Notes under the pieces: generated by a model
Databases searched by the model: none
Told to the model about the DNA's origin: nothing
Seen by the model: only the letters and a program-made list of their open reading frames with translations
Part shown: positions 1 through 63,090 of the stretch, piece after piece
How positions within the stretch are numbered: the stretch's first letter is position 1
Layout: each line of letters opens with the position of its first letter
Assembly: GCF_016862795.1 (NCBI RefSeq)
Contig: NZ_BONQ01000162.1
Location: 1 to 63,090, forward strand
Direction of reading: 5' to 3'
Source: Dactylosporangium siamense
GTDB lineage: Bacteria; Actinomycetota; Actinomycetes; Mycobacteriales; Micromonosporaceae
DNA length: 63,090 nucleotides
Program-made: the position numbers and the translations under genes

Positions 1-61
1 GCGCGACGGCAGGAGAACGCTGTTTCGCACCACCACCACCGCCACCACCCGCTTGACCCGA

Positions 62-131
62 CCTTCCCCGTGATCGAAGTCGCGCACCGGCTGCCCGGAC
101 GGCCAGCACGCGACTTCGATCACGGGAAAGG
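62..131. terminator. Long inverted repeat, possible terminator at left edge
   Basis: Arms 62-84 and 109-131 are 23 bases each and complementary except at one position, with a 24-base loop. It lies downstream of the truncated dehydrogenase, which is read leftwards, so it could end that transcript or one entering from the left. There is no T-tract, as is common for actinobacterial hairpin terminators. The core GTGATC...GATCAC resembles the hairpin at 19363-19416. No gene could be supported in 1-195. Confidence 0.6.
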
Positions 132-141
132 TCACAGCGGT

Positions 142-188
142 TCAGGCAGCTCGCTCAGACAGCCCCCTCAGGCCAGCTCGCTCAGGCA
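142..188. repeat. Imperfect 26-base tandem repeat next to the truncated gene end
   Basis: Two copies of a TCAGG(C)CAGCTCGCTCAG-like segment begin at 142 and 168, differing by one indel and one substitution. They sit just beyond the stop codon of the truncated dehydrogenase, so they may mark the rearrangement that removed its 3' part. This is a small, weak repeat and may be chance in GC-rich DNA. Confidence 0.35.
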
Positions 189-195
189 AGCGCGC

Positions 196-804
196 TTAGG
201 CGGCGCTGGCGGATCGGAGGCGCTGGGCGGCGAGGGTGGCGCCGGCCGCGGCCAGGCGGCGGGCGACGTCGGCGCCGACCCGGCCGAGACCGACGACCGC
301 GAACCGGCGACCGGCGAGGTCGGGCGAGCCGAACACCGCGGCGCACAGGGCGTGCAGCGCGGCCAGGACGCCGGCGGCGGTGTGGGTGGAGGAGTCGCCG
401 CTGCCGCCGGCCGAGGTGGGGCGGCAGGCGACGTGCCGGGTGCGCTCGCCGATGACCAGCATGTCGTCGGGGCCGGTGCCGACGTCGGGGCCGGTGCCGT
501 AGCGGCCGCCGAGGTCCTCGATCGCGTCGCCGACGTCGAGCAGCACGGCCCGCCGGTCGAACGCCCCGGCGGGCAGCGGCACGACGGTCTTGCCGCCGCC
601 GTTGGGCAGGCCGGCGACGGCGCACTTGCCGGTCATGGCGGCGGACAGCCGCAGCGCGTCGGTCAGCCCGTCCGTCCAGTGTGGATAGACGGCGAGCCGG
701 CACCCGCCGAGCGCCGGGCCGAGGGCGGTGGAGTGCAGCGCGATGATGACGGGCAGCCCGCTGCGGGCGCCCGCGCGGATGACGACCTGCTCATGTTCGA
801 ACAT
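196..804 (-). pseudogene. Truncated valine/leucine dehydrogenase (Glu/Leu/Phe/Val dehydrogenase family)
   Basis: The 202-residue product matches the N-terminal catalytic half of branched-chain amino-acid dehydrogenases, which oxidatively deaminate valine or leucine with NAD+ and normally have about 350-370 residues. It keeps the substrate-domain signature (HSTALGPALGG), the catalytic lysine region (PNGGGKTVV) and the start of the Rossmann fold (VVGLGRVGADVARRL). It then stops after about ten unrelated residues. The rest of the NAD-binding domain is absent from all frames down to base 1. I read it as a 3'-deleted remnant. The N-terminus is also a little short. The Lrp regulator facing it across 71 bases fits the usual regulator/dehydrogenase pairing. 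A functional short protein is unlikely because cofactor binding would be lost. Confidence 0.8.
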
Positions 805-865
805 GGTGGCGGACGGTAGTACACCTGACGCCGAAGCAACGGTCCAACCGAACGACGTTCGAACG
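793..865. promoter_or_regulatory. Paired TTCGAA palindromes between dehydrogenase remnant and Lrp gene
   Basis: A perfect 12-base palindrome ATGTTCGAACAT (793-804) overlaps the start codon of the dehydrogenase remnant. A perfect 10-base palindrome CGTTCGAACG (856-865) lies just before the Lrp gene. The two sites share the GTTCGAAC core and lie about 62 bases apart, about six helical turns. They are candidate Lrp operators for autoregulation and for the divergent gene. The nearby CGAAC-GAC-GTTCG has a 3-base spacer, so it is not a normal LexA box. Confidence 0.4.
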
Positions 866-875
866 CTGCGGCAGA

Positions 876-1343
876 ATGGCGACCGTGGACGAACTTGATT
901 CGGCGATCGTGGAGTTGTTGCAGCACGATGCGCGGCAGACCAACCGGGACCTCGCGGCGGCGGTCGGGATCGCGCCGTCGACGTGCCTGGAGCGGGTGCG
1001 GGCGCTGCGGGAGCGCGGCGTCATCACCGGGTTTCACGCGGAGGTGAGCCTGCCGGCGCTCAACCGGCACGTGCAGGCGTTCCTCCACGTGCAGATCCGG
1101 CCGCTGAGCCGGCAGGTCATCGAGGGCTTCAAGGCACACGTGACCACGCTGCCCGAGGTCCTGTCGGTGTTCGTGGTCGCCGGCGGCGACGACTTCCTCG
1201 TGCACGTGGCGGTGCCCAGCGTCGATGCCCTGCACGCACTGCTGATGGACAAGTTCACGAAACGCCGGGAGATCGTCGGGTTCCGCAGCTCGATCATCTA
1301 CCAGCATTCCCGCAACCAGATCGTGCAACCCCTCGATCAATGA
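876..1343 (+). CDS. Lrp/AsnC family transcriptional regulator
   Basis: A 155-residue Lrp/AsnC regulator. Residues about 1-60 form the winged helix-turn-helix (NRDLAAAVGIAPSTCLERVR) and about 65-145 the RAM ligand-binding domain with the typical VAGGDDFLVHV segment. Such proteins bind DNA as dimers or octamers and sense amino acids; in actinobacteria they often flank branched-chain dehydrogenase genes and control them. The gene is divergent from the dehydrogenase remnant, so its former target may be dead and its present role may be elsewhere. There is no clear ribosome site before the ATG. The stop is directly against the convergent gene ending at 1344. Confidence 0.9.
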   Translation: MATVDELDSAIVELLQHDARQTNRDLAAAVGIAPSTCLERVRALRERGVITGFHAEVSLPALNRHVQAFLHVQIRPLSRQVIEGFKAHVTTLPEVLSVFVVAGGDDFLVHVAVPSVDALHALLMDKFTKRREIVGFRSSIIYQHSRNQIVQPLDQ

Positions 1344-2246
1344 CTACTGATAGGACTCCGGCAAGCGACTGCAAGGGTGGGCCCACGCGACCACGTTGGG
1401 CAGGCCCTGCTTGTCGAAGAACGCGACGATCTCCGGGTCGGAGTGGCGCAGGCTGAAGTGGGTCAGCACGAATGTCGTCGCCGGGTTGGCCGCGACGATC
1501 GGGCGCAGCTCGCTCCACACGGTGTGCCCGATGCGGCGGGCCCGGTCCAGCTGGTCGTCGTCGAGAAACGTGCACTCCGTGACGACGACGGGATAGTCCA
1601 GCAGCCACGGCGAGCGGGTGAAGACGTCGGGGCGGGTGTCACCCAGAAACGCGAACAGCGGCGTGACCACCTCGTGGTCGATCTCGACCCCCTCGCGGCG
1701 CTTCGCGGCCAGGAGCCGGCCGTCCGCCTTCAACGCCTCGAACTCGGGTTTGATCGCCCGCTTCACCGACGAGAACGCGAAGCCGACGCACGGGACCTTG
1801 TGCTCGCAGTCCACGACCCGGACCCGGTGCGCGCCGCGCTTGCCGACGGCGAACTCGTCGCCGCCGCGGACCCCGTGCAACCGGGCCGCCGGCGCCAGCG
1901 AGGCGTCGTAGGGCGCGTTGTGGTTCAGGGAGCTCGTCGCCTGGATGTACCCCTGCGCGAACGGCACCGCGGCCGCCGGCAGGTAGATGTCGACGCCGGA
2001 CTCCTTGACCGCGACATAGTCGAGGTCCTTGCTGTGGTCCATGTGCGTGTGGGTCAGGAACACCGTGTCGGGCTGCCAGCCCTCCACGAGCCCGCAGTCG
2101 ATGCCGGCCCGCAGCTCGGGCAGGTGGAAGAACGTCTTGTCGTTGGACCGCGAGTAGCCGCTCATCGTGACCCCGGTGCCGGGAATCGCCCACGATTTCC
2201 ACTGGCGGAAGGGATGCCCGCGTTCGAGCAGGTCAGCGTGCGGCAT
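1344..2246 (-). CDS. Metallo-beta-lactamase-fold hydrolase, RNase Z-like
   Basis: A 300-residue protein with the metal-binding motif THTHMDHSKD, a later conserved Asp/Glu-rich segment (VVVTECTFLDDD) and the C-terminal LTHFSLRHSD histidine motif, as in tRNase Z and related phosphodiesterases. Family members bind two zinc ions and cleave phosphodiester or ester bonds. Whether this one processes tRNA 3' ends is not clear; the arrangement also fits the broader MBL-fold hydrolases of actinobacteria and plant plastids. The ATG at 2246 was chosen because GGAGGG lies seven bases upstream, although the frame is open to 2402. It converges with the Lrp gene with no gap, and is divergent from the DUF1707 gene. 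Confidence 0.75.
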   Translation of the reverse strand: MPHADLLERGHPFRQWKSWAIPGTGVTMSGYSRSNDKTFFHLPELRAGIDCGLVEGWQPDTVFLTHTHMDHSKDLDYVAVKESGVDIYLPAAAVPFAQGYIQATSSLNHNAPYDASLAPAARLHGVRGGDEFAVGKRGAHRVRVVDCEHKVPCVGFAFSSVKRAIKPEFEALKADGRLLAAKRREGVEIDHEVVTPLFAFLGDTRPDVFTRSPWLLDYPVVVTECTFLDDDQLDRARRIGHTVWSELRPIVAANPATTFVLTHFSLRHSDPEIVAFFDKQGLPNVVAWAHPCSRLPESYQ

Positions 2247-2316
2247 CACGGGTCCCTCCGGTTCGGCGTCCGATGTCGACGGTACCGGCGGCGGCAAACC
2301 GTTTAGGCTGTCGCCC

Positions 2317-2931
2317 ATGAGCGACCTTCCCGAGCGGGTGGACCCCAGGAAGTTGCGTGCCTCCGACGCCGACCGCGAGCGGGTCGCGGAGGTCCTGCGC
2401 ACCAGCGCCGCCGAAGGCCGGCTCGACCTCGACGAGCTCGACGAGCGCCTGCGCGCCGTCTACGCCGCCCGCACCTATGCGGAGCTGGAGCCGATCCTGG
2501 TGGACCTGCCGACGCCCTCGACCGCACCGGTCAGCCTCGACGGCGTCCCGCCGCGGCCCGGTGAGGCCGCCGAGCGGACCTGGTCGGTCGCGGTCATGAG
2601 CGGTTTCCACCGCCGGGGCGCCTGGGTCCCGCCGCGCCTGTTCTCCTGCCTGGCGTTCTGGGGTGGCGGCACGATCGACCTGCGCGACGCCCGGTTCCTC
2701 TACGGTGACCTGAAGATCCGGGCGTTCGCGGTGATGGGCGGCGTCGACGTGATCGTCCCGGACGACGCCGAGGTCGACGTCACCGGCATCGGCGTGATGG
2801 GCGGATTCGACCAGGGCGCCACCGCACCGGGCCGGCACGGCGCGCCCCGCATCGTCGTCACCGGCTTCGCGTTCTGGGGCGGCGTCACCGTCCGCCGCAA
2901 GGAGCGCAAGGACCGCAGGCACAAGGACTGA
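2317..2931 (+). CDS. DUF1707 domain protein with LiaF-like C-terminal domain
   Basis: A 204-residue protein. The first 65 residues carry the DUF1707 signature (RASDADRERVAEVLRTSAAEG ending in a conserved Leu-Asp-Glu-Leu-Asp-Glu-Arg helix). The C-terminal half has repeated AFWGG and AVMGG turns typical of the LiaF/DUF2154 beta-helix. In Firmicutes LiaF is a membrane-associated inhibitor of cell-envelope stress signalling. Here no membrane segment is evident, and the function in actinobacteria is unknown. The C-terminus is strongly basic. It converges on the aminopeptidase gene four bases away. Confidence 0.8.
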   Translation: MSDLPERVDPRKLRASDADRERVAEVLRTSAAEGRLDLDELDERLRAVYAARTYAELEPILVDLPTPSTAPVSLDGVPPRPGEAAERTWSVAVMSGFHRRGAWVPPRLFSCLAFWGGGTIDLRDARFLYGDLKIRAFAVMGGVDVIVPDDAEVDVTGIGVMGGFDQGATAPGRHGAPRIVVTGFAFWGGVTVRRKERKDRRHKD

Positions 2932-2935
2932 CGGG

Positions 2936-5362
2936 TCACGACGTCCTGGCGCGCAGCATCCGGCGGACCACGTCGATGCGCTCGGTCATGTACTTGCCGA
3001 CGACGGGCGCCGCGTCCACGGCCACCGTCTCCGCGCGCCCCAGGTAGGTCTCGTCGACGGCGTAGATGGGAAACAGCCGGTTCGCGAACACCATCGCCGG
3101 GGTCATCCCGCCGCGGTGCAGCTGCGGGGCAAGGTCCAGGTAGCGCTCCGCGTACGGGGCGAGCAGCGCGTCCTGCCCGGGCCGCCAGAACGTCGCCGTC
3201 ACCCGCTTCACGTCACCGATCGGCACCGAACGATCCACCACCACGGTGTTCCACGCCGCCTCCTTCGCCGCCGGGTCGGGGGCCGCGGCCCGCACCGTGG
3301 TGGCCCGCACCCACGCCTCCGGGTCCGGGTCGCGGCCCAGCAACTCGTCGATCTCGGCGTCGACGGCGCCGCCGAGCTCCGACTTGCGCGCCAGCACCCG
3401 CCACCGCAGGTCGAGGTCGTCGCCGGCCTGCCCCTGCAGCCACTCGACCTCGTCCAGGTCGACGGCGGTGCGGGCGAGCGTGCGCAGCGCCACCTGGCGG
3501 CGTCCCGGGTCCGCCGCCAGCTCGCGGGCGGTCGCGGCGACCACGGCGATCAGCGCCGGGCGGTCCGCGTCCGGCGACCACAGCTCCGCGGCGTCGGCGG
3601 CGAGGGTGAGGTACGGCTCGATCACGGACCCCGACGTCTCCGCGCCGAGCACGCCGGTCAGGCACCGCACCGCCTCCGCCGCGGTCGCCTCACCGGTCAG
3701 CAGCATGTCCCACGCGGTCGCCACGGCAACGCCCCGGGCGATCGGGGTCGGCAACGCCGCCGCCGCCGCGAACAGCGTGTCGCGGTCCTCGGGGCGGGTC
3801 GTGGCGAACGTGAGGTCCTCGTCGTTGACCAGGTACAGCTCGGCATCCGGCAGGGCCACGGGGGTCGTCGGCCCGGTGACCTCGACCCGGGCCAGGTCGA
3901 CCCGGCGCAGCAGGTCGCCGTCGTGGACGTACGCCCCGACGGAGAGGACCTGCGGGCGCGGCGGGCCGTCCGGACCCCGCGCGTCCAGGACCAGGTCGGG
4001 CCCGGCCCGGCGCAGCGTGAGCCGGTCGGTGCCGGCGGTCTCCAGCCACCCCGTCCGCCACCCGTCGAGGTCCCGGCCGCTGCGCTCGGCGAGCACGTCG
4101 ATGAGGTCCTGCAGCGTCGTGCTGCCCCACGCGAATCGCTCGAAGTAGGTGGCCATGCCGGCGGCGAAGGCCGGCTCGCCGACGTAGTGCATCAGCTGGT
4201 GCAGCACCGACGCGCCCTTGGGATACGTGATCGCGTCGAAGATCGACATGGCCTGGGCCACGTCGCGGATCGGCTGGCGGATCGGGTGCGTGGCCGGGCC
4301 CTGGTCGGCGAGGTACGCGGCGAGCTTGCCGTCGGCGAGGTGCGCCGCCCACGCGTCGGTGAACTCCGTGACCCGCCCGGCGGCCCAGTTGGCCGCGAAC
4401 TCGGCGAAGGCCTCGTTCAGCCACAGGTCGTCCCACCAGCGCATCGTGACGATGTTGCCGAACCACATGTGCGCCAGCTCGTGCAGCAGGATCTTCGCGC
4501 GGTGGCCCCGCTCCGCCTCGGTCGGCGCGGACCGGAACAGGATGGCGTCGTCCCAGGTGACACAGCCGTAGTTCTCCATCGCGCCGCCGTATTCGGGGAC
4601 GAACGCCTGGTCGTAGCGGCGCTGCGGGAACGGCATCCGGAACACCTCGGCGAAGAACGCCAGCCCCTGACGGGTCAGGGTGAACAGCTCGTCGGCGTCG
4701 CGCTCCAGCACCTGGGCGAGGGACCGGCGGGCCAGCAGCCCCAGGTCGTAGCCGCCGGCCTCGCGGCGGATCTCGTGGAACGGCCCGGCGTTGACGACCG
4801 TGTTGTAGACCGACAGCGGCGGCGTCGCGGGAAACGTCCACCGCCTCGCGTCGCCGACCACGTCGACGACCGCGTCGCCGCTGTTGCTGACCACCGTCCA
4901 GTGCGCGGGGGCGAGGACCGTGAACGCGTGCGGGGCCTTCAGGTCCGGTTGGTCGAAGCACGCCCACACGTGGTGCGCCTCGTCGGGCTCGAACGAGGTC
5001 CACACGTAGACCTCGCCGTCGGCCGCGTCGACGGCCTTGTGCACGCCCTCACCCTCGCGGGTCTCCGCCTGCACGCTCACCACCCGCAGCTCGTTGACGG
5101 CCCGCAGGCCGGGCAGCGGGATCCGGCCGTCCCGCGCGGGCGGCAGGTCGGCGCCGTTGAGCACGGCGCTGACGACCTCGGCGGCGCAGTCGACGAAACT
5201 GTCCGCGCCGACCTCGCGGCACGTGAACCGCACCGTCGACACGCACCGCACCAGCGGCCCGGTCGGCAGGTCGGTGAAGTCGACCTCGACGTCGTAGCGC
5301 TCGACGGCCAGCAGCGCGGCCCGCTCCTCGGCTTCGACCTGCGTCAGGCTCCGGTTGCTCAT
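2936..5362 (-). CDS. pepN: Aminopeptidase N, M1 family zinc metallopeptidase
   Basis: An 808-residue M1 aminopeptidase that removes N-terminal residues from peptides in the cytoplasm. The N-terminal beta domain is followed by the exopeptidase motif GGAMENYG (GAMEN at 260-264). The zinc motif HELAHMW follows (H294, E295, H298), with E317 in NEAFAEF as third zinc ligand. A tyrosine about 60 residues later (AITYPKGASVL) is the expected transition-state residue. The C-terminal ERAP1-like helical domain is present, so the protein is complete, slightly shorter than the usual 840-870. No secretion signal is seen. It is downstream of the response-regulator operon with a 73-base gap, so it may be partly cotranscribed. 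Confidence 0.93.
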   Translation of the reverse strand: MSNRSLTQVEAEERAALLAVERYDVEVDFTDLPTGPLVRCVSTVRFTCREVGADSFVDCAAEVVSAVLNGADLPPARDGRIPLPGLRAVNELRVVSVQAETREGEGVHKAVDAADGEVYVWTSFEPDEAHHVWACFDQPDLKAPHAFTVLAPAHWTVVSNSGDAVVDVVGDARRWTFPATPPLSVYNTVVNAGPFHEIRREAGGYDLGLLARRSLAQVLERDADELFTLTRQGLAFFAEVFRMPFPQRRYDQAFVPEYGGAMENYGCVTWDDAILFRSAPTEAERGHRAKILLHELAHMWFGNIVTMRWWDDLWLNEAFAEFAANWAAGRVTEFTDAWAAHLADGKLAAYLADQGPATHPIRQPIRDVAQAMSIFDAITYPKGASVLHQLMHYVGEPAFAAGMATYFERFAWGSTTLQDLIDVLAERSGRDLDGWRTGWLETAGTDRLTLRRAGPDLVLDARGPDGPPRPQVLSVGAYVHDGDLLRRVDLARVEVTGPTTPVALPDAELYLVNDEDLTFATTRPEDRDTLFAAAAALPTPIARGVAVATAWDMLLTGEATAAEAVRCLTGVLGAETSGSVIEPYLTLAADAAELWSPDADRPALIAVVAATARELAADPGRRQVALRTLARTAVDLDEVEWLQGQAGDDLDLRWRVLARKSELGGAVDAEIDELLGRDPDPEAWVRATTVRAAAPDPAAKEAAWNTVVVDRSVPIGDVKRVTATFWRPGQDALLAPYAERYLDLAPQLHRGGMTPAMVFANRLFPIYAVDETYLGRAETVAVDAAPVVGKYMTERIDVVRRMLRARTS

Positions 5363-5435
5363 CAGGCGATGGTAGACGTGGACAGGGCGGCGGAATGACC
5401 GTCGGCGCCGGTTGTGGTAGGCCGGACGGCGGCGA

Positions 5436-6041
5436 TCAGATCCAGCCTCTGGTGCGGGCGATGCGGGCGGCCTCGTGGCGGTTGGCGGCGCCGGTCTTGC
5501 CGACGGCTGAGGAGAGGTAGTTGCGCACGGTGCCCGGTGACAGGGCGGCCCGGCGGGCGATCTCGTCGACGGGGGCGCCCTCGGCGGCGAGGGTGAGCAC
5601 GTCGGCCTCGCGGACGGTGAGGGGACTGTCGCCGGCGCTGATGGCCTCGGCGGCGAGCTGCGGGTCCACGTAGCGGCCGCCGGCGTGGACGGTGCGCACG
5701 ACCGTGGCGAGGACCTCGGCGGAGACGGTCTTGGCGAGGAAACCGCGGACGCCGCCGGTGAGGGCTCGCTTCAGGTGGCCGGGCAGGCCGTGGCTGGTGA
5801 CGATCATCGTGCGGCAGGTCGGCAGCTCGGCGTGCAGGGTGGTGGCGACGGTGACGCCGTCGAGGTCGGGCAGTTGCAGGTCGAGGAGGGCGACGTCGGG
5901 GCGCAGGGCGCGGGCGAGGCGGAGGGCCTCGGCGCCGGTGGCGGCCTGACCGACCACCTCCAGGTCGTCCTCGAGGCCGAGCAGCGCGGCGATGGCACCC
6001 CGGATGAGGTGCTCGTCGTCCGCCAGCAGGATGCGGATCAC
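5436..6041 (-). CDS. NarL/FixJ-type response regulator
   Basis: A 201-residue regulator: receiver domain with acidic pocket D8-D9 and phosphoacceptor D54 (VALLDLQLP), then a LuxR-type helix-turn-helix near the C-terminus (LTVREADVLTLAAEGAPVDE). It should act as partner of the kinase immediately upstream. Its GTG start overlaps the kinase stop by four bases (GTGA), which argues for translational coupling and against the longer frame to 6080. The likely target is its own operon, encoding an ABC transporter and a secreted hydrolase, as in DesK/DesR-like sets. Confidence 0.9.
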   Translation of the reverse strand: MIRILLADDEHLIRGAIAALLGLEDDLEVVGQAATGAEALRLARALRPDVALLDLQLPDLDGVTVATTLHAELPTCRTMIVTSHGLPGHLKRALTGGVRGFLAKTVSAEVLATVVRTVHAGGRYVDPQLAAEAISAGDSPLTVREADVLTLAAEGAPVDEIARRAALSPGTVRNYLSSAVGKTGAANRHEAARIARTRGWI

Positions 6042-7210
6042 GCGGCGACCGCCCCGACCGGCAGTGGCAGCTCGACGCACAGTTCGAAGCCGTCCGGTGC
6101 GGTCCGGACGGCGCTGACGGTGCCACCGAGGGTGGTGATGCGTTCGGTCAGCCCGATCAGGCCGCCGCCGAACACCACCTTCTGCCCACCGGTGACGCCG
6201 TTGTTCGTCATGGTCAGCGTGACGACGTCGGAGACGCAGCGCAGGGTGACGACGCAGGAGCGGGCCTCGCTGTGGCGCAGCAGGTTGGTGATGCCTTCGC
6301 GGACGGCCCAGCCGAGCGTGTTCTGCAGTGCGGCGGGCAGGTCACCGCCGTCGCCGATGACCCGGCACTGGATGCCGGCGGAGGCGAGCAGCGCCCGGGC
6401 GCCGGCGAGCTCGACGTCGAGGTCGGCGGCGCGGTACCCGCCGACGACGGCGCGCAGCTCGGTCAGGGAGTCCTGGGCGATGCGGCGCACCTCCAGCATC
6501 TCGGCGACCGCCTCCTCCCGGCCGCGGCGGGCCAGCTGCGCGGCGAGCTCGGCCTTCAACGCGACGACGGAGAGCGTGCGGCCCACGACGTCGTGCAGGT
6601 CCCGGGCGAAGCGCAGGCGTTCCTCGGCGACGGCGAGACCTGCCTGGACGTGCCGCGCCCGCTCCAGCTCGCGCACCACGCCGAGCATCCACAGCAGCAC
6701 CCGGTACGCCCCGACGACGGACCCGAGCAGGAGCACGAGCGCGACCGCGGCCGGGCCGTTGGAGATGAGGCCGATGCCGGTGCCGCAGGCGAGCACGACG
6801 GCGAGGGTGATCCTGGGCCGGACCGCGGCGCACAGCGCGGCCACGTACGTGAGGGCGAGCATGATGAGGATGGCGGCGGCCGGCCCGTCGGGCTGCCCGG
6901 GGGTGGGGTGCGGGTAGGCCGCGACCGCGGCGGCGGCACCGGCGGCGCTCAGCCCGCCGCCGGTGAGGATCAGGGCCGTCGGGCGTGGCCGCAGCCCCAG
7001 GTAGGCGTCGATGCCCGCCCGGACCAGCAGCAGGCACACGGCGGTGAGCGCGACGAACCCGACCACCACGACGGTGAGCGCGAGGCGGGTCACCTCCAGC
7101 TGGACGAGGAACCCGACGAGCAGTGGCGACAGCGCGATCTGGCTGTAGAAGGAGCCACGGACATACCACTCGAACCGCGTCGCCTGCCCGCGCCGCCGCC
7201 ACCAGCCCAT
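6038..7210 (-). CDS. DesK/NarX-type sensor histidine kinase
   Basis: About 390 residues with some six N-terminal membrane helices (about 15-190), a HisKA_3 dimerization box (RFARDLHDVVGRTLSVV, phospho-His in LHD) and a C-terminal HATPase with the N-box EGITNLLRHS. This architecture belongs to small membrane kinases paired with NarL regulators. The frame is open much further upstream, but that part overlaps the permease gene and looks non-coding. GGAGG at about 7223-7227 fits either GTG at 7213 or ATG at 7210; the choice between these is uncertain. The GTGA overlap with the regulator gene is typical of an operon. There is no extracellular sensory domain, so the signal is probably membrane-borne or comes through the neighbouring transporter. 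Confidence 0.88.
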   Translation of the reverse strand: MGWWRRRGQATRFEWYVRGSFYSQIALSPLLVGFLVQLEVTRLALTVVVVGFVALTAVCLLLVRAGIDAYLGLRPRPTALILTGGGLSAAGAAAAVAAYPHPTPGQPDGPAAAILIMLALTYVAALCAAVRPRITLAVVLACGTGIGLISNGPAAVALVLLLGSVVGAYRVLLWMLGVVRELERARHVQAGLAVAEERLRFARDLHDVVGRTLSVVALKAELAAQLARRGREEAVAEMLEVRRIAQDSLTELRAVVGGYRAADLDVELAGARALLASAGIQCRVIGDGGDLPAALQNTLGWAVREGITNLLRHSEARSCVVTLRCVSDVVTLTMTNNGVTGGQKVVFGGGLIGLTERITTLGGTVSAVRTAPDGFELCVELPLPVGAVAA

Positions 7211-7244
7211 CACCGCGCACATCCTCCAGACACCGGCGCCCGCC

Positions 7245-7991
7245 TCACCGGCGTGGCTCCCAGCGGAACCAGCGTCGCACGGCGAGCCAGCCGAGCACCG
7301 TCCACGCCAGGAGCAACCCCGCCGGGGCGGCCGCCTCGCCGAGGACGCCGAGCGCGTCCCGGCCGGGGCTGCCGAGCCAGCCGAGCCGCACCAGTTCGAG
7401 GGTCGGTCCCAGCGGGAGCAACCGTAGCGTCTGCGCGACCGCGGGCGGCAGGGCGTCCGCCGGCAGCGCGAAGTCGGCGCCGACGAAGCTGACGAGCAGG
7501 ACGGGCAGCGTGGTGATCTGGGCCAGTTCCACGGTGCGGGTGAAGGCGGCGCTGGCCGCGGCGAGCAGCACGAACACGGCCGCGCCACCGAGGACGCCGG
7601 CGAGCAGGACGGCGGCGTTCGCGGGCACCGGCAGGCCGACGAACGCGGCGCCCGCGGCGACGAACAGCGTCATCTGCCCGAGGGCGACGGCGGTGACGGG
7701 GCCGGCGGTGCCGATGAGGATCTCGGGGTCGGTGAGGACACCGACGCGCAGCCGCTTGAGGACCAGGTCCTCGCGGCGGGCGACGTAGGTGCTGACGAGC
7801 GTGTAGTAGAGGACGCCGAGCAACACGAACCCGAGCAGGCCGGTGACCAGCCGGGCGGTGGCGTCCGGGTCGCCGGTGTCGCCGCCGGCGGCGAGGAGCC
7901 CGATGACCAGCAGGGGCAGCAGGAACGCGTTGAACATCGCCATCCGGTTGCGCACCAGCAGGTGCAGCTCGGCGGCTGCGAGGTGCCTCAT
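7245..7991 (-). CDS. ABC-2 type transporter permease
   Basis: A 248-residue hydrophobic protein with about six membrane helices, matching ABC-2 permeases of drug and lipid exporters (DrrB/YadH type). Its ATG overlaps the upstream ATPase stop (ATGA at 7988-7991), so the two are made together and should form one exporter with two copies of each subunit. The substrate cannot be told from sequence. It is followed by the kinase and regulator, suggesting an inducible export or membrane-stress response. Confidence 0.88.
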   Translation of the reverse strand: MRHLAAAELHLLVRNRMAMFNAFLLPLLVIGLLAAGGDTGDPDATARLVTGLLGFVLLGVLYYTLVSTYVARREDLVLKRLRVGVLTDPEILIGTAGPVTAVALGQMTLFVAAGAAFVGLPVPANAAVLLAGVLGGAAVFVLLAAASAAFTRTVELAQITTLPVLLVSFVGADFALPADALPPAVAQTLRLLPLGPTLELVRLGWLGSPGRDALGVLGEAAAPAGLLLAWTVLGWLAVRRWFRWEPRR

Positions 7992-8887
7992 GCGGCACCG
8001 CCGGCGATCGACAGGAACGCCTCGTCGAGGGTCGCGGACCTGGCGTCCAGGCCGTCGAGGGCGACGTCGTGCGCGGCGGCCCAGCCGAGCAGCGTGGTGA
8101 GCGCCGCCTGCAGGGTCGTGGTGTGCAGGGTGACCCGCCCGCCGGCCTCGCTGTACGCGCCGACGACGTCCGGCAGCCCGTCCAGGGTCAGGCCGGGCGG
8201 CAGGTCGAAGGCGATCCTGGCCGGGAACCCGGCGACCACCTCGGCGACGGAGCCGGCCGCGACGACCGTGCCCTCGTGCAGGATCGCGACGCGGTCCGCG
8301 AGCTCCTGCGCCTCCTGCAGGTAGTGGGTGCTGAGCAGGATGGTGACGCCGTCGCCGAGCAGCGCGCGCAGCAGCCGCCAGGTGTCGTGCCGGCTAGAAG
8401 GGTCCAGGCCGGTGGTCGGCTCGTCGAGGATGAGCAGTTCCGGCCGGCCGATGGCGGCGGCGGCGAGGTCGAGGCGGCGCCGTTCACCGCCGGACAGCTG
8501 CCGGATCCGCACACCCGCCCGGTGGGTCAGGTCGACGAGGTCGAGGGCCTCGGCGACCGGGCGGGCGGCGGGCAGCGGGCCGGCCCACATCCGCAGCGCC
8601 TCGGCCGGGGTCAGGTCCGGTGGGAAGCCGCCCTCCTGGAGCATGACGCCGGTGCGGGCCCGGACCTGTGCCCGGTCGCGGACCGGATCGCGGCCGAGGA
8701 CCCGGACGGTGCCGGCGGTCGGCCGGTCCAGCCCTTCGACCAGTTCGAGGGTCGAGGTCTTCCCGGCGCCGTTCGTGCCGAGCAGCGCGAACAGCTCACC
8801 GCGCTCGACGTCGAACGAGACGCCGCGGACCGCCTCGAACGTCCCGTAGCGGCGGCGCAGGTCGTGCACCTGGATCGCCGCCGTCAC
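7988..8887 (-). CDS. ABC transporter ATP-binding protein (DrrA/CcmA type)
   Basis: A 299-residue ATPase with Walker A (GTNGAGKTST), the signature LSGGERRRLDLA, Walker B (LLILDEPTTGLD) and the H-loop (LSTHYLQEAQE). About 80 C-terminal residues follow, as in the DrrA group of drug and polyketide exporters. It energizes the permease encoded next. The start is a GTG at 8887 overlapping the upstream hydrolase stop (GTGA); the frame extends to 10183 but that part is antisense-like shadow. Confidence 0.92.
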   Translation of the reverse strand: MTAAIQVHDLRRRYGTFEAVRGVSFDVERGELFALLGTNGAGKTSTLELVEGLDRPTAGTVRVLGRDPVRDRAQVRARTGVMLQEGGFPPDLTPAEALRMWAGPLPAARPVAEALDLVDLTHRAGVRIRQLSGGERRRLDLAAAAIGRPELLILDEPTTGLDPSSRHDTWRLLRALLGDGVTILLSTHYLQEAQELADRVAILHEGTVVAAGSVAEVVAGFPARIAFDLPPGLTLDGLPDVVGAYSEAGGRVTLHTTTLQAALTTLLGWAAAHDVALDGLDARSATLDEAFLSIAGGAA

Positions 8888-10047
8888 GGGAGGAACCGCA
8901 TCTCGGGGTACGCCGCCGACGGGCCCGACAGCAGCGTGCCGCGGCGTCCGCCGAGGTGCCGGTCGGCGAACGCGAGCAGGTAGGCGCGCTGCACCTGGAC
9001 CGACCGGGGACCGTCGATCGTGCCGAATGCGTCGGCGAGATCCTCCGGCGGGATGCCGGCCTGCGGGAGCAGCACCTGGTAGTCGGTGAACGACAGGTGC
9101 CCGGAGCGGCGCAGCTGCAGCTCGAGGCGCGGCCCGCGCAGCACGGACCAGAACGCGGCCCAGGTGTCGTCGCCGGCGCGGTCGTGCCCCTCGGAGCCGA
9201 CGAGCAGGAACGGCCGGTCGAGCCCGGCGGTGAGCACGCTGCCGGACATGGCGCCGTCCAGGTTCGCGCCCGCCGTGACGCGCCGGTCCTCGAGCATGGT
9301 CTGCGCCGCGGTGGCGCCGCCGAGGGAGTGCCCGATCATCCCGGTCCGGCGCAGGTCCATCGCGTGCCACACACCGCCCGGCAGGGCTCGTTGCGGGCGG
9401 CTCAGCCGGTTCAGGACGAACCGGGTGTCGGCGACCCGGGCGGCCAGGGCCTTGGCGATGAGCCGCTCCTCCTCCCCCGGTTCCCCGGTCGGCGGTGGCA
9501 CCGCGCTCGTCGCGACCCGGCCGTCGGGGAACTCCACCAGGGGCGAGTCGTGCGTGTGGTCGATGGTGACGACGATGTACCCGTGGCTGGCGAGTTCCTC
9601 CACGACGGCGGTGCCCGCGGTGCGTTCCATGCCGAAGCCGGGCGAGTACAGCACGACGGGCCGGTGTCCGGGCAGCGCGGGCGCGCCGGTCCGGGCGTGC
9701 GTCAGGGGCAGTTCGTAGCCGGAGCCGGGCGGGTTGATCAGCGCGCCGAACGCCGGCGACACCCACGGCGCCAGTGGCAGCCGGCGCGCCTCGCGGGCCG
9801 GGTACCACACCTGCGCCATCAGCTCGCGGACGGACTCCGCGGGGACCCACGGGTCGGGCCGGGACCGGTCGACGAGGTGCAGGGACACGGTGCCGATGTG
9901 GTGCGGGCCGGTCGGCTCCGGCAGCACCAGCCGCCTGGTCGAGGCACCGCGTCGCGACGGAAGGCGCACGTCGGCGGCGAAGGCCGGGGTGGGAACGGTG
10001 GCGACGGCGGCCGACGCGGCCGCCAGCAGCACGAGTCTGCGTCTCAT
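8884..10047 (-). CDS. Secreted alpha/beta hydrolase, PAF-acetylhydrolase/lipase-like
   Basis: A 387-residue protein with an N-terminal signal peptide (MRRRLVLLAAASAAVATVPT, likely cleaved after AFA). It has an alpha/beta-hydrolase core with nucleophile elbow GHSLGG and an oxyanion strand VVLYSPGFGMERT, and a C-terminal catalytic His region (RRSGHLSFTDY). It resembles plasma PAF acetylhydrolase-like and dienelactone-type esterases of actinobacteria, so it is likely to cleave ester bonds outside the cell. It is the first gene of the operon continuing into the ABC transporter and two-component genes by 4-base overlaps. This linkage suggests the hydrolase substrate or product is also what the transporter handles. 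Confidence 0.82.
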   Translation of the reverse strand: MRRRLVLLAAASAAVATVPTPAFAADVRLPSRRGASTRRLVLPEPTGPHHIGTVSLHLVDRSRPDPWVPAESVRELMAQVWYPAREARRLPLAPWVSPAFGALINPPGSGYELPLTHARTGAPALPGHRPVVLYSPGFGMERTAGTAVVEELASHGYIVVTIDHTHDSPLVEFPDGRVATSAVPPPTGEPGEEERLIAKALAARVADTRFVLNRLSRPQRALPGGVWHAMDLRRTGMIGHSLGGATAAQTMLEDRRVTAGANLDGAMSGSVLTAGLDRPFLLVGSEGHDRAGDDTWAAFWSVLRGPRLELQLRRSGHLSFTDYQVLLPQAGIPPEDLADAFGTIDGPRSVQVQRAYLLAFADRHLGGRRGTLLSGPSAAYPEMRFLP

Positions 10048-10090
10048 ATGGACAGTCTTCGGGCTCCCGGACGGCACCCGTAGTGTCACG

Positions 10091-10139
10091 GCGCACCGGT
10101 TCGGGTGCGCGGTTCACGCCCGGCGGATGACAAATGTCA
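10091..10139. promoter_or_regulatory. Hairpin and small palindrome in divergent intergenic region
   Basis: The 182-base gap between the hydrolase and the GGDEF-EAL gene holds a perfect 7-base stem (GCGCACC at 91-97, GGTGCGC at 104-110 of 10,0xx-10,1xx) with a 6-base loop, and TGACA-AA-TGTCA at 10128-10139. They could be an mRNA leader structure and an operator for one of the two divergent genes, but neither is long enough to be convincing. Confidence 0.3.
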
Positions 10140-10229
10140 GACCGTGGTGCTCCGGCACTGCTCCCGTTCCGCACCCGGGGCACGGGCGGATCGGCTCAGG
10201 ATGCTCCGGGCCGCGACGATCAACGGACC

Positions 10230-12458
10230 ATGTCGGTGAACGCGCTGGAACAGCACGAGGGCGAGTACCGTGCCCGCCAGATCAGGCTGGGCACGTGGAT
10301 CGCCGTCGGGGTGATCCTCATCGGCGCGGTCCGGGTCCAGCTGGACTGGCAGGGCGGCCCGCTGCTGGTCGCGCTGATCGGGTGCGCCGCCGTGGCGCAG
10401 GGCGGGCTGGCGCTGCTGCCGTGGCCCCGGCTGGTGTTCAAGCCGTGGCTGCCGCGGGCGCTCGTCGCGTGGTGGCTGGCGAACCTGGCGGTGCTGCTGG
10501 GGTTCACCGCCTACGACGTCGCCGCGCTCGCCATCTACCCGGCCGGGGTGACCCTGATCCTGGCCTCGACGGCGGCGCTCGCCTCCGAACGGGCCGTCAT
10601 CGGCATCGGCGCGGTGTCCCTGGCCGGATACGTGTCCCTGGTCCTCACCCGCGACCGGCCGGTCACCGGTACCCTCGCCGCACTGACCCTGGCGCTGATG
10701 GCCGGGGTCATGTGGTTCTGCGCGCGGACCGCCAGCAACCGCCGGCGACTGGACACGGCCCGGCTCAGCGCCGAACGGCGGATCGAGGCGCTGCTGGAGA
10801 ACTCCTCCGACGCGGTCATCGCGGTGCTGCCCGGCGGCGGCGTCACCTACGTGAGCCCGTCGGTGCGCTCGGTGCTCGGCTACGAGCAGGCGTTCGTCAC
10901 CAGCGACCTGCTGATGGACATCACCCACCCGGACTTCCTGCCGACGGTGATGGAGTGGTGGTTGAGCGTCGCCAACGGCCCTCCCGGCTCCTCCGCCCGG
11001 GTCGAGTCCCGGGTCCGCCGCGCCGACGGCGCCTGGATCTACGCCGACGTGATCGGCACCAACCGGCTCGACGACCCGTCCCTGGAGGCCGCGGTCATCA
11101 GCATCAGGGACATCACCGAACGCAAGGAGCTCGAGGAGGAGCTGACCCGGCAGGCGTTCGCTGACTCGCTGACGGGCATGCCGAACCGGGCGCTGTTCCG
11201 GGACCGGCTGGAGCACGCGATCGCCCGGAACGGGCGCGGCGGCGGGCGGGTCACGCTGTTGCTGGTGGACCTGGACGACTTCAAGCTCGTCAACGACAGC
11301 CTCGGGCACAACGCCGGTGACCAGCTCATCGCGACGACGGCGCTGCGGCTGCACCAGCAGCTGCGGGCCGCGGACACCCTGGCCCGTCTCGGCGGCGACG
11401 AGTTCGCGATCCTGGTCGAGGACATCAATGAGCTCGAGGCGATGGACCTCGGCGACCGGCTCCTGGCCGCGATCCGCCGGCCGCTGCGGCTCGGCAACCG
11501 GGAGGTGGTCTGCTCGGCGAGCATCGGCGTGGCGACCGCGAAGGGCGGCGACGGCGAGGACGGGCCGGACCCGGGTGAGCTGCTGCGCAACGCGGACCTG
11601 GCGATGTACGCGGCGAAGGCGGCCGGCCGGGACCGGTACGCGCTGTTCGACCCGGCCATGTACGCCGACATCCTGCGGGAGGCCGACGACCGCGCCGAAC
11701 TGGAGCAGGCCCTGGCCAACGACGAGTTCGCCGTGCACTACCAGCCGATCGTGGACCTGCCGACCAGCCGGCTGATCGGCGTCGAGGCCCTCGTGCGCTG
11801 GGAGCACCCGGTGCGCGGGCTCGTCGGACCCAACGCGTTCATCCCCCTGGCCGAGTCGACGGGGCTCATCGTGCCGCTGGGCCGGTGGGTGCTGCGGCAG
11901 GCCTGCGAGCAGCTGGCGCGGTGGTGCGAGGAGTTTCCCACCGCGGAGCGGATCCGCATGAACGTGAACCTGTCGGCGCGGCAGTTCCAGCACGAGGGCC
12001 TGGTCGAGGAGGTCGGGCAGATCCTCGCGGAGACCGGCATCAACCCGCACCAGGTGGTCCTGGAGATCACCGAGTCGCTGCTGATGCAGGACACCGACTC
12101 GACCATCGAGACCCTCGGGCGGCTCAAGCGACTGGGGGTCCGCCTCGCCATCGACGACTTCGGGACGGGGTACTCGTCGCTGTCGTACCTCAAGCGGTTC
12201 CCGGTCGACATCCTGAAGATCGACCGGTCGTTCGTGGACGGCATCGACACCGAGCACGGCGACGCGACCCTGGCCGAGGCGGTCGTGCAGCTGGGACGGG
12301 CCCTGCAGCTGCAGACGGTCGCCGAGGGCATCGAGACCCAGGAGCAGTGGTCGACGCTGCAGGACCTCGGCTGCGAGTTCGGGCAGGGTTACCTGTTCGC
12401 GCGGCCGGGCGCCGCCGAGGCGATCTCCACCATCCTCGGCGACGCCAAGCCCGAGTGA
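10230..12458 (+). CDS. Membrane PAS-GGDEF-EAL cyclic-di-GMP protein
   Basis: A 742-residue protein: about five membrane helices (15-180), a PAS domain with PAC (about 195-310, ISIRDITERKELEEEL), a GGDEF diguanylate cyclase (motif GGDEF at 388-392) and an EAL phosphodiesterase (GVEALVRWEHP, E519) with DDFGTGYSSLSYL. Both catalytic motifs are intact. The inhibitory I-site RxxD is present as RAAD at 379-382, exactly five residues before GGDEF. It may therefore make and break cyclic-di-GMP, with the balance set by the PAS and membrane parts. The ATG at 10230 was preferred to 10134, since the upstream 32 codons look non-coding. No good ribosome site precedes either. The stop is one base from the convergent chitosanase gene. 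Confidence 0.9.
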   Translation: MSVNALEQHEGEYRARQIRLGTWIAVGVILIGAVRVQLDWQGGPLLVALIGCAAVAQGGLALLPWPRLVFKPWLPRALVAWWLANLAVLLGFTAYDVAALAIYPAGVTLILASTAALASERAVIGIGAVSLAGYVSLVLTRDRPVTGTLAALTLALMAGVMWFCARTASNRRRLDTARLSAERRIEALLENSSDAVIAVLPGGGVTYVSPSVRSVLGYEQAFVTSDLLMDITHPDFLPTVMEWWLSVANGPPGSSARVESRVRRADGAWIYADVIGTNRLDDPSLEAAVISIRDITERKELEEELTRQAFADSLTGMPNRALFRDRLEHAIARNGRGGGRVTLLLVDLDDFKLVNDSLGHNAGDQLIATTALRLHQQLRAADTLARLGGDEFAILVEDINELEAMDLGDRLLAAIRRPLRLGNREVVCSASIGVATAKGGDGEDGPDPGELLRNADLAMYAAKAAGRDRYALFDPAMYADILREADDRAELEQALANDEFAVHYQPIVDLPTSRLIGVEALVRWEHPVRGLVGPNAFIPLAESTGLIVPLGRWVLRQACEQLARWCEEFPTAERIRMNVNLSARQFQHEGLVEEVGQILAETGINPHQVVLEITESLLMQDTDSTIETLGRLKRLGVRLAIDDFGTGYSSLSYLKRFPVDILKIDRSFVDGIDTEHGDATLAEAVVQLGRALQLQTVAEGIETQEQWSTLQDLGCEFGQGYLFARPGAAEAISTILGDAKPE

Positions 12459-13748
12459 CTACGCGGGGATGGTGAACGGGTCGCCGTAGACCTTCCAGCT
12501 CAAGGGCGGGTTGAGGTCGAAGTTGCGGTTGTTGAGGAAGACCCGCTGGGCGGTGTCGACGCGGCTGGTGTCGCTGTGCGCCTCCTCGGTCTTCATCGCC
12601 GCGACCCGGGCGTCGAGGAAGGCGTTGAGGTAGGTGAACTCGTCGCCGCCCTGTGCGGGGGTGCGGGCCTTGGCCATCGCGGCCCGGCGGATGCCGCCGA
12701 AGCTGACCGCGCTGTTGCCGGGGCCGTGCATGACGATCGCGTCGTAGTAGGCGAACTGGCCCAGGGCCCGCAGCCCGTCGGCCTTCGCCTGGTTCACGGA
12801 CGGGTTGAAGTAGACCCGGTCGCGTTCGTCGTTCTGCGCGGTCTGGAACGCCGGGTCGGCCGCCGCGGTCTTCCAGTCCCTGGTGAAGTTCGGGTCGAGC
12901 CCGGCGTGGGAGTCGCTGCCGTCGACGCTGCGCAGGGCGGGCAGGTACTTGGCCAGGACGTTGCCCGGGACCCGCTGGGTGTACAGCTCGACGAGCTCGA
13001 GCATGTCGCCGGTGCCGGAGCAGAAACCGATGATGCCGGCGGTGTAGCCGCGACCGTCGCCGATGTCCTCGATGTACTTGTACTGCGCCTTCCAGTCCAG
13101 CGACGAGTTCTCCGCGCTGGACACCAGCTGCATGGCGATGTCCTTCTTGCGCGGGTCGAAGAGGTCCCTGCCCGCGCTGGGACTGGTGCTGGGGCTGCTG
13201 CTGGGACTCCGCGACGGCGACGGTGACGCCGAAGCGCTGGGGGACGGGGTGGTGCCGTCGGTGCCGTACACCTTGAACTCCCACAGCGAATAGCCGTAGG
13301 TCGTGCCACGGGCGGTGCCGAGGACGCGGACGTAACGGCCGGTGCCGTTGAGCCCGGTCAGGTCGTCGGTGGCACCGTTGCCGGTGGTGGTGCTGTAGAC
13401 GTTGGTCCAGGCGCTGCCGTCCGGCGAGGTCTGGACCTGGTACGACTTGCCGTACGCCGCCTCCCAGCTGAGGTTGACGTGGGTGATCGTCTTCGTGGCG
13501 CCGAGGTCGACGCGGATCCACTGCGGGTCGACACCCTCCGCGCTGGCCCAGCGGGTGCCGGTGTTGCCGTCCACGGCGTTGCCGGGGCCGAGCGAGGACA
13601 GCTCGTTGGACGACGACGTGGCCGGCTTCCCCTGCGAAAGCAGGGTCTCCGCGGCCGCCTCGGCACCGTAGGTCGTGACGGCGACCGTCACCCCACCGAC
13701 GAGCACGGCTGCGGCACCGATGCCGACCAGCCTGCCGGGAATCTTCAC
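12459..13748 (-). CDS. Secreted GH46 chitosanase with N-terminal carbohydrate-binding domain
   Basis: A 429-residue secreted enzyme that hydrolyses chitosan internally. A signal peptide (about 1-34) is followed by an F5/8 type C (CBM32-like) domain (about 35-165). A Ser/Pro linker (about 168-195) and a GH46 catalytic domain follow. By comparison with the Streptomyces N174 enzyme the catalytic pair is E213 (SSAENSSLDW) and D231 (IEDIGDGRGYTAG), both present. Most characterised GH46 enzymes lack an N-terminal binding domain of this kind, so the architecture is notable. The GTG at 13748 was chosen because GGAGG lies six bases upstream; the longer frame is unsupported. A perfect palindrome in the promoter suggests substrate-dependent repression. 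Confidence 0.92.
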   Translation of the reverse strand: MKIPGRLVGIGAAAVLVGGVTVAVTTYGAEAAAETLLSQGKPATSSSNELSSLGPGNAVDGNTGTRWASAEGVDPQWIRVDLGATKTITHVNLSWEAAYGKSYQVQTSPDGSAWTNVYSTTTGNGATDDLTGLNGTGRYVRVLGTARGTTYGYSLWEFKVYGTDGTTPSPSASASPSPSRSPSSSPSTSPSAGRDLFDPRKKDIAMQLVSSAENSSLDWKAQYKYIEDIGDGRGYTAGIIGFCSGTGDMLELVELYTQRVPGNVLAKYLPALRSVDGSDSHAGLDPNFTRDWKTAAADPAFQTAQNDERDRVYFNPSVNQAKADGLRALGQFAYYDAIVMHGPGNSAVSFGGIRRAAMAKARTPAQGGDEFTYLNAFLDARVAAMKTEEAHSDTSRVDTAQRVFLNNRNFDLNPPLSWKVYGDPFTIPA

Positions 13749-13773
13749 GGGGCGCCTCCAGGGGCAATTAGAT

Positions 13774-13786
13774 AGGTAAGTTACCT
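13774..13786. promoter_or_regulatory. Perfect 13-base palindrome upstream of chitosanase
   Basis: AGGTAA-G-TTACCT lies 26 bases upstream of the GTG start, where a repressor would block initiation. Actinobacterial chitosanase genes are known to be controlled by a ROK-family repressor at a short palindrome near the promoter; this site is in the right place, but no ROK gene lies in the window, so the assignment is inference. Confidence 0.55.
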
Positions 13787-13861
13787 GACAGATACTGCGA
13801 TTCGAATCCTTCGATGTCAAGGCACCTAAGCAAGACTTCAGGCGGCTTTACGCTCGCTGAC

Positions 13862-13882
13862 GTGTAACCTATGGGTTACACT
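13862..13882 (+). promoter_or_regulatory. ArsR operator overlapping a leaderless promoter
   Basis: GTGTAACC-TATG-GGTTACAC (13862-13881) has perfect 8-base arms. The sequence TACACT at 13877-13882 is a plausible -10 element placing transcription start at or next to the GTG start codon (13890). The operator would cover this promoter, so the downstream ArsR protein probably represses its own two-gene operon and the mRNA is likely leaderless. Confidence 0.6.
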
Positions 13883-13889
13883 TCTAGCC

Positions 13890-14258
13890 GTGGACGACGT
13901 GGCCGAGGCGATCGCGGATCCGGTGCGCCGGGCGATCCTGGAGCTGCTGCGCGACGGGCCGCGGTCCGCGGGCAACCTCGCCGCCGCGATCGGCGACCGG
14001 TTCCGGATCAGCCGGCCCGCGGTCAGCCGGCACCTGCGCGTGCTGCGCGAGTGCGGCCTGGTCCGCGACACCCTGCGCGGCCGGCACCGCCACTACGACC
14101 TGGACGCCACCCGCCTCGGCGAACTGACCGCCTGGCTGGCCCGGTTCGCGGCGCCGTCGATCTGGGAGCAGCGGATGGACGCCCTGGAGACCGAGGTGCA
14201 CCGCACCCGCCGCGACCGCCTCCGTGAAACGCCAACCCGAGAGGAACGCACCGCATGA
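13890..14258 (+). CDS. ArsR family winged-helix repressor
   Basis: A 122-residue ArsR-type regulator with the helix-turn-helix RFRISRPAVSRHLRVLRECG and a wing with RGRHRHYDL. No cysteine metal-binding pair is present. It belongs to the common group encoded beside SRPBCC/AHSA1 proteins, whose ligands are mostly unknown. Its GTG start has no ribosome site, in line with a leaderless transcript, and its stop overlaps the next start as ATGA. Confidence 0.9.
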   Translation: MDDVAEAIADPVRRAILELLRDGPRSAGNLAAAIGDRFRISRPAVSRHLRVLRECGLVRDTLRGRHRHYDLDATRLGELTAWLARFAAPSIWEQRMDALETEVHRTRRDRLRETPTREERTA

Positions 14259-14746
14259 CTCCGACCCCAACCGGCCGCTGGACGCCCACCCCCACCGGCG
14301 GTGACGTCGTGGTGACCCGCACCTTCCGCGCACCCATCGAGGACGTTTGGGCAAGCGTGACCGAGTCGGACCGCACCGCCCGCTGGTTCGGCCCGTGGAA
14401 GGGCGAGGGCCGGCCGGGCGGCACGATCCAGTACCAGATGATCCAGGAGGAGGGCGCACCCTGGTCCGAGGCCACGATCGAGGTGTGCGAGGCGCCGACC
14501 CGCCTGGCACTCAACAGCCCCGGCGCGCACCTGGAGCTGCTGCTGTCGACTGTGGACGGTGGCACCGAGCTGCGCCTGGTGCACCACCTGCCCAACGCGG
14601 ACGCCGTCGGCGACTACGGCCCCGGTTGGGAGTTCTACCTCGACGCGCTCGTCGCCTCCCGCGACGGCACCCCGATGCCCGACTTCAACGACTACTACCC
14701 GTCGATGCGCGACTACTTCACCGCCCTGGCGCCCGCGCAAGGGTGA
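14255..14746 (+). CDS. SRPBCC (AHSA1-like) ligand-binding protein
   Basis: A 163-residue START-like fold protein with the typical opening (TRTFRAPIEDVWASVTESD) and the WFGPWKGEG segment. Such proteins bind hydrophobic ligands in a deep cavity. Cotranscribed with ArsR (4-base overlap), it may supply or remove the ligand sensed by that repressor; this is inference. Its last 29 bases overlap the 3' end of the convergent kinase gene. Confidence 0.85.
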   Translation: MTPTPTGRWTPTPTGGDVVVTRTFRAPIEDVWASVTESDRTARWFGPWKGEGRPGGTIQYQMIQEEGAPWSEATIEVCEAPTRLALNSPGAHLELLLSTVDGGTELRLVHHLPNADAVGDYGPGWEFYLDALVASRDGTPMPDFNDYYPSMRDYFTALAPAQG

Positions 14747-17009
14747 CGGAGTCGCCGGGGCGCATGAGGCGCTCCCAGCCCACGTCGGCGGAGCCGCCGT
14801 GGGTGCGCAGCGCCGCGATCGGGTCGGGCTCGAGCGCGGCGCCCGCCGTCGGCAGCGTCACCCGGAACCGGGTGCCGCCGCCGGGGTTGTCCTCGACCGC
14901 GATCGACCCGCCGTGCCGCTCCACGATCCGCCGGCAGATCGCCAGGCCGAGTCCGGTGCCGCCGTAGTCGACCGGGCGGGCCCGGTAGAACGACTCGAAC
15001 ACGCGGCCCTTCTCGCTGTCGGGGATGCCGATGCCACGGTCGGCGACGACGAGGTGCACCCCGTCGGCGTCGGCGTGCGCGGTGACCTCGACGTGCGGGG
15101 TGCGGCCCGCCGGGGTGTACTTGATGGCGTTGCCGACCAGGTTGTCCACGACCAGGCGCAGCAGCCCCGGATCCGCCCTGATCTGCGGCAGGTCGCCGAT
15201 GTGGACCGTCGGCGTCGGTGGGCGGCCGGCCGACGACGCCATGCTCAGGTGCACGGGCGGGGCCGGTGCCGTGCGCTCGGCGACCACGGACTCGACGATC
15301 GCGCGCAGGTCGACGTCGGTGAGGTTAAGCGGCGCGTCGCGGGCGGTGGTGTACGCCAGCAGGTCGTCGATGATCGACCGCATGCGGATCGCGCCGAGCC
15401 GGACCCGCTCGACCGCCGCCCGCGCGGTGCCGGCCCGCGTCATCCCGCCCGGTCGCTCGGGATCACCGGCCGGCAGCGCGGACACGGCGTCGGCGGCGAC
15501 CGCGGCGAACCCGTGCACCGCGGTCAGCGGGCTCTTCAGGTCGTGCGCGACGACGGCGGCGAACTGGGCGAGCTCGGTCTCGTAGCGGCGCAGCGCCGTG
15601 ATGTCGTGCAGCACCGCGACCGCGCCGCGGGGTGCGCCGGCGGAGCGGTCCAGCGGCCGGGCGCTGACGCTGACCAGGATGCCGTCGGGGTGGGTCGGGT
15701 TGCGGATGACCATCTCGACCCGGTCCACCGACACGCCCCGCAGCGCCTTCACCATCGGCAGCTCGACGGCCGGGAACGGGGTCACCCGGTCCGGCAGGTA
15801 CGCGCCGTAGTGCGCCGGCCAGTCCTGCAGGTCGTCGGCGTCGTCGGCGGTGCCGAGCAGCTGCCGGGCGGCGGGGTTGTGCAGCAGGACCCGCCCGTCG
15901 GCGCCGACCACGGTGACGCCCTCGCCGAGGCTGGTGAGGATCGCCTGCTGCAGCGCGGCCTGCTCGCGCGCCTCGCGCTCGGCGGCGCGCAGCTCCCGGG
16001 TCGCCTCGTGGACCAGGATCATCGCCTTCGCGCGTCGGGTCGACAGCAGGTACACCAGCAGCGTCAGCAACACGGTCAGCAGCGCGCCGGCGACGGCCGT
16101 GACGAGGGGCCGGTCGGTGTAGGCCCCGGGCAGGTCGCGGGGGTCGGCGCTGACCTCCAGGTGCCAGCGCCGCTGCGCGATGTCGAGGTCCTGGTGGCGG
16201 TGCAGGGCGTCGCCGGGCGTGGCGAGCCGGTGCACGGTCGCGATCGGCAGCAGTCCCCCGCCGGTCTGCGTCGCCGACAGGGTCGCGGTGACCCGCCGGT
16301 GCAGCACCTCGCCCAGGGCGCCGCCGAAGAACCCCTCACCGCGCAGGCCGAGCACCACCCAGCCGCGCAGCACGCCGCCCGGCCCGAGGACCGGCGTGGC
16401 GAGGCTGAGCGTGCGGCGCTGCTCGTCCGCGGGTCGCGAGGCGTCGCGGGCCAGCAGGGCCGCGTTGGACACCGCGGACCCGCCGACGCGGCGCGCTTCG
16501 CGCAGCACGTCGGCCACGTCGAGGTTGGCGCCGAGGTCCGAGCCGCCCTCGAGCCCGGCAAGGCCGTCGAGCTGCCGGGCGTACACGCCGAAGTAGTGCT
16601 CCTCGGCACCGGGGATGGGTCGCAGCGTGAGGTCACCGGCGCCGGCCGCCCGCCACTCGGCCTGCACGGCGGGCACGGCGGCGGGGGCGGCCGGGACGAC
16701 GAACACGAGCGCGGTGGCGCCCGCGAGGGCCTCCCCCGGCACCCGCGAGGTGGCCCGGTCGAACTCGTCGGGGCTCAGCACGTCGTGTGAACCGAGGGCG
16801 GCGGCGACGTTGTCGATGGTGTCGAGGTAGCGGCGGACCTCCGCGGCGACCGTGGCGGCGGCGAGGTCCGACTGGCGCTGGATCACCTGCTGCGCCGAGC
16901 GCCGTTCCTTGCCGGAGATGACGACCGTGACGCCGAGCGTCGCGAAGACCCCGAGGATGAGCACGGCCGCGGCGAGCGCCATCGACCCGTACCAGCGGTG
17001 TGTGGTCAT
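14718..17009 (-). CDS. CHASE-PAS sensor histidine kinase
   Basis: A 763-residue membrane kinase. The first transmembrane helix (about 8-30) and the second (about 315-340) frame an extracellular CHASE domain (about 60-260, with PGEALAGATALVFVVP and HYFGVYARQLD). A PAS domain (about 375-480) and a HisKA domain (VVAHDLKSPLTAVHGFA) follow. The HATPase has N-box DNLVGNAIKYTP and G-boxes DRGIGIPDSEKG and GGTGLGLAICRR. CHASE domains bind small extracellular ligands. The start at 17009 has GGAGG eight bases upstream. The divergent receiver-only protein 98 bases away is the probable partner. The 3' end overlaps the convergent SRPBCC gene by 29 bases. Confidence 0.9.
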   Translation of the reverse strand: MTTHRWYGSMALAAAVLILGVFATLGVTVVISGKERRSAQQVIQRQSDLAAATVAAEVRRYLDTIDNVAAALGSHDVLSPDEFDRATSRVPGEALAGATALVFVVPAAPAAVPAVQAEWRAAGAGDLTLRPIPGAEEHYFGVYARQLDGLAGLEGGSDLGANLDVADVLREARRVGGSAVSNAALLARDASRPADEQRRTLSLATPVLGPGGVLRGWVVLGLRGEGFFGGALGEVLHRRVTATLSATQTGGGLLPIATVHRLATPGDALHRHQDLDIAQRRWHLEVSADPRDLPGAYTDRPLVTAVAGALLTVLLTLLVYLLSTRRAKAMILVHEATRELRAAEREAREQAALQQAILTSLGEGVTVVGADGRVLLHNPAARQLLGTADDADDLQDWPAHYGAYLPDRVTPFPAVELPMVKALRGVSVDRVEMVIRNPTHPDGILVSVSARPLDRSAGAPRGAVAVLHDITALRRYETELAQFAAVVAHDLKSPLTAVHGFAAVAADAVSALPAGDPERPGGMTRAGTARAAVERVRLGAIRMRSIIDDLLAYTTARDAPLNLTDVDLRAIVESVVAERTAPAPPVHLSMASSAGRPPTPTVHIGDLPQIRADPGLLRLVVDNLVGNAIKYTPAGRTPHVEVTAHADADGVHLVVADRGIGIPDSEKGRVFESFYRARPVDYGGTGLGLAICRRIVERHGGSIAVEDNPGGGTRFRVTLPTAGAALEPDPIAALRTHGGSADVGWERLMRPGDSVTLARAPGR

Positions 17010-17070
17010 CGCGGCGACCTCCAGACGGCGGGGAACGTCCGGAACCACCATAGTTGAGCCGTTTTGTTCG

Positions 17071-17076
17071 TATACT
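17071..17076 (+). promoter_or_regulatory. Possible -10 element for the receiver gene
   Basis: TATACT matches a housekeeping -10 hexamer in an AT-richer stretch between the divergent kinase and receiver genes, 32 bases before the ATG. A matching -35 at normal spacing is not obvious. Confidence 0.35.
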
Positions 17077-17107
17077 CAGATCGAGAGCTTCCAGGGAGTT
17101 GAAACCC

Positions 17108-17482
17108 ATGTCGACGGTGCTGGTGGCCGAGGACGACCTCGCGATCCGCGAACTGCTCACGTTCCTGCTCGACACGTCCGGCCATCAGGTGATCGCCTGC
17201 GCCGACGGCGGCACCGCCCTGGACACCGCCCGCCGCGAGCACCCGGACCTGGCGATCCTGGACGTCAGCATGCCCGGCATCAACGGCATCGAGGTCTGCC
17301 GCGCCCTGCGCGAGACCGCCGACACCGAGCTGATGCCGGTGCTGATCCTCACCTCCCACGGCCAGTGGCTGGACGTCAGCACCGGCTTCGACGCCGGCGC
17401 CGACGACTACCTGGTCAAACCGTTCGAGCCGAGCGTCCTGATGGAGCGCATCGAGACCCTGCTGTCCGACACTCCCGACTGA
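17108..17482 (+). CDS. Single-domain response regulator (receiver only)
   Basis: A 124-residue receiver with acidic pocket E8-D9-D10, phosphoacceptor D52 (LAILDVSMPG) and the conserved KP pair (DDYLVKPFEP). There is no output domain, so it must act by protein contact, as CheY or a phosphorelay intermediate. It is divergent from the CHASE kinase, its likely phosphodonor. AGGGAG lies about ten bases before the chosen ATG; the open frame begins earlier at 17054. Confidence 0.88.
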   Translation: MSTVLVAEDDLAIRELLTFLLDTSGHQVIACADGGTALDTARREHPDLAILDVSMPGINGIEVCRALRETADTELMPVLILTSHGQWLDVSTGFDAGADDYLVKPFEPSVLMERIETLLSDTPD

Positions 17483-17492
17483 CCCGGGGACA

Positions 17493-18278
17493 ATGGCCGG
17501 CGTGGGGAAATGGACCGGTCGCGCGGCGGCCTTCGCCGACAGTTACGCCCACCTGTGCGCGCACACCGCGCCCGCGCTGCTGGCGGCGGCGGGCCTCGCG
17601 CCCGGGGTGCGGCTGCTCGACGTCGGCACCGGCACCGGCACCGTCGCGGCGCTCGCGGTGGCGGGCGGCGGCCGGGTCACCGCGGTGGACGCGGAGCCGG
17701 GCATGGTCGACCTGGCCCGCGGCAACGTGCCCGGCGCCGAGGTCGTCGAGGGCCGGCTGCCGGACCTGCCGTTCCCCGACGGCGCGTTCGACGCGGTGGT
17801 CGCGAACTTCGTCGTCAACCACGTCACCGACCCGGCCCGCACCGTCGCGGAACTGCTGCGGCTGACCGCGCCCGGCGGACGGGTCGCGGTCACCGTCTGG
17901 CCGCACCCGTCGCCGCCGCTGCAGCACCTGTGGGCCGACGTCATGGCGGCGGTCGGGCTCACCCCGGCACCGTCGATCATCCCGCCGGAGCTGAACTTCG
18001 CCCGCACCGCCGACGGTGTCACCGCCCTGCTCGCCGGCGCCGGTGTCCGGGACGTCGGGTGCCGCACGATCGCCTGGACGCACCACACCGACCTCGAGTC
18101 CTGGTGGGTCGGGCCGAGCAACGGCATGGGCGCGCTCGGCGAGGCCCTCGCCGGCCAGGATCCGGCAACGGTCGCGGCCGCCCGGCGCGAGTACGAGCGC
18201 CTCGCCGCCGCCTATCTCACCGCCGGCGGGGTCCTGGCCCTGCCCACCGCGGCGCTGCTGGCACACGGACTCCGCTGA
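17493..18278 (+). CDS. Class I SAM-dependent methyltransferase
   Basis: A 261-residue methyltransferase with motif I (LLDVGTGTGTVAALA), motif II (VTAVDAEPGM) and the post-motif LPFPDGAFDAVVANFVVNH, as in UbiE/Methyltransf_11 enzymes. The substrate is unknown. It starts ten bases after the receiver gene and may be cotranscribed. The last 30 bases, including the stop, belong to a 52-base segment that is tandemly duplicated just downstream. GTG at 17502 is an alternative start. Confidence 0.85.
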   Translation: MAGVGKWTGRAAAFADSYAHLCAHTAPALLAAAGLAPGVRLLDVGTGTGTVAALAVAGGGRVTAVDAEPGMVDLARGNVPGAEVVEGRLPDLPFPDGAFDAVVANFVVNHVTDPARTVAELLRLTAPGGRVAVTVWPHPSPPLQHLWADVMAAVGLTPAPSIIPPELNFARTADGVTALLAGAGVRDVGCRTIAWTHHTDLESWWVGPSNGMGALGEALAGQDPATVAAARREYERLAAAYLTAGGVLALPTAALLAHGLR

Positions 18279-18352
18279 GCGGACGCCGGAACGGCTGACA
18301 GCGGCGCTGCTGGCACACGGGCTCCGCTGAGCGGACGCGGGAACGGCTGACA
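18249..18352. repeat. 52-base tandem duplication of the methyltransferase 3' end
   Basis: Copies at 18249-18300 and 18301-18352 differ at two positions. Each copy holds the last codons and the TGA of the methyltransferase gene, so the second copy is a relic tail outside the gene. A terminator hairpin follows seven bases later. Confidence 0.93.
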
Positions 18353-18358
18353 GCGCAA

Positions 18359-18386
18359 CGGCGCCCGCATCGGGATGCGGGCGCCG
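18359..18386. terminator. Hairpin terminator between convergent genes
   Basis: A perfect 12-base stem (18359-18370 with 18375-18386) and a 4-base loop, all G/C except for one A-T pair at the loop end. It sits between the methyltransferase and the convergent lipoprotein gene, so it can stop transcription from both sides. No U-tract. Confidence 0.8.
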
Positions 18387-18399
18387 CCGGGTGGGTGCA

Positions 18400-19218
18400 T
18401 CAGCCGTTGAAGATGTCGTACACGTTCGCCGGTGCCTCGACCACTGCCTTGCCGGTGGGCTTGGCCGGGACCGTCGCGGTGCCGTACTCGGTCATGGTCA
18501 GCTTGAGCTGGTGCGCCTTCGTCTCGCCCGCGGCCGGAACGTCGATGAGCAGCTCGGTGAGCTGGCCCTGGGCGTCGAGCGTCGCGGTGAACGGCACGGT
18601 GGCCGCCTTGTCGCCCAGTGCCTTGACGACGTCCTCGTCGGTCATCGGGGAGTCGGCGCCCTTGGCGAGGTCGAGCGTGCCGCTGTACTTGTGGTCGCCG
18701 GCCGCCTGCACCGACTGGGCGCCCTGCAGCAGCGCCTTGAGGTCGAGCATGTCGGTCTCGTCGGTGGCGATGCCCAGGCTGCCGCCGTCCTTGACCTTGG
18801 TGCGGTCGATGTGCATCCACGTCTTGCCGTTCAGCTGCTGCATGCCCGGCAGCTTCGCCAGCTCGCCCATGTTCATCTTCACGTAGGCGTCCGGCTCGAC
18901 CAGCAGCACCTCCATCGTGAACGCCGCCTCCGGGTCGGTGGAGGCGATCTTGATGTACGCCTGCTTCTTGGGGGCGTCGATCGCGGCCTGCCCGGAGCCG
19001 TCATGCGAGGTGAAGTTGGCCGCGTACACGCCCTTGTCGTACTGCGCCAGCGAGCCCAGCAGGACGTCCTTCGGCTCGGGTGCCTTGGAACTGGTCGCCG
19101 TGGCGGCGGCGGGCGTTCCGCTGCCGCTGTCGCCGGCCTTGTCGCCGCAGGCGCCGGTCCCGAAAACGACGGAAACCGCGACGATCAGCGCCGCGGTCCG
19201 CTTCCATGCAAAGGTCAT
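18400..19218 (-). CDS. LppX/LprAFG-family lipoprotein
   Basis: A 272-residue lipoprotein. The signal peptide ends in a lipobox GTGAC with lipidated C24. The mature part fits the LppX_LprAFG (DUF1396) fold, a half-barrel with a hydrophobic pocket. In mycobacteria LprG carries triacylated lipids to the surface; a similar lipid-binding role is inferred here. A low-complexity Ala/Ser/Thr linker follows the cysteine. The ribosome site GAGGAAG lies eight bases before the ATG. The 3' end faces the terminator at 18359-18386. Confidence 0.85.
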   Translation of the reverse strand: MTFAWKRTAALIVAVSVVFGTGACGDKAGDSGSGTPAAATATSSKAPEPKDVLLGSLAQYDKGVYAANFTSHDGSGQAAIDAPKKQAYIKIASTDPEAAFTMEVLLVEPDAYVKMNMGELAKLPGMQQLNGKTWMHIDRTKVKDGGSLGIATDETDMLDLKALLQGAQSVQAAGDHKYSGTLDLAKGADSPMTDEDVVKALGDKAATVPFTATLDAQGQLTELLIDVPAAGETKAHQLKLTMTEYGTATVPAKPTGKAVVEAPANVYDIFNG

Positions 19219-19362
19219 TGAGTTCTTCCTCAGGAGGGGTACGAACGGCAGACAGTACCTCGCACCCCCCTCCCCTCGCCGCCCGGCCCCATCTTGATCA
19301 TCCGTTGGTCAGCCGGCCCGACCCGATCAGCCGACATCACCAGGCATCAGATCCACATATAT

Positions 19363-19416
19363 CGTGATCCGGTAGACCTTGTGCACCCAGAAGTGCACAA
19401 GGTCTACCGGATCACG
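19363..19416. terminator. Perfect 24-base inverted repeat hairpin
   Basis: Arms 19363-19386 and 19393-19416 are exact complements with a 6-base loop, one of the strongest hairpins in the window. It lies ten bases beyond the stop of the SIMPL gene and is most simply its terminator. The 208-base gap 19219-19426 otherwise holds the promoter region of the lipoprotein gene and nothing else I recognise. Confidence 0.85.
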
Positions 19417-19426
19417 AAAGCGGCGG

Positions 19427-20074
19427 TCAGTCGTGGCTGATGGCGAAGCCCAGTGTCACGGCCGCGTTGACGATGACGTGGCCGGGGGCGAGGTCCTGGT
19501 CGGCCGCAGCGTCCGAGGCGTAGGAGTGGCCGCTCTTGTACCGCTCCTGGCCGTGCCCGTCGACGTCGACGTCCTCGATGTGCAGCACCGCGCCGAGGCG
19601 GACGCCGGCGGCCTCGGCGTACAGTTCCGCCTTGGCGCGGGCGGCCGCGACGGCCTTGCGCCGGGCTTCCGCGCGCAGCTCCCGCTTGGTGGTGACGTCG
19701 AAGTCGACGCCATCGATCTCGTTGGCGCCGGCGGCGACGAGATCGACCAGCAGCCGCTGGACGCCGTCGAGGTCGGTCGACTCGACGGAGAACGCGGCCA
19801 CGCAACGGTAACCGGCGAACCGGTGGGCGCCGTCGATGTATTCGGTGCTCGTCGCGAGGTTCAGCCGGGAGGCCTTGACCGCCGAGTCGGCGACGCCCTG
19901 GCTGCGCAGCGCGGTCCGCACGGCGCTGACCGCGGCGCTCGCGGCGTCGAACGCGGCCGAGGGCGTCTGCTCCCGGTTGACGATCTTGAACCGGACGCGA
20001 ACCAGGTCGGGCAGCGCCTTCACGCTCGCCGCGCCGTATGCGGTGACACCCCACGGTCGTCCGATCATCTGCAT
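19427..20074 (-). CDS. SIMPL domain (DUF541) protein
   Basis: A 215-residue SIMPL-family protein, opening with WGVTAYGAASVKALPDLVRVRFKI and showing the typical beta-alpha repeats and the RKAVAAARAKAELYAEAAG helix. Family members include periplasmic BP26/OMP28 and the mammalian IRAK1-associated SIMPL; the biochemical role in bacteria is unclear, with links to oxidative stress. No signal peptide is seen from the chosen start, so it is probably cytoplasmic. The start (ATG 20074 or 20068) was chosen where homology begins; the longer frame to 20260 runs through the hairpin at 20116-20153 and is unlikely. Confidence 0.8.
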   Translation of the reverse strand: MQMIGRPWGVTAYGAASVKALPDLVRVRFKIVNREQTPSAAFDAASAAVSAVRTALRSQGVADSAVKASRLNLATSTEYIDGAHRFAGYRCVAAFSVESTDLDGVQRLLVDLVAAGANEIDGVDFDVTTKRELRAEARRKAVAAARAKAELYAEAAGVRLGAVLHIEDVDVDGHGQERYKSGHSYASDAAADQDLAPGHVIVNAAVTLGFAISHD

Positions 20075-20115
20075 GTACGCAATCCAATCCGTAGCGGGAC
20101 ACAGTCCGAGCGAAA

Positions 20116-20153
20116 CGACGCCGCGGCAACCCCGGAAGGTTGCCGCGGCGTCG
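20116..20153. terminator. Perfect 16-base stem terminator after the GH2 gene
   Basis: Arms 20116-20131 and 20138-20153 are exact complements with a 6-base loop, starting four bases beyond the GH2 stop codon. It should terminate the uronate operon on the minus strand. Confidence 0.85.
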
Positions 20154-20157
20154 AACT

Positions 20158-22242
20158 TCAGCTCAATGTCCAGGTCACCGTGTCGGTGACCGGGGTGCCG
20201 TTGATGGTCGCGGTCACCTGGACCGTGTTGGCGCCCGCGCGCAGGGTCACGCCGGTCCACTTGAAGATGTGGTCGGTGCTGGTCCTGGAGCCGAGCGAGA
20301 CACCGTTCAGGGTGGCGGTGACGCTCGCGGCGTTGGAGTACACCTTCAGCTCCGTCGCCGCCGTCGTGCGAGAAGCCCAGCGGCGGCTGGTGATGTACAG
20401 GGTCGGGGTCGCGGCCCAGTTCGCCTTGTAGAAGTAGAAGGCGTCCTTGCGGGTGACCCGGTCCCGGGTGACGAGCCCCTTGTCGTTGATGCCCGGCTGG
20501 CCGCCCTCGTTGCGGCCGTCGGAGGCGAAGTCAAACATGTTCCACACGTAGGTGCCCCAGATGTACTGGCGCGCGTCGAGCTGCTTCCACGACGCCTCGT
20601 GCAGCAGCGCCTGATACTCCTCCGGGTGGTTCTGGCCGCCGGGGCTCGGCGGGGACGGGTTGAGGGCGTGTTGAACGGTGCTGGCGCCGGCGCCGTACTC
20701 GGACAGGGCGATGCGCCGCGACGGGTTCGCCGCGTGCAGGCTGTCGAGATTGCCGCCCAGGTCGTTGTACGAGCCGCTGTACCAGCCGAAGTACTTGTTG
20801 TAGGCGCTGGCCTCGGCGTGGCTGTTGACGGCGCCGGTGTCGCTGACGCAGCAGCTGGCGTAGACCGAGACGCGGTCCGGGTCCTCGGTGTTCACCAGGC
20901 CCGCGAGGCTGTCCAGCAGCGTGTTCGTGGCGGTGTTGTCGACCCGCTGTTCGTTGCCGATGCCCCAGAACACGATGGACGGGTGGTTGTAGTTCTGCCG
21001 GATGAGCTCGATCAGCTGCTGGCGGGCGTTGGCGGTGAAGGCCGCGGAGTTGGTGGTGTCGTTGACCAGCGGGATCTCTGCCCACACGACCAGTCCGCGC
21101 TGGTCGGCGAGGGTGTAGTCCTTCTGGTCGTGCTGGTAGTGCGCCATGCGGATGGTGGTGGCGCCGATCTCCCGGATCAGGTCGAAGTCCTGGGTGTGCT
21201 GCGCGTCGTTGACGGCCCAGCCGACGTCGGCGCGGTCCTGGTGCAGGTTGACGCCGTGCAGGTCGTACGGGTGGCCGTTGAGGCTGAAGCCGGTGTTCGG
21301 GTCCACGCTGAAGGTGCGCAGGCCCAGCGGCTCGGTGACCACGTCGGTGACCACACCGGAGGACCGGATCTCGACGTTCGCGTTGTACAGGTAGGGATCT
21401 GCGAGCCCGTCCCACCGGTGGGGGTTGGTGATGGTGACCGTCTGCACCACGTCGACCCCGGCGTTCGCGCCGACGGTGCGGGCCGGCAGTGACTGGTCCG
21501 CGACGATGTTGCCCGCGGCGTCGGTGATGACGGTCCGGACCACCACCGAACGGCTGGACGTGTTGTTGTTGAACAGTTTCGTCGTCACGTCGACGGTCGC
21601 GGACGCGGCGGTGACCGACCGCTGCCGCAGGTAGACGCCGGGACCGGCGGAGTCCAGCATCCGCACCGCCAGGGGGTCGACGACCTGGAGGCTGACGTTG
21701 CGGTAGATGCCGCCGTCGAAGCTGTAGTCGGCGGACAGCGGGGCGATGTCGGCGTTGTTCGCGTTGTTCACCTTGACCGCGATGACGTTGTCCTGCCCGA
21801 CCTTGAACGCCGACGTGGCGCCGAAGCGGAAGCGGGAGTAGCCGCCGGAGTGCTTGCCGAGGTAGGTGCCGTTGACCCACACGTCGGCGACCTGGTTGGC
21901 GCCGGCGAACTGCAGGAACAGCATCTTGCCGGCGAAGGACGCCGGGACGGTGTAGTGCCGGCGGTACCAGCCGACGCCGCGGTAGTAGTTGTTGCCGCCG
22001 TCCGCACCGTCGGCCGCGTTCCACGTGTGCGGGACCGACAGTTGCTGCCAGGCGCTGTCGTTGAAGGCGGTGGCTTCGGCGCCGGCGACGTCGCCCTTGT
22101 TGAAGCGCCAGCCGCTGTTGAGGTCGACCCGCTGCCGCGCTGCGGGCGGGGTGTACGTGGCCGCGGACGCGCTGGGCGCCGCGACCACGTTGGCCGCCAC
22201 GACCATGACGGCCGCGGCGAGCCAGGTGAGAATCCTGCGCAT
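20158..22242 (-). CDS. Secreted GH2 glycoside hydrolase (beta-galactosidase/beta-glucuronidase type)
   Basis: A 694-residue enzyme with signal peptide (cleavage near APSASA-AT), GH2 sugar-binding domain (about 35-185), immunoglobulin-like domain, TIM barrel and a C-terminal DUF4982-like beta domain. Catalytic residues are E431 (acid/base, GIGNEQ) and E515 (nucleophile, SEYGAG). N586 and K588 in NDKGLVTRDR fit the N-x-K-G motif that contacts the carboxylate in beta-glucuronidases. Because that segment also occurs in some annotated beta-galactosidases, the motif is suggestive only. Its place after the uronate genes, 70 bases from the fructuronate reductase, supports a uronide substrate: it would free glucuronic or galacturonic acid outside the cell for the importer encoded in the same locus. 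Confidence 0.88.
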   Translation of the reverse strand: MRRILTWLAAAVMVVAANVVAAPSASAATYTPPAARQRVDLNSGWRFNKGDVAGAEATAFNDSAWQQLSVPHTWNAADGADGGNNYYRGVGWYRRHYTVPASFAGKMLFLQFAGANQVADVWVNGTYLGKHSGGYSRFRFGATSAFKVGQDNVIAVKVNNANNADIAPLSADYSFDGGIYRNVSLQVVDPLAVRMLDSAGPGVYLRQRSVTAASATVDVTTKLFNNNTSSRSVVVRTVITDAAGNIVADQSLPARTVGANAGVDVVQTVTITNPHRWDGLADPYLYNANVEIRSSGVVTDVVTEPLGLRTFSVDPNTGFSLNGHPYDLHGVNLHQDRADVGWAVNDAQHTQDFDLIREIGATTIRMAHYQHDQKDYTLADQRGLVVWAEIPLVNDTTNSAAFTANARQQLIELIRQNYNHPSIVFWGIGNEQRVDNTATNTLLDSLAGLVNTEDPDRVSVYASCCVSDTGAVNSHAEASAYNKYFGWYSGSYNDLGGNLDSLHAANPSRRIALSEYGAGASTVQHALNPSPPSPGGQNHPEEYQALLHEASWKQLDARQYIWGTYVWNMFDFASDGRNEGGQPGINDKGLVTRDRVTRKDAFYFYKANWAATPTLYITSRRWASRTTAATELKVYSNAASVTATLNGVSLGSRTSTDHIFKWTGVTLRAGANTVQVTATINGTPVTDTVTWTLS

Positions 22243-22312
22243 GGTTCACTCCCGAACGGGACGTATGGCGGTACGCGCCGCCCCGGGGCGGGACAGCGGT
22301 GAGGTGCCGGGT

Positions 22313-23638
22313 TCAGTTGTGCAACAGGCGTGCGGTGTGCTCGACGAGCAGCTCGCGCCACGACGGGCCGAGGTCGTCGGGGAAGACGGGCAGGAGCGAG
22401 TCGACCAGGTCGGCCGGCTTGGCCCGCCCGGCGGTCGCGGCGGCGAGGGTCTCGGCAAGCGGGTCGTCGACGGGTTGGCGGGTCGCGACGTACACCATCC
22501 ACGCGGCGACGGCGAGCGCCGTCCACTGTGGAGTCCCACCGGCCGAGAGCCGGTCGCGGGCGGTGCCGAGCAGGCGGATCGGCAGCTTCAGCGAGCCGTC
22601 GGACGCGACCTGGGTGGTGCGGTGGCCCAGCGCGGGATCGGCGAACCGGCGCAGGATCGAGTCCTGGTAGCCGGGCAGGTCGAAGCCGTCGGGCAGGGTC
22701 AGGGTCGGCGCGGCGTCCTCGGTCATGAGCCGGCGGGCGGCGTCGGCGAGGACCGGGTCGGTCATCGCGGCGGCGATCGTGTCGTAGCCGGCGAGGGCAC
22801 CGGTGTAGGCGAGCAGCGAGTGGGTCGCGTTGAGCAGCCGCAGCTTCGCCGCCTCGTAGGGCGCGACGTCGGTGGTGAACGTGGCGTCCCAGGCGGGCCG
22901 GCCGGCGGCGAAGGTGTCCTCGATGACCCACTGGCTGAAGGGTTCGGCGACGACCGCGCCCTCGTCGCACATCCCGAGCGCGGCCATGACGACCGCCCGG
23001 TCCGCGGCCGTGGTGGCCGGCACGATCCGGTCCACCACGCAGGACGGGAACGCCACCGACGCGGTGATCCAGTCGAGCAGCCGGTCGCCGTCGGGCAACC
23101 CCGCGCAGTGCTCGGCGACGCGGCCGCGCAGGGTGGCGCCGTTGGCGGTCAGGTTGTCGCACGACAGGACGCTGATCGGGCCGGCGTCCGCGCGGCGGCG
23201 CAGCTCCAGGCCGGCGACGAGCCGCCCGACCGCCGGGGCGTCCGGCCGGTATCCCTTCTCCGTGACCGTGAGCGTGACCAGGCGGACCCGCGGGTCGGCG
23301 ATCCGGGCGGCGGGCCCACCGTCCTCGTCCTGGGTGCGGACCTCGCGCAGCGCGCCGATCACCCGCGGCGGGGCGGCACCGGCACCGCGTTCCAGGACGG
23401 TGTAGAGCCCGTCCTGCGGCGCGAGCTGGTCCCGGACCGTCGCGGAGCGTTGCGTGAAGCCGCTGATGCCCCAGGTCGGGTCGGCGGCGAGCACCGTGTC
23501 GGTGTAGACGGCCTGGTGCGCCCGGTGGAACGCGCCGACACCCAGGTGCACGATGCCGACGGTGACGTCGCGGAGGTCGTAGGACGGCGCGCGGACGCCG
23601 GCCGGCAACGACAGGTCGTGGCGGGAGAGCCGGGTCAC
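22313..23638 (-). CDS. uxuB: Fructuronate reductase / mannitol dehydrogenase family
   Basis: A 441-residue long-chain mannitol-dehydrogenase family protein with N-terminal Rossmann segment ([19 protein letters not shown]), the CDNLTANG motif and catalytic-domain segment [15 protein letters not shown]. In this context it should reduce D-fructuronate to D-mannonate with NADH, the second step of glucuronate breakdown. The GTG at 23638 overlaps the ManD stop by four bases (GTGA), so the TTG at 23641 was not used. It could also act on related hexuronates or polyols. Confidence 0.87.
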
Positions 23639-24843
23639 CAACTGTGCATCGTCCCGTCTTCGAGGCGGTTCACCGGCAGGGACGCCGGCCTGTACGGGTA
23701 CTGCGCGGCGAGCTCCTCGTCGATGTCGACGCCCAGGCCGGGGGTTTCGGACGGGTGCAGGTAGCCGCCCTCGAAGTGGTATCCGTGCGGGAAGACCTGG
23801 TCGGTGGCCGACGTGTGCCGCATGTACTCCTGCAGCCCGAAGTTGGGGATGGCGACGTCGACGTGCAGCGCCGCCGCCATGCAGACCGGGGACAGGTCGG
23901 TGGCGCCGTGCGAGCCGGACCGCACGTGGTGCAGCGCCGCCAGGTCGAAGATGCGCCGCAGGTGGGTGATGCCGCCGGCGTGCACGACGGTGGCGCGGAT
24001 GTAGTCGATGAGCTGTTCCCGGATGAGTTGCTCGCAGTCCCAGACCGTGTTGAACACCTCGCCGACGGCGATGGGGGTGGTGGTGTGCTGGCGGATGAGC
24101 CGGAACCCCTCCTGCAGCTCGGCCGGGACCGGGTCCTCGATCCAGGTCAGGTCGTACGGTTCCAAAGACCTGCCCAGCCGGGCCGCCTCGATCGGGGTGA
24201 GCCGGTGGTGCACGTCGTGCAGCAGCTTCACGTCCGGCCCGAACTCGTCGCGGACCCGTTTGAACACCGTCGGCACGTGGTTGAGGTAGCGCGACGTGGA
24301 CCAGACGTTCTCCGTGGGGATCGCGGCGTCGGCGGGCTCGTAGAAGAGCTTGTCCTTGCTCACCCCGTAGGTGCTGGCCATGCCGGGGACACCGGTCTGC
24401 ACCCGGATCGCGCGGTAGCCCAGGTCGACGTACCGGGCGACCTCGACGAGCGCGTCCTCGACGGTGTCACCGTTGGCGTGGCCGTAGACGGTGACGCCCT
24501 CGCGGGAGCGGCCGCCGATGAGCCGGTAGACGGGCAGCCCGGCGATCTTGCCGAGGATGTCCCACAGGGCGGTGTCCACGGCGGCGATCGCGGACATCGT
24601 GACCGGGCCGCGCCGCCAGTACGCGCCCTTGTACAGGTACTGCCAGGTGTCCTCGATCCGGGTCGGGTCCCGGCCGATGAGCTGCGGCACCACGTGGTCG
24701 GTGAGGTAGCTGGCGACGGCGAGCTCGCGGCCGTTGAGGGTGGCGTCGCCGACCCCGGTCACGCCCTCGTCGGTGATGATCTTCAGGGTGACGAAGTTGC
24801 GGTCCGGGCAGGTGACGATCACCCGGGCCTCGGCGATCCTCAT
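23635..24843 (-). CDS. manD: D-mannonate dehydratase, ManD-type enolase superfamily
   Basis: A 402-residue enolase-superfamily protein with the ManD-specific loop (VYGHANG), metal ligands in [18 protein letters not shown] and AVGEVFN, and the C-terminal active-site segment HGATDLSPV. It should dehydrate D-mannonate to 2-keto-3-deoxy-D-gluconate. ManD-family enzymes vary from efficient mannonate dehydratases to weak gluconate dehydratases; the neighbouring isomerase and reductase favour the efficient type. The ATG at 24843 overlaps the upstream permease stop (ATGA). Confidence 0.9.
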
Positions 24844-25670
24844 GCGGGGTCCTCTTCCTTGACCCTGGCGACGAGCTGGGTCGGGTTCACCAGGCGCAGC
24901 GCCAGGACGAGCAGCACGAGCATCGTGCCGGTGTAGATGACGGCCATGGCGTCGACGGCCTGCTGGGCACGGATCCCGGCGGCCGACATGGAGTTGTAGA
25001 GCGCGACGACGAGCGTCGTGGAGTCCGGTCCGGCGGTCAGGAACGTCAGCTCGAACATGCCGACGGTGCGCACCAGCACCAGGATCGACGCGGCGAGCAT
25101 GCCGGGGACGAGCAGCGGCGCGAGGATCCGCACGAACACCTGGCGGGTGCCGGCGCCGCACATGCGGGCGGCCCGTTCGATCGCCGGGTCGATCTGCTCG
25201 ATGAACGGGGTCATGGTGAGGATGACGAACGGCACCGACGGCACCAGGTTGGCCAGGACCACCCCGGTCATGTGCCCGGCGAACCCGTACTTGTAGAGCA
25301 CGGTCGCCAGGGGGATGCCGTAGGTGATCGGCGGCATCAGGATCGGCAGCAGGAACAGCAGGTACAGCACCCGCCGGCCGGGAAACGACCGCCGCGCCAG
25401 GACGTAGGAGGCGGGCACCCCGACCAGCACGGAGATCCCGACGACGAGCGCGGACACCTCCAGGGTCGTGACGAGCACGGGCAGGAGGCCGAAGTCCTTC
25501 CACGCCTCGCCGTACCACTGGCCGGTGAACCCGGACGGCAGCCACGTGTCGAACCATTGCTTGCCGAACGAGCTGACGATGACCGAACCGACGAGGCCGA
25601 AGAGGTTGATGAAGAAGAACGCGACGACACCCCACACGATCCACGCGGCCGGCCGAGCAGCGAGCTTCAT
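24840..25670 (-). CDS. ABC transporter permease, PotC-like
   Basis: A 276-residue inner-membrane protein with about six helices and the EAA cytoplasmic loop ([28 protein letters not shown]). It resembles the second permease of polyamine/iron-type importers (PotC). With the preceding permease and ATPase it forms the uptake complex of the uronate locus. Its start overlaps the previous gene stop (ATGA at 25667-25670). Confidence 0.88.
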
Positions 25671-26560
25671 CCTTTGCCTCCCGTGGATCCGGTGTACAGC
25701 AGCGACCGCCAGCCCAGGACCGCAGCGATGACGACCAGTTCGACCAGGCCCATGACGACCGCGATCGCGGACGCCTTCGGGTAGTCGTACTGCTCGTAAC
25801 CGGCATGCCAGGCCGCGATCGAGATGACCCTGGTCTCCCCCGCCGGGTCACCGACGAGGACCGCGGACGGGAACACGCTGAACGCGAGCACGAACGTCAG
25901 GCAGAACGTCGTCGCCAGACCCGGCGCCAGCAGCGGCAGGGTGATCCGCCGGAAGCGTTGCGCCCAGCCGGCGCCGAGGGTGGCCGCGGCCTTCTCCAGG
26001 GTCGGGTCGATCCCCGACAGGTAGGACAGCACCAGCAGGAACGCGAACGGGAACCCGGTGATGACCAGGGAGAAGAACACGCCCCAGTAGTTGTGGGTGA
26101 GCCGGACCGGTTCGTCGATCACGTGCAAGGACATCAGCGTGCGGTTGAACCAGCCGGTCGGGCCGAGGAAGTTCAGCAGGCCCTGCGCGGTGAGGACCGT
26201 GCCCAGCGTGATCGGCACGACCAGGACCGTGGTGAGCAGCCGCTTGCCCCGGAACCGGCCGCGCATCCGATACGCGATCGGCACGGACGCGCCCACGTTG
26301 AGCAGCGCCACCGGCAGTGACAGCCAGAGGGTGGTGGTGAGCGTGCCGCGCTCGTACGCGTCGGCGAAGAACGACCGGTACGCCCCGAACGGCCCGCCCT
26401 GTTCGGGTTGGAACGACAGCCCGATGCCGTAGAAGAACGGGTAGACGAACAGCGTCACCACGAACAGCAGCGCCGGGCCGAGCAGCAGCAGCTGCCGGTC
26501 GATGCCGCGCTCGGCGAGCCGGTGCCGCAACGCCACCCGGGTCTCGGTCACCGCCGCCAT
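25667..26560 (-). CDS. ABC transporter permease, PotB-like
   Basis: A 297-residue permease with about six helices and an EAA loop ([27 protein letters not shown]). It resembles PotB-type subunits. The ATG shares one base with the ATPase stop (TGATG). The long open frame to 27331 is an antisense-like shadow of the ATPase gene. Confidence 0.88.
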
Positions 26561-27615
26561 CAGTGCGCTCCCCCGGCCGGGAAGAGCAGCAGCGCCGCGG
26601 GGTCGACGGCGAGGCGGACCTTGTCGCCGGGTGCCGGGCGGTCCGCGGCGCGAAGGTGCAGCCGCTGCCCGGCGTCGGTGACGGCCTCGACCGCGACCTC
26701 GCGTCCCTGATACTCCACGACCTCGACCGTGGCGGGAAAGCCGTCCTCGGCGATGCGCAGCGACTCCGGCCGCACCCCGGCGACGACCTCGTCGCCCGGG
26801 TGCACGTCGCCGACCGGGGTGCCCTGCAGCGTCAGCCCGCCGCCCTCGACCACTGTGGACACACCGGTGGTGACCACCTTCATGGGCAGCAGGTTGCGGA
26901 AGCCCATGAAGTCCGCGACGTGCCGGTTCGCCGGCTGGGTGTGCAGCTGCTCGGGGGTGCCGATCTGCTGGACCCGCCCGCCGCGCAGCACGACCAGGCG
27001 GTCGGCCATCGACAGCGCCTCCTCCTGGTCGTGCGTCACGTAGACGGTGGTGAGGCCGAGCGCCTGGTGCAGCCGCCGGATCTCGGTGCGCATCTCCAGC
27101 CGCAGCTTCGCGTCCAGGTTGGACAGTGGCTCGTCCATGAGCACCAGCGACGGTTCGAGCACGACCGCGCGGGCGATCGCGACCCGCTGCTGCTGCCCAC
27201 CGGACAGCTGGCCCGGCAGCTTGCGGGCCTGCTCCTCCAGGTGCACCAGCGCGATCGCCTCGTCGGTGCGGCGGCGGATCTCCGCCCCCGGCAGCCGGCG
27301 CATCTGCAGCCCGAACGCGATGTTCTTCCACACCGTCAGGTGCGGGAACAGCGCGTAGTTCTGAAACACCATGCCGAAGCCGCGCTTCTCCGGCAGCAGC
27401 GTGTCGAGGCGGGTGTCGTCCTGCCAGATGCGGCCCGCGGTGAGCGGCAGCAGCCCGGCGAGGCAGTTCAACGCGGTCGACTTGCCGCAGCCGGACGGGC
27501 CGAGCAGGGCGATGAACTCGCCCCGCTCGATCGTCAGGTCGAGGTCCACGAGGGCGTCCTGGCCGCCGAACCGGCGGGTGACACCCTCGAGACGCAACTG
27601 CTGGAACTTGCTCAC
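26560..27615 (-). CDS. ABC importer ATPase, PotA/UgpC-like with TOBE domain
   Basis: A 351-residue ATPase with Walker A (GPSGCGKST), signature LSGGQQQRVAIARA, Walker B (LVLMDEPLSNLD) and a C-terminal TOBE domain (VVAGVRPESLRIAEDG). It powers the two permeases for uptake. The GTG at 27615 overlaps the binding-protein stop (GTGA); the frame upstream to 27651 lies inside the binding-protein gene. Confidence 0.92.
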   Translation of the reverse strand: MSKFQQLRLEGVTRRFGGQDALVDLDLTIERGEFIALLGPSGCGKSTALNCLAGLLPLTAGRIWQDDTRLDTLLPEKRGFGMVFQNYALFPHLTVWKNIAFGLQMRRLPGAEIRRRTDEAIALVHLEEQARKLPGQLSGGQQQRVAIARAVVLEPSLVLMDEPLSNLDAKLRLEMRTEIRRLHQALGLTTVYVTHDQEEALSMADRLVVLRGGRVQQIGTPEQLHTQPANRHVADFMGFRNLLPMKVVTTGVSTVVEGGGLTLQGTPVGDVHPGDEVVAGVRPESLRIAEDGFPATVEVVEYQGREVAVEAVTDAGQRLHLRAADRPAPGDKVRLAVDPAALLLFPAGGAH

Positions 27616-28826
27616 TTCTTCACCTTCGCCCCGCCCACCTCGCGGTCCCACTTGTCGAACGCGGCCACGAGAGCCTTCGCCTCGAGCGGGACCTCAAGCG
27701 GATTACCGGAGATGAGCGCGTCGTACTCAGGCCGACCGAAGTCCGTGATCGCCTTCTGGCTGTCGGCCGGCGCCATCGACAGCGGCACGTCCTTCACCGC
27801 CGGACCAGGGTAGAAGTAGCCCTTGTCGTAGGCCTTCGCCTGCTGCTTCGGGGTCAGCATGTCCTGCAGCAACAGCAGGATCGCGGACTGCTTGTCGGCC
27901 GAGATCCCCTTCGGCACCACGGCGTAGTGCGCGTCGGTGACCCAGTGGAAGCCGTTCAGCGAACCGATCTTCGCCTCCTTCGGCACCTGGCCGAGCACCC
28001 GCGGGTTGATGTCCCAACCGGTCGTCGACGCGATGATCTTCGCCGAACCGTTCGCCAGGGACTTCATCGTCTCGCTCGTGGAGGACGGGTAGAACTCGAC
28101 GTACTTGTTCAGCTCCGTCAGGTACGCCCAGGTCTTCTCCCAGCCGTTGATCGGGTCCTTCGGGTCCTTGTCACCGAGCAGATACGGCAGGCCCATCAGG
28201 AACGTGCGGCCGGGACCGGAGTTCGCCGGCCGGGCGTACTGCACGGTGTTCGGGTTGGCCTTCGCGAAGTCCAGCAGTTCCTGCGCGCTCTTCGGCGGGT
28301 TCGCGACCTTCGCCGGCAGGTACTCGATCAGCGGCCCGGACGGGTAGTAGGTGACGGTGACCCCGAAGTCGCCGGCCAGCTTCTGCATCGCGGCGGCGCC
28401 GGGCAGGTAGTCCTTCATGCCGGGCAGGCGCGACGCGTACGTCGGGAGCAACGGCTGCCAGAGTCCCTGGTCGACGCCGGCGGCCAGGCCGTCCACGCCG
28501 GTGAGCACGAGGTCGATGTCGACCCGCCCGGCGTTCTGCTGCGCCTTGACCTTCGGCGCGAGCTCCGGCGCGGTCGCCTTGGAGTAGGTGACCTTGCTGA
28601 TCGTGTCGGCGTGCGCGGCCACGAACTCGTCGATCATGCCCTGGGTGAGCTGCAGGTTGCCGGCGACGTCGAGGATGTTCAGGGTCACCGCCGACGCCGG
28701 CTTCAGCGGCAGGTCACCGCTGCTGGCCGGGGCCGGGGTCGACTTCGTCGGGGCGCCGCAGCCGGCGACCAGGGAGAGGGCGAGCAAGGACGCGGTCGCG
28801 GTGAAGTGCCTTCGGGTGAGGGACAT
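27612..28826 (-). CDS. ABC solute-binding lipoprotein of the uronate importer
   Basis: A 404-residue extracellular binding protein. The N-terminus MSLTRRHFTATASLLAL carries a twin-arginine-like pair and a lipobox ending at C23 (LVAGC), so it is probably anchored outside by lipid. The body matches family-1/PotD-type solute-binding proteins. From its locus the ligand is likely a uronate or uronide; this is inference. AAGGGA lies about nine bases before the ATG chosen at 28826. It directly follows the LacI gene. Confidence 0.85.
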   Translation of the reverse strand: MSLTRRHFTATASLLALSLVAGCGAPTKSTPAPASSGDLPLKPASAVTLNILDVAGNLQLTQGMIDEFVAAHADTISKVTYSKATAPELAPKVKAQQNAGRVDIDLVLTGVDGLAAGVDQGLWQPLLPTYASRLPGMKDYLPGAAAMQKLAGDFGVTVTYYPSGPLIEYLPAKVANPPKSAQELLDFAKANPNTVQYARPANSGPGRTFLMGLPYLLGDKDPKDPINGWEKTWAYLTELNKYVEFYPSSTSETMKSLANGSAKIIASTTGWDINPRVLGQVPKEAKIGSLNGFHWVTDAHYAVVPKGISADKQSAILLLLQDMLTPKQQAKAYDKGYFYPGPAVKDVPLSMAPADSQKAITDFGRPEYDALISGNPLEVPLEAKALVAAFDKWDREVGGAKVKK

Positions 28827-28856
28827 GGCGGATTCCCTTCTGGTCATGCTCAGATC

Positions 28857-29846
28857 TCAGTTGGACGGCGCGCGTCCGGTGGAGTGGCGCACCATGAGCT
28901 GCGAGGGGAGCTCGCGCCGCGCGGCGGCCGCACGGTCCGGGTCCTCCAGCAGCTGCAACAGCATGTCGACGCCGGCGCGACCGATCTGCTCCTGCGGTTG
29001 GGCGACGGTGGTCAGCGAGGGGCTGACCATCTGGGAGAGCACGATGTCGTCGAAGCCCATCACGCTGATCGCCTCGGGCACCTTGACGCCCCGGGTAGCG
29101 AACCAGTTGAGCAGGCCGAGCGCGACGAGGTCGTTGTATGCGATGACGGCGGTGACCCCGGCGGCGAGCACCAGGTCCGCGGCCGCGACACCGCCGGCGA
29201 ACTGCGGCGCGAAGTTGCCGATCTCGATCAGGTCGATGCCGGCGGCGTTGGTGGTGGTGCGCAGCGCCCGCGCCCGTTCCTTGTTGGACCACGACAGCCG
29301 GGGCCCGGCGACGTAGGCGATGCGCCGGTGGCCGAGCGCCGCGAGGTGCGCGACGGCCTGCCGGATGCCGTCGACGTTGTCGATGGTGATGGCCGGGATC
29401 TGGCCGACCCGGCGGTTGAGCATGACGACCGGCGTCTCGCCGATGACCGAGCGCAGGTCCTCCTCCGTCATCCGGGGTGAGCAGAGCACGATGCCGTCGA
29501 CCTGCTTGCTCAGCGCCCGGACCAGGCCGGCCTCCGCGGTCGGGTCCTCGTCGGTGTCGGCGAGGAAGACCGAGAAGTCCGATTCGCGGGCGCGGCTCTG
29601 CACGCCCTTGACGACCCCCGGGAAGAACGGGTTGGTGAGGTCGGGCACGATCAGCCCGATGTTGCCGGTGCGGCCCGTGATCAGGCCGCGGGCCGCCCGG
29701 TTGGGCTGGTAGCCCAGCTCGGCGGCCGCCCGCTCGACCCTGGCCCTGGTCTCGGCCTGGACGAGTGCGGGGGTGGTCAGGGCGCGGCTCACCGTCGACG
29801 GCGACACGCCGGCCACACGGGCCACGTCCTTGATCGTCACCGGCAT
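28857..29846 (-). CDS. LacI family regulator of uronate genes
   Basis: A 329-residue LacI regulator. The N-terminal DNA-binding domain (TIKDVARVAGVSPSTVSRAL) is followed by a hinge helix and a periplasmic-binding-like sensor. It is the first gene of the minus-strand uronate operon, 30 bases before the importer gene, and faces the divergent isomerase gene. LacI-type sites on both promoters suggest it represses both units until a uronate or an intermediate binds. AGGGAG about nine bases upstream supports the ATG at 29846 rather than 29885. Confidence 0.9.
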   Translation of the reverse strand: MPVTIKDVARVAGVSPSTVSRALTTPALVQAETRARVERAAAELGYQPNRAARGLITGRTGNIGLIVPDLTNPFFPGVVKGVQSRARESDFSVFLADTDEDPTAEAGLVRALSKQVDGIVLCSPRMTEEDLRSVIGETPVVMLNRRVGQIPAITIDNVDGIRQAVAHLAALGHRRIAYVAGPRLSWSNKERARALRTTTNAAGIDLIEIGNFAPQFAGGVAAADLVLAAGVTAVIAYNDLVALGLLNWFATRGVKVPEAISVMGFDDIVLSQMVSPSLTTVAQPQEQIGRAGVDMLLQLLEDPDRAAAARRELPSQLMVRHSTGRAPSN

Positions 29847-29884
29847 CGAGCACGCTCCCTGTCCTGGGGTGGTGTCGGCAAGCA

Positions 29885-29910
29885 TGAAATCGTTTGTAGG
29901 TCGATGTCAA
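29885..29910 (-). promoter_or_regulatory. LacI-type operator and promoter for the minus-strand uronate operon
   Basis: The -35 element TTGACA is read on the minus strand at 29910-29905. The pseudo-palindrome TGAAATCGTTTGTA (29885-29898), centred on CG as in LacI sites, falls in the spacer and -10 area. Binding would block transcription of the LacI gene and the importer/catabolic genes. The -10 itself is weak (near TCATGC). Confidence 0.55.
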
Positions 29911-29930
29911 GAGATTCCTCGATCTCGCTC

Positions 29931-29975
29931 TTGACGCCCCGCTGATGTCGGCACACAGTGATGAGAACGTTTGTG
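29931..29975 (+). promoter_or_regulatory. Promoter and LacI-type operator for glucuronate isomerase
   Basis: TTGACG (29931-29936), a 17-base spacer and CACAGT (29954-29959) form a good housekeeping-type promoter. The LacI-type site TGAGAACGTTTGTG (29962-29975) lies right after the -10, over the expected start point. It shares the CGTTTGT half with the site on the opposite promoter. Confidence 0.6.
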
Positions 29976-30003
29976 GGATTCACTCGCGACAGGAGCCAAC
30001 ACG

Positions 30004-31410
30004 GTGCCGCAGCTCCACCTCGACCCCGACCGCGCCCTGCCACCGGACCCCGCGACCCGGGAGCTCGCCCGCACCGTCTACGCGCAGACCCGCTCGCTGC
30101 CGCTGCTCTGCATGCACGGGCACGTCGACGCGGCGCTGCTGGCCGACGACACCCCGTTCGGCGACCCGGCCGGCATGCTCATCACCCCGGACCACTACGT
30201 GACCCGGTTGATCCATGCGGCCGGTGTACCGCTGGAGGCGCTGGGCGTCGGCACCCCCGACCCGGACTCGCGGGCGATCTGGCGGACGTTCTGCGCCAAC
30301 TGGCGGCTCTTCCGCGGCACCCCGTCGCGATACTGGCTGACCCACGAACTGGTCGACGTGTTCGGCGTGGACACCGCACCGTCCGAGGCGACCGCCGACC
30401 AGCTCTACGACGAGCTGACCGCGCGCCTCGCCGAGCCGGCGTTCCGCCCCCGCGCCCTGTTCGAACGCTTCGGCATCGAGGTCCTCGCCACCACCGACTC
30501 ACCCCTCGATGACCTCGACGCCCACGCCCGCCTGGCCGCCGACGGCTGGGGATCCCGGGTCATCCCCACGTTCCGCCCCGACGCCCTCGTGCACCTCGCC
30601 CGGCCGTCCTGGATCGCCGACGTGGCCGCCCTCGCGAAACGCGCCGACGTCGCCACCGACGACTACGACGGCTACCTGACCGCGCTGCGGGCCCGCCGGC
30701 AGGCGTTCATCGCCGCCGGCGCCCTCGCCACCGACCACGGCCACGAGTCCGCCGACACCACCCCGCTCAGCGACGCCGAGGCCCGCCGCGTCTACGCCGC
30801 CGCCCTCGCCGGGCAGGTCACGCCCGCGGACGCGGCCGCGTTCGCCGGGCACATGCTGTTTCAGATGGCCGCCATGTCCTGCGAGGACGGGCTCGTCATG
30901 CAACTGCACCCGGGCGTCCTGCGCGACCACAACGACGAGGCGCACCGGCGCTATGGCCCGGACCGCGGCTTCGACATCCCCGTCGCCGTCGAGTTCACCC
31001 GCTCGCTGCGCCCGCTGCTGCAGTCCTTCGGCCGCCACCCCGCGCTGCGACTGATCCTGTTCACCGTCGACGAGACCGTCCACACTCGCGAGCTGGCCCC
31101 CCTCGCCGGCGTCTACCCGGCCGTGCGCCTCGGCGCGCCGTGGTGGTTCCTGGACAGCCCGGACGGCCTGCGCCGGTTCCGCGCCGCGGTGACCGAGACG
31201 GCCGGCTTCTACAACACCGCCGGCTTCGTCGACGACACCCGGGCCTTCGCCTCCATCCCGGCCCGGCACGACCTGGCCCGCCGCATCGACGCCGGCCACC
31301 TCGCCGGTCTCGTCGCCGGCGGCCTGCTGGATCTGGACGAGGCCGTGGAGACCGCCGTCGACCTCGCCTACACCATCCCCCGCGAGGTCTACGCCCGCCC
31401 GGCCGGCTGA
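30004..31410 (+). CDS. uxaC: Glucuronate isomerase
   Basis: A 468-residue uronate isomerase of the amidohydrolase superfamily, converting D-glucuronate to D-fructuronate (or galacturonate to tagaturonate). The metal-binding H-x-H is H38-G-H40 (CMHGHVD). Further family segments are ATTDSPLDDLDAH, STFRPD-like VIPTFRPDALVH, and LGAPWWFLDSPDG. The GTG at 30004 was chosen because AGGAG lies eight bases upstream. It is divergent from the rest of the uronate genes and shares the LacI-controlled intergenic region, so the whole pathway can be switched on together. Confidence 0.9.
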   Translation: MPQLHLDPDRALPPDPATRELARTVYAQTRSLPLLCMHGHVDAALLADDTPFGDPAGMLITPDHYVTRLIHAAGVPLEALGVGTPDPDSRAIWRTFCANWRLFRGTPSRYWLTHELVDVFGVDTAPSEATADQLYDELTARLAEPAFRPRALFERFGIEVLATTDSPLDDLDAHARLAADGWGSRVIPTFRPDALVHLARPSWIADVAALAKRADVATDDYDGYLTALRARRQAFIAAGALATDHGHESADTTPLSDAEARRVYAAALAGQVTPADAAAFAGHMLFQMAAMSCEDGLVMQLHPGVLRDHNDEAHRRYGPDRGFDIPVAVEFTRSLRPLLQSFGRHPALRLILFTVDETVHTRELAPLAGVYPAVRLGAPWWFLDSPDGLRRFRAAVTETAGFYNTAGFVDDTRAFASIPARHDLARRIDAGHLAGLVAGGLLDLDEAVETAVDLAYTIPREVYARPAG

Positions 31411-31437
31411 CGACCCGGGACGCCTACGATGGTCCCG

Positions 31438-32013
31438 ATGACCAGTCCCGGAACGCGACCCGACGACGTCCCCACCAACGGAGCCCGGGTCGAGGAGGCC
31501 CTGCGGCTGCTCTCCGGCATGCCGCTCGATCTCCGTGCCGCCGGCAAGCGACTCAGCCGTGGCGGTGGTGTCTACGCCTGGTGGGCCGCTCCTTCGACGT
31601 TTCCCGACCTCGCCGGGCCGCCGAACGGCAGCGACCCGTCGGTGCGGATGCTGTATCTGGGCCGGGCGACCAGCCTGCGGGGCCGGATCCTGCGCAACCA
31701 TCTGCGGCGGTCGGGCAGCTCGACGCTGCGCCGCACGCTGGCCGGGCTGCTCGTCGCCGAGGGGTACCGGACGATCTGGACCGATCGCGTCGTCCTGGTC
31801 CCTGAGGACGAGACGCGGCTGACCGCGTGGATGCACGCGCACCTGCGCCTGACCTGGGCGGAGGACCCGGAGCCGGAAACCATCGAGGCGGCGCTGGTCC
31901 AGCGCCTGCACCCGCCGCTCAACGTGCACGGCGTCGACCCCGAGCACCTCCAGGCTGCCGTGGTCGCCGCCAAGCACGCGTACAACACCAGCAGCCGCCC
32001 GGACGAGGCGTAG
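31438..32013 (+). CDS. GIY-YIG nuclease-like protein
   Basis: A 191-residue protein with a degenerate GIY-YIG pattern: GGVYAWW, then MLYLGRATSLRGRI about 28 residues later, and a C-terminal EAALVQRLHPPLNVHG matching the conserved glutamate and asparagine of the fold. The usual second tyrosine motif is YLG. GIY-YIG domains cut DNA in repair, restriction and mobile introns; many stand-alone actinobacterial members have no known role. Start may be ATG 31429 or 31438. It lies 27 bases after the isomerase gene but is probably unrelated in function. Confidence 0.7.
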   Translation: MTSPGTRPDDVPTNGARVEEALRLLSGMPLDLRAAGKRLSRGGGVYAWWAAPSTFPDLAGPPNGSDPSVRMLYLGRATSLRGRILRNHLRRSGSSTLRRTLAGLLVAEGYRTIWTDRVVLVPEDETRLTAWMHAHLRLTWAEDPEPETIEAALVQRLHPPLNVHGVDPEHLQAAVVAAKHAYNTSSRPDEA

Positions 32014-32016
32014 CGA

Positions 32017-32475
32017 CTACGGCGCTGTCCAGGCGAACCGGATGTCGGGGGCCTTCTCCTCGTTGCCGGACCCGTCGGTCGTTTCGACCACGGTGAAGCC
32101 GTGGCGAAGGTAGAACCTCTGCGCGCCGGTGTTCGTCGCGAACGTCCACAGCTGGAGCCCGTCCGGCCGCCGCGACTTCGCGAGCTGGATGAGGCGGGAC
32201 CCCAGCCCCCTGCCGGTGACGTCCGCCTCGACGTAGAGCTGGTCCACCCAGTCCCCGTGCAGGACCAGCACCCCCAGCGGCCGGCCGTCGGCGTCCTCCG
32301 CCAGCCACACCTCCCGCCCGGGAACGACGACGGTGCGGACCCACTCCCGCACCTCGGCATCCATGTGGACCGCGGCGGGGATGGCCTCGCCGGCCGCTCG
32401 ACGGGAGCCGATGAGCACGTCGGCGACCGCCCGGGCGTCCGCGATCACCGCACGCCGGACAACCACTGCATCCAT
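32017..32475 (-). CDS. GNAT family N-acetyltransferase
   Basis: A 152-residue GNAT enzyme with the acetyl-CoA binding motif A (LYVEADVTGRGLGSRLIQLAK, the R-G-L-G pattern) and the C-terminal YLRHGFTVVETTDG motif. It should transfer an acetyl group from acetyl-CoA to an amine of an unknown small molecule or protein. It converges with the GIY-YIG gene three bases away and follows the DUF4132 gene by 22 bases on the same strand. Confidence 0.87.
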   Translation of the reverse strand: MDAVVVRRAVIADARAVADVLIGSRRAAGEAIPAAVHMDAEVREWVRTVVVPGREVWLAEDADGRPLGVLVLHGDWVDQLYVEADVTGRGLGSRLIQLAKSRRPDGLQLWTFATNTGAQRFYLRHGFTVVETTDGSGNEEKAPDIRFAWTAP

Positions 32476-32497
32476 GCGTCCAGTATGCGACCGGCGT

Positions 32498-34888
32498 CTA
32501 CCCGCGGCCCGGCTGACCGAGCTGGCGGAGGATCGACGGGTCCTTGATCTTGTGGTCGTCCGCCAGCAGCAGGGCCTTGGACAGCACGATCGACAGCATG
32601 GCGTCGCCCTCGAACGGCAGGAAGCGCACGCCCGTGGGCTTGCCGGCGCCGGTCGGCACGATGCACAGGTAGCGGTCGTTGGGCGACATCAGGATGTTGC
32701 CGCTGCCGATGTGGATGCGATACGTGTGCAGCCGGCCCTCCACCACCAGATAGTGGCCGTCGAGCCGGGCCCGGTCGCGGATCTTCAGCTTCGGCAGCAG
32801 GTGCTCGAGGACCTGCCGGCGCACCTGGCCGTTGGCCGTCAGGTCACCGAACGCGAACGACCGCCAGTAGTCGAACCGCGGCTCGTCGCCGCGGTCGGCC
32901 CAGGTGGGGTCGGTGGCGATGGAGGTGACCCCGACGAAGAGGTCGACGTCGCGCATCGCCTCGGCGAAGACCCGCGCCGGCACCTCCGCGAGCGGAACGT
33001 CCTGCCGCGCCCGGCCGCGGCCCAGCTCGAAGCGGACCCGGTCGGTGGCGCAGAACTGCACGGGGCCGCGGCCGTCGTCGGTGGCCTGGTCGTGGTGGAA
33101 CACGGCCGTCAGTCCCGCGGCCGGGAACTCCCGTTTCGCCTCACCGGACCAGCCGTCATTCCAGTCGCCCAGGTAGTTGCTGCCCCACCGGCGCTCCTTC
33201 ATCAGCGCGTAGGCCTGCTGGTACCGCAGGATGTGCGCGGCGAAGCGGTTCGAGTAGACGCGGGTCTCCTCCTCGGCCGGGGTCAGCAGGTACACCTCCC
33301 GGAAGGCCTGCTTGAACGGCTGGGTCAGCTCGTTGTCGAGGATGTGCGCACGCCAGGCCCGCACCTCCTCCGGGTCGGCGTCCACCGGATGCCAGAGCCG
33401 GATCCGCGCCCCGGGGCCGGGTTCGACCGTCCCACCATCGGCGAGGATGAACCGTCCGTCCACAGTGGGCAGTCCAGCGAACCTCCGGCCGTTCTCATCC
33501 ACCGTCCACAGCAGACGGTCGGCGAGGGCGCCGGTGACGGGGTGCTCGAGGTAACGCTCCCGCCAGGTTTCGAGCGGCCAGTCGCGGTCCTCGACCAGCA
33601 GGTCCTCGAGGCGCTGCCGCTCGTCGGCGAGGGTCTTCTTCAGGTCGGTGGTGGCCCGGCGCACCTCGGCGGCCAGCTCGGCGTCGACGTCCGCCGGCGG
33701 TTTCGTCGTGGTCGTGCCGCCGTGCTCCCACGCCACCCGGACCCGGGCCGGTCCGTTGCCTGCGTCGACGGAGACCACGGCGGTGCCGATGCGCCGCTGC
33801 CGGTGCTCGTCGAGCCCGCAGTCGGGGACGGTCAGCTCGGTCAGCTCCGAACGGCTGACGCCGGCGCCGGCCGCGGCCTCGTCGAGGGCGGCGGCGATCT
33901 GCTTGAGCTTCCCGCGGTGCCGGGTGCGGCGCTGCATCCGCACGAGCGCGGCGATCGCGGCGTCATCGGCGCGCCGGCCGAGCACCGCGTAGCAGGCGTT
34001 GAGCGGCTTCGGCTCGTGCAGCGTCGGCTCCAGTGCCAGCGCGAGCGGCACCAGCCACGGTTCGCCGGACACCTGCGCCGTCCACAGCAGCCCCCGCAGC
34101 ACGTCACCGTTGTCCGGGCCGACCCGCAGGCGGAAGTCCCCGTGCCAGAACGCGACCACGGCGGGCGGGGCTGCGTGGGCGAGGTCGAGCAGGTCACGGA
34201 CCAGGCCGACGAGCTCCGGCCGGCCGTCCAGCAGCTCGCCCGTCCGGCGCAGCCAGACCTTCGTCGGCCGCGGGCCGGACGTCAGGGTCAGCGCGTGGTC
34301 GAGCAGCGGGCCGAGTGCGTCCACGCCCGCCGGCGCCGTGCGCAGGTGCTCGACCACCGCCCGGCTCCAGCCGTCCCCGATCCGGATCCGCCCGGCCCAG
34401 GCGGCCGCCCCGTCGGCGGCATTGTCCGCGAGCCGGGCCAGCCGCCGCAGCAGGTTCGCGCGTTCGCCCGCCTCGTGCCAGGACGGCGCCTCGACCAGCT
34501 TCTGCGCGTCCCGGAAGCGCTCGACGAGCCCGGTCCGGCCGGCCAGGTCCAAGGTTTCCGCGGCACCGGTGGCGATGCGCAGCACGGTCACCAGCGTGCC
34601 CTCCGGCGCCCGGTGCGCGAGGTCGAACAGCAGCTCGGCGTCGGTTGCGGTCCATGCCGGACGGCGGTTCGCCAGGGCCGGGAAGAGCCGGGCGGCGTGC
34701 CATCCCCAGCCGACGTAGGCCGCGGCCCGCTCGGCGAGCGCGACGGTGACCGAGCGGATCTGCGCATCGTCCAGGTCCGGCAGGTCGCGGCGAAGGAACC
34801 GCTCGACGGCATGCTCGTTGAACCCGATGGCGGCCGGGAGCACGACCGCGGCCCGCGCCCGGTGCGTGTCAAGGGTCTCGACGGTCAT
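32498..34888 (-). CDS. DUF4132 domain protein
   Basis: A 796-residue protein of unknown function. An alpha-helical, HEAT-like N-terminal half (about 1-330) is followed by a basic coiled segment (about 395-420). The DUF4132 region comes next (about 430-560, with REVYLLTPAEEETRVYSNRF). A conserved C-terminal domain follows (about 650-780, DLFVGVTSIATDPTWADRG and SPNDRYLCIVPT). DUF4132 proteins (MolR-related) often occur beside MoxR-VWA modules in other bacteria, but their activity is undefined. The upstream small gene overlaps its start by four bases (ATGA), so the two form a unit. Confidence 0.8.
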   Translation of the reverse strand: MTVETLDTHRARAAVVLPAAIGFNEHAVERFLRRDLPDLDDAQIRSVTVALAERAAAYVGWGWHAARLFPALANRRPAWTATDAELLFDLAHRAPEGTLVTVLRIATGAAETLDLAGRTGLVERFRDAQKLVEAPSWHEAGERANLLRRLARLADNAADGAAAWAGRIRIGDGWSRAVVEHLRTAPAGVDALGPLLDHALTLTSGPRPTKVWLRRTGELLDGRPELVGLVRDLLDLAHAAPPAVVAFWHGDFRLRVGPDNGDVLRGLLWTAQVSGEPWLVPLALALEPTLHEPKPLNACYAVLGRRADDAAIAALVRMQRRTRHRGKLKQIAAALDEAAAGAGVSRSELTELTVPDCGLDEHRQRRIGTAVVSVDAGNGPARVRVAWEHGGTTTTKPPADVDAELAAEVRRATTDLKKTLADERQRLEDLLVEDRDWPLETWRERYLEHPVTGALADRLLWTVDENGRRFAGLPTVDGRFILADGGTVEPGPGARIRLWHPVDADPEEVRAWRAHILDNELTQPFKQAFREVYLLTPAEEETRVYSNRFAAHILRYQQAYALMKERRWGSNYLGDWNDGWSGEAKREFPAAGLTAVFHHDQATDDGRGPVQFCATDRVRFELGRGRARQDVPLAEVPARVFAEAMRDVDLFVGVTSIATDPTWADRGDEPRFDYWRSFAFGDLTANGQVRRQVLEHLLPKLKIRDRARLDGHYLVVEGRLHTYRIHIGSGNILMSPNDRYLCIVPTGAGKPTGVRFLPFEGDAMLSIVLSKALLLADDHKIKDPSILRQLGQPGRG

Positions 34889-35271
34889 CCGCCGACCAGC
34901 TGGACCAGGCGGATGAATGCCACGCGCGAGGCCTCGTCGAGGGTCAGCTCCTCGTCGAGGTCCTCGACCTGCCGGTCGCCGACCAGCACGAAGAACGCGT
35001 TGCGGCCGAATGCCGTCACCGCCGCGTCGGCCTGCTGCTCCCAGTCGATCCGCGCCGGCGCCGGCATGAGGTAGCCGTTGAGGTCCGCCTCGGCGGCGGT
35101 CGGCCGGACGAGGCCGTGGAAACGTTCGACCGGCCGCGCGTTGTACCGCGCGACCTCCTCCCGCACCCGCAACCGGATCAGCTCACGCAGCCGCACCGGG
35201 CCGGCGACGTCCAGCTCCAGAGCGCCGACGACACGCCCTGCGGCGGTCTCGTCATGGATCATCACGCGCAC
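34885..35271 (-). CDS. Small protein of unknown function coupled to DUF4132
   Basis: A 128-residue protein with N-terminal beta-rich segment (VMIHDETAAGRVVGALELDV) and helical middle (RLRELIRLRVREEVARYNAR), ending in an acidic stretch DLDEELTLDEAS. I do not recognise a family. The ATGA overlap with the DUF4132 start implies cotranslation and perhaps a complex. The segment FVLVGDRQVEDLDEELTL suggests it is a compact cytoplasmic protein. The start is uncertain: GTG 35271, GTG 35265 or ATG 35262. Confidence 0.65.
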   Translation of the reverse strand: MRVMIHDETAAGRVVGALELDVAGPVRLRELIRLRVREEVARYNARPVERFHGLVRPTAAEADLNGYLMPAPARIDWEQQADAAVTAFGRNAFFVLVGDRQVEDLDEELTLDEASRVAFIRLVQLVGG

Positions 35272-35366
35272 GGACCGGAGCCTAGCCAGACCGCCGACCC
35301 GTGTCACGCCGTCAAGCCCGGCGACGCCGGCGCGATCGGCGCCTACAACACCGGCTCGCCTGCCTG

Positions 35367-35385
35367 CGGACATTCAACATGTCCG
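35367..35385. promoter_or_regulatory. 19-base inverted repeat in divergent gap
   Basis: CGGACAT-TCAAC-ATGTCCG has perfect 7-base arms and lies between the DUF4132 operon and the divergent unknown gene at 35444. It is a candidate operator for one or both. No regulator gene is adjacent. Confidence 0.45.
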
Positions 35386-35443
35386 GAACGCGCACCGCCT
35401 CGGGCGATCCGCGCGGTCGCGTGCACTGGGTATGGTGCGGCGC

Positions 35444-36865
35444 ATGTCCGATCTGGTGGGGAGTCTGTCGACGGTGTTCGCCGGGTACGCCGAGTTCTGG
35501 CTCGGGGTGTCGCAGCCGGTCCCGGCGTTCCGGGCCGAGGTCGACGGCCCGGATCTCGAGCTCACGGTCGCGGTCGACGGGGGCGAGCGGCGGGTGGTCG
35601 GGCGGCTGTCCGCGTATGCGCTGCTGGCGCACCGGTTCTGGGCCGCGGTGCTGCCGCCGCCGGTCGTCATCCCCTCGCTGATCCGCGAAGGCAACGAGGG
35701 GCGCGACTGGCAACAGTTCGACGAGGACCACGCCGAGGCGCTCCGGGCCGCCGCGGCCTGCCTGGAGGAGGCGGGCGAGGTGACCGAGTCGGTGCTGGTC
35801 CACCGGCTGCTGGCCGCAACCGACGGTGACTGGGGAGTCCCGCCGTGGACCAGCGCCGAGGAGTACACCGGCCACCACGAGGTTCCGGTGTCGTTGCTGG
35901 CGGAGGTGCAGCGCCGCAGCCCGGTCGTGGAGCGGATCGCCGGCCGGAAGTCCTGGAACGCGAGCATCACGGTCAAGGCGCTGCAGGCCGGCACCGACGT
36001 GACCGACCCGCACGACCGGCTGGCCCTGGCCCATCTGACCGCGCACGCGATCGGCGAGTGGATGTGGTCGGAAGGGCTCAAGCACGACGGCGCGCTCCGG
36101 TTCCTGCTCGCGCGGACCACCGATCCGGACGCCGCCGGCATGGTGGCGCTCGGCGGGGCCGAGGACATGGGGTTGGCGTTGGCGCGTCAGCGGGCGTACG
36201 CCGAGGCGATCCCATGGCTGACCGCCTGCATCGACGGCGACGTCCGGGTGGCCGAACTGGCCGCGGCCCGCTACGAGTGCCGGCTGGCGACCGGCGACCC
36301 CGCCGCCGGGGATGACTGGGCCCTGGTCGAGCGGACCATCCACGCGCCGGACGCGAAGCGGAACCGGAGTGGGCCGTACTGGAGCGATGTCCGGTTCGCG
36401 GGCAGCCTCGACGCCAGGCGCTCGGTTGGCCTAGCCCGGGCCGCGGAGGCCACGGCGTTGCGAGCCGCCGGTGAGGATCTGTGGCTCGTCGAGCAGGTTC
36501 GCCGGTACGGCCGCGACACCGCACGAAAAGGGATCGAGCGACTGCTGAAACAGCGGGCCTTCACGCCCGGCGACGACGCGGCTCCGGCGCTGCGCACCCG
36601 CGCACGGGAGCTGTGCGAGGCGGCGGTGCGGGTGGCCGGGCCGGGCGCGGCGGACACCACCCCCACCACGGCGCAGGACGGCAAGGACCGGGAGCGGTTC
36701 TTCCGCGCCAACGCGCTGTTCGGCTCGCTCGGCCGGGCCCGGGAGGCGCTCGGCGATCGCGACGCTGCGCTCGCCGCGTACACCACCGCCCGCGACGTGG
36801 CGCTCGCCGCCGGCATCACCGGCGACTGGTGGGCCGGCGACGTCCAGCGGGTCCAGCACGGCTGA
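35444..36865 (+). CDS. Protein of unknown function with tetratricopeptide-like C-terminus
   Basis: A 473-residue protein I cannot assign. The N-terminal region begins MSDLVGSLSTVFAGYAEFWL and is acidic. The middle (about 200-330) and the end (about 420-470, ANALFGSLGRAREALGDRDA) are helical and show the A/G pattern of tetratricopeptide repeats. No membrane or secretion signal is visible. It is divergent from the DUF4132 unit, sharing a possible operator, so a link between them is plausible but unproven. ATG 35432 is an alternative start. It converges on the NTF2-like gene one base away. Confidence 0.6.
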   Translation: MSDLVGSLSTVFAGYAEFWLGVSQPVPAFRAEVDGPDLELTVAVDGGERRVVGRLSAYALLAHRFWAAVLPPPVVIPSLIREGNEGRDWQQFDEDHAEALRAAAACLEEAGEVTESVLVHRLLAATDGDWGVPPWTSAEEYTGHHEVPVSLLAEVQRRSPVVERIAGRKSWNASITVKALQAGTDVTDPHDRLALAHLTAHAIGEWMWSEGLKHDGALRFLLARTTDPDAAGMVALGGAEDMGLALARQRAYAEAIPWLTACIDGDVRVAELAAARYECRLATGDPAAGDDWALVERTIHAPDAKRNRSGPYWSDVRFAGSLDARRSVGLARAAEATALRAAGEDLWLVEQVRRYGRDTARKGIERLLKQRAFTPGDDAAPALRTRARELCEAAVRVAGPGAADTTPTTAQDGKDRERFFRANALFGSLGRAREALGDRDAALAAYTTARDVALAAGITGDWWAGDVQRVQHG

Positions 36866-36866
36866 C

Positions 36867-37271
36867 CTACTGCGGTGCCCCCTGCATCAGCCGGAGCAGG
36901 CCCGTGAGGTCGTGCTCGAACGTGAACTCGCGCAGGATGGTGGTGGGCCGGCCGTCGACCATGCGCCAGACGAAGGCGTAGAGCACGGGCCGGTCGTCCT
37001 TGAGGCGGCGCATGACGATCGTCCCGAAGTCGCCGAAGGTCGTGGTGGCCGGGAAGGTGGCGTCGTCGGCCGGTTCCAGCGCCAGGCCGCGCGCCTTCAT
37101 GTCGCCGAAGCGGTCCATGAACTGGTCCTTCGTGATCGGCACGACCTGCCCCGCGAGGTCGATGCGCAGGTTCTGGAACTCGGTGTCGTAGCAGGCGCCG
37201 AGCCGGTCGAGGTCCATGGCGGCACCGGCGTCCAGGTAGTCCTGCATGGCGTCGACGAGGGGTTGGTACAT
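36867..37271 (-). CDS. NTF2-like/SnoaL-type small protein
   Basis: A 134-residue protein with the opening MYQPLVDAMQDYLDAGAAMD and curved beta-sheet pattern of the NTF2/SnoaL fold. Such proteins bind small polar lipids or act as isomerases and cyclases; many stand-alone members are uncharacterised. It is divergent from a TetR gene and the two share two identical operators, so it is probably the repressor's target. Confidence 0.75.
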   Translation of the reverse strand: MYQPLVDAMQDYLDAGAAMDLDRLGACYDTEFQNLRIDLAGQVVPITKDQFMDRFGDMKARGLALEPADDATFPATTTFGDFGTIVMRRLKDDRPVLYAFVWRMVDGRPTTILREFTFEHDLTGLLRLMQGAPQ

Positions 37272-37286
37272 GACGTCCTCCAGTCG

Positions 37287-37338
37287 CTGTAACGGCGTTA
37301 TAGGAACCTGAGCCAGGCTAGCTGTAACGGCGTTATAG
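37287..37338. promoter_or_regulatory. Two identical TetR operators
   Basis: The 17-base sequence CTGTAACGGCGTTATAG occurs at 37287-37303 and again at 37322-37338, 35 bases apart. Its core TAACG-G-CGTTA is a perfect palindrome. One copy is close to the NTF2-like start and the other just before the TetR start, the pattern expected for a repressor controlling both divergent genes. Confidence 0.8.
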
Positions 37339-37349
37339 AGTCAACAGCT

Positions 37350-37955
37350 ATGGCACTGGACACCACGACGATCACGCAGGCCGCCGTGCAGCTGCTGCGC
37401 GAGGAGGGTCTGGACGGCGTCACCTTCCGCAAGCTGACGGCCCGGCTGAACGTCAAGGCACCGGCCATCTACTGGCGCTTCGCCGGCAAGCAGGAACTGC
37501 TCGAGGCGGTGGCCGAGGCGATCCTCACCGAACGGCTCGCCGACCTACCCTTGTATGACGGCACCCGGCCGTGGCCCGAGTGGTTCGCCGACCTGCTGCA
37601 CCGGCTGCGCGACGCGATGCTCGCCTACCCCGACGGCGCCCGCGTGGTCACCGGCGCCCGTCCCCAGCACACCCAGACCCTCGGCAACCTCGCCGAGACG
37701 GCGCTGGCCGGGGCGGTCGCGTCGGGCCTGCCCCTCGCCGACGCCGCCGGCCGGGTCTTCACCGCGCTGCACTTCACCTACGGCCGGGTCATCGAGGAGC
37801 AGGAGTCCACCGGCGCGGCCCGGATGGACCCGGCCACCGCCGCGGCCTTCGCCGCCCGGTTCCCGACCATCGCCCGGGCCCTCACCGAGTTCACCGGGCA
37901 GGGCCTCACCCCGCGACACGCCTTCGACGCCGGCATCCGCCTCATCCTGCGCTGA
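37350..37955 (+). CDS. TetR family repressor
   Basis: A 201-residue TetR regulator. The helix-turn-helix (VTFRKLTARLNVKAPAIYWRFAGKQELLEAV) has the KAPAIYWRF signature of the TetR class proper, whose C-terminal domain (TetR_C_1) binds a drug-like ligand. It faces an NTF2-like gene and not an efflux pump, which is unusual for this class. It probably binds the two identical palindromes between the genes. Confidence 0.9.
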   Translation: MALDTTTITQAAVQLLREEGLDGVTFRKLTARLNVKAPAIYWRFAGKQELLEAVAEAILTERLADLPLYDGTRPWPEWFADLLHRLRDAMLAYPDGARVVTGARPQHTQTLGNLAETALAGAVASGLPLADAAGRVFTALHFTYGRVIEEQESTGAARMDPATAAAFAARFPTIARALTEFTGQGLTPRHAFDAGIRLILR

Positions 37956-37971
37956 GGCCGCCTCGACGTGG

Positions 37972-38952
37972 TTACCGGGCCGGGGGCTCCAGGACGGCGA
38001 CGTCGTCGCGGGTGAGGCTGCCGACGACCACGGTGCCGGCGTGTTCGGCGACCGAGGTGACGAAACCGTAGGAGCCGTCGCTGGTGCGCAGGTCGTGGAC
38101 CAGGCGGCCGTCCAGGTCGAACGCCATGACCCAGGCGATCGGGGTCGCCTTGGGGCGCAGCGCGGCGGGCAGGTTCCAGACCAGGAGCCGCAGGAGGCCG
38201 GGCAGTGGCAGGAGCCGGTCCAGCAGCGCGTTGCGGGGTGCGGCGATCGCGACCCACAGCAGCCCGTCGCTGCCGAGGCTCATGTTGTCCGGGAAGCCCG
38301 GCAGGTTCTCCGCGAAGGGCTCGACGCGCCCGTCCGGCCAGTAGCGCGAGATCCGGTATCCGGAGGTCTCCGCGAACAGCAGGTGCGAGCCGTCGGGGGC
38401 CAGGACCAGGCCGTTGGCGAACTTGAGGTCGCGCAGGACGGTGGTGACGGTGCCGTCGGGGTCGCGGCGGATCAGGCGGCCGGTGCAGGTGTGCTCGAAC
38501 ATGTCGCCCAGGTGGTGTTCGAGGCTCCACCGGCTGGTCGACGTGGTGAACCAGATCGTGCCGTCGGCCGCCTCGACCACGTTGCTGGCGAAGGTGAGCG
38601 GCGCCCCGTCGACCTCGTCGACGAGGACCTCGACGGTGCCGTCGGGTGCCACCCGCAGCAGGCCGCGGTCGTGGTCGCAGACCAGGACACCGCCGTCGGC
38701 GCACGGCTGCACGCCCAGGGGGCGCCCGCCGGTGTCGCCGGCAACCGTCTGGCTGCCGCCGGGGCCGAGGCGGAGGATCCGCCCGTCGCCGGTGCCGGTG
38801 ACCACGTAGCCGTGGGCGTCGAACATGACGTCCTCGGGGCCGTGCCCGCCGGTGCGCAGCAGGCGGGCGACCACCAGCGGAGCGGTCGGGCCGGGATCCG
38901 GAACCGCGCGCGGCGGCGCCCAGCGGCGGGGCCTGAGGTGACGACGGGGCAC
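37972..38952 (-). CDS. SMP-30/strictosidine synthase-like beta-propeller protein
   Basis: A 326-residue six-bladed propeller of the SMP-30/gluconolactonase/strictosidine synthase group. Blades are marked by repeats such as GGRPLGVQPCADGGVLVCD, FASNVVEAADGTIWFTTST and DLKFANGLVLAPDGSHLLFAET. Members hydrolyse lactones or esters using calcium. The GTG at 38952 has AGGAG 14 bases upstream, a rather long spacing. It follows the VWA gene by 17 bases, so it is likely the last gene of the MoxR/VWA operon. A link to that system is not known to me. Confidence 0.82.
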   Translation of the reverse strand: MPRRHLRPRRWAPPRAVPDPGPTAPLVVARLLRTGGHGPEDVMFDAHGYVVTGTGDGRILRLGPGGSQTVAGDTGGRPLGVQPCADGGVLVCDHDRGLLRVAPDGTVEVLVDEVDGAPLTFASNVVEAADGTIWFTTSTSRWSLEHHLGDMFEHTCTGRLIRRDPDGTVTTVLRDLKFANGLVLAPDGSHLLFAETSGYRISRYWPDGRVEPFAENLPGFPDNMSLGSDGLLWVAIAAPRNALLDRLLPLPGLLRLLVWNLPAALRPKATPIAWVMAFDLDGRLVHDLRTSDGSYGFVTSVAEHAGTVVVGSLTRDDVAVLEPPAR

Positions 38953-38969
38953 GGTGGCGGAGCGTACTC

Positions 38970-40043
38970 CTATCGCGGGGCAGGGCGAGGGCGGGCGGGG
39001 AGCCGGGTCCGGTTCCACCACTGGGCGAGACCGACGGCCAGCAGTACCAACGCCGCACCCGCCAGGGCGAACCACGAGGTCAGCTCGGTCTTCTTGCGCT
39101 GCAGGGTGACCTGGCTGGGCAGGTCGCGCAGCACGTCGCCGAGCGACTCGGCGTCCTCGGCCTTGAAGTACTTGCCGCCGGTGGTCTCGGCGACCCTGGT
39201 CAGGGTGCCCTCGTCCATGTCCTGGAACCGGCCACGGCCGCCGAACTGGCCGCCGGGGCCGCCGCGGAACTGGGTGCCGCCGCTGATCTGGTCGCTGGAG
39301 CAGACCATCGGGGACGGGTTCGCGGTGCCGAAGCCGATCGTGTAGACCCGCAGGCGGCGGGCCTCGGCGGCGGCTGCGGCCGTCATCGGGTCGACGCCGT
39401 CGGTGTTGCGGCCGTCGGTGAGCACGACGATCGTGTCGGGCTCGTAGTCGCCGGTGGTGGTGCCGTCGTCGGGCACCTCGACGCCGGTCGGCGGGACGTC
39501 GGGGTTGATCTCGGCGATCGCATCGATGGAGGCGAGGATGGCCAGGCCGATCGCGGTGCCGCGGGACGTCCGCAGGGCATCGATCGCGTCCAGGAGCTGT
39601 TTTGTGTCGGTTGTCGGGGGTACGACCAGGCCCGCGATGCCGGAGAACGCGACCAGACCGATCTTCTGGTTGCCGTCGTGGTCCTTGATGAACTCGCGGG
39701 CCGCCTTCTGCGCGGCCGTCAGCCGGTTCGGGGACACGTCGGTGGAGCACATCGAACCGGACACGTCCATCGCCAGGATGATCGTCGCGGCGCTGTCGGG
39801 CACGACCACCGACGCCTCCGGGCGGGCCGCGGCGGTGCCGGTGACGAGCAGCCCGGCGGCGAACAGCCACAGCGGGATGCGGCGCTTCCACGAGGTGCGA
39901 CCCGGCAGGGCCGCCCGGATCAGCGCGACGCTCGGCAGCCGGACCGCGGCGCGGCGCTTGCGGCGGCGCGTCCACCAGCGCACGGCGAGCAGCAACGGAA
40001 ACGCCAGCAGCGCGACGAGGGCCCACGGCCAGTGCAGTGACAT
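38970..40043 (-). CDS. Membrane VWA protein (BatA-like)
   Basis: A 357-residue protein with N-terminal helices (about 8-20 and 55-72), a von Willebrand A domain with intact metal site (AMDVSGSM, DxSxS), and a C-terminal helix (about 325-345). A Gly/Phe/Arg-rich loop (about 255-275, RGGPGGQFGGRGRF) interrupts the domain. BatA/B-type proteins work with a MoxR ATPase, possibly in metal-centre or cell-envelope assembly. Its ATG shares a base with the stop of the previous VWA gene. Confidence 0.88.
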   Translation of the reverse strand: MSLHWPWALVALLAFPLLLAVRWWTRRRKRRAAVRLPSVALIRAALPGRTSWKRRIPLWLFAAGLLVTGTAAARPEASVVVPDSAATIILAMDVSGSMCSTDVSPNRLTAAQKAAREFIKDHDGNQKIGLVAFSGIAGLVVPPTTDTKQLLDAIDALRTSRGTAIGLAILASIDAIAEINPDVPPTGVEVPDDGTTTGDYEPDTIVVLTDGRNTDGVDPMTAAAAAEARRLRVYTIGFGTANPSPMVCSSDQISGGTQFRGGPGGQFGGRGRFQDMDEGTLTRVAETTGGKYFKAEDAESLGDVLRDLPSQVTLQRKKTELTSWFALAGAALVLLAVGLAQWWNRTRLPARPRPAPR

Positions 40044-41002
40044 CAGACGATCCGTCCGAACCAGGTGGTCATCAGTATGCCTCCGATGGTCAGCAGCAGC
40101 ACGGCGATCACGGCGGCGGCACCGGTCAGCTCGACCGGCTTCACCTGGGTGGTGAGCCGCAGGTCCAGCTGCTCGTACACGTCGTGGAGGGCCTGGGCGT
40201 TCTCGGCGCGGTGATACGAGCCGGTCGTGGTCTGCGCGACCTCGGTCAGCAGCTCCTCGTCCAGCGACGTCGCGACCTGGAAGCCGTCGACCTCGACGGT
40301 GGCGCCGTCGACGGTGCCGACACCGACGGTCTCGATGTGCACGCCGGCCTTGGCGGCGAGCTGGGCGGCGGCCACGGCGTCGGGCCCGCCGGTGTCCTCG
40401 CCGTCGGACAGGAGCACGATCGTGGCGTTGCCCCAGTACCCGAGGTCCACGGCCGGCTGCCCCTCCTCGGGCAGCTGCGCCGGTTTGCCGGCGATGACGG
40501 TCAGCGAGGCGAGGATCGCCTGGCCGAGTGACGTGCCGCCGTTGATCTGGAGCCGTTTGATCGCGGCGACCGTCGCGGCGTGGTCCTCCGACGGTTGCTG
40601 GGTGGTGAGCGCGCCCTGGTCGAACGCGACCACGCCGATGCTGACGCTGTCCGGTTGCGCCTCGGCGAACTCGATCGCGGCCTGCTGGGCCGCGGCGAGC
40701 CTGGACGGCGCGACGTCCTTGGCGGCCATGCTGTTGGACACGTCGAAGGCGAGGATGACGGTGCCGGCGGCGCGGGCGACCGGGAGGTCCGCCTGGGGCC
40801 GGGCGGTGGACAGCAGCAGCAGGGTCAGCGCGGCCAGGAACAACACGGGCGGCAGGTGCCGCCGGAACCCGTCCCGGTGCGTCGCGAGGCCGGCGGCGGC
40901 CAGGGCCCGGGTCCGCTGCCGTTGCAGCCACCAGTACCCCACCGCGAGGGCGATCGCCACGACCACTCCGACGACCAGCAGGGTCGGATGCTGAAAGCTC
41001 AT
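40043..41002 (-). CDS. Membrane VWA protein (second, BatA/B-like)
   Basis: A 319-residue protein with N-terminal helices (about 6-24 and 50-66), a VWA domain with intact DxSxS (AFDVSNSM) and a C-terminal membrane helix (about 292-312). It is a paralogue of the gene that follows and the two are translationally linked, so they may form a heteromer. GGAGG lies seven bases before the ATG at 41002; upstream open frame is not coding. Confidence 0.88.
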   Translation of the reverse strand: MSFQHPTLLVVGVVVAIALAVGYWWLQRQRTRALAAAGLATHRDGFRRHLPPVLFLAALTLLLLSTARPQADLPVARAAGTVILAFDVSNSMAAKDVAPSRLAAAQQAAIEFAEAQPDSVSIGVVAFDQGALTTQQPSEDHAATVAAIKRLQINGGTSLGQAILASLTVIAGKPAQLPEEGQPAVDLGYWGNATIVLLSDGEDTGGPDAVAAAQLAAKAGVHIETVGVGTVDGATVEVDGFQVATSLDEELLTEVAQTTTGSYHRAENAQALHDVYEQLDLRLTTQVKPVELTGAAAVIAVLLLTIGGILMTTWFGRIV

Positions 41003-41075
41003 GCCGTCACCTCCGCTGCGCTCCGGCGCCGCCCTGCATCCATGATTCGCAGGCCTCCGCTGCGCTGCGGTCTGC

Positions 41076-41996
41076 TCATGCCCGCCGCCGTTTCGACCAG
41101 CGCACCATCTCGACGAGGGCGAGCAGCGGGTCCTGGTCGGTGGAGATCCGGTGCGACGTGACCCGGGACCGGCGCATCGCGGCCGCGACAGCGCCCTCGC
41201 GGACGTCGACCTCTTCCCGCAGCCGCTGCTGGAACATCGGGTCGCTGGTGTCGACAAGGACCTGCTCGCCGGTCTCGGCGTCCTCGACCAGGACCAGCCC
41301 GAGGTCGGGCAGGTCCAGCTCCATCGGGTCGACGACCCGGATCGCGACGACCTCGTGCCGGTGGGTGAGCCGCGACAGCGAGTCCTCCCAGTTGACGGTG
41401 TCGCCGCTGAGGAAGTCGGAGATGACGAAGACCAGGGACCTGCGGCGGGCCTGGGAGGCGGCGAGGCGCAGCATCCCGTCGACGTCGGTGGCCACGCCGA
41501 CCGATGTGTCCTTCCGGTGCGCCAGCTCGTCGGTCGCCTTGCCGATCTCGTGGGCGAGGCGCAGCACGTGGGTCCGGCCGGTGCGGGCCGGGACGACCCG
41601 CTGGAGGCCGTTGTCGTACAGGATCGCGCCCAGCCGGTTGCCGCCCTGCGTGAACAGCCGGGCCAGGCACACGGCGAGCTCGGTCAGCACGCCGTCCTTG
41701 CCGCGGCCGTCGTCGGCGGCGCCGCCGAACCGCATCGACGCCGACAGGTCCAGCACCAGCCACGCGGTGAGCTCGCGGTCCTCGGTGTACTGCCGCACGT
41801 ACGGCTCGTCCAGGCGCGCGGTCACGTTCCAGTCGATGTGGCGCACGTCGTCCTCGTGCGTGTACTCCCGCAGGTCGGCGAAGTCGATGCCACTGCCGCG
41901 GAACACGGTGCGGTAGGCGCCCTGCAGCTGGCCGTCGAGCCGGCGGATCACCTGCCACTCCAGGCGCCGCAGCAGCCGGTCGGGTGCGCTCGCCAT
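41076..41996 (-). CDS. DUF58 protein
   Basis: A 306-residue DUF58 protein with the family signature (FADLREYTHEDDVRHIDWNVTARL) and a degenerate VWA-like fold (VLDLSASM). DUF58 proteins are the usual third component of MoxR/VWA operons, where they probably contact both ATPase and VWA partners. It ends 73 bases before the next gene, a region where CCTCCGCTGCGCT occurs twice. Confidence 0.9.
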   Translation of the reverse strand: MASAPDRLLRRLEWQVIRRLDGQLQGAYRTVFRGSGIDFADLREYTHEDDVRHIDWNVTARLDEPYVRQYTEDRELTAWLVLDLSASMRFGGAADDGRGKDGVLTELAVCLARLFTQGGNRLGAILYDNGLQRVVPARTGRTHVLRLAHEIGKATDELAHRKDTSVGVATDVDGMLRLAASQARRRSLVFVISDFLSGDTVNWEDSLSRLTHRHEVVAIRVVDPMELDLPDLGLVLVEDAETGEQVLVDTSDPMFQQRLREEVDVREGAVAAAMRRSRVTSHRISTDQDPLLALVEMVRWSKRRRA

Positions 41997-41998
41997 TG

Positions 41999-42991
<993 letters not shown>

Positions 42992-43020
42992 GTATCGTCC
43001 TTACGTCTGCGAGCGGGTGT

Positions 43021-43917
43021 TCACTGCTGTGGTGCCTGGTCTCCGCCGCCCGCGCCGAGGGCGGCGCCGATCGGGACGGCGAAGCCCACGCCGACGAACG
43101 TGCCGGCGGACGTCGGGTTGGCCAGGGCCACGACGATCGCGATCGTCTCGCCCTTGGCGTTGACGAGCGGCCCGCCGGAGCTGCCGGGGTTCACCGCGGC
43201 GTCGAACTGGATGAGGCCGGTGAGCTTGGTGCCGTCGGGGTTCGTCGCGGTGCGGTCCAGGCCGGAGATGACGCCGGCGGTCGCGCTGCTGGTGAGCCCG
43301 AGCTGGTTGCCGACGGCGACCACGGTGTTGCCGACGGCGAGCCGGCCGGAGTTGCCGAGGACGGCGGGCACGAGCACGTCGGGCAGCGTCTCGGGGGCGA
43401 GCGCGGCGATGTCCATCGCCGGGTCGGCCTGGGCGACCTTCGCCGTGGCCTGGGTGCCGTCGGCGAACACGACCCGGATGCCGCCGGCGCCCGCGATCAC
43501 GTGGTTGGCGGTCAGGATGATCCCTTCGGCGCTGGCGACGACGCCGGTGCCGGTCGCGGTGACCTTGTCGCCGTCGAGGGCCTGGATGGTGACGACCGAC
43601 GGCGCCACGGACGCGTAGATCTGCGCGATCGTCGGCGGTCCCGACGCGGACGGCGACGGCGACGCCGACGGCCGCGCGGCGGCGGGATCGGAGCCGTTGG
43701 AGCCGGCCTGGAAGGCGATGAACGCGGTCAGCAGCAGAGCGAGGACCACCGCGACGCCGAGCAGCACGCCGCGCCGGGGCGCCGACCACTGCGGCAGCCT
43801 GGGCCATTGACGTGGCGGCCTGGGCGGGTCGTCGCCGTGCGCCAGCACGTCGCCTTGGGGTTCGAACTCGACCTGCAGGTCTCGTGGTGCCTCCGGGGGC
43901 CTCCCGATCGGGCGCAT
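43021..43917 (-). CDS. Membrane-anchored trypsin-like serine protease (S1C/HtrA-like, no PDZ)
   Basis: A 298-residue protein: cytoplasmic Pro-rich N-terminus (about 1-45), one membrane helix (about 50-72), Ser/Pro linker, then an extracellular trypsin-like domain. The triad is visible as His in LTANHVIAG, Asp in ADPAMDIAAL and Ser in NPGSSGGPLV. HtrA/DegP homologues carry PDZ domains after this; here the protein stops, so substrate choice must be set otherwise. It is placed directly before the MoxR/DUF58/VWA genes and may be cotranscribed, suggesting that it processes an envelope client of that system. Confidence 0.85.
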   Translation of the reverse strand: MRPIGRPPEAPRDLQVEFEPQGDVLAHGDDPPRPPRQWPRLPQWSAPRRGVLLGVAVVLALLLTAFIAFQAGSNGSDPAAARPSASPSPSASGPPTIAQIYASVAPSVVTIQALDGDKVTATGTGVVASAEGIILTANHVIAGAGGIRVVFADGTQATAKVAQADPAMDIAALAPETLPDVLVPAVLGNSGRLAVGNTVVAVGNQLGLTSSATAGVISGLDRTATNPDGTKLTGLIQFDAAVNPGSSGGPLVNAKGETIAIVVALANPTSAGTFVGVGFAVPIGAALGAGGGDQAPQQ

Positions 43918-43977
43918 GACCTCAACGTAACCGCGATTTCTGGGAATCACCTTCGAACTTTCTGCCAAAAGCGGTCT

Positions 43978-44025
43978 GGTACCGCGGTACCACTCACCTG
44001 GTCGGAGATCGGACCGCGGTACCAC
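43978..44025. promoter_or_regulatory. Repeated ACCGCGGTACCAC elements before ABC operon
   Basis: The 13-base ACCGCGGTACCAC occurs at 43981-43993 and 44013-44025, 32 bases apart, about three helical turns. The first lies inside a perfect 14-base palindrome GGTACCGCGGTACC (43978-43991). The region separates the divergent protease operon and ABC exporter genes. They are candidate binding sites for the response regulator of the downstream two-component system or for an unlinked repressor. Confidence 0.6.
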
Positions 44026-44089
44026 GGAATACCCCGGTCGCGTGCCTAGCGTTCAAGGCGCACGGTTCTTCGAGTACTTGGGGGCGTTG

Positions 44090-45010
44090 ATGATCGAAGC
44101 GCGGCGGTTGACGAAGCGGTACGGCGACAAGACAGCCGTGGCCGGCGTGGACTTCACGGTCCGGCCCGGCGCGGTGACGGGGTTCCTGGGGCCGAACGGC
44201 GCCGGCAAGTCCACCACGATGCGGATGATCGTCGGCCTGGACGCGCCGACGTCCGGTTCGGTGACGGTCAACGGCCGCCGGTACGCCCGGCACACCGCGC
44301 CCCTGCGCGAGGTCGGCGCGCTGCTGGAGGCCCGCTCGATCCACCCCGGGCGGTCCGCGTTCGACCACCTGATGGTCCTCGCCCACACGCACGGCATCTC
44401 CCGTGCCCGGGTGTCGGAGGTGATCGAGCTGACCGGCCTGCAGCCGGTGGCCCGCAAGCGGGCCGGCGCGTTCTCCCTCGGCATGGGCCAGCGGCTCGGC
44501 ATCGCCGCGGCGCTGCTCGGCGACCCGCAGACGGTCATGCTCGACGAGCCCGTGAACGGCCTGGACCCCGAGGGTGTCCTGTGGATCCGGCAGCTGCTGA
44601 CCGGGCTGGCCGCCGAGGGACGCACCGTCTTCCTGTCCTCGCACCTGATGAGCGAGATGGCCCTCGTCGCGGACCACCTGATCATCGTCGGCCGCGGCCG
44701 GGTCCTCGCCGACACCACCGTGCAGGACCTCGTCCGCGACGCCGGCGGCGACACCGTCGTCGTCGCCAGCGCCGACCCGGGTCGCCTGCGCCAGGTCCTG
44801 GCCGGGCCCGGCGTCGGCATCACCGGCCGGCCCGGGTCGGAGCAGCTGCAGGTGACCGGGCTGCCGGCCCGCGAGATCGGGATCAGGGCCGCCGCGCACG
44901 GCATCGCCCTCTACGAGCTCACCGGCAAGGCGGTCTCCCTCGAGGAGGCCTTCATGGAACTGACCAAGGACGACGTCGAGTACCACACCACCGTGAGGGC
45001 AGCCGCATGA
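44090..45010 (+). CDS. ABC exporter ATPase (BcrA/DrrA type)
   Basis: A 306-residue ATPase with Walker A (GPNGAGKSTT), the variant signature FSLGMGQRLGIAAAL, Walker B (VMLDEPVNGLD) and H-loop LSSHLMSEMA. The SLGM signature and the length fit the bacitracin/lantibiotic exporter group. The ATG at 44090 was chosen from homology and a G-rich ribosome site (TTGGGGG). The stop overlaps the permease start by four bases. Confidence 0.92.
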   Translation: MIEARRLTKRYGDKTAVAGVDFTVRPGAVTGFLGPNGAGKSTTMRMIVGLDAPTSGSVTVNGRRYARHTAPLREVGALLEARSIHPGRSAFDHLMVLAHTHGISRARVSEVIELTGLQPVARKRAGAFSLGMGQRLGIAAALLGDPQTVMLDEPVNGLDPEGVLWIRQLLTGLAAEGRTVFLSSHLMSEMALVADHLIIVGRGRVLADTTVQDLVRDAGGDTVVVASADPGRLRQVLAGPGVGITGRPGSEQLQVTGLPAREIGIRAAAHGIALYELTGKAVSLEEAFMELTKDDVEYHTTVRAAA

Positions 45011-45837
45011 CCGCCACACTTGTCGCACCGAAGGCCGTCGCGGCGGCTCCGCTCAAGGTCACCGGCCGGCGGGTCGCCCGCGCCGAGTGGGCGAAGCTGT
45101 GGTCGCTGCGCTCGACCTGGATCACCCTCGGGATCGGGCTGCTGCTCCTGCTCGCGATCGGCACGATCGCCACGCTGCAGTTCAAGTCCAGCACGTCCTC
45201 GGGCAAGCCGGTCGACGAGGACTTCGTCGGCGCGACCGCGCACAGCCTCGCCCTGTTCGGGGTGCCGTTCGCGCTGATCGCGCTCGGCGTCCTCGGCGTC
45301 CTGACGACCTCCGGCGAGTACACCACCGGCATGATCCGCTCCACGCTCGCGGCCGTCCCGCGCCGGCTGCCGGTGCTGTGGGCCAAGGCCGCCGTGTACG
45401 GCGCGGTCGCCTTCGCCGTCGGCGCCGTCGGCGTGTTCGTCGCCTTCGCGATCAGCAGCGGCCTGCTGTCCGGCACCGACGCCGGGATGAGCTTCTCTGC
45501 CAACGGGGTCGTGGTGAGCCTGCTCGGGGTCGGGCTGTACCTGGGCCTGGTCGGGGTCATCGGGGTCGCGCTCGGCGCGCTGCTGCGCTCCTCCGCCGGC
45601 GGCATCTCCGCGCTGGTGGGCGCGTTCCTGCTGGTGCCGGGCCTGATGTCGCTGCTGCCGAAGGCGTGGCGGACCGAGGTCACGCCGTACCTGCCGGGCA
45701 ACGCCGGCGAGTCGATCTTCGCGCTGCACCACACGCCGGGCACGCTGTCGGCGGGCGCCGGGCTGCTGGTCCTGCTGGGCTGGACGGCGCTCGCGCTCGG
45801 CGGCGCGGCGTTGCGGCTCAAGCGCGCCGACGCCTGA
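45007..45837 (+). CDS. ABC-2 type permease of exporter
   Basis: A 276-residue permease with a basic N-terminus (GRRVARAEWAKLWSLRSTWI) and six membrane helices, typical of partners of BcrA-type ATPases in actinobacteria. It is coupled to the ATPase gene by ATGA. The exported compound is unknown; antimicrobial peptides or lipids are likely for this type. Confidence 0.88.
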   Translation: MTATLVAPKAVAAAPLKVTGRRVARAEWAKLWSLRSTWITLGIGLLLLLAIGTIATLQFKSSTSSGKPVDEDFVGATAHSLALFGVPFALIALGVLGVLTTSGEYTTGMIRSTLAAVPRRLPVLWAKAAVYGAVAFAVGAVGVFVAFAISSGLLSGTDAGMSFSANGVVVSLLGVGLYLGLVGVIGVALGALLRSSAGGISALVGAFLLVPGLMSLLPKAWRTEVTPYLPGNAGESIFALHHTPGTLSAGAGLLVLLGWTALALGGAALRLKRADA

Positions 45838-45880
45838 TCATCGAGGCGTTTTTGTCGGTGGGTGTCGGGAGAATGGACCC

Positions 45881-47125
45881 GTGAGCATCCAGGACGTCGG
45901 GCACCCGTGGGCGACCACGGTGCTGCGCCTCACCCACCGCGTGCGGCAGTGGGACGCGCGGCACCGCTGGGTGCTGGACGCCGGCGGCGTGCTGCTGCTG
46001 TTCCTGGCGTTCGGTGCCCCCGACATCGGCGACCGGCACGACGGTGACGGCCCGCCGATCTCGTGGACCGATCTCCCCGCACCGCAGATGCTGCTGCTGC
46101 AGGCCGCGCTGCTGGTTCCGCTGTACTGGCGGCGCCGGTCGCCGTTCCTCGCGTTCCATGCCGTGCTGGTGGTCTTCATCGTCCAGTGGGCCGCGGGCAT
46201 CATGTTCCGGGCCGACGTCGCGGTGCTGGTCGCGTTGTACAACCTCGTGCTGCACTGCTCGCTGCGCCGCCTGCCGTGGGCCGCGCCGACCCTGCTCGTG
46301 GCATACGTGCTGGTCGTGGCCCGGCTGGCGGACGCGATCGGGACCTGGGACGCCATGTTCGGCCTCGCCGTCTTCGGCACCGCCGCCGTGGCCCTCGGCC
46401 TCGCGATCCGGCTGCGCCGCGCGCAGCTGGCCACGCTGCGGGAGCGGGCCGTGCAGCTGGAGATCGAGCGCGACCAGCGCAGCCGGCTCGCCGCGGCCAC
46501 CGAGCGCACCCGCGTCGCCCGCGAGATGCACGACATCGTCGGGCACAGCCTGTCGGTGATCGTCACGCTCGCCGACGGCGGTGCGTATGCCGCCGACACC
46601 GCGCCCGCGCGCAGCAAGGAGGCGCTCCAGCTGATCGGCGACACCGGCCGCCGGTCCCTGGCCGAGCTGCGCCGCATGCTCGGCGTGCTGCGGGAGCAGG
46701 CCGACGAGCCCGACCTGAGCCCGCAGCCCGGCCTGGCCGACCTCGACCCGCTGTGCCGGCGGGTGCGTGCCGCCGGGCCCCGGGTCGAATACCGCAGCAG
46801 CGGTGACCTCGACGCGCTCGACGCCGGGGTCCAGCTGGCCGCCTACCGGATCGTGCAGGAGGCGCTCACCAACACGCTCAAGCACGCCGGCCCGGACACC
46901 TCGGTGCGCCTGGACCTGTTGGTCGACGGCGACCGGCTGCGGATCGCCGTCCGCGACAACGGGGCGCCCCAGACGTATGGCGAGCCCGGCCACGGCCTGA
47001 TCGGGATGCGGGAGCGCGCCGCGATGTACGGCGGGACCGTGACCGCCGGACCCGCACCGGGGGGAGGATGGAGCGTCGAGGCCGACCTGGACCTGCGCCC
47101 AACCGTGGAAAGCGACGACGCATGA
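45881..47125 (+). CDS. Sensor histidine kinase (NarX/DesK type)
   Basis: A 414-residue kinase with four to six N-terminal membrane helices (about 30-185), a coiled segment, HisKA_3 box (VAREMHDIVGHSLSVIV) and HATPase with N-box EALTNTLKHAG and G-box GHGLIGMRERAAMYGG. It lies 43 bases after the ABC permease gene and overlaps the regulator gene by ATGA. The kinase/regulator/exporter set resembles resistance modules in which export activity is sensed at the membrane. Confidence 0.9.
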   Translation: MSIQDVGHPWATTVLRLTHRVRQWDARHRWVLDAGGVLLLFLAFGAPDIGDRHDGDGPPISWTDLPAPQMLLLQAALLVPLYWRRRSPFLAFHAVLVVFIVQWAAGIMFRADVAVLVALYNLVLHCSLRRLPWAAPTLLVAYVLVVARLADAIGTWDAMFGLAVFGTAAVALGLAIRLRRAQLATLRERAVQLEIERDQRSRLAAATERTRVAREMHDIVGHSLSVIVTLADGGAYAADTAPARSKEALQLIGDTGRRSLAELRRMLGVLREQADEPDLSPQPGLADLDPLCRRVRAAGPRVEYRSSGDLDALDAGVQLAAYRIVQEALTNTLKHAGPDTSVRLDLLVDGDRLRIAVRDNGAPQTYGEPGHGLIGMRERAAMYGGTVTAGPAPGGGWSVEADLDLRPTVESDDA

Positions 47126-47775
47126 TCACCGTGCTCATCGTGGACGACCAGCCACTGCAGCGGCTGGGCTTCCGCATGCTGCTGGAGAGCAACCCGGACA
47201 CCGACGTCGTCGGCGAGGCCGGCAACGGCGCCGAGGCGGTGCGCCGCACCACCGACCTGCGTCCCGACGTGGTGCTGATGGACGTGCGGATGCCCGGCAT
47301 GGACGGCATCGAGGCGACCCGGCGGATCGTGGAGGCCGGCGGCCGCTCCCGCATCCTCATGCTCACCACATTCGACCTCGACGAATACGCGCACGCGGCG
47401 CTGCGGGCCGGGGCCAGCGGCTTCCTGCTCAAGGACGCCCACCCGGAGGAGCTCCTGGCCGGCATCCGGGCGGTCGCCGCGGGTGACGCGGTCATCGCGC
47501 CCGCGCTCACCCGCCGGCTCCTCGACGCGTTCGCGCCCCACCTCGGCTCGTCGCCCGTCGATGATCCGCGCCTGGCATCGCTCACCGAGCGGGAGCGGGA
47601 GATCCTCGTCGCGATCGGGCACGGCTGGACCAACGGGGAGATCGCCGAGCGGCTCGTGCTGTCCGAGTCGACGGTCAAGACGCACGTCGGGCGGGTCCTG
47701 GCGAAGGTCGGCGCCCGCGACCGGATCCAGGCCGTCATCTTCGCCTACGACCTCGGCCTGACCCGGCCGCGCTGA
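47122..47775 (+). CDS. NarL-type response regulator
   Basis: A 217-residue regulator with acidic pocket D8-D9, phosphoacceptor D54 (VVLMDVRMPG), and a C-terminal LuxR helix-turn-helix (LTEREREILVAIGHGWTNGE). It is cotranslated with the kinase. Its likely DNA target is the ABC operon promoter, possibly the repeats at 43978-44025; this is inference. Confidence 0.92.
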   Translation: MITVLIVDDQPLQRLGFRMLLESNPDTDVVGEAGNGAEAVRRTTDLRPDVVLMDVRMPGMDGIEATRRIVEAGGRSRILMLTTFDLDEYAHAALRAGASGFLLKDAHPEELLAGIRAVAAGDAVIAPALTRRLLDAFAPHLGSSPVDDPRLASLTEREREILVAIGHGWTNGEIAERLVLSESTVKTHVGRVLAKVGARDRIQAVIFAYDLGLTRPR

Positions 47776-47848
47776 CATGTCCTTTCCAGAGACTCCTGTT
47801 CGTTCCAAGGTTGAGGGGCCACCCCGGTCCCGCGGAAGGAGCGGTCCG

Positions 47849-48196
47849 ATGCCGCAGTATCTCGCCCTGACCTACACCGCCGACGTCGACTGGTGGGCGC
47901 CCGAGCAGGCCGCCGAGCTGGCCGAGTATCGCCGGTTCGCGGTCGACCACGCCGGCAGCCTCCGCGCCAGCGCGGTGCTGCACCCCACCGCCACCGCCAC
48001 GGTGGTCCGGGTCGAGGGCGCCCGCGGCGGTCGCGTCGTCACGACCGACGGCCCCTACGCCGAGACCAAGGAGGCCCTGACCGGCTACTACCTGATCGAG
48101 GCCGCCGACCTGGACGAGGCGGTCGCGGTCGCCGCCGAGATCCCGGCGGCGTGGGGCGGGGCCGTCGAGGTCCGGCCGGTCATCGTGGCCAAGTGA
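47849..48196 (+). CDS. YCII-related DGPF protein linked to ECF42 sigma factor
   Basis: A 115-residue YCII-fold protein of the DGPF group; the signature appears here as TTDGPYAETKEALTGYYLIE. DGPF genes are the hallmark neighbours and targets of ECF42 sigma factors. Their biochemical role is unknown. GGAAGGAG lies seven bases before the ATG. The stop originally overlaps the sigma-factor start motif as GTGA (48193-48196), but the sigma start is now displaced by the tandem repeat. Confidence 0.87.
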   Translation: MPQYLALTYTADVDWWAPEQAAELAEYRRFAVDHAGSLRASAVLHPTATATVVRVEGARGGRVVTTDGPYAETKEALTGYYLIEAADLDEAVAVAAEIPAAWGGAVEVRPVIVAK

Positions 48197-48252
48197 CGGT
48201 TGAGGCGGTCGCCGAGACGGTCCGGGTCAAGGGGGCACGGAGTGACGGTTGA
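48193..48252 (+). other. Decoy ORF 1 (19 codons) from repeat copy 1
   Basis: GTG at 48193 overlaps the DGPF stop as GTGA. Reading runs through copy 1 and ends at TGA 48250-48252 inside copy 2. The peptide copies the sigma-factor N-terminus (VTVEAVAETVRVKGA) and then stops. Termination falls 11 bases inside the next decoy ORF, which would permit reinitiation. Confidence 0.6.
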
Positions 48253-48301
48253 GGCGGTCGCCGAGACGATCCGGGTCGAGGGGGCACCGAGTGACGGTTG
48301 A
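48242..48301 (+). other. Decoy ORF 2 (19 codons) from repeat copy 2
   Basis: GTG at 48242 reads copy 2 and ends at TGA 48299-48301 inside copy 3, overlapping the true sigma start (48291) by 11 bases. It is the second step in a possible chain of coupled terminations and restarts. Confidence 0.6.
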
Positions 48302-49514
48302 GGCGGTCGCCGAGACGATCCGGGTCGAGGGGGCGCGGATCCTCGCGACCCTGATCCGGACCGTCGGCGACGTGCAGATCGCGGAGGACGCCGTCCAGGA
48401 AGCGGTCGTCTCGGCGCTCGCCGCCTGGCCGGTGTCCGGGGTGCCGCCGCAGCCGCGCGCCTGGCTCACCGTCACCGCCCGGCGCAAGGCCATCGACATC
48501 CTGCGCCGCGAGCAGGCCCGCCGCGGCAAGGAGGAGGAGGGCGGCCGGATGATCGACCTCGCTCGCTCCGACCTGCCCTCCGACGCCGTGGTCCACGACG
48601 ACCTGCTGCGCCTCATCTTCACCTGCTGCCACCCGACCCTGTCGCCCCCGACCCAGGTCGCCCTCGCGCTGCGCACCCTGTGCGGCCTGTCCCCCGCGCA
48701 GATCGCCGGCGTCCTGCTCACCACGGAGGCCGCCACGGAGAAGCGCCTCACCAGGGCCAGGCAGAAGATCGCGGCGGCGCGCATCCCGTACCGGGTGCCG
48801 CCGCCGGACGAGCTCCCCGACCGGCTGCCGGCCGTCTGCGCCGTCATCCACAGCCTCTACACCGCCGGCCACGCCCCGGTCGGTGGCGGCTCGGCCGTCG
48901 ACGTCGACGCGTGCGCCGAAGCGGTCCGGCTCGCCGAGCTCCTGCACGGTCTGCTCCCCGACCAGCCGACCCCGGCCGCGGTCCTCGCGCTGCTCCTGCT
49001 CACCGAGGCCCGCCGCCCGGCCCGCCTGTCCGCTACCGGCGAGGTCGTCACCCTGGACCGCCAGGACCGCAGCCACTGGTCCGGCGCGGCGATCGCCCGC
49101 GGGATCGCGCTGCTCAACGCCTCCCTGCACGCCTCGTCCCGGCGCGCGGACGCGTATCAGCTACAGGCCGCCATCGCCGCGGAGCACGCCCGCGCCGCCT
49201 CCTACGACGGCACCGACTGGCCGGAGATCGTCCGGCTGTACGACCTGCTCATGTCCGTCGCCCCGAGCCCGGCGGCCGGTCTGGCCCGCGCCGTCGCGGT
49301 GGCGGAGGCGGCCGGCACCGACGCCGGTCTCGCGCTGCTCGCCGGCCTGCCGCCGTCGCCACGCTGGCACGCGGTCCGGGCCGACCTGCTCGCCCGCGCC
49401 GGCCGCTACGCCGAGGCCGTCGCCGCGCTCACCGCGTCGCTCGACGGCCCGGCCACCGACCCGGAGCGCCGCCACCGCACGCGACGCCTCGCCGAGCTGA
49501 GGGAGCTGGTCTGA
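48291..49514 (+). CDS. ECF42-type RNA polymerase sigma factor with C-terminal TPR domain
   Basis: A 407-residue sigma factor. Region 2 (about 12-80, ILATLIRTVGDVQIAEDAVQEA and AWLTVTARRKAIDILRR) and region 4 (about 115-165, LSPAQIAGVLLTTEAATEKRL) are followed by a long helical domain (about 185-400). That domain has tetratricopeptide character (LYDLLMSVAPSPAAGLARAVAV). This plan, together with the upstream DGPF gene and lack of an anti-sigma gene, defines the ECF42 group, in which the C-terminal extension controls activity. The true start is taken as GTG 48291 in the third repeat copy; two upstream copies carry out-of-frame starts. Translation may therefore be lower than in the ancestral, directly coupled arrangement. 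Confidence 0.9.
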   Translation: MTVEAVAETIRVEGARILATLIRTVGDVQIAEDAVQEAVVSALAAWPVSGVPPQPRAWLTVTARRKAIDILRREQARRGKEEEGGRMIDLARSDLPSDAVVHDDLLRLIFTCCHPTLSPPTQVALALRTLCGLSPAQIAGVLLTTEAATEKRLTRARQKIAAARIPYRVPPPDELPDRLPAVCAVIHSLYTAGHAPVGGGSAVDVDACAEAVRLAELLHGLLPDQPTPAAVLALLLLTEARRPARLSATGEVVTLDRQDRSHWSGAAIARGIALLNASLHASSRRADAYQLQAAIAAEHARAASYDGTDWPEIVRLYDLLMSVAPSPAAGLARAVAVAEAAGTDAGLALLAGLPPSPRWHAVRADLLARAGRYAEAVAALTASLDGPATDPERRHRTRRLAELRELV

Positions 49515-49515
49515 C

Positions 49516-49800
49516 ATGTTCGACTTCTCGCCCCTGCTGGAGCTGTTCCCGGACGACGAGGAGGGCCGGATGCTGCGCTCCCCGGGCCTGCGGACGGGCG
49601 GCCGGTTCTACGCCTTCGCCTCCGGCGACGACGTGATCGTGAAGCTTCCGGCAGCGCGGGTGGCCGAGCTGATCGCCTCCGGTGCGGGCCTGCCGTGCTC
49701 CCCGCGCCCGGGCCGCCCGATGCGCGAGTGGGTCCGGGTCCCGGCGCGGGACTGCCTGCCGCTGGTCCTGGAGGCCCGGGCCTTCCTCACGCGGGCGTGA
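49516..49800 (+). CDS. Small YjbR/TfoX-like protein
   Basis: A 94-residue protein (GRMLRSPGLRTGGRFYAFAS, VIVKLPAARVAELIASG, PMREWVRVP) resembling the MmcQ/YjbR and TfoX N-terminal folds found in many actinobacteria. Biochemical function is unknown. It starts one base after the sigma-factor stop and is surely in the same operon. Its stop codon lies in the loop of a perfect 7-base hairpin (49791-49807). Confidence 0.65.
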   Translation: MFDFSPLLELFPDDEEGRMLRSPGLRTGGRFYAFASGDDVIVKLPAARVAELIASGAGLPCSPRPGRPMREWVRVPARDCLPLVLEARAFLTRA

Positions 49801-49820
49801 CGCCCGCAGCCACGCGGGCG
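49791..49820. terminator. Overlapping hairpins at the end of the ECF operon
   Basis: GCGGGCG (49791-49797) pairs with CGCCCGC (49801-49807), with the stop TGA as loop. Alternatively the same CGCCCGC pairs with GCGGGCG at 49814-49820. Further GCGGGCG copies in the repeat array give more pairing choices. They are candidate terminators between convergent genes. Confidence 0.6.
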
Positions 49821-49899
49821 TTCCGCAGACACGCGGGCGTGAGGCACCGCAGTCAGGCGGGCGTTCCGCAGACACGCGGGCGTGAGGCACCGCGGTCAG
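49814..49899. repeat. 43-base tandem repeat between convergent genes
   Basis: Two copies (49814-49856 and 49857-49899) differ at one position; a partial third copy follows into the GDPD gene end. The unit contains GCGGGCG twice, and the end of copy 2 includes the stop codon (49896-49898) of the minus-strand GDPD gene. The array fills the 95-base gap between the two genes. Confidence 0.92.
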
Positions 49900-50579
49900 G
49901 CGGGCGTGAGGCTCCGCAGCAGCGGCAGGTTCTTGCTGATGATGCCGGACACTCCCACCGCGCGGGCCTGCGCCAGCTCCGCCTCGGTGTCCACCGACCA
50001 GGCCATGATGAGGTCCGTATTCTGGTGCAGCTCGGCGACGACGGCCGCGGTGAGCAGGCTCAGCCGGATCGACAACCCGTCGACCCGCTGGCGCTTGACC
50101 AGCTGCCGCACCTGCTCGAGCTGGCGCCGGCTGCCCGCCGAGTAGACCCGCCGGATGTGCGGCTGGTCCTCGAACGCGGCCAGCATCCCCCAGTCGCGCG
50201 TGCACACGGTCACCGGCACGCCCGGCGCCACCTCCCGCAGCACCTCCGCCGTCCGCGGCGCGACGGCCTGCCACGGCCCCTTGAGGTCGAGCATCAGCCG
50301 CGAGTCCCCGGCCGCTGTGGTGAGGATCTCCGCCAGCAGCGGCACCGGCACGTCGCGCCGCCGGGTGACGTCGCGCCACGGCTCCCACAGCAGCCGCCGC
50401 CCGAGCGCCTTGGCGTGCCGCATCTCCAGCGCGCCCCGGTACAGCCTGACATCGGCCTCGACCAGGTCGACGCCGGCGTCGAGAGCGTCCCGCAGGTCCG
50501 CCAGCGTATTGCCCGCACGGTGCGCGATCCGGATCACGCAGTCACGATAGCCGCTCAGATACTTCACCGGGCGAATCAT
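49896..50579 (-). CDS. Glycerophosphodiester phosphodiesterase-like protein
   Basis: A 227-residue GDPD-family TIM barrel: IRIAHRAGNTLADL, VDLVEADVRLYRG (metal-binding E-x-D), MRHAKAL and LMLDLKGPWQ correspond to the conserved histidine, acidic and lysine positions. These enzymes cleave glycerophosphodiesters to glycerol-3-phosphate and alcohol. The ATG at 50579 overlaps the MFS stop (ATGA), but homology begins at GTG 50537, so the first 14 residues are uncertain. The stop lies in the tandem-repeat array. Confidence 0.8.
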   Translation of the reverse strand: MIRPVKYLSGYRDCVIRIAHRAGNTLADLRDALDAGVDLVEADVRLYRGALEMRHAKALGRRLLWEPWRDVTRRRDVPVPLLAEILTTAAGDSRLMLDLKGPWQAVAPRTAEVLREVAPGVPVTVCTRDWGMLAAFEDQPHIRRVYSAGSRRQLEQVRQLVKRQRVDGLSIRLSLLTAAVVAELHQNTDLIMAWSVDTEAELAQARAVGVSGIISKNLPLLRSLTPA

Positions 50580-52060
50580 TCCTGTGGTGAATCTGTCACT
50601 GCGGCGGCCGCGTCCCGCGGTTCCGGGAGCGGGGTGCGGGGCAGGAGGACGGCCAGGATCAGGCCGGTCACCGCCACGACGACCAGGACCACCAGTGACG
50701 CGGCGTACGGACGGCCGCCCGGATAGGTGGCGGACACGATCACCGAGCCGGCCAGGGCGGTGCCCAGTGACGAGCCGAGGTTGGACACGGCGCGGGACAG
50801 GCCGGAGATGTCGCTCTGGTCGCGGTCGGGGAATGCGGACTGCACCAGGTTCACCGAGGCGGTCAGCATGGTGCCGAGGCCCAGGCCGGCGAGCAGCAGG
50901 CCCGGCACGGTGCGCGCGACGCCGGGCCCGCCGTGCACCAGGGCGAGCAGCAGGGCCATGCCGGCGACGGTCAGGACGAAGCCGGCGACGATCAGGGTGC
51001 GCTGGCTGCGGCGGCGGGCGAAGCGGCCCGCGGCGGCCGAGGAGACGAGGATGCCGGCGGTGGCGGGGGTGAGCACGAGGCCGGTCATGACGGCGTCGTA
51101 GCCGCGGGCGTCCTGCAGGTAGACGGCGGTGACGAAGAACGTGCCCTGCATGACCAGCCACTGGACCGCCTGCGTGCCGAGGCCGAGGTTCGCGGCCCGG
51201 TTGCCGAACAGGCGCAGGTGCAGCAGCGGCTCGCGGCCGCGGCGTTCGGTGCGGCGCAGGTGCAGCGCGAAGGCGGCCAGCATCAGCGCGCCCAGGGCGA
51301 GCGAGAGCCAGACCGGGGAGATGCCGCCCTGTTCGATGACGACGTGCCCGGCGACGGCGAAGTCGGTCCGCGCGGCGCCCCAGCCGTAGGTGGTGGACTG
51401 CAGCACGCCGAGCACGACGAGCAGCAGACCGGCGGCGGACAGCAGGGCGCCGGTCACGTCGAAGCGCGGGGACGGCCCGGCGTCGGCGGGGTCGGGCAGG
51501 CGGCGGACCAGCACGATGATCCAGGCGATGACGAGGACCTGCAGCAGGAACGACGCCCGCCAGCTGAGCAGGCTGGTGATCACCCCGCCGATGAGCGGGC
51601 CGGTGGCGGCGCCGAGCGCGCCGGCGCCGCTGACGATGCCGAAGTACTTCGCGCGGGTGGCCAGGTCCGGGGACATCACCGTGACGAGGATGTAGATCGG
51701 CGGGATCATGAGCGCCGAGCCGACGCCCTCCAGCAGCGCGTTGCCGACGATCATGACGCCGAGGCCGGGAGCGACCGCGGCGAGCAGCGCGCCGGTGCCG
51801 TACAGCACCAGCCCGGCCACCAGGCACCGCTTGCGCCCCCACACGTCGGTGAGCTTGCTGCCCGGAATCATCAGGGCCGCCATGGTGAGCGTGAACAGCG
51901 TGATGGCCGTCTGTACGCCGAAGACCGTGGTGTGCAGGTCGCGGGCCATGGGTGCGATGGCGACGTTCATCGCCGTGCCGGCGTAGCTGCAGATGAACTG
52001 GGCCAGGGCGAGGGGCAGGATCATCGCCCGCGCAACGTCCGGCGGCTGGCGGGTCGGCAC
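50576..52060 (-). CDS. MFS multidrug exporter, DHA2 (14-helix) type
   Basis: A 494-residue transporter with about 14 membrane helices. Motif A appears as SKLTDVWGRKR and motif C as GPLIGGVITSLLSWRASFLL, as in EmrB/QacA proton antiporters. It should expel hydrophobic drugs. Start candidates are GTG 52060 and ATG 52024, neither with a good ribosome site. A 34-base palindrome with a LexA-type core lies about 100 bases upstream, so it may be damage-inducible. The downstream GDPD gene is coupled. Confidence 0.87.
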   Translation of the reverse strand: MPTRQPPDVARAMILPLALAQFICSYAGTAMNVAIAPMARDLHTTVFGVQTAITLFTLTMAALMIPGSKLTDVWGRKRCLVAGLVLYGTGALLAAVAPGLGVMIVGNALLEGVGSALMIPPIYILVTVMSPDLATRAKYFGIVSGAGALGAATGPLIGGVITSLLSWRASFLLQVLVIAWIIVLVRRLPDPADAGPSPRFDVTGALLSAAGLLLVVLGVLQSTTYGWGAARTDFAVAGHVVIEQGGISPVWLSLALGALMLAAFALHLRRTERRGREPLLHLRLFGNRAANLGLGTQAVQWLVMQGTFFVTAVYLQDARGYDAVMTGLVLTPATAGILVSSAAAGRFARRRSQRTLIVAGFVLTVAGMALLLALVHGGPGVARTVPGLLLAGLGLGTMLTASVNLVQSAFPDRDQSDISGLSRAVSNLGSSLGTALAGSVIVSATYPGGRPYAASLVVLVVVAVTGLILAVLLPRTPLPEPRDAAAAVTDSPQE

Positions 52061-52161
52061 CTGCCGATCGTCGGCCGCCCCGGCGGGCGCCGCATCATCC
52101 CCGGTGTATGAGCCCCGCAGTGACGGCCGTGGTTTCGCGGCCTGCCGCTCCGGTGTCCATG

Positions 52162-52195
52162 GTAGGTTCTTCGAACATATGTTCGAAGAACCTAC
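52162..52195. promoter_or_regulatory. 34-base perfect palindrome with LexA (SOS) box core
   Basis: Arms 52162-52178 and 52179-52195 are exact 17-base complements with no loop. The central TCGAACATATGTTCGA (52171-52186) is an exact match to the actinobacterial LexA consensus TCGAAC-N4-GTTCGA. It lies between the DHA2 exporter and the divergent unknown gene at 52236. An ATG occurs at the centre on each strand and starts short ORFs beginning Met-Phe-Glu-Glu-Pro-Thr, probably by chance. Confidence 0.75.
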
Positions 52196-52235
52196 GCGGG
52201 TGTAGGTCGTTGGTGCTTGGGAAGGGTTGGTGCCG

Positions 52236-52601
52236 ATGCCACTCGAACGCCTCACCGACATCGTCCGCACGCTGCTGCGGCTCCCTGCCCGCGGGGACGG
52301 CTTCGCGGTGCGCCTCGACTGGCCCGGTTACGGGCCGGTGCTGGTGTGCCACGACCTCACCCAGTTCACGCCCAGCCTCGAGCGGGCCCTGAAACGGGTG
52401 GCCGGCACCGAGCGGTACTGGGCCCGCGGCCCACTGCGGCCGCTCGCCGTCACCGTCGTGCCGATCGACTACGCGACCTACCTGGCGCACCCGCGCGAGT
52501 GCGCCTCCACCGGCTGTCCCACGACGGCCGCGCTGCTCGGGCTGGGTCCGCACACCGTGCTCTCGGCACGGGACCGCGAGGGCGGCACCACCCTCGGGTG
52601 A
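52236..52601 (+). CDS. Small protein of unknown function, divergent from exporter
   Basis: A 121-residue protein starting MPLERLTDIVRTLLRLPARG. I do not recognise a family. It is basic, has two cysteines near the C-terminus (ECASTGCPTT) and no membrane segment. GAAGG lies about ten bases before the ATG; GTG 52230 is an alternative start. It shares the palindrome-bearing intergenic region with the exporter. Because the LexA-type box lies 50 bases before its start, it may be part of a damage response. Confidence 0.6.
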   Translation: MPLERLTDIVRTLLRLPARGDGFAVRLDWPGYGPVLVCHDLTQFTPSLERALKRVAGTERYWARGPLRPLAVTVVPIDYATYLAHPRECASTGCPTTAALLGLGPHTVLSARDREGGTTLG

Positions 52602-52686
52602 GCGGAAGCGCCGCCGCCGGGCCCACCGCCGGGATACGCTCACCGGACCGATGATCATCGGGGTCTGGACCGAGTGAGGACGCCTG

Positions 52687-53793
52687 ATGCGCACCCGTCG
52701 AACCGTCCTGCTCGGCCTCGCCGCCGGCGCGCTGACGATCGCAAGCGGGCGGCCGATAGCAAAGGCTCACGCGGACGCCACCGGGCCGGCGTACGCGGCG
52801 ATCCGGGTCGTCCGGGCCACGGCCGGCACGCCGGAGCGGCCCGAGATCACGGTGCCGGCCGGCTACTCGTTGCTGGCCGGGCCGCAGTACCAGGTGGCCA
52901 GCCGCGCCGAGTTCACCGCGTTCGTGCAGGGGCCGGTGAGCGGCGGCGTCCCGGTGGTGGTGCGCTGGCCCGGGCAGGCGGTCCGGGCCGTGATCGCCGG
53001 TGACCGCCGGCTGCCGCTGACCTCTCCGGACGGCACCGCGGGCACGGTCGCGGTCGACCTGCCGGTCGCCGGTGCCTCGCCGCTCGCGGAGTCACCGACG
53101 ATCCAGGTGTGGAGCCGGCTGTCCGACGCCGGCAGCGGGATCCTCTGGCTCGCCGCCCACAACCACCCGGACCGCGCGGCCGGCTACTGGGCGACCCGGG
53201 CCTGGCCGGCCGGCGAGGTGCACGCCGTGGTCACCTACCTGGCCGCCTGCGACGAGATCCTGCGCGACTCGGGGGCCGCCGCCGAGGCGCGCCGGCGCGG
53301 GCACTTCTTCGCCCTGGAGGGCTTCGAGACGAACAACCCGCTGCACCAGGACAACCCGCCGCACTGGCACCTGTCGTACTACCCGGGCGCGACGACGCGG
53401 GCCACCCCGGCGACGGTGCCGCACTTCTGGGTCGACGAGCGGGGCCGCACGTTCTACAACGGGCAGGACGTCACCGGGCAGGGCCGGTCCAGGTTCTCCG
53501 CGGGGCAGCCGGCGCCGATCCGGGACGGCGCCGGAACCCTCGTCCTGACCACGGTCATCCGCGCCGACGGCGGGCTCGACGTGATCCCTCCGTCCGGCCC
53601 GGCGTACAGCATCACCTCGGCGACCGGCGACTACACCGGCCCGGTCGAGGTCCGGCGGGGCGGCGCGAGCTGGCGCATGTTCACCACCGACGACCTCGTC
53701 CGCGACGGCGTCCTGCGCGTCGAAGGCGGCGGCGCGACCGTCGAGCACCGGTACGACCCCCTGACCGGAGCCGAGCTCAGCACCGCCAGATGA
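52687..53793 (+). CDS. Secreted protein of unknown function with Tat-type signal
   Basis: A 368-residue protein with an N-terminal twin-arginine signal (MRTRRTVLLGLAAGALTIAS, cleavage near AHA-DA). The mature part is beta-rich, with a histidine/aromatic cluster in the middle (LHQDNPPHWHLSYYPG and VPHFWVDERG) that looks like a possible metal site. The C-terminal third repeats short beta strands (SATGDYTGPVEVRRGG). I cannot assign a family. GAGGA lies a few bases before the ATG. Export by Tat would fit a protein that folds with its metal inside the cell. Confidence 0.65.
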   Translation: MRTRRTVLLGLAAGALTIASGRPIAKAHADATGPAYAAIRVVRATAGTPERPEITVPAGYSLLAGPQYQVASRAEFTAFVQGPVSGGVPVVVRWPGQAVRAVIAGDRRLPLTSPDGTAGTVAVDLPVAGASPLAESPTIQVWSRLSDAGSGILWLAAHNHPDRAAGYWATRAWPAGEVHAVVTYLAACDEILRDSGAAAEARRRGHFFALEGFETNNPLHQDNPPHWHLSYYPGATTRATPATVPHFWVDERGRTFYNGQDVTGQGRSRFSAGQPAPIRDGAGTLVLTTVIRADGGLDVIPPSGPAYSITSATGDYTGPVEVRRGGASWRMFTTDDLVRDGVLRVEGGGATVEHRYDPLTGAELSTAR

Positions 53794-53849
53794 GCAGGCG
53801 CCTTCCACCCACCGCCGGAGGCGGGGCCGGCGCAGGTTGAGCAGGAGTT

Positions 53850-54575
53850 TCAGCCGTCGCGCAGCGCGTCCTCGACGCCGGTCTCGTGCTGCCCGAGGTA
53901 CACCGGATCCCGGCCGGACACGACGTCGTAGACGACCTTGACGGAGGCGGGGTACTCGCGCCGGGCGTTGCTGCGCCATGGGCCCTTGAACCGGCTGACG
54001 CTGTCGTCGCCGACCCCGGTCGCGTCCAGGCCGACCCGGCGGCAGAGCATGACGGCGCGGGCGATGTGGTAGGACTGCGTCACCACGGTCACCTTGCTGA
54101 CGCCGAAGACGCGCTTGGCGCGCGAGCACGAGTCGTACGTGTCGAAGCCGGCGTAGTCCCGCACGATCCTGCGCTCGGGCACGCCGTGGTCCATCAGCCA
54201 GGCGCGCATCGCGGTCGGCTCGTCGTAGTCGTGGTGCATGTTGTCGCCGGAGACCAGCAGCACCTTCACCTTGCCGGTTTCCAGGAGCCGGCGGGCCAGG
54301 GCCAGGCGGGCCTCGAGGAACGGCGACGGCGTGCCACCCTCGTACACCTGCGCGCCGAGCACCAGGGCGACCGGCGCCTCGGGCACCGTCTGCTCGGTGT
54401 AGAGGTGGCCGTCGGCGCCGGAGCGCACCCAGATCACGCTGCCGGCGACCAGCAGGACCACGCCGAGCACGCCGGCCACGGCGAGGATCGCGAGGCGGCG
54501 CACGAGCTTGCGCCACCCCCAGCGCTTCCGCGGCGCGGCGGGCGTCTTGTCCTCGGGTGCCTCCTCATCGGGCAT
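53850..54575 (-). CDS. SanA/YdcF-like DUF218 membrane protein
   Basis: A 241-residue protein with a charged N-terminus, one membrane helix (about 27-50) and an extracellular DUF218 domain: ALVLGAQVYEGGTPSPFLEARL, LLVSGDN, TVVTQSYHIARAVML. The SanA branch is linked to vancomycin sensitivity and envelope integrity in enterobacteria; the enzymatic activity is unresolved. It converges on the secreted-protein gene with 56 bases between. Confidence 0.83.
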   Translation of the reverse strand: MPDEEAPEDKTPAAPRKRWGWRKLVRRLAILAVAGVLGVVLLVAGSVIWVRSGADGHLYTEQTVPEAPVALVLGAQVYEGGTPSPFLEARLALARRLLETGKVKVLLVSGDNMHHDYDEPTAMRAWLMDHGVPERRIVRDYAGFDTYDSCSRAKRVFGVSKVTVVTQSYHIARAVMLCRRVGLDATGVGDDSVSRFKGPWRSNARREYPASVKVVYDVVSGRDPVYLGQHETGVEDALRDG

Positions 54576-54597
54576 GGTCCGAGTCTGCTACCGGCCG

Positions 54598-55425
54598 TCA
54601 AGCCCCGGTCTCGGCCGCGATCGGGCGCAGCGCCCGGCGGCGGACGTCGGTCCCCCGGTCCCAGACCAGCTCGTCGAAGCCCGGCCCGGCGACGCCCTCG
54701 GCCCGCAGCTCCCGCCGAGCGGCGGTGGCGGCGGACACCCGGTGCCGGAAGTCGTTGAAGACCTGCACCTCACCGTCCGGGGACTCGACCTCGGTGTAGT
54801 CCATGCCGCGGAACGCATACCGGCCCAGCTCGTGGACGTCCGGCGCGTAGCCGCGCAGATCGTGCGCCGACGCGGCGAACATCAGCAGCCCGCCCAGCCG
54901 GTCGATCTTCGGCTGCGGCCCCCGCACCGGCACGATCGGCGCATGCTTGACGCCGGGCGGCCGCTCATACCACGGAATCCGTTGCGCCATAACGGGATCG
55001 AGCCCATGGGTCTGCCACCGGACGGTGCCGTCCGGCGCACCCCGCAGCGGCAGCCGGCGCCGTAGCGCCTGCGCCGTCCGCACGCTCAGCGCGGTGAGGT
55101 CCGACGGCACGAGCACGATCGGGTCGCCCGGCCGGCCGTCGAACGGGTTCGGACCGAGGTGCGGCCGGTCGATGAGGATCAGGGTGCCGGGGCGGCGCTG
55201 GTACGCCAGTCCCCACAGCAGCCGGCCCAGCAGCCGCGCCCCGCGCCAGTCGCTGAGGATGTGCCACGTGTCGTGGTGGAAGTTGGTGCTGAACCGGCAG
55301 TCGGTGTCCGGCCGCAGCGTGATGACGGTGAACTCGCGCCCGTCACACCGCACCGCCCTGCGGTGCAGCTTCACGCGGTCCCCGACATGACCGGCGCCCG
55401 CCGGCCGCTGATGACGATGCACCAT
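54598..55425 (-). CDS. Conserved hypothetical protein
   Basis: A 275-residue soluble protein. The N-terminal part is basic (about 1-30); the middle carries FSTNFHHDTWHILSDWRGA and LILIDRPHLGPNPFDGRPGDPIVLV; the C-terminal part HDLRGYAPDVHELGRYAFRG. I recognise no domain. The many charged and aromatic residues and lack of a signal suggest a cytoplasmic enzyme or binding protein. It is followed 22 bases later by the SanA-like gene on the same strand. The start is unclear because the first 20 residues are low-complexity. Confidence 0.6.
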   Translation of the reverse strand: MVHRHQRPAGAGHVGDRVKLHRRAVRCDGREFTVITLRPDTDCRFSTNFHHDTWHILSDWRGARLLGRLLWGLAYQRRPGTLILIDRPHLGPNPFDGRPGDPIVLVPSDLTALSVRTAQALRRRLPLRGAPDGTVRWQTHGLDPVMAQRIPWYERPPGVKHAPIVPVRGPQPKIDRLGGLLMFAASAHDLRGYAPDVHELGRYAFRGMDYTEVESPDGEVQVFNDFRHRVSAATAARRELRAEGVAGPGFDELVWDRGTDVRRRALRPIAAETGA

Positions 55426-55455
55426 CCACCTCCGGCCCCCAGTGCAGCACCGGAG

Positions 55456-55472
55456 CCGTTGCCAGGCAACGG
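55456..55472. promoter_or_regulatory. 17-base perfect palindrome
   Basis: CCGTTGCC-A-GGCAACGG has perfect 8-base arms. It is 28 bases after the MFS stop and 31 bases before the unknown gene start, so it may be an operator for the latter or a short terminator for the former. Confidence 0.5.
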
Positions 55473-55500
55473 ATTTACCCGCCGGTGCCCATAACCCGCC

Positions 55501-56901
55501 CTAGCGCGGCCCGGCCACGTCGGCGTCTTCGTCGGCGGCCAGGTCGGCGGTTTCGGCGGCGGTTTTCGGGGCCGCGGCGGTCCTGAAGTGGTGGCTGAGG
55601 CGGCGGTACGGGCCGCTGCGCAACGCGAGCACGCTGGCGATCAGGCCGACGACGCCGGTGAGCACGAAGACGAGTGCCAGGCCGCGGTCGGCGCCGGTGC
55701 CGAACCAGCCGCCGATCGCGCGGGCGCCGGCGCCGTCGGTCATGAGCGGGATGAAGACGAACTGGGCGATCGGCGCGATCAGGAACGCGGTCAGCGGCGA
55801 CGCGGCCTGCTCGACACTCTGCGCGAAACCGAACACGCGGCCCTGCCGCTCATACGGCACGACCTTCTGCAGGATGGTCTGCTCGGCGGCCTCGGCGTAG
55901 GGCACCAGCACCATGTAGATGAGCATGCCGGCGCCGAGCAGGACGATCGAGGAGCGCAGCGGGAACAGCACGGTGACGGTCCACAGCACGACGTTGACGA
56001 GGAGGAGCAGCCGGACGGGGTTGCTGCTCAGGCCGGTCCGGGAGACGCACAGACCACCGACGATGAGACCGGCGCTGAGCGCGCCCCACAGCAGGCCCCA
56101 CGTCTGCACGCTGACCAGCGACAGCCCGTAGGCGTCCATGAGCGCCATGTACACGCCGCCGAGGAAGTTGTTGAAGGTGGAGAACAGGATGAGTGCCGTC
56201 AGGCCCGGCACCTCCCGTACCACACCGACCGTGCCTCGAAGATCGACGGTGCGCTTCGGGGGTTCGTCCCCGGACGATGCCGCGGCCTGGACGGCGGCGG
56301 GGATCACCCGGACGAACGACAGGTGCACCACGGCGGCCGCCAGCACGGCGAGGGCCATGACCAGGACCCAGAACATCCCGCCGATGGCCACGAGGAAGCC
56401 GCTGATCACCGACGTGACCAGGAACGACACCCCCGAGGTCGTGCCGACCAGGCCGTTGGCCTTGTCCCTGCTGTCCTCCTCGATGAGGACGGTGACCAGC
56501 GTCGGCAGGGCGATGGTGCGGATGTTGCCGACGATGACGCCGACCATGAGCAGCACGATCAGCGCCCACAGCGGCACGCTCGCCGGATCCGTGAACTCCT
56601 CCCGCGGCGTGATCTGGTAGACACCGAACGCGGCCGCGTACAGGAGAAACGACGCGGTCGCGGACACCTGCATCATCGCGGTCTTCGAGTGGTGGTCGAC
56701 GAGGCTGCCGAACCAGATGCCGGTCACGGCCGTCATCACCAGGAAGATGCCCGACACGACCCCGGTCGCGAACACGGAGCGGGTCTCCAGGTACACGTAG
56801 AACGTGATCGCGAACCAGACCGTGTAGTTGACGACCGACACCAGCAGCGTGTTGATCAGCAGCTGGTGGAAGGTCCTGCGGTCCCCCGTAATGACGGCCA
56901 T
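55501..56901 (-). CDS. MFS transporter (12-helix, DHA3/enterobactin-exporter-like)
   Basis: A 466-residue transporter with 12 predicted helices. The loop after helix 2 (WFGSLVDHHSKTAMMQ) is motif A-like, and the second half has FGFAQSVEQAASPLTAFLIAP typical of the DHA3 group. These proteins export macrolides, siderophores or other small molecules. The N-terminus GDRRTFHQLLINTLL is as in actinobacterial members. A small membrane-protein gene precedes it by 27 bases on the same strand. Confidence 0.85.
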   Translation of the reverse strand: MAVITGDRRTFHQLLINTLLVSVVNYTVWFAITFYVYLETRSVFATGVVSGIFLVMTAVTGIWFGSLVDHHSKTAMMQVSATASFLLYAAAFGVYQITPREEFTDPASVPLWALIVLLMVGVIVGNIRTIALPTLVTVLIEEDSRDKANGLVGTTSGVSFLVTSVISGFLVAIGGMFWVLVMALAVLAAAVVHLSFVRVIPAAVQAAASSGDEPPKRTVDLRGTVGVVREVPGLTALILFSTFNNFLGGVYMALMDAYGLSLVSVQTWGLLWGALSAGLIVGGLCVSRTGLSSNPVRLLLLVNVVLWTVTVLFPLRSSIVLLGAGMLIYMVLVPYAEAAEQTILQKVVPYERQGRVFGFAQSVEQAASPLTAFLIAPIAQFVFIPLMTDGAGARAIGGWFGTGADRGLALVFVLTGVVGLIASVLALRSGPYRRLSHHFRTAAAPKTAAETADLAADEDADVAGPR

Positions 56902-56928
56902 GCAGGTGATCGTATGACCTCAGCTCAG

Positions 56929-57177
56929 CTACCGTGCTTCGTCAGCGTCCTTGGCCACCGCCTCATCGGTGGCGTTCTGGTGCAGGTACCAGAACGTGAC
57001 CGGCGCCGCGATCAGCAGCACGACCGCGCCGCAGCAGCTGGCCATCGCCAGTGGGTTCAGCGCGCTCAGCACACCGTCGTAGCCCGGCCCGGTCGCCGGA
57101 TTGAAGGCGCAGAGTGCCACCGCCCCGGCCGCCGGCACCGCAGCTCCGACCACCGGCAGCAGCCATCGTCTCCCCAC
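56929..57177 (-). CDS. Small two-helix membrane protein
   Basis: An 82-residue protein with two hydrophobic helices (about 5-21 and 42-62) and a charged C-terminus. GGGGGAGG five bases before GTG 57177 supports this start; ATG 57222 is possible but would overlap the region before the divergent gene. Function unknown. The helix between Pro and Ala residues and the short length suggest a membrane accessory protein for the MFS transporter encoded next. Confidence 0.6.
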   Translation of the reverse strand: MGRRWLLPVVGAAVPAAGAVALCAFNPATGPGYDGVLSALNPLAMASCCGAVVLLIAAPVTFWYLHQNATDEAVAKDADEAR

Positions 57178-57228
57178 CGCCGCCTCCCCCGCGTGACGTG
57201 CCGCTACCGTACCCCTTAGCATGCGCCG

Positions 57229-57735
57229 ATGCAGATCAGCATGTGGGTGCCGTACGACGAGGCCCGGCTGCGCCGCACGATCACCCTCGTGCTGCGGCCG
57301 CAGATCCGGATCCTCCGCGTCCTGGGCGGGGTCATCGTCGCGATGAGCTTGGTCCTGCTCACGCTCAGCGACTTGGTGCTGTTCGGCATGCTCCTCGCCG
57401 TCGCCGGCGTGCTGTTCATGACCGTCCTCGGGCCGTTCACGGCGGCCCGCACGACGAGCATGCAGTCGCGCATCATCAAGGACGGCTGCCAGATGACGAT
57501 CACCGACGAGTGGCTGACCGTCGTCTTCCCTCTCGCCGAGTCCCGGTTCCGGTGGGCCGGCATCGACAGCATCGTCGAGACCCCGGAGGCCTGGTACCTG
57601 ATGGTCGGCCGGGCGCAGTCGTTCACGGTCCCGAAGGACGCCATGACCGACGAGCAGCGGGCCGAGCTCGCCGCGTTCCTGACCGCCGAGCGCGAGCGGC
57701 AGGCGGGGCGGGCCTTCCTCGGCCAGCCCCGCTGA
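57229..57735 (+). CDS. YcxB-like membrane protein
   Basis: A 168-residue protein with two membrane helices (about 28-65) followed by the YcxB-like domain (ITDEWLTVVFPLAESRFRWAGIDSIVETPEAWYLMV). The domain resembles the pleckstrin-like fold of bPH2-type proteins, and its role is unknown. It is divergent from the small membrane protein and converges on the HEAT-like gene seven bases away. Confidence 0.75.
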   Translation: MQISMWVPYDEARLRRTITLVLRPQIRILRVLGGVIVAMSLVLLTLSDLVLFGMLLAVAGVLFMTVLGPFTAARTTSMQSRIIKDGCQMTITDEWLTVVFPLAESRFRWAGIDSIVETPEAWYLMVGRAQSFTVPKDAMTDEQRAELAAFLTAERERQAGRAFLGQPR

Positions 57736-57742
57736 ACCACCG

Positions 57743-59347
57743 TTACATCCGCCACTTCCGCAGCAGCGCACGCATCCGGCCACGGATCTCGGGGTCCGGT
57801 TCGACGTCCGCCGCGCGCCGCAGCGCCGCCACCGCGGCCGGCGTCCCGGCGGGCCAGGCGCCGAGCGCCCGCACGGCCCCGTAGCGGTTGCGGATCGTCG
57901 CGTTCGCCAGGGCCGCCTCGATCAGCGGCCAGCCCTTGCCGGGATGCTCGTCGAGGCGGCTGACGATGATGTCGAGCGCACCCTCGGGCCCACCGCTGCC
58001 GGCGCCGAGGTCGAGACCGGGTCCGGTGGCGAGGTCGCGCAGCGGGAGGATCCCCGCCGCGAACTCGAGCAGGCCGTCGATGTCATCGGTGCCGTCGACG
58101 AACGAGAACCACAGGTGGCTGTCGTAGGGGTCGCCGCGAAGCTGGTCGCGGAGCATCTCGTCCAGCGGGAGGCGCAGCCGCTCGGCCGCCCAGATCGCGC
58201 GCCGGTCGCCGGCGCGCAACGCGTCCTTGACGAGGTCCCGCCAGGCGGGCCGGGCGGTCAGCGCGTCGCACACGTCGACGAGCCGGAGCCGTTCCGCGGT
58301 GGAACAGTTCATGGCCTCCGCCCGTGGCCCTCCCCCGGTCGGGCGCAGCGCCCCCTCGTCGATGAAGTCGTGCAGGGTGCCGACGATCGCGATCCGCACG
58401 AGGTCGGGCGGACGGTTGCCGGCGTGGGTGAGGTAGCGGTCGATGACCCGCGGACCGTCCGGGTAGTGCGTGATGTCCGCCGCCGGGCCGCCCCAGCACA
58501 GGGCGTGCAGGATGCCGCCGGCGCCGAGGAGCAGCTCGTCGTCGATCGTGTCCGGGGCCAGCGCGTCGAGCAGGCCGCCGGTGGTGGCCGCGAGGTGGGC
58601 GAGGTACTCGTCCATGATGCTGTTGCGGTACCCGCCGCGCAGCAGCCACGCCTTGATCTCGGGGTCGCCGGTGCCGCGGAGCCGCTCCACGACGTGGATG
58701 CGGCCCCAGCCGTCGACCCTCCGCGCCAGGTCGAACACGGCCCGCTCCGGGTCGGGCTGCGTGCGCAGCAGCGCGACGGCGGCGAAGAGGGTCAGGTCGT
58801 CCAGCGCGCCGAGCAGCAGCAACAGGTCGCGGTCGCGCCGGTCCCCGCTGGCGCCGAGCAGGACGATGCCGGTGGCGACCTCTCCCCGGCTGGTGCCGTG
58901 TTCGGCGAGGCGCAGGGCGAGCTCGCGCACCCGCGCGGTGGGCAGGTCACGGTCGCGGACCTGCGCGACGAGCTCGTCGGCGCTGGACAGCGGTGAGCCG
59001 GCGGTCGCCGCGTCGCGCAATCGCCGCAGTGCGGCCGTCGTCGGCTGCTGCCGCACGAGCGTCTCGACGAGGTCCGGCAGGGCGGTCGGCTGCCTGCTCG
59101 GGGCCATGTGCTGGGTGCGGATGCCGTCGAGCACGGCGTCGGAGATCAGCGGTGCTGCTGTTCGCGGCCGTTGGTCCGGCAGCGGTGTGCCGCCGTCCGG
59201 CCACGGGCCGGGACCGTGCAGGGCCGCGAGGGCTCGTGCGTGTGCGAGGTAGGTGGGGTTCTTGTCGTGCAGGCTCTTGTCGTGCGGGCTCTTGTCGTGC
59301 GGGCTCTCGTCCTCGGCCGGTGGCAGGTGCCACCCGTGCGGGCTCAT
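57743..59347 (-). CDS. Large helical (HEAT-like) protein of unknown function
   Basis: A 534-residue protein. A hydrophilic N-terminus holds five-residue repeats (SPHDK, SPHDK, SLHDK) encoded by a 15-base triplicated unit. The rest is a series of helical pairs with the HEAT/Armadillo pattern, ending in a recognisable repeat (AVRALGAWPAGTPAAVAALR). HEAT arrays bind other proteins; no catalytic motif is seen. I recognise no named family. It begins in the hairpin region 59348-59417. Confidence 0.65.
   Translation of the reverse strand: MSPHGWHLPPAEDESPHDKSPHDKSLHDKNPTYLAHARALAALHGPGPWPDGGTPLPDQRPRTAAPLISDAVLDGIRTQHMAPSRQPTALPDLVETLVRQQPTTAALRRLRDAATAGSPLSSADELVAQVRDRDLPTARVRELALRLAEHGTSRGEVATGIVLLGASGDRRDRDLLLLLGALDDLTLFAAVALLRTQPDPERAVFDLARRVDGWGRIHVVERLRGTGDPEIKAWLLRGGYRNSIMDEYLAHLAATTGGLLDALAPDTIDDELLLGAGGILHALCWGGPAADITHYPDGPRVIDRYLTHAGNRPPDLVRIAIVGTLHDFIDEGALRPTGGGPRAEAMNCSTAERLRLVDVCDALTARPAWRDLVKDALRAGDRRAIWAAERLRLPLDEMLRDQLRGDPYDSHLWFSFVDGTDDIDGLLEFAAGILPLRDLATGPGLDLGAGSGGPEGALDIIVSRLDEHPGKGWPLIEAALANATIRNRYGAVRALGAWPAGTPAAVAALRRAADVEPDPEIRGRMRALLRKWRM
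59261..59305. repeat. 15-base triplicated unit inside HEAT-like gene
   Basis: Copies at 59261, 59276 and 59291 (consensus CTTGTCGTGCGGGCT) encode repeated His-Asp-Lys-Ser units in frame near the N-terminus. Length 15 is a multiple of three, so copy-number changes would only lengthen or shorten the tail. Confidence 0.9.
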
Positions 59348-59417
59348 CGAGCCGGGCGGAGGCCGCCCTTCCGGTTGATCATCATGCGGTGATGATGACG
59401 TATCGCCGCCCGGCTCG
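59348..59417. terminator. Inverted repeat between two minus-strand genes
   Basis: CGAGCCGGGCGG (59348-59359) and CCGCCCGGCTCG (59406-59417) are perfect 12-base complements. The 46-base loop holds a smaller CATCAT...ATGATG pairing. It is directly after the secreted-protein gene stop (59424) and before the HEAT-like start, so it is probably a terminator of the former. Confidence 0.55.
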
Positions 59418-59423
59418 CAATTG

Positions 59424-60434
59424 TCAGCAGGGGCGGCCGTAGTCGTATGGCAGTGCCTGCAGCCGCTCGACCGGGATCTCGCCGAGGATGAGGTACTTCT
59501 CGACGCCGTCGGGCACGATGTCGTCGGGGTCCATGAGCGCGAAGTACGGGTCGACGCCGCCGTTGGCCGCCATGGACGGGCGCGGGTCCTCGGCGTAGGT
59601 GACGAGCGCGCCGGCCTTGTCGGTCATGATCAGGCCGTACTCCTGCATGGCGCGGGCGATCGTGCGAGCGGCCGGGCTGCGCAGCACGCTGACGTCGAAC
59701 GCCGGGTCGAGCCGGAAGCGTTGGCCCTCGCAGGCGATGTCGGCGCCCTCGGTGTTGCCGTCGTTGCGGGTCGCCGGCCACGAGTCGCAGTCCTTGCGGG
59801 TGCGGACGGTCGCGATGTTGACCGCGTGGTCGATCCTGCCCCGGCGCAGCTCGTCGATGCGGATGGTGAACGCGCCCATCGGCAGGCCGGTCGCGGTCGC
59901 GCCGAGCGGGTTGGCGAAGATGCCGGGGTTGCGGGAGTAGTGCTCGATCTTCCCGCCCCAGCACGCCGACCAGTGCCCGGCGGCGTCCTTCTCGGCGCGC
60001 CAGAAGTCCCAGTACGTGTCGGTCGCCGGCTGGTAGATGGTGACCTGGGCGTCGGTGCCCTTCGACACGATCAGGTCCGCCGGGGTCGGCACGGCGGCGA
60101 GACTGTCCGCGATGACGGGCGCCAGCTCCGGCAGGTTGAGACAGTCCGAAAACGTCCACCGCTGCGTCGGGGTGTCCCGGCCGACGGTGAAGATCGGGGT
60201 GGAGTACTCGTCGGTGTTCACCGCCCACGAGCCGTAGTTGTTCACCTTGTCGAGGCGGATGTTCTCCACGACGGCGGCGGAGTTGGCCGCGAGCGGCACG
60301 TGCCGCGGCAGCTTGGTGTTCCAGGGACCCTGCCGCGAGAACCCGTTGGCCGGCCGGGCGTGCGCGTGCGCCGGCTCGGCCATGACCACCGCCGCCGGCA
60401 CGAGCGCCAGCATCACCAGTACCCGTGTGAACAT
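59424..60434 (-). CDS. Secreted protein of unknown function
   Basis: A 336-residue protein with a signal peptide (MFTRVLVMLALVPAAVVMA, cleavage near AHA-HA). The mature part has four well-spaced cysteines (DCLNLPEL, SACWGG, DCDSW, ACEGQ) plus a C-terminal one, suggesting disulfides outside the cell, and aromatic-rich segments (ATDTYWDFWRAEKDAAG). I recognise it only as a conserved actinobacterial secreted protein of unknown function. Start at 60434 chosen for the signal peptide; upstream frame is open to 60482. Confidence 0.65.
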   Translation of the reverse strand: MFTRVLVMLALVPAAVVMAEPAHAHARPANGFSRQGPWNTKLPRHVPLAANSAAVVENIRLDKVNNYGSWAVNTDEYSTPIFTVGRDTPTQRWTFSDCLNLPELAPVIADSLAAVPTPADLIVSKGTDAQVTIYQPATDTYWDFWRAEKDAAGHWSACWGGKIEHYSRNPGIFANPLGATATGLPMGAFTIRIDELRRGRIDHAVNIATVRTRKDCDSWPATRNDGNTEGADIACEGQRFRLDPAFDVSVLRSPAARTIARAMQEYGLIMTDKAGALVTYAEDPRPSMAANGGVDPYFALMDPDDIVPDGVEKYLILGEIPVERLQALPYDYGRPC

Positions 60435-60518
60435 GCCCGGCAGCGTAGAGTGACGCGAGCCCGACGCGGTGTGGTTCGCCACCGTGCAGCGTCGCTACCT
60501 GGTGACGCCGGGTGAAAC

Positions 60519-61442
60519 TTACAACCGGGTCTCCAGCCAGGCGAGCGCACCGCGGCCGAGGCGGAGTTTGGCCTCGGTGATCGGCGTACGGCCGGCCGCC
60601 AGCCCACCGGCGAGCAGGAAACCCGCGTGGGCGGCCAGGACCCCGGTGACGGCGCCGCCGGTGGGCACGTACGGCTCCGGGTCGACACCGTCGGCGGCGA
60701 CGCTGGAGATGACGGCGCCGCCGGTGGGCACGTACGGCTCCGGATCGACACCGTCGGCAGCGACGCTGGACAGGAACGCGACCAGGTCGATGACCGGCGA
60801 GCCGAGTCGGGCGTGCGGCCAGTCGACGAACACCACCCGCGCCGCGGTCAGCAGGATGTTGTGGGGGTACAGGTCGCCGTGCACCAGCGCGTTCCCGCGG
60901 GCGGCTTCGATGCCGTCGCGCTCCAGCTCGATGAGGCACGGCAGGTCGTCGGCCGCCCACGGCGCGAGCCGCCGCAGCCCGGCCACGCGGGTCGGATCCG
61001 TGGCGAGGTCGGCCCAGCCGCCGAGGCGGGGATGCTCGGCCGGAAGCCTGATGGGCGACGGGATGGCCAGGTTCGCGATGGCCTCCACCACCCGCCGGAT
61101 GTCGGTGGGCGTCGGGCCCGGAGCGGCACCGTCGACGTCCTCGAAGGTGAGCACGCACCAGCGGCCGTCGTCGTACCCACCCTGCCAACGCGGCGCCGGC
61201 ACGCTGTCCGGCAGCGCGGCGCCGACCTCCGCCTCGGTCCGGTAGGCGTCGACCTCGTGCGGCCACGTGCCGGCGTCGATCGCCTTCACGAAGCGGCGCT
61301 CGCCGTCGGTGCGGGTGAGCCGCGAGGCGAAGCCGGGCGAGAAGCCGCCCGGGCAGCTCTCCGCACGGGCGACGGGTCCGCCGATGACCTCCTCGACGGC
61401 CCGGCGAACTTCGGCGGGCAGGTCCTGCCACGTGGGTCTCAT
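60519..61442 (-). CDS. Aminoglycoside phosphotransferase-like kinase (APH)
   Basis: A 307-residue APH/choline-kinase fold protein with the catalytic loop LVHGDLYPHNILL (Asp base) and the DFG-like metal site VFVDWPHARLGSP. These kinases phosphorylate aminoglycosides, homoserine, macrolides or other hydroxyls; the substrate here is unknown. A 63-base in-frame duplication repeats 21 residues (SSVAADGVDPEPYVPTGGAV) between the metal site and the C-terminal helices. It is divergent from a MarR gene whose operators also cover its promoter. Confidence 0.82.
   Translation of the reverse strand: MRPTWQDLPAEVRRAVEEVIGGPVARAESCPGGFSPGFASRLTRTDGERRFVKAIDAGTWPHEVDAYRTEAEVGAALPDSVPAPRWQGGYDDGRWCVLTFEDVDGAAPGPTPTDIRRVVEAIANLAIPSPIRLPAEHPRLGGWADLATDPTRVAGLRRLAPWAADDLPCLIELERDGIEAARGNALVHGDLYPHNILLTAARVVFVDWPHARLGSPVIDLVAFLSSVAADGVDPEPYVPTGGAVISSVAADGVDPEPYVPTGGAVTGVLAAHAGFLLAGGLAAGRTPITEAKLRLGRGALAWLETRL
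60648..60770. repeat. 63-base in-frame tandem duplication inside the APH gene
   Basis: Copies begin at 60648 and 60711 and differ at a few bases. They encode two tandem runs of the same 21 residues. The unit is 63 bases, a multiple of three, so the frame is kept and the protein gains one copy. Confidence 0.93.
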
Positions 61443-61462
61443 GCCGCGCGATCCTCTCAGGG

Positions 61463-61506
61463 TTGCCAATGCGTGCGTTTCGCACGTAATATCTGTGCGA
61501 TGCACA
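61463..61506 (+). promoter_or_regulatory. Leaderless MarR promoter with two palindromic operators
   Basis: TTGCCA (61463-61468), an 18-base spacer and TAATAT (61487-61492) form a strong promoter; the start point falls at or beside the ATG at 61500. CGTGCG-TTT-CGCACG (61472-61486) lies between -35 and -10, and TGTGC-GAT-GCACA (61494-61506) covers the start codon. The two sites share the TGCG/GCAC core, as expected for MarR autoregulation, and can also shut the divergent kinase gene. Confidence 0.7.
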
Positions 61507-61931
61507 CGGATTTTGGTGGTGGGCCGGCACTGTTCCGGCTGGTGCGGTTCTGGTCGCGGCGGTGGGCGGCGGGGATCACCCAGGGCGAAGGCGACGTCGC
61601 GCACATCCTGGTCCTGGAGGCGATCGACGCCTCCGGCCGGCCCGCACAGATCGGCGCGGTCGCGGTGGAGCTCGGGCTGGACCGGTCCAACGCCAGCCGG
61701 ATGCTCGCCGCCTCGGTCGCCGCGGGCCTCGTCACGAAGACGGTGTCGACGCAGGACGCGCGGCGCACCGAACTGGACCTTACCCCGGCCGGCTCGGACC
61801 TGCTCGCCGCCGCCCGGGCGTGGCAGGAGCAGACGTTCGCCCGCATGGTCGCGGACTGGCCGGCCCGCGACGCCCGCCGCTTCGCCGAGTACCTCGTCCG
61901 ACTCGCCACTGCCGAAGGGACCCCACGATGA
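61500..61931 (+). CDS. MarR family regulator
   Basis: A 143-residue MarR regulator with helix-turn-helix VAVELGLDRSNASRMLAASV and the wing segment STQDARRTELDLTPAG. Such dimers are released from DNA by phenolic or drug-like ligands. It is autoregulated by the palindromes at its start, and is cotranscribed with the following VOC-family gene by an ATGA overlap. The long open frame upstream is antisense to the APH gene. Confidence 0.88.
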   Translation: MHTDFGGGPALFRLVRFWSRRWAAGITQGEGDVAHILVLEAIDASGRPAQIGAVAVELGLDRSNASRMLAASVAAGLVTKTVSTQDARRTELDLTPAGSDLLAAARAWQEQTFARMVADWPARDARRFAEYLVRLATAEGTPR

Positions 61932-62290
61932 TCGTCCTCAACCACACCGTCGTCCCGGTCGCCGATCGCCACCGAGGTGCGCGGCTGCTGGCCGGGCTGC
62001 TCGGCCTCGAAGTGGGCGCACCGGCCGGTCCCTTCGCGCCGGTGCGGGTCAACGACGACCTCACCCTCGACTTCGACGACCGCTCCGGCGCACGACCGGG
62101 CCACTACGCGTTCCTCGTCGACGACGGCGTCTTCGACGCGGCGCTCGCGTTCGCCGAACGGTCCGGCCTGTCGTGGGGCTCGGCACCGCGCCTGATCGAC
62201 CACCAGATCAACCACCTCGGCGGCGGCCGCGGCGTCTACATCCTCGACCCGGACGGCATCGCCTACGAGTTCTTCACCGCCGTGCCGTAA
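61928..62290 (+). CDS. VOC superfamily (glyoxalase/bleomycin-resistance-like) protein
   Basis: A 120-residue protein with paired beta-alpha-beta modules (IVLNHTVVPVADRHRGARLL and GGRGVYILDPDGIAYEFFT), as in glyoxalase I, extradiol dioxygenases and bleomycin-binding proteins. Candidate metal-site residues are the His near the start and the final Glu in AYEFF. It is coupled to MarR, so it is probably a detoxification or ligand-binding protein made when the MarR ligand appears. Confidence 0.85.
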   Translation: MIVLNHTVVPVADRHRGARLLAGLLGLEVGAPAGPFAPVRVNDDLTLDFDDRSGARPGHYAFLVDDGVFDAALAFAERSGLSWGSAPRLIDHQINHLGGGRGVYILDPDGIAYEFFTAVP

Positions 62291-62318
62291 CCCACCGTGC
62301 CGTCCCCCGTTCCGCCGG

Positions 62319-62978
62319 TTAGGCGACGGTCACGAGGCCCGTCTCGTACGCGACGATGACCAGCTGCGCGCGGTCCCTCACCTCCAGCTTCGCCAGCAGC
62401 CGGCTGACGTGTGTCTTGACGGTGGCGAGGCTCAGATTCAGCTGCCCGGCGATCTCCACATTGGACGATCCCCGCGCGATCAGCGTCAGGACCTCCCGCT
62501 CCCGTCCGGTGATCCCGTCCAGCCGCCGGTGCAGCGGCGTCGCCGTCGCGGGCCGCCGCGCGAACTCGCCGATCAGCCGCCGCGTCACCGACGGCGCGAG
62601 CAGCCCGTCGCCCGCGGCGACGACCCGGATCGCGGTGAGCAGCTCCGTCGGCGGGGTGTCCTTGAGCAGGAACCCGCTCGCCCCGGCCCGCAACGCCCCG
62701 TAGACATACTCGTCGAGGTCGAACGTGGTCAGGATCAGCACCCGCGTGGCAGCCGTCGCCGGGTCCGCGCAGATGCGCCGGGTCGCCTCGATCCCGTCCA
62801 TCAGCGGCATGCGGACGTCCATCAGCACGACATCGGGCCGATGCGCGCCGGCAAGCGCCACCGCCTCGACGCCGTTGCCCGCCTCGGCAACGGTCGTGCA
62901 GTCCTCGCTCAGGTCGACCAGCACCCGGAAGCTGCCCCGCAGCAGCGCTTGGTCATCGGCGATCATCACCCGGATCAC
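62319..62978 (-). CDS. NarL-type response regulator
   Basis: A 219-residue regulator: acidic pocket D8-D9, phosphoacceptor D54 (VVLMDVRMPL), then a LuxR helix-turn-helix (ITGREREVLTLIARGSSNVE). The GTG at 62978 overlaps an upstream stop by four bases, in the same manner as the two other kinase/regulator pairs in the window, so its kinase should be the gene running off the right edge. Confidence 0.9.
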   Translation of the reverse strand: MIRVMIADDQALLRGSFRVLVDLSEDCTTVAEAGNGVEAVALAGAHRPDVVLMDVRMPLMDGIEATRRICADPATAATRVLILTTFDLDEYVYGALRAGASGFLLKDTPPTELLTAIRVVAAGDGLLAPSVTRRLIGEFARRPATATPLHRRLDGITGREREVLTLIARGSSNVEIAGQLNLSLATVKTHVSRLLAKLEVRDRAQLVIVAYETGLVTVA

Positions 62979-63090
62979 ACGACCACCCCGCCCCGCCCGC
63001 CGTCGCCCGCGACGCCAACCCGGACCCGCGCACCGCGACCGCCGGCCACGGCACCACCGCCCACCCGCACCCGACCGCCCTCGCCCAACG
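62975..63090 (-). CDS. Partial gene, probable C-terminus of the partner sensor kinase
   Basis: Reading the minus strand from the right edge gives 38 codons rich in Gly, Val and Arg, ending in TGA that overlaps the regulator start as GTGA. No kinase motif is included in this short piece, so identity rests on gene order. The Gly/Val-rich tail is unusual for a HATPase end and may be an extension. Confidence 0.4.
   Translation of the reverse strand, partial: LGEGGRVRVGGGAVAGGRGARVRVGVAGDGGRGGVVV

Follow-up and report, generated by a model that had tools for sequence, protein, structure and literature searches.

The ECF42 locus and its 49-bp array

The window, by which we mean the whole stretch of DNA analyzed here, comprises 63,090 bases and is one entire contig of a draft Dactylosporangium siamense genome (12.7 Mb, 296 contigs), probably that of a soil actinobacterium. 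In a contig search that may omit this genome and its near relatives, the σ alignment has its best match, at 71%, in a Dactylosporangium MAG. On its plus strand, a gene encoding a 115-aa YCII-related protein (47849 to 48196; Pfam PF03795, E = 1.1e-14) is followed by a σ gene of 407 aa (48291 to 49514). We take the name DGPF-type to apply to this partner gene, the motif of which reads DGPY rather than DGPF at this locus. The σ gene encodes regions 2 and 4_2 (Sigma70_r2, PF04542, E = 1.3e-9; Sigma70_r4_2, PF08281, E = 4e-9) as well as a long C-terminal extension that matches DUF6596 (PF20239, E = 3e-27) at residues 178 to 278 of 407. These domains and the adjoining YCII/DGPF gene, from which the group name is taken, indicate that the σ factor is probably of the ECF42 type. 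Conservation of a YCII-domain neighbor is noted in a review (PMC8999054); the present locus has the same domains and the same neighbor but differs in its triplicated start. DUF6596 genes are numerous in the genus, with 8 to 21 matches per genome in seven genomes, a few of which are split matches of one gene. The σ gene is itself followed by a 94-aa gene (49516 to 49800, plus strand), which matches no Pfam family at E 0.001; judged by eye from the translations, the closest σ orthologue is likewise followed by a similar ORF. A scan of positions 47000 to 50000 against Rfam gave no match at E values up to 1.

The junction between the partner and σ genes is occupied by three tandem copies of a 49-bp unit, located on the plus strand at 48192 to 48240, 48241 to 48289, and 48290 to 48338. 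The initial annotation had reported these copies from the sequence, and they are real: 94 of 99 positions match at a lag of 49, whereas triplet-block shuffling of the whole window (10 replicates, all lags from 20 to 120) gave a highest count of 51 to 56 matches over 99 bases. TRF likewise returns a single array (48192 to 48339) with a period of 49, 3.0 copies, 94% matches, and a score of 268. The unit consists of the σ gene's own start region and N-terminal coding sequence, such that each copy carries a GTG start (48193, 48242, and 48291; hereafter GTG1 to GTG3). The third copy is contiguous with the rest of the σ gene, the N terminus of which resembles those of its orthologues, and the TGA stop codon of the partner gene (48194 to 48196) overlaps GTG1 as GTGA. 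From the GTG of copy 1 and that of copy 2 run ORFs of 19 codons plus TGA (ORF1, 48193 to 48252; ORF2, 48242 to 48301; both on the plus strand), and each of these ends 11 bases inside the next start, exactly as had been claimed for the two so-called decoys. In addition, every copy contains a TTG seven bases after its GTG, a feature absent from the initial annotation. In copies 2 and 3 this TTG overlaps a decoy stop as TTGA. The TTG at 48249, which overlaps the ORF1 stop at −4, lies in the σ frame and opens a 421-aa form of the ORF (48249 to 49514, plus strand) with 14 extra residues, and the TTG at 48298, located at the ORF2 stop, leads in a frame walk to an 18-aa dead end (48298 to 48354, plus strand).

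The GTG reading frame of the σ gene is set by the last copy alone, a point on which the initial annotation was right. Its further suggestion, that repeat slippage could switch the gene, is not supported. Whatever the copy number, the last GTG remains in frame with σ; slippage thus cannot remove the σ ORF, and any effect on output would be graded at most.

Origin and distribution of the array

A single-copy state in which the partner stop and the σ start overlap as GTGA had been postulated as the ancestral arrangement, and it is observed in the closest orthologue. In an orthologue search in which five candidates per genome were scored, 8 of 354 family genomes (D. siamense included) gave matches at E 1e-105 or better. 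The closest, locus L010 of a congener (genome G001, contig C9), is 84% identical at the amino acid level and contains one copy and no repeat; the orthologues L039 (71%) and L040 (70%) also lack the array. The σ gene is identical to that of L010 at 1008 of 1175 sites (14% differ) and the partner gene to that of G001 at 307 of 345 (11% differ). Since the copies differ from each other at two to three of 49 positions while the σ genes differ at 14%, the array is not brand new; G001 does not have it. The σ ORF is intact and its dN/dS against L010 is 0.31 over 407 codons, a ratio that spans the whole time since the split of the two lineages and not only the time with the array.

The copies are distinguished at unit positions 29, 38, 46, and 48 only. 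At position 29, copies 2 and 3 have A, while copy 1, L010, L039, and L040 have G; at position 46, an A is common to copies 1 and 2. Position 38 sets copy 1 apart (A) and position 48 copy 2 (C). Positions 29 and 46 conflict, as one groups copies 2 and 3 and the other copies 1 and 2, and no simple duplication tree yields both. A duplication, followed by divergence and then by an unequal exchange that left a chimeric middle copy, would explain both sites; parallel mutation is the alternative, and the two-step history is read from four variable sites. The same differences bear on whether the triplication might be an assembly artefact, as could be suspected of a draft in 296 contigs. A false repeat made from identical reads would not give copies that differ mutually at two to three sites. 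Indeed, the four variable sites are distributed among the copies as would be expected after two rounds of expansion, and an assembly error is therefore very improbable.

To place the array among related junctions, 238 ECF42 loci were surveyed, which reduced to 216 genes distinct at their start and to 186 with the partner upstream. The 30 genes for which no partner was found upstream were excluded from the junction count; loci L167 and L179, which share their inner 120 bases, come from two genomes and were both kept. Of the 186 loci with the partner upstream, the present one alone has the 49-bp array (0 of the other 185), and this survey rules out its conservation across ECF42 loci. An array with a TRF score of at least 80 overlaps the interval from the partner stop to the σ start in six of the 186 loci (L009, L125, L078, L092, L212, and L260), and further short or weak arrays are listed below this cut. 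Only L009, which is the present locus, and L125, which is the same locus as L027 of G001, have arrays that span the interval from stop to start. The arrays at L212, L260, L078, and L092 are different, with periods of 6 to 54 bp, and do not reach from stop to start. L107 of Microbispora corallina falls below the cut (score 76), yet its array does span the interval: a 12-bp, ATGAACGGCGAC-like unit, in frame and present in 4.9 copies, repeats the ATGA stop/start. It thus resembles the D. siamense array in that the repeat runs from the partner stop into the σ start and multiplies the start codon. However, because its period is a multiple of three, it provides in-frame alternative starts and not frame-shifted decoys. 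With the present locus, L027/L125, and L107, repeated starts are found at the junction in at least 3 of the 186 loci, each built from its own unit.

Translation signals and routes to the σ start

The duplication has placed a purine tract from the preceding copy before the σ GTG (GAGGGGG, 48278 to 48284), and a similar tract precedes GTG2 (AAGGGGG, 48229 to 48235), both on the plus strand. In a simple thermodynamic scan, the anti-Shine–Dalgarno (SD) duplex at the σ start reaches −10.7 kcal/mol, compared with −4.0 at GTG1, taken to represent the single-copy context, and −2.9 at L010; the medians are −4.8 for 728 called genes and −3.9 for random sites. These energies include G-U wobble, and the strict SD match at the σ start is GAGG only (4 nt, spacing 9). 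Strict matches of at least 4 nt precede 34% of genes and 24% of random sites. Moreover, the array-free orthologues do not uniformly have a weak SD, as L040 reaches −9.5 (L039, −3.9). The scan is therefore no more than suggestive that the duplication possibly gave the σ GTG a ribosome site of its own, a signal that is weak under the strict test. For arrays of one, two, and three copies, the calculated probability that the start codon of the last GTG is unpaired is 0.35, 0.81, and 0.69 with 35-base flanks and 0.60, 0.74, and 0.66 with 60-base flanks, so that no robust trend emerges.

The initial annotation had read the junction as a chain in which ribosomes leave the partner gene and restart on both decoys in turn before reaching σ, with loss at each restart, so that copy number would act as a rheostat. 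The ORFs and overlaps on which this chain would depend exist, and repeated starts are present at the same junction in two other ECF42 loci. Mycobacterial data lend it further plausibility: variable tandem repeats upstream of a gene are reported to correlate with its mRNA level (PMC2734929), and PMC12548453 describes an ORF inside MIRUs that is coupled to the downstream gene. Coupling from decoy to decoy, however, would need a −11 geometry. In 863 kb of the genome, with starts taken from a simple GC3-based caller, 214 same-strand pairs have gaps below 60, and the same-strand overlaps comprise 78 cases at −4, 5 at −8, 6 at −1, and 3 at −13/−14, but none at −11 among the called same-strand gene pairs. 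A larger overlap is also reported to lower coupling efficiency (PMC12548453), and the σ start may have its own ribosome site. The rheostat is an unlikely account of the array.

The prevalence of −4 overlaps, by far the commonest class in the 863 kb, fits a different path, in which ribosomes would pass from the partner gene to decoy 1 and from there to the TTG at 48249, skipping decoy 2 and producing a σ factor longer by 14 residues; such a path would reach σ at odd copy numbers only. A walk restricted to −4 restarts does reach σ for one, three, and five copies and runs into dead ends for two, four, and six. Upstream of the TTG, strict matching finds 4 nt (GGAG, spacing 5), and the duplex energy is −9.8 at spacing 12; in addition, L040 contains an in-frame ATG 14 codons upstream of the compared start, and because of this ATG a longer σ form with a basic extension is possible in that orthologue. 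Yet TTG starts are used in only 2 of the 78 called −4 overlaps, the 14-aa extension from 48249 shows no sequence conservation with L010, L039, or L040, and the in-frame GTG remains usable at every copy number. We consider this path quite improbable. Even less probable is its extension to a parity gate, in which −4-only restarts would let odd copy numbers reach σ and even ones lose it, so that slippage by a single unit would flip the gene between coupled and uncoupled states; with three or five copies, the protein would also gain a basic N-terminal extension of 14 residues.

Relation to MIRU-like repeats and meaning of the array

The closest precedent for the 49-bp array is the mycobacterial MIRU. 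According to PMC2734929, MIRUs are 40 to 100 bp long and lie at 41 places in H37Rv; in PMC12548453, they are short repeat units at stop/start junctions, containing an ORF tied to the gene that follows. A further candidate source, PMC4255298, was set aside, as its displayed matches to "miru" derive from the species name mirum. ORF1 and ORF2 likewise bridge stop to start within a short unit. In contrast to MIRUs, the 49-bp unit consists of the start of the gene itself and was not found dispersed: a search of the D. siamense genome with the 401 bp from 48100 to 48500, in which 40 of 948 first-look candidates were scored, returned the query itself and 13 weaker partial matches (65 to 94% identity over 28 to 186 bases), with no full copy of the array. 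The GTG-started decoys also overlap the next start by 11 bases and not by 4; a −4 NTGA is found at the left end of ORF1 (GTGA) and not at both ends of the unit ORFs, and the −4 TTGA at which these ORFs end leads out of the GTG frame.

The genus does contain a MIRU-like repeat family. At the G001 ECF42 locus L027 (contig C22), three 89-bp units lie between the ATGA partner stop and the σ ATG; each opens an ATG ORF, the TGA of which overlaps the next ATG as ATGA, and GGAGG is located 7 bases before that ATG. No such array is present in the other 29 of 30 ECF42 loci fetched, among them a second D. siamense locus (L126), which has GTGA. The 89-bp unit is dispersed, with at least 61 matches in G001, 73 in G006, 31 in G000, and 21 in G002 (E 0.001, each figure a lower bound). 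We examined 48 arrays chosen from the better matches (5 from G000, 3 from G002, and 20 each from G001 and G006). In 34 of these 48 arrays the upstream gene has its called stop at the unit TGA, and in 40 an NTGA directly follows the array, the two features coinciding in 26; a called gene start falls exactly at that NTGA in 21. Under a stricter pattern, which favors 89-base units with −4 overlaps, all 28 of 28 units are 89 bases long with an exact −4 start-to-stop ORF. The family is often tandem and found mostly at stop/start junctions, with a 30-codon ORF and GGAGG. With a G006 copy as the query (E 1e-10), matches were obtained in all seven genus genomes and in none of 347 other family genomes; among 397 genomes drawn from the order (E 1e-6), the two that matched were D. 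siamense itself and one of another genus, the latter through two partial stretches, each about 35 bases long. Both searches scored two candidates per genome, and the absences apply to those scored. The window holds a 77-bp member on the minus strand (41003 to 41079; ATGAGC...GGAGGTGACGGC, then ATGAGC), which carries the called stop of the gene at 41076 to 41996 (minus strand). Its 26-aa ORF has −4 overlaps and leads to an ATG before the next gene, for which the caller places the start further in, at 40966. No description of the 89-bp family was found among the literature matches listed, and it possibly represents an undescribed MIRU-like family outside mycobacteria.

The presence of this family in the genus and in the window raises the prospect that the 49-bp array is itself an inserted dispersed repeat, as at L027. 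The identity of the unit with the σ gene's own N-terminal coding sequence argues against such an insertion, as do the outcome of the own-genome search among the candidates scored and the unit length, which is 1 modulo 3 compared with 2 in the 89-bp family; its probability is close to negligible.

Other known systems share single aspects of the locus. VNTR3239 likewise consists of tandem repeats directly before a gene, M. tuberculosis fpg1, and in a 2009 paper longer repeats there are reported to correlate with higher mRNA, the lowest level being that of the strain labeled repeat type 6, a type number that may not track length (PMC2734929). That case rests on strains with different repeats, whereas the ECF42 array is known from one strain. 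In Streptomyces SigR, which has an unusual GTC start, σ output is likewise set at translation initiation but by a different mechanism (PMC5472188). The initial annotation was aware of no earlier description of such a case for ECF42, and nothing contradicts it among the matches listed in the literature on ECF42, DGPF, repeats, and coupling. The principle of control by repeats or coupled ORFs is already known; the 49-bp triplication is the sole one of its kind in the surveyed loci.

The genome has a general background of tandem arrays, and this counts in favor of a local origin. A TRF scan (period of at least 30, 88% matches, score 120) of the window plus 800 kb, 863 kb in all, found 15 arrays, 4 of them in the window. 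Further arrays in the window are a 43-bp array of 2.8 copies that begins just before the stop of the gene after σ (49788 to 49907), a 52-bp array of 2.1 copies that spans a called stop codon at 18278 (18249 to 18355), and a 63-bp duplication of 2.0 copies inside a called coding sequence (60647 to 60770). Two of the 15 arrays touch a called start codon, and only the 49-bp array spans a co-directional stop-to-start junction.

The best explanation of the locus as a whole, to which we lean with some reserve, is that the array grew locally from one copy to two and later from two to three, through unequal recombination or slippage between diverged copies. GTG3 would remain the main start of σ translation, with the purine tract from the preceding copy and ribosomes arriving from the upstream ORFs both assisting initiation there. 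The decoy ORFs would then be by-products, and the array, instead of having evolved as a switch, would be tolerated, being either neutral or of mild tuning effect. Against this explanation stand the weak strict SD match and the −9.5 kcal/mol that L040 attains in its array-free state. Because the 49-bp array is the sole junction-spanning one of the 15, and because two further ECF42 loci have unrelated junction arrays, there is room for selection. A duplication that the gene tolerates, and that may have created a new ribosome site, appears likelier than a regulatory reading of the array, which is possible.

The triplication is thus probably a local accident that the gene tolerates, although copy number could tune the amount of protein. 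If copy number alters σ output, a regulator strictly coupled to its operon partner could, by simple tandem duplication of the coupled start codon, become independently and tunably translated. The MIRU-like family of the genus, found once before an ECF42 gene, offers a setting in which coupled minicistrons could be studied outside mycobacteria.
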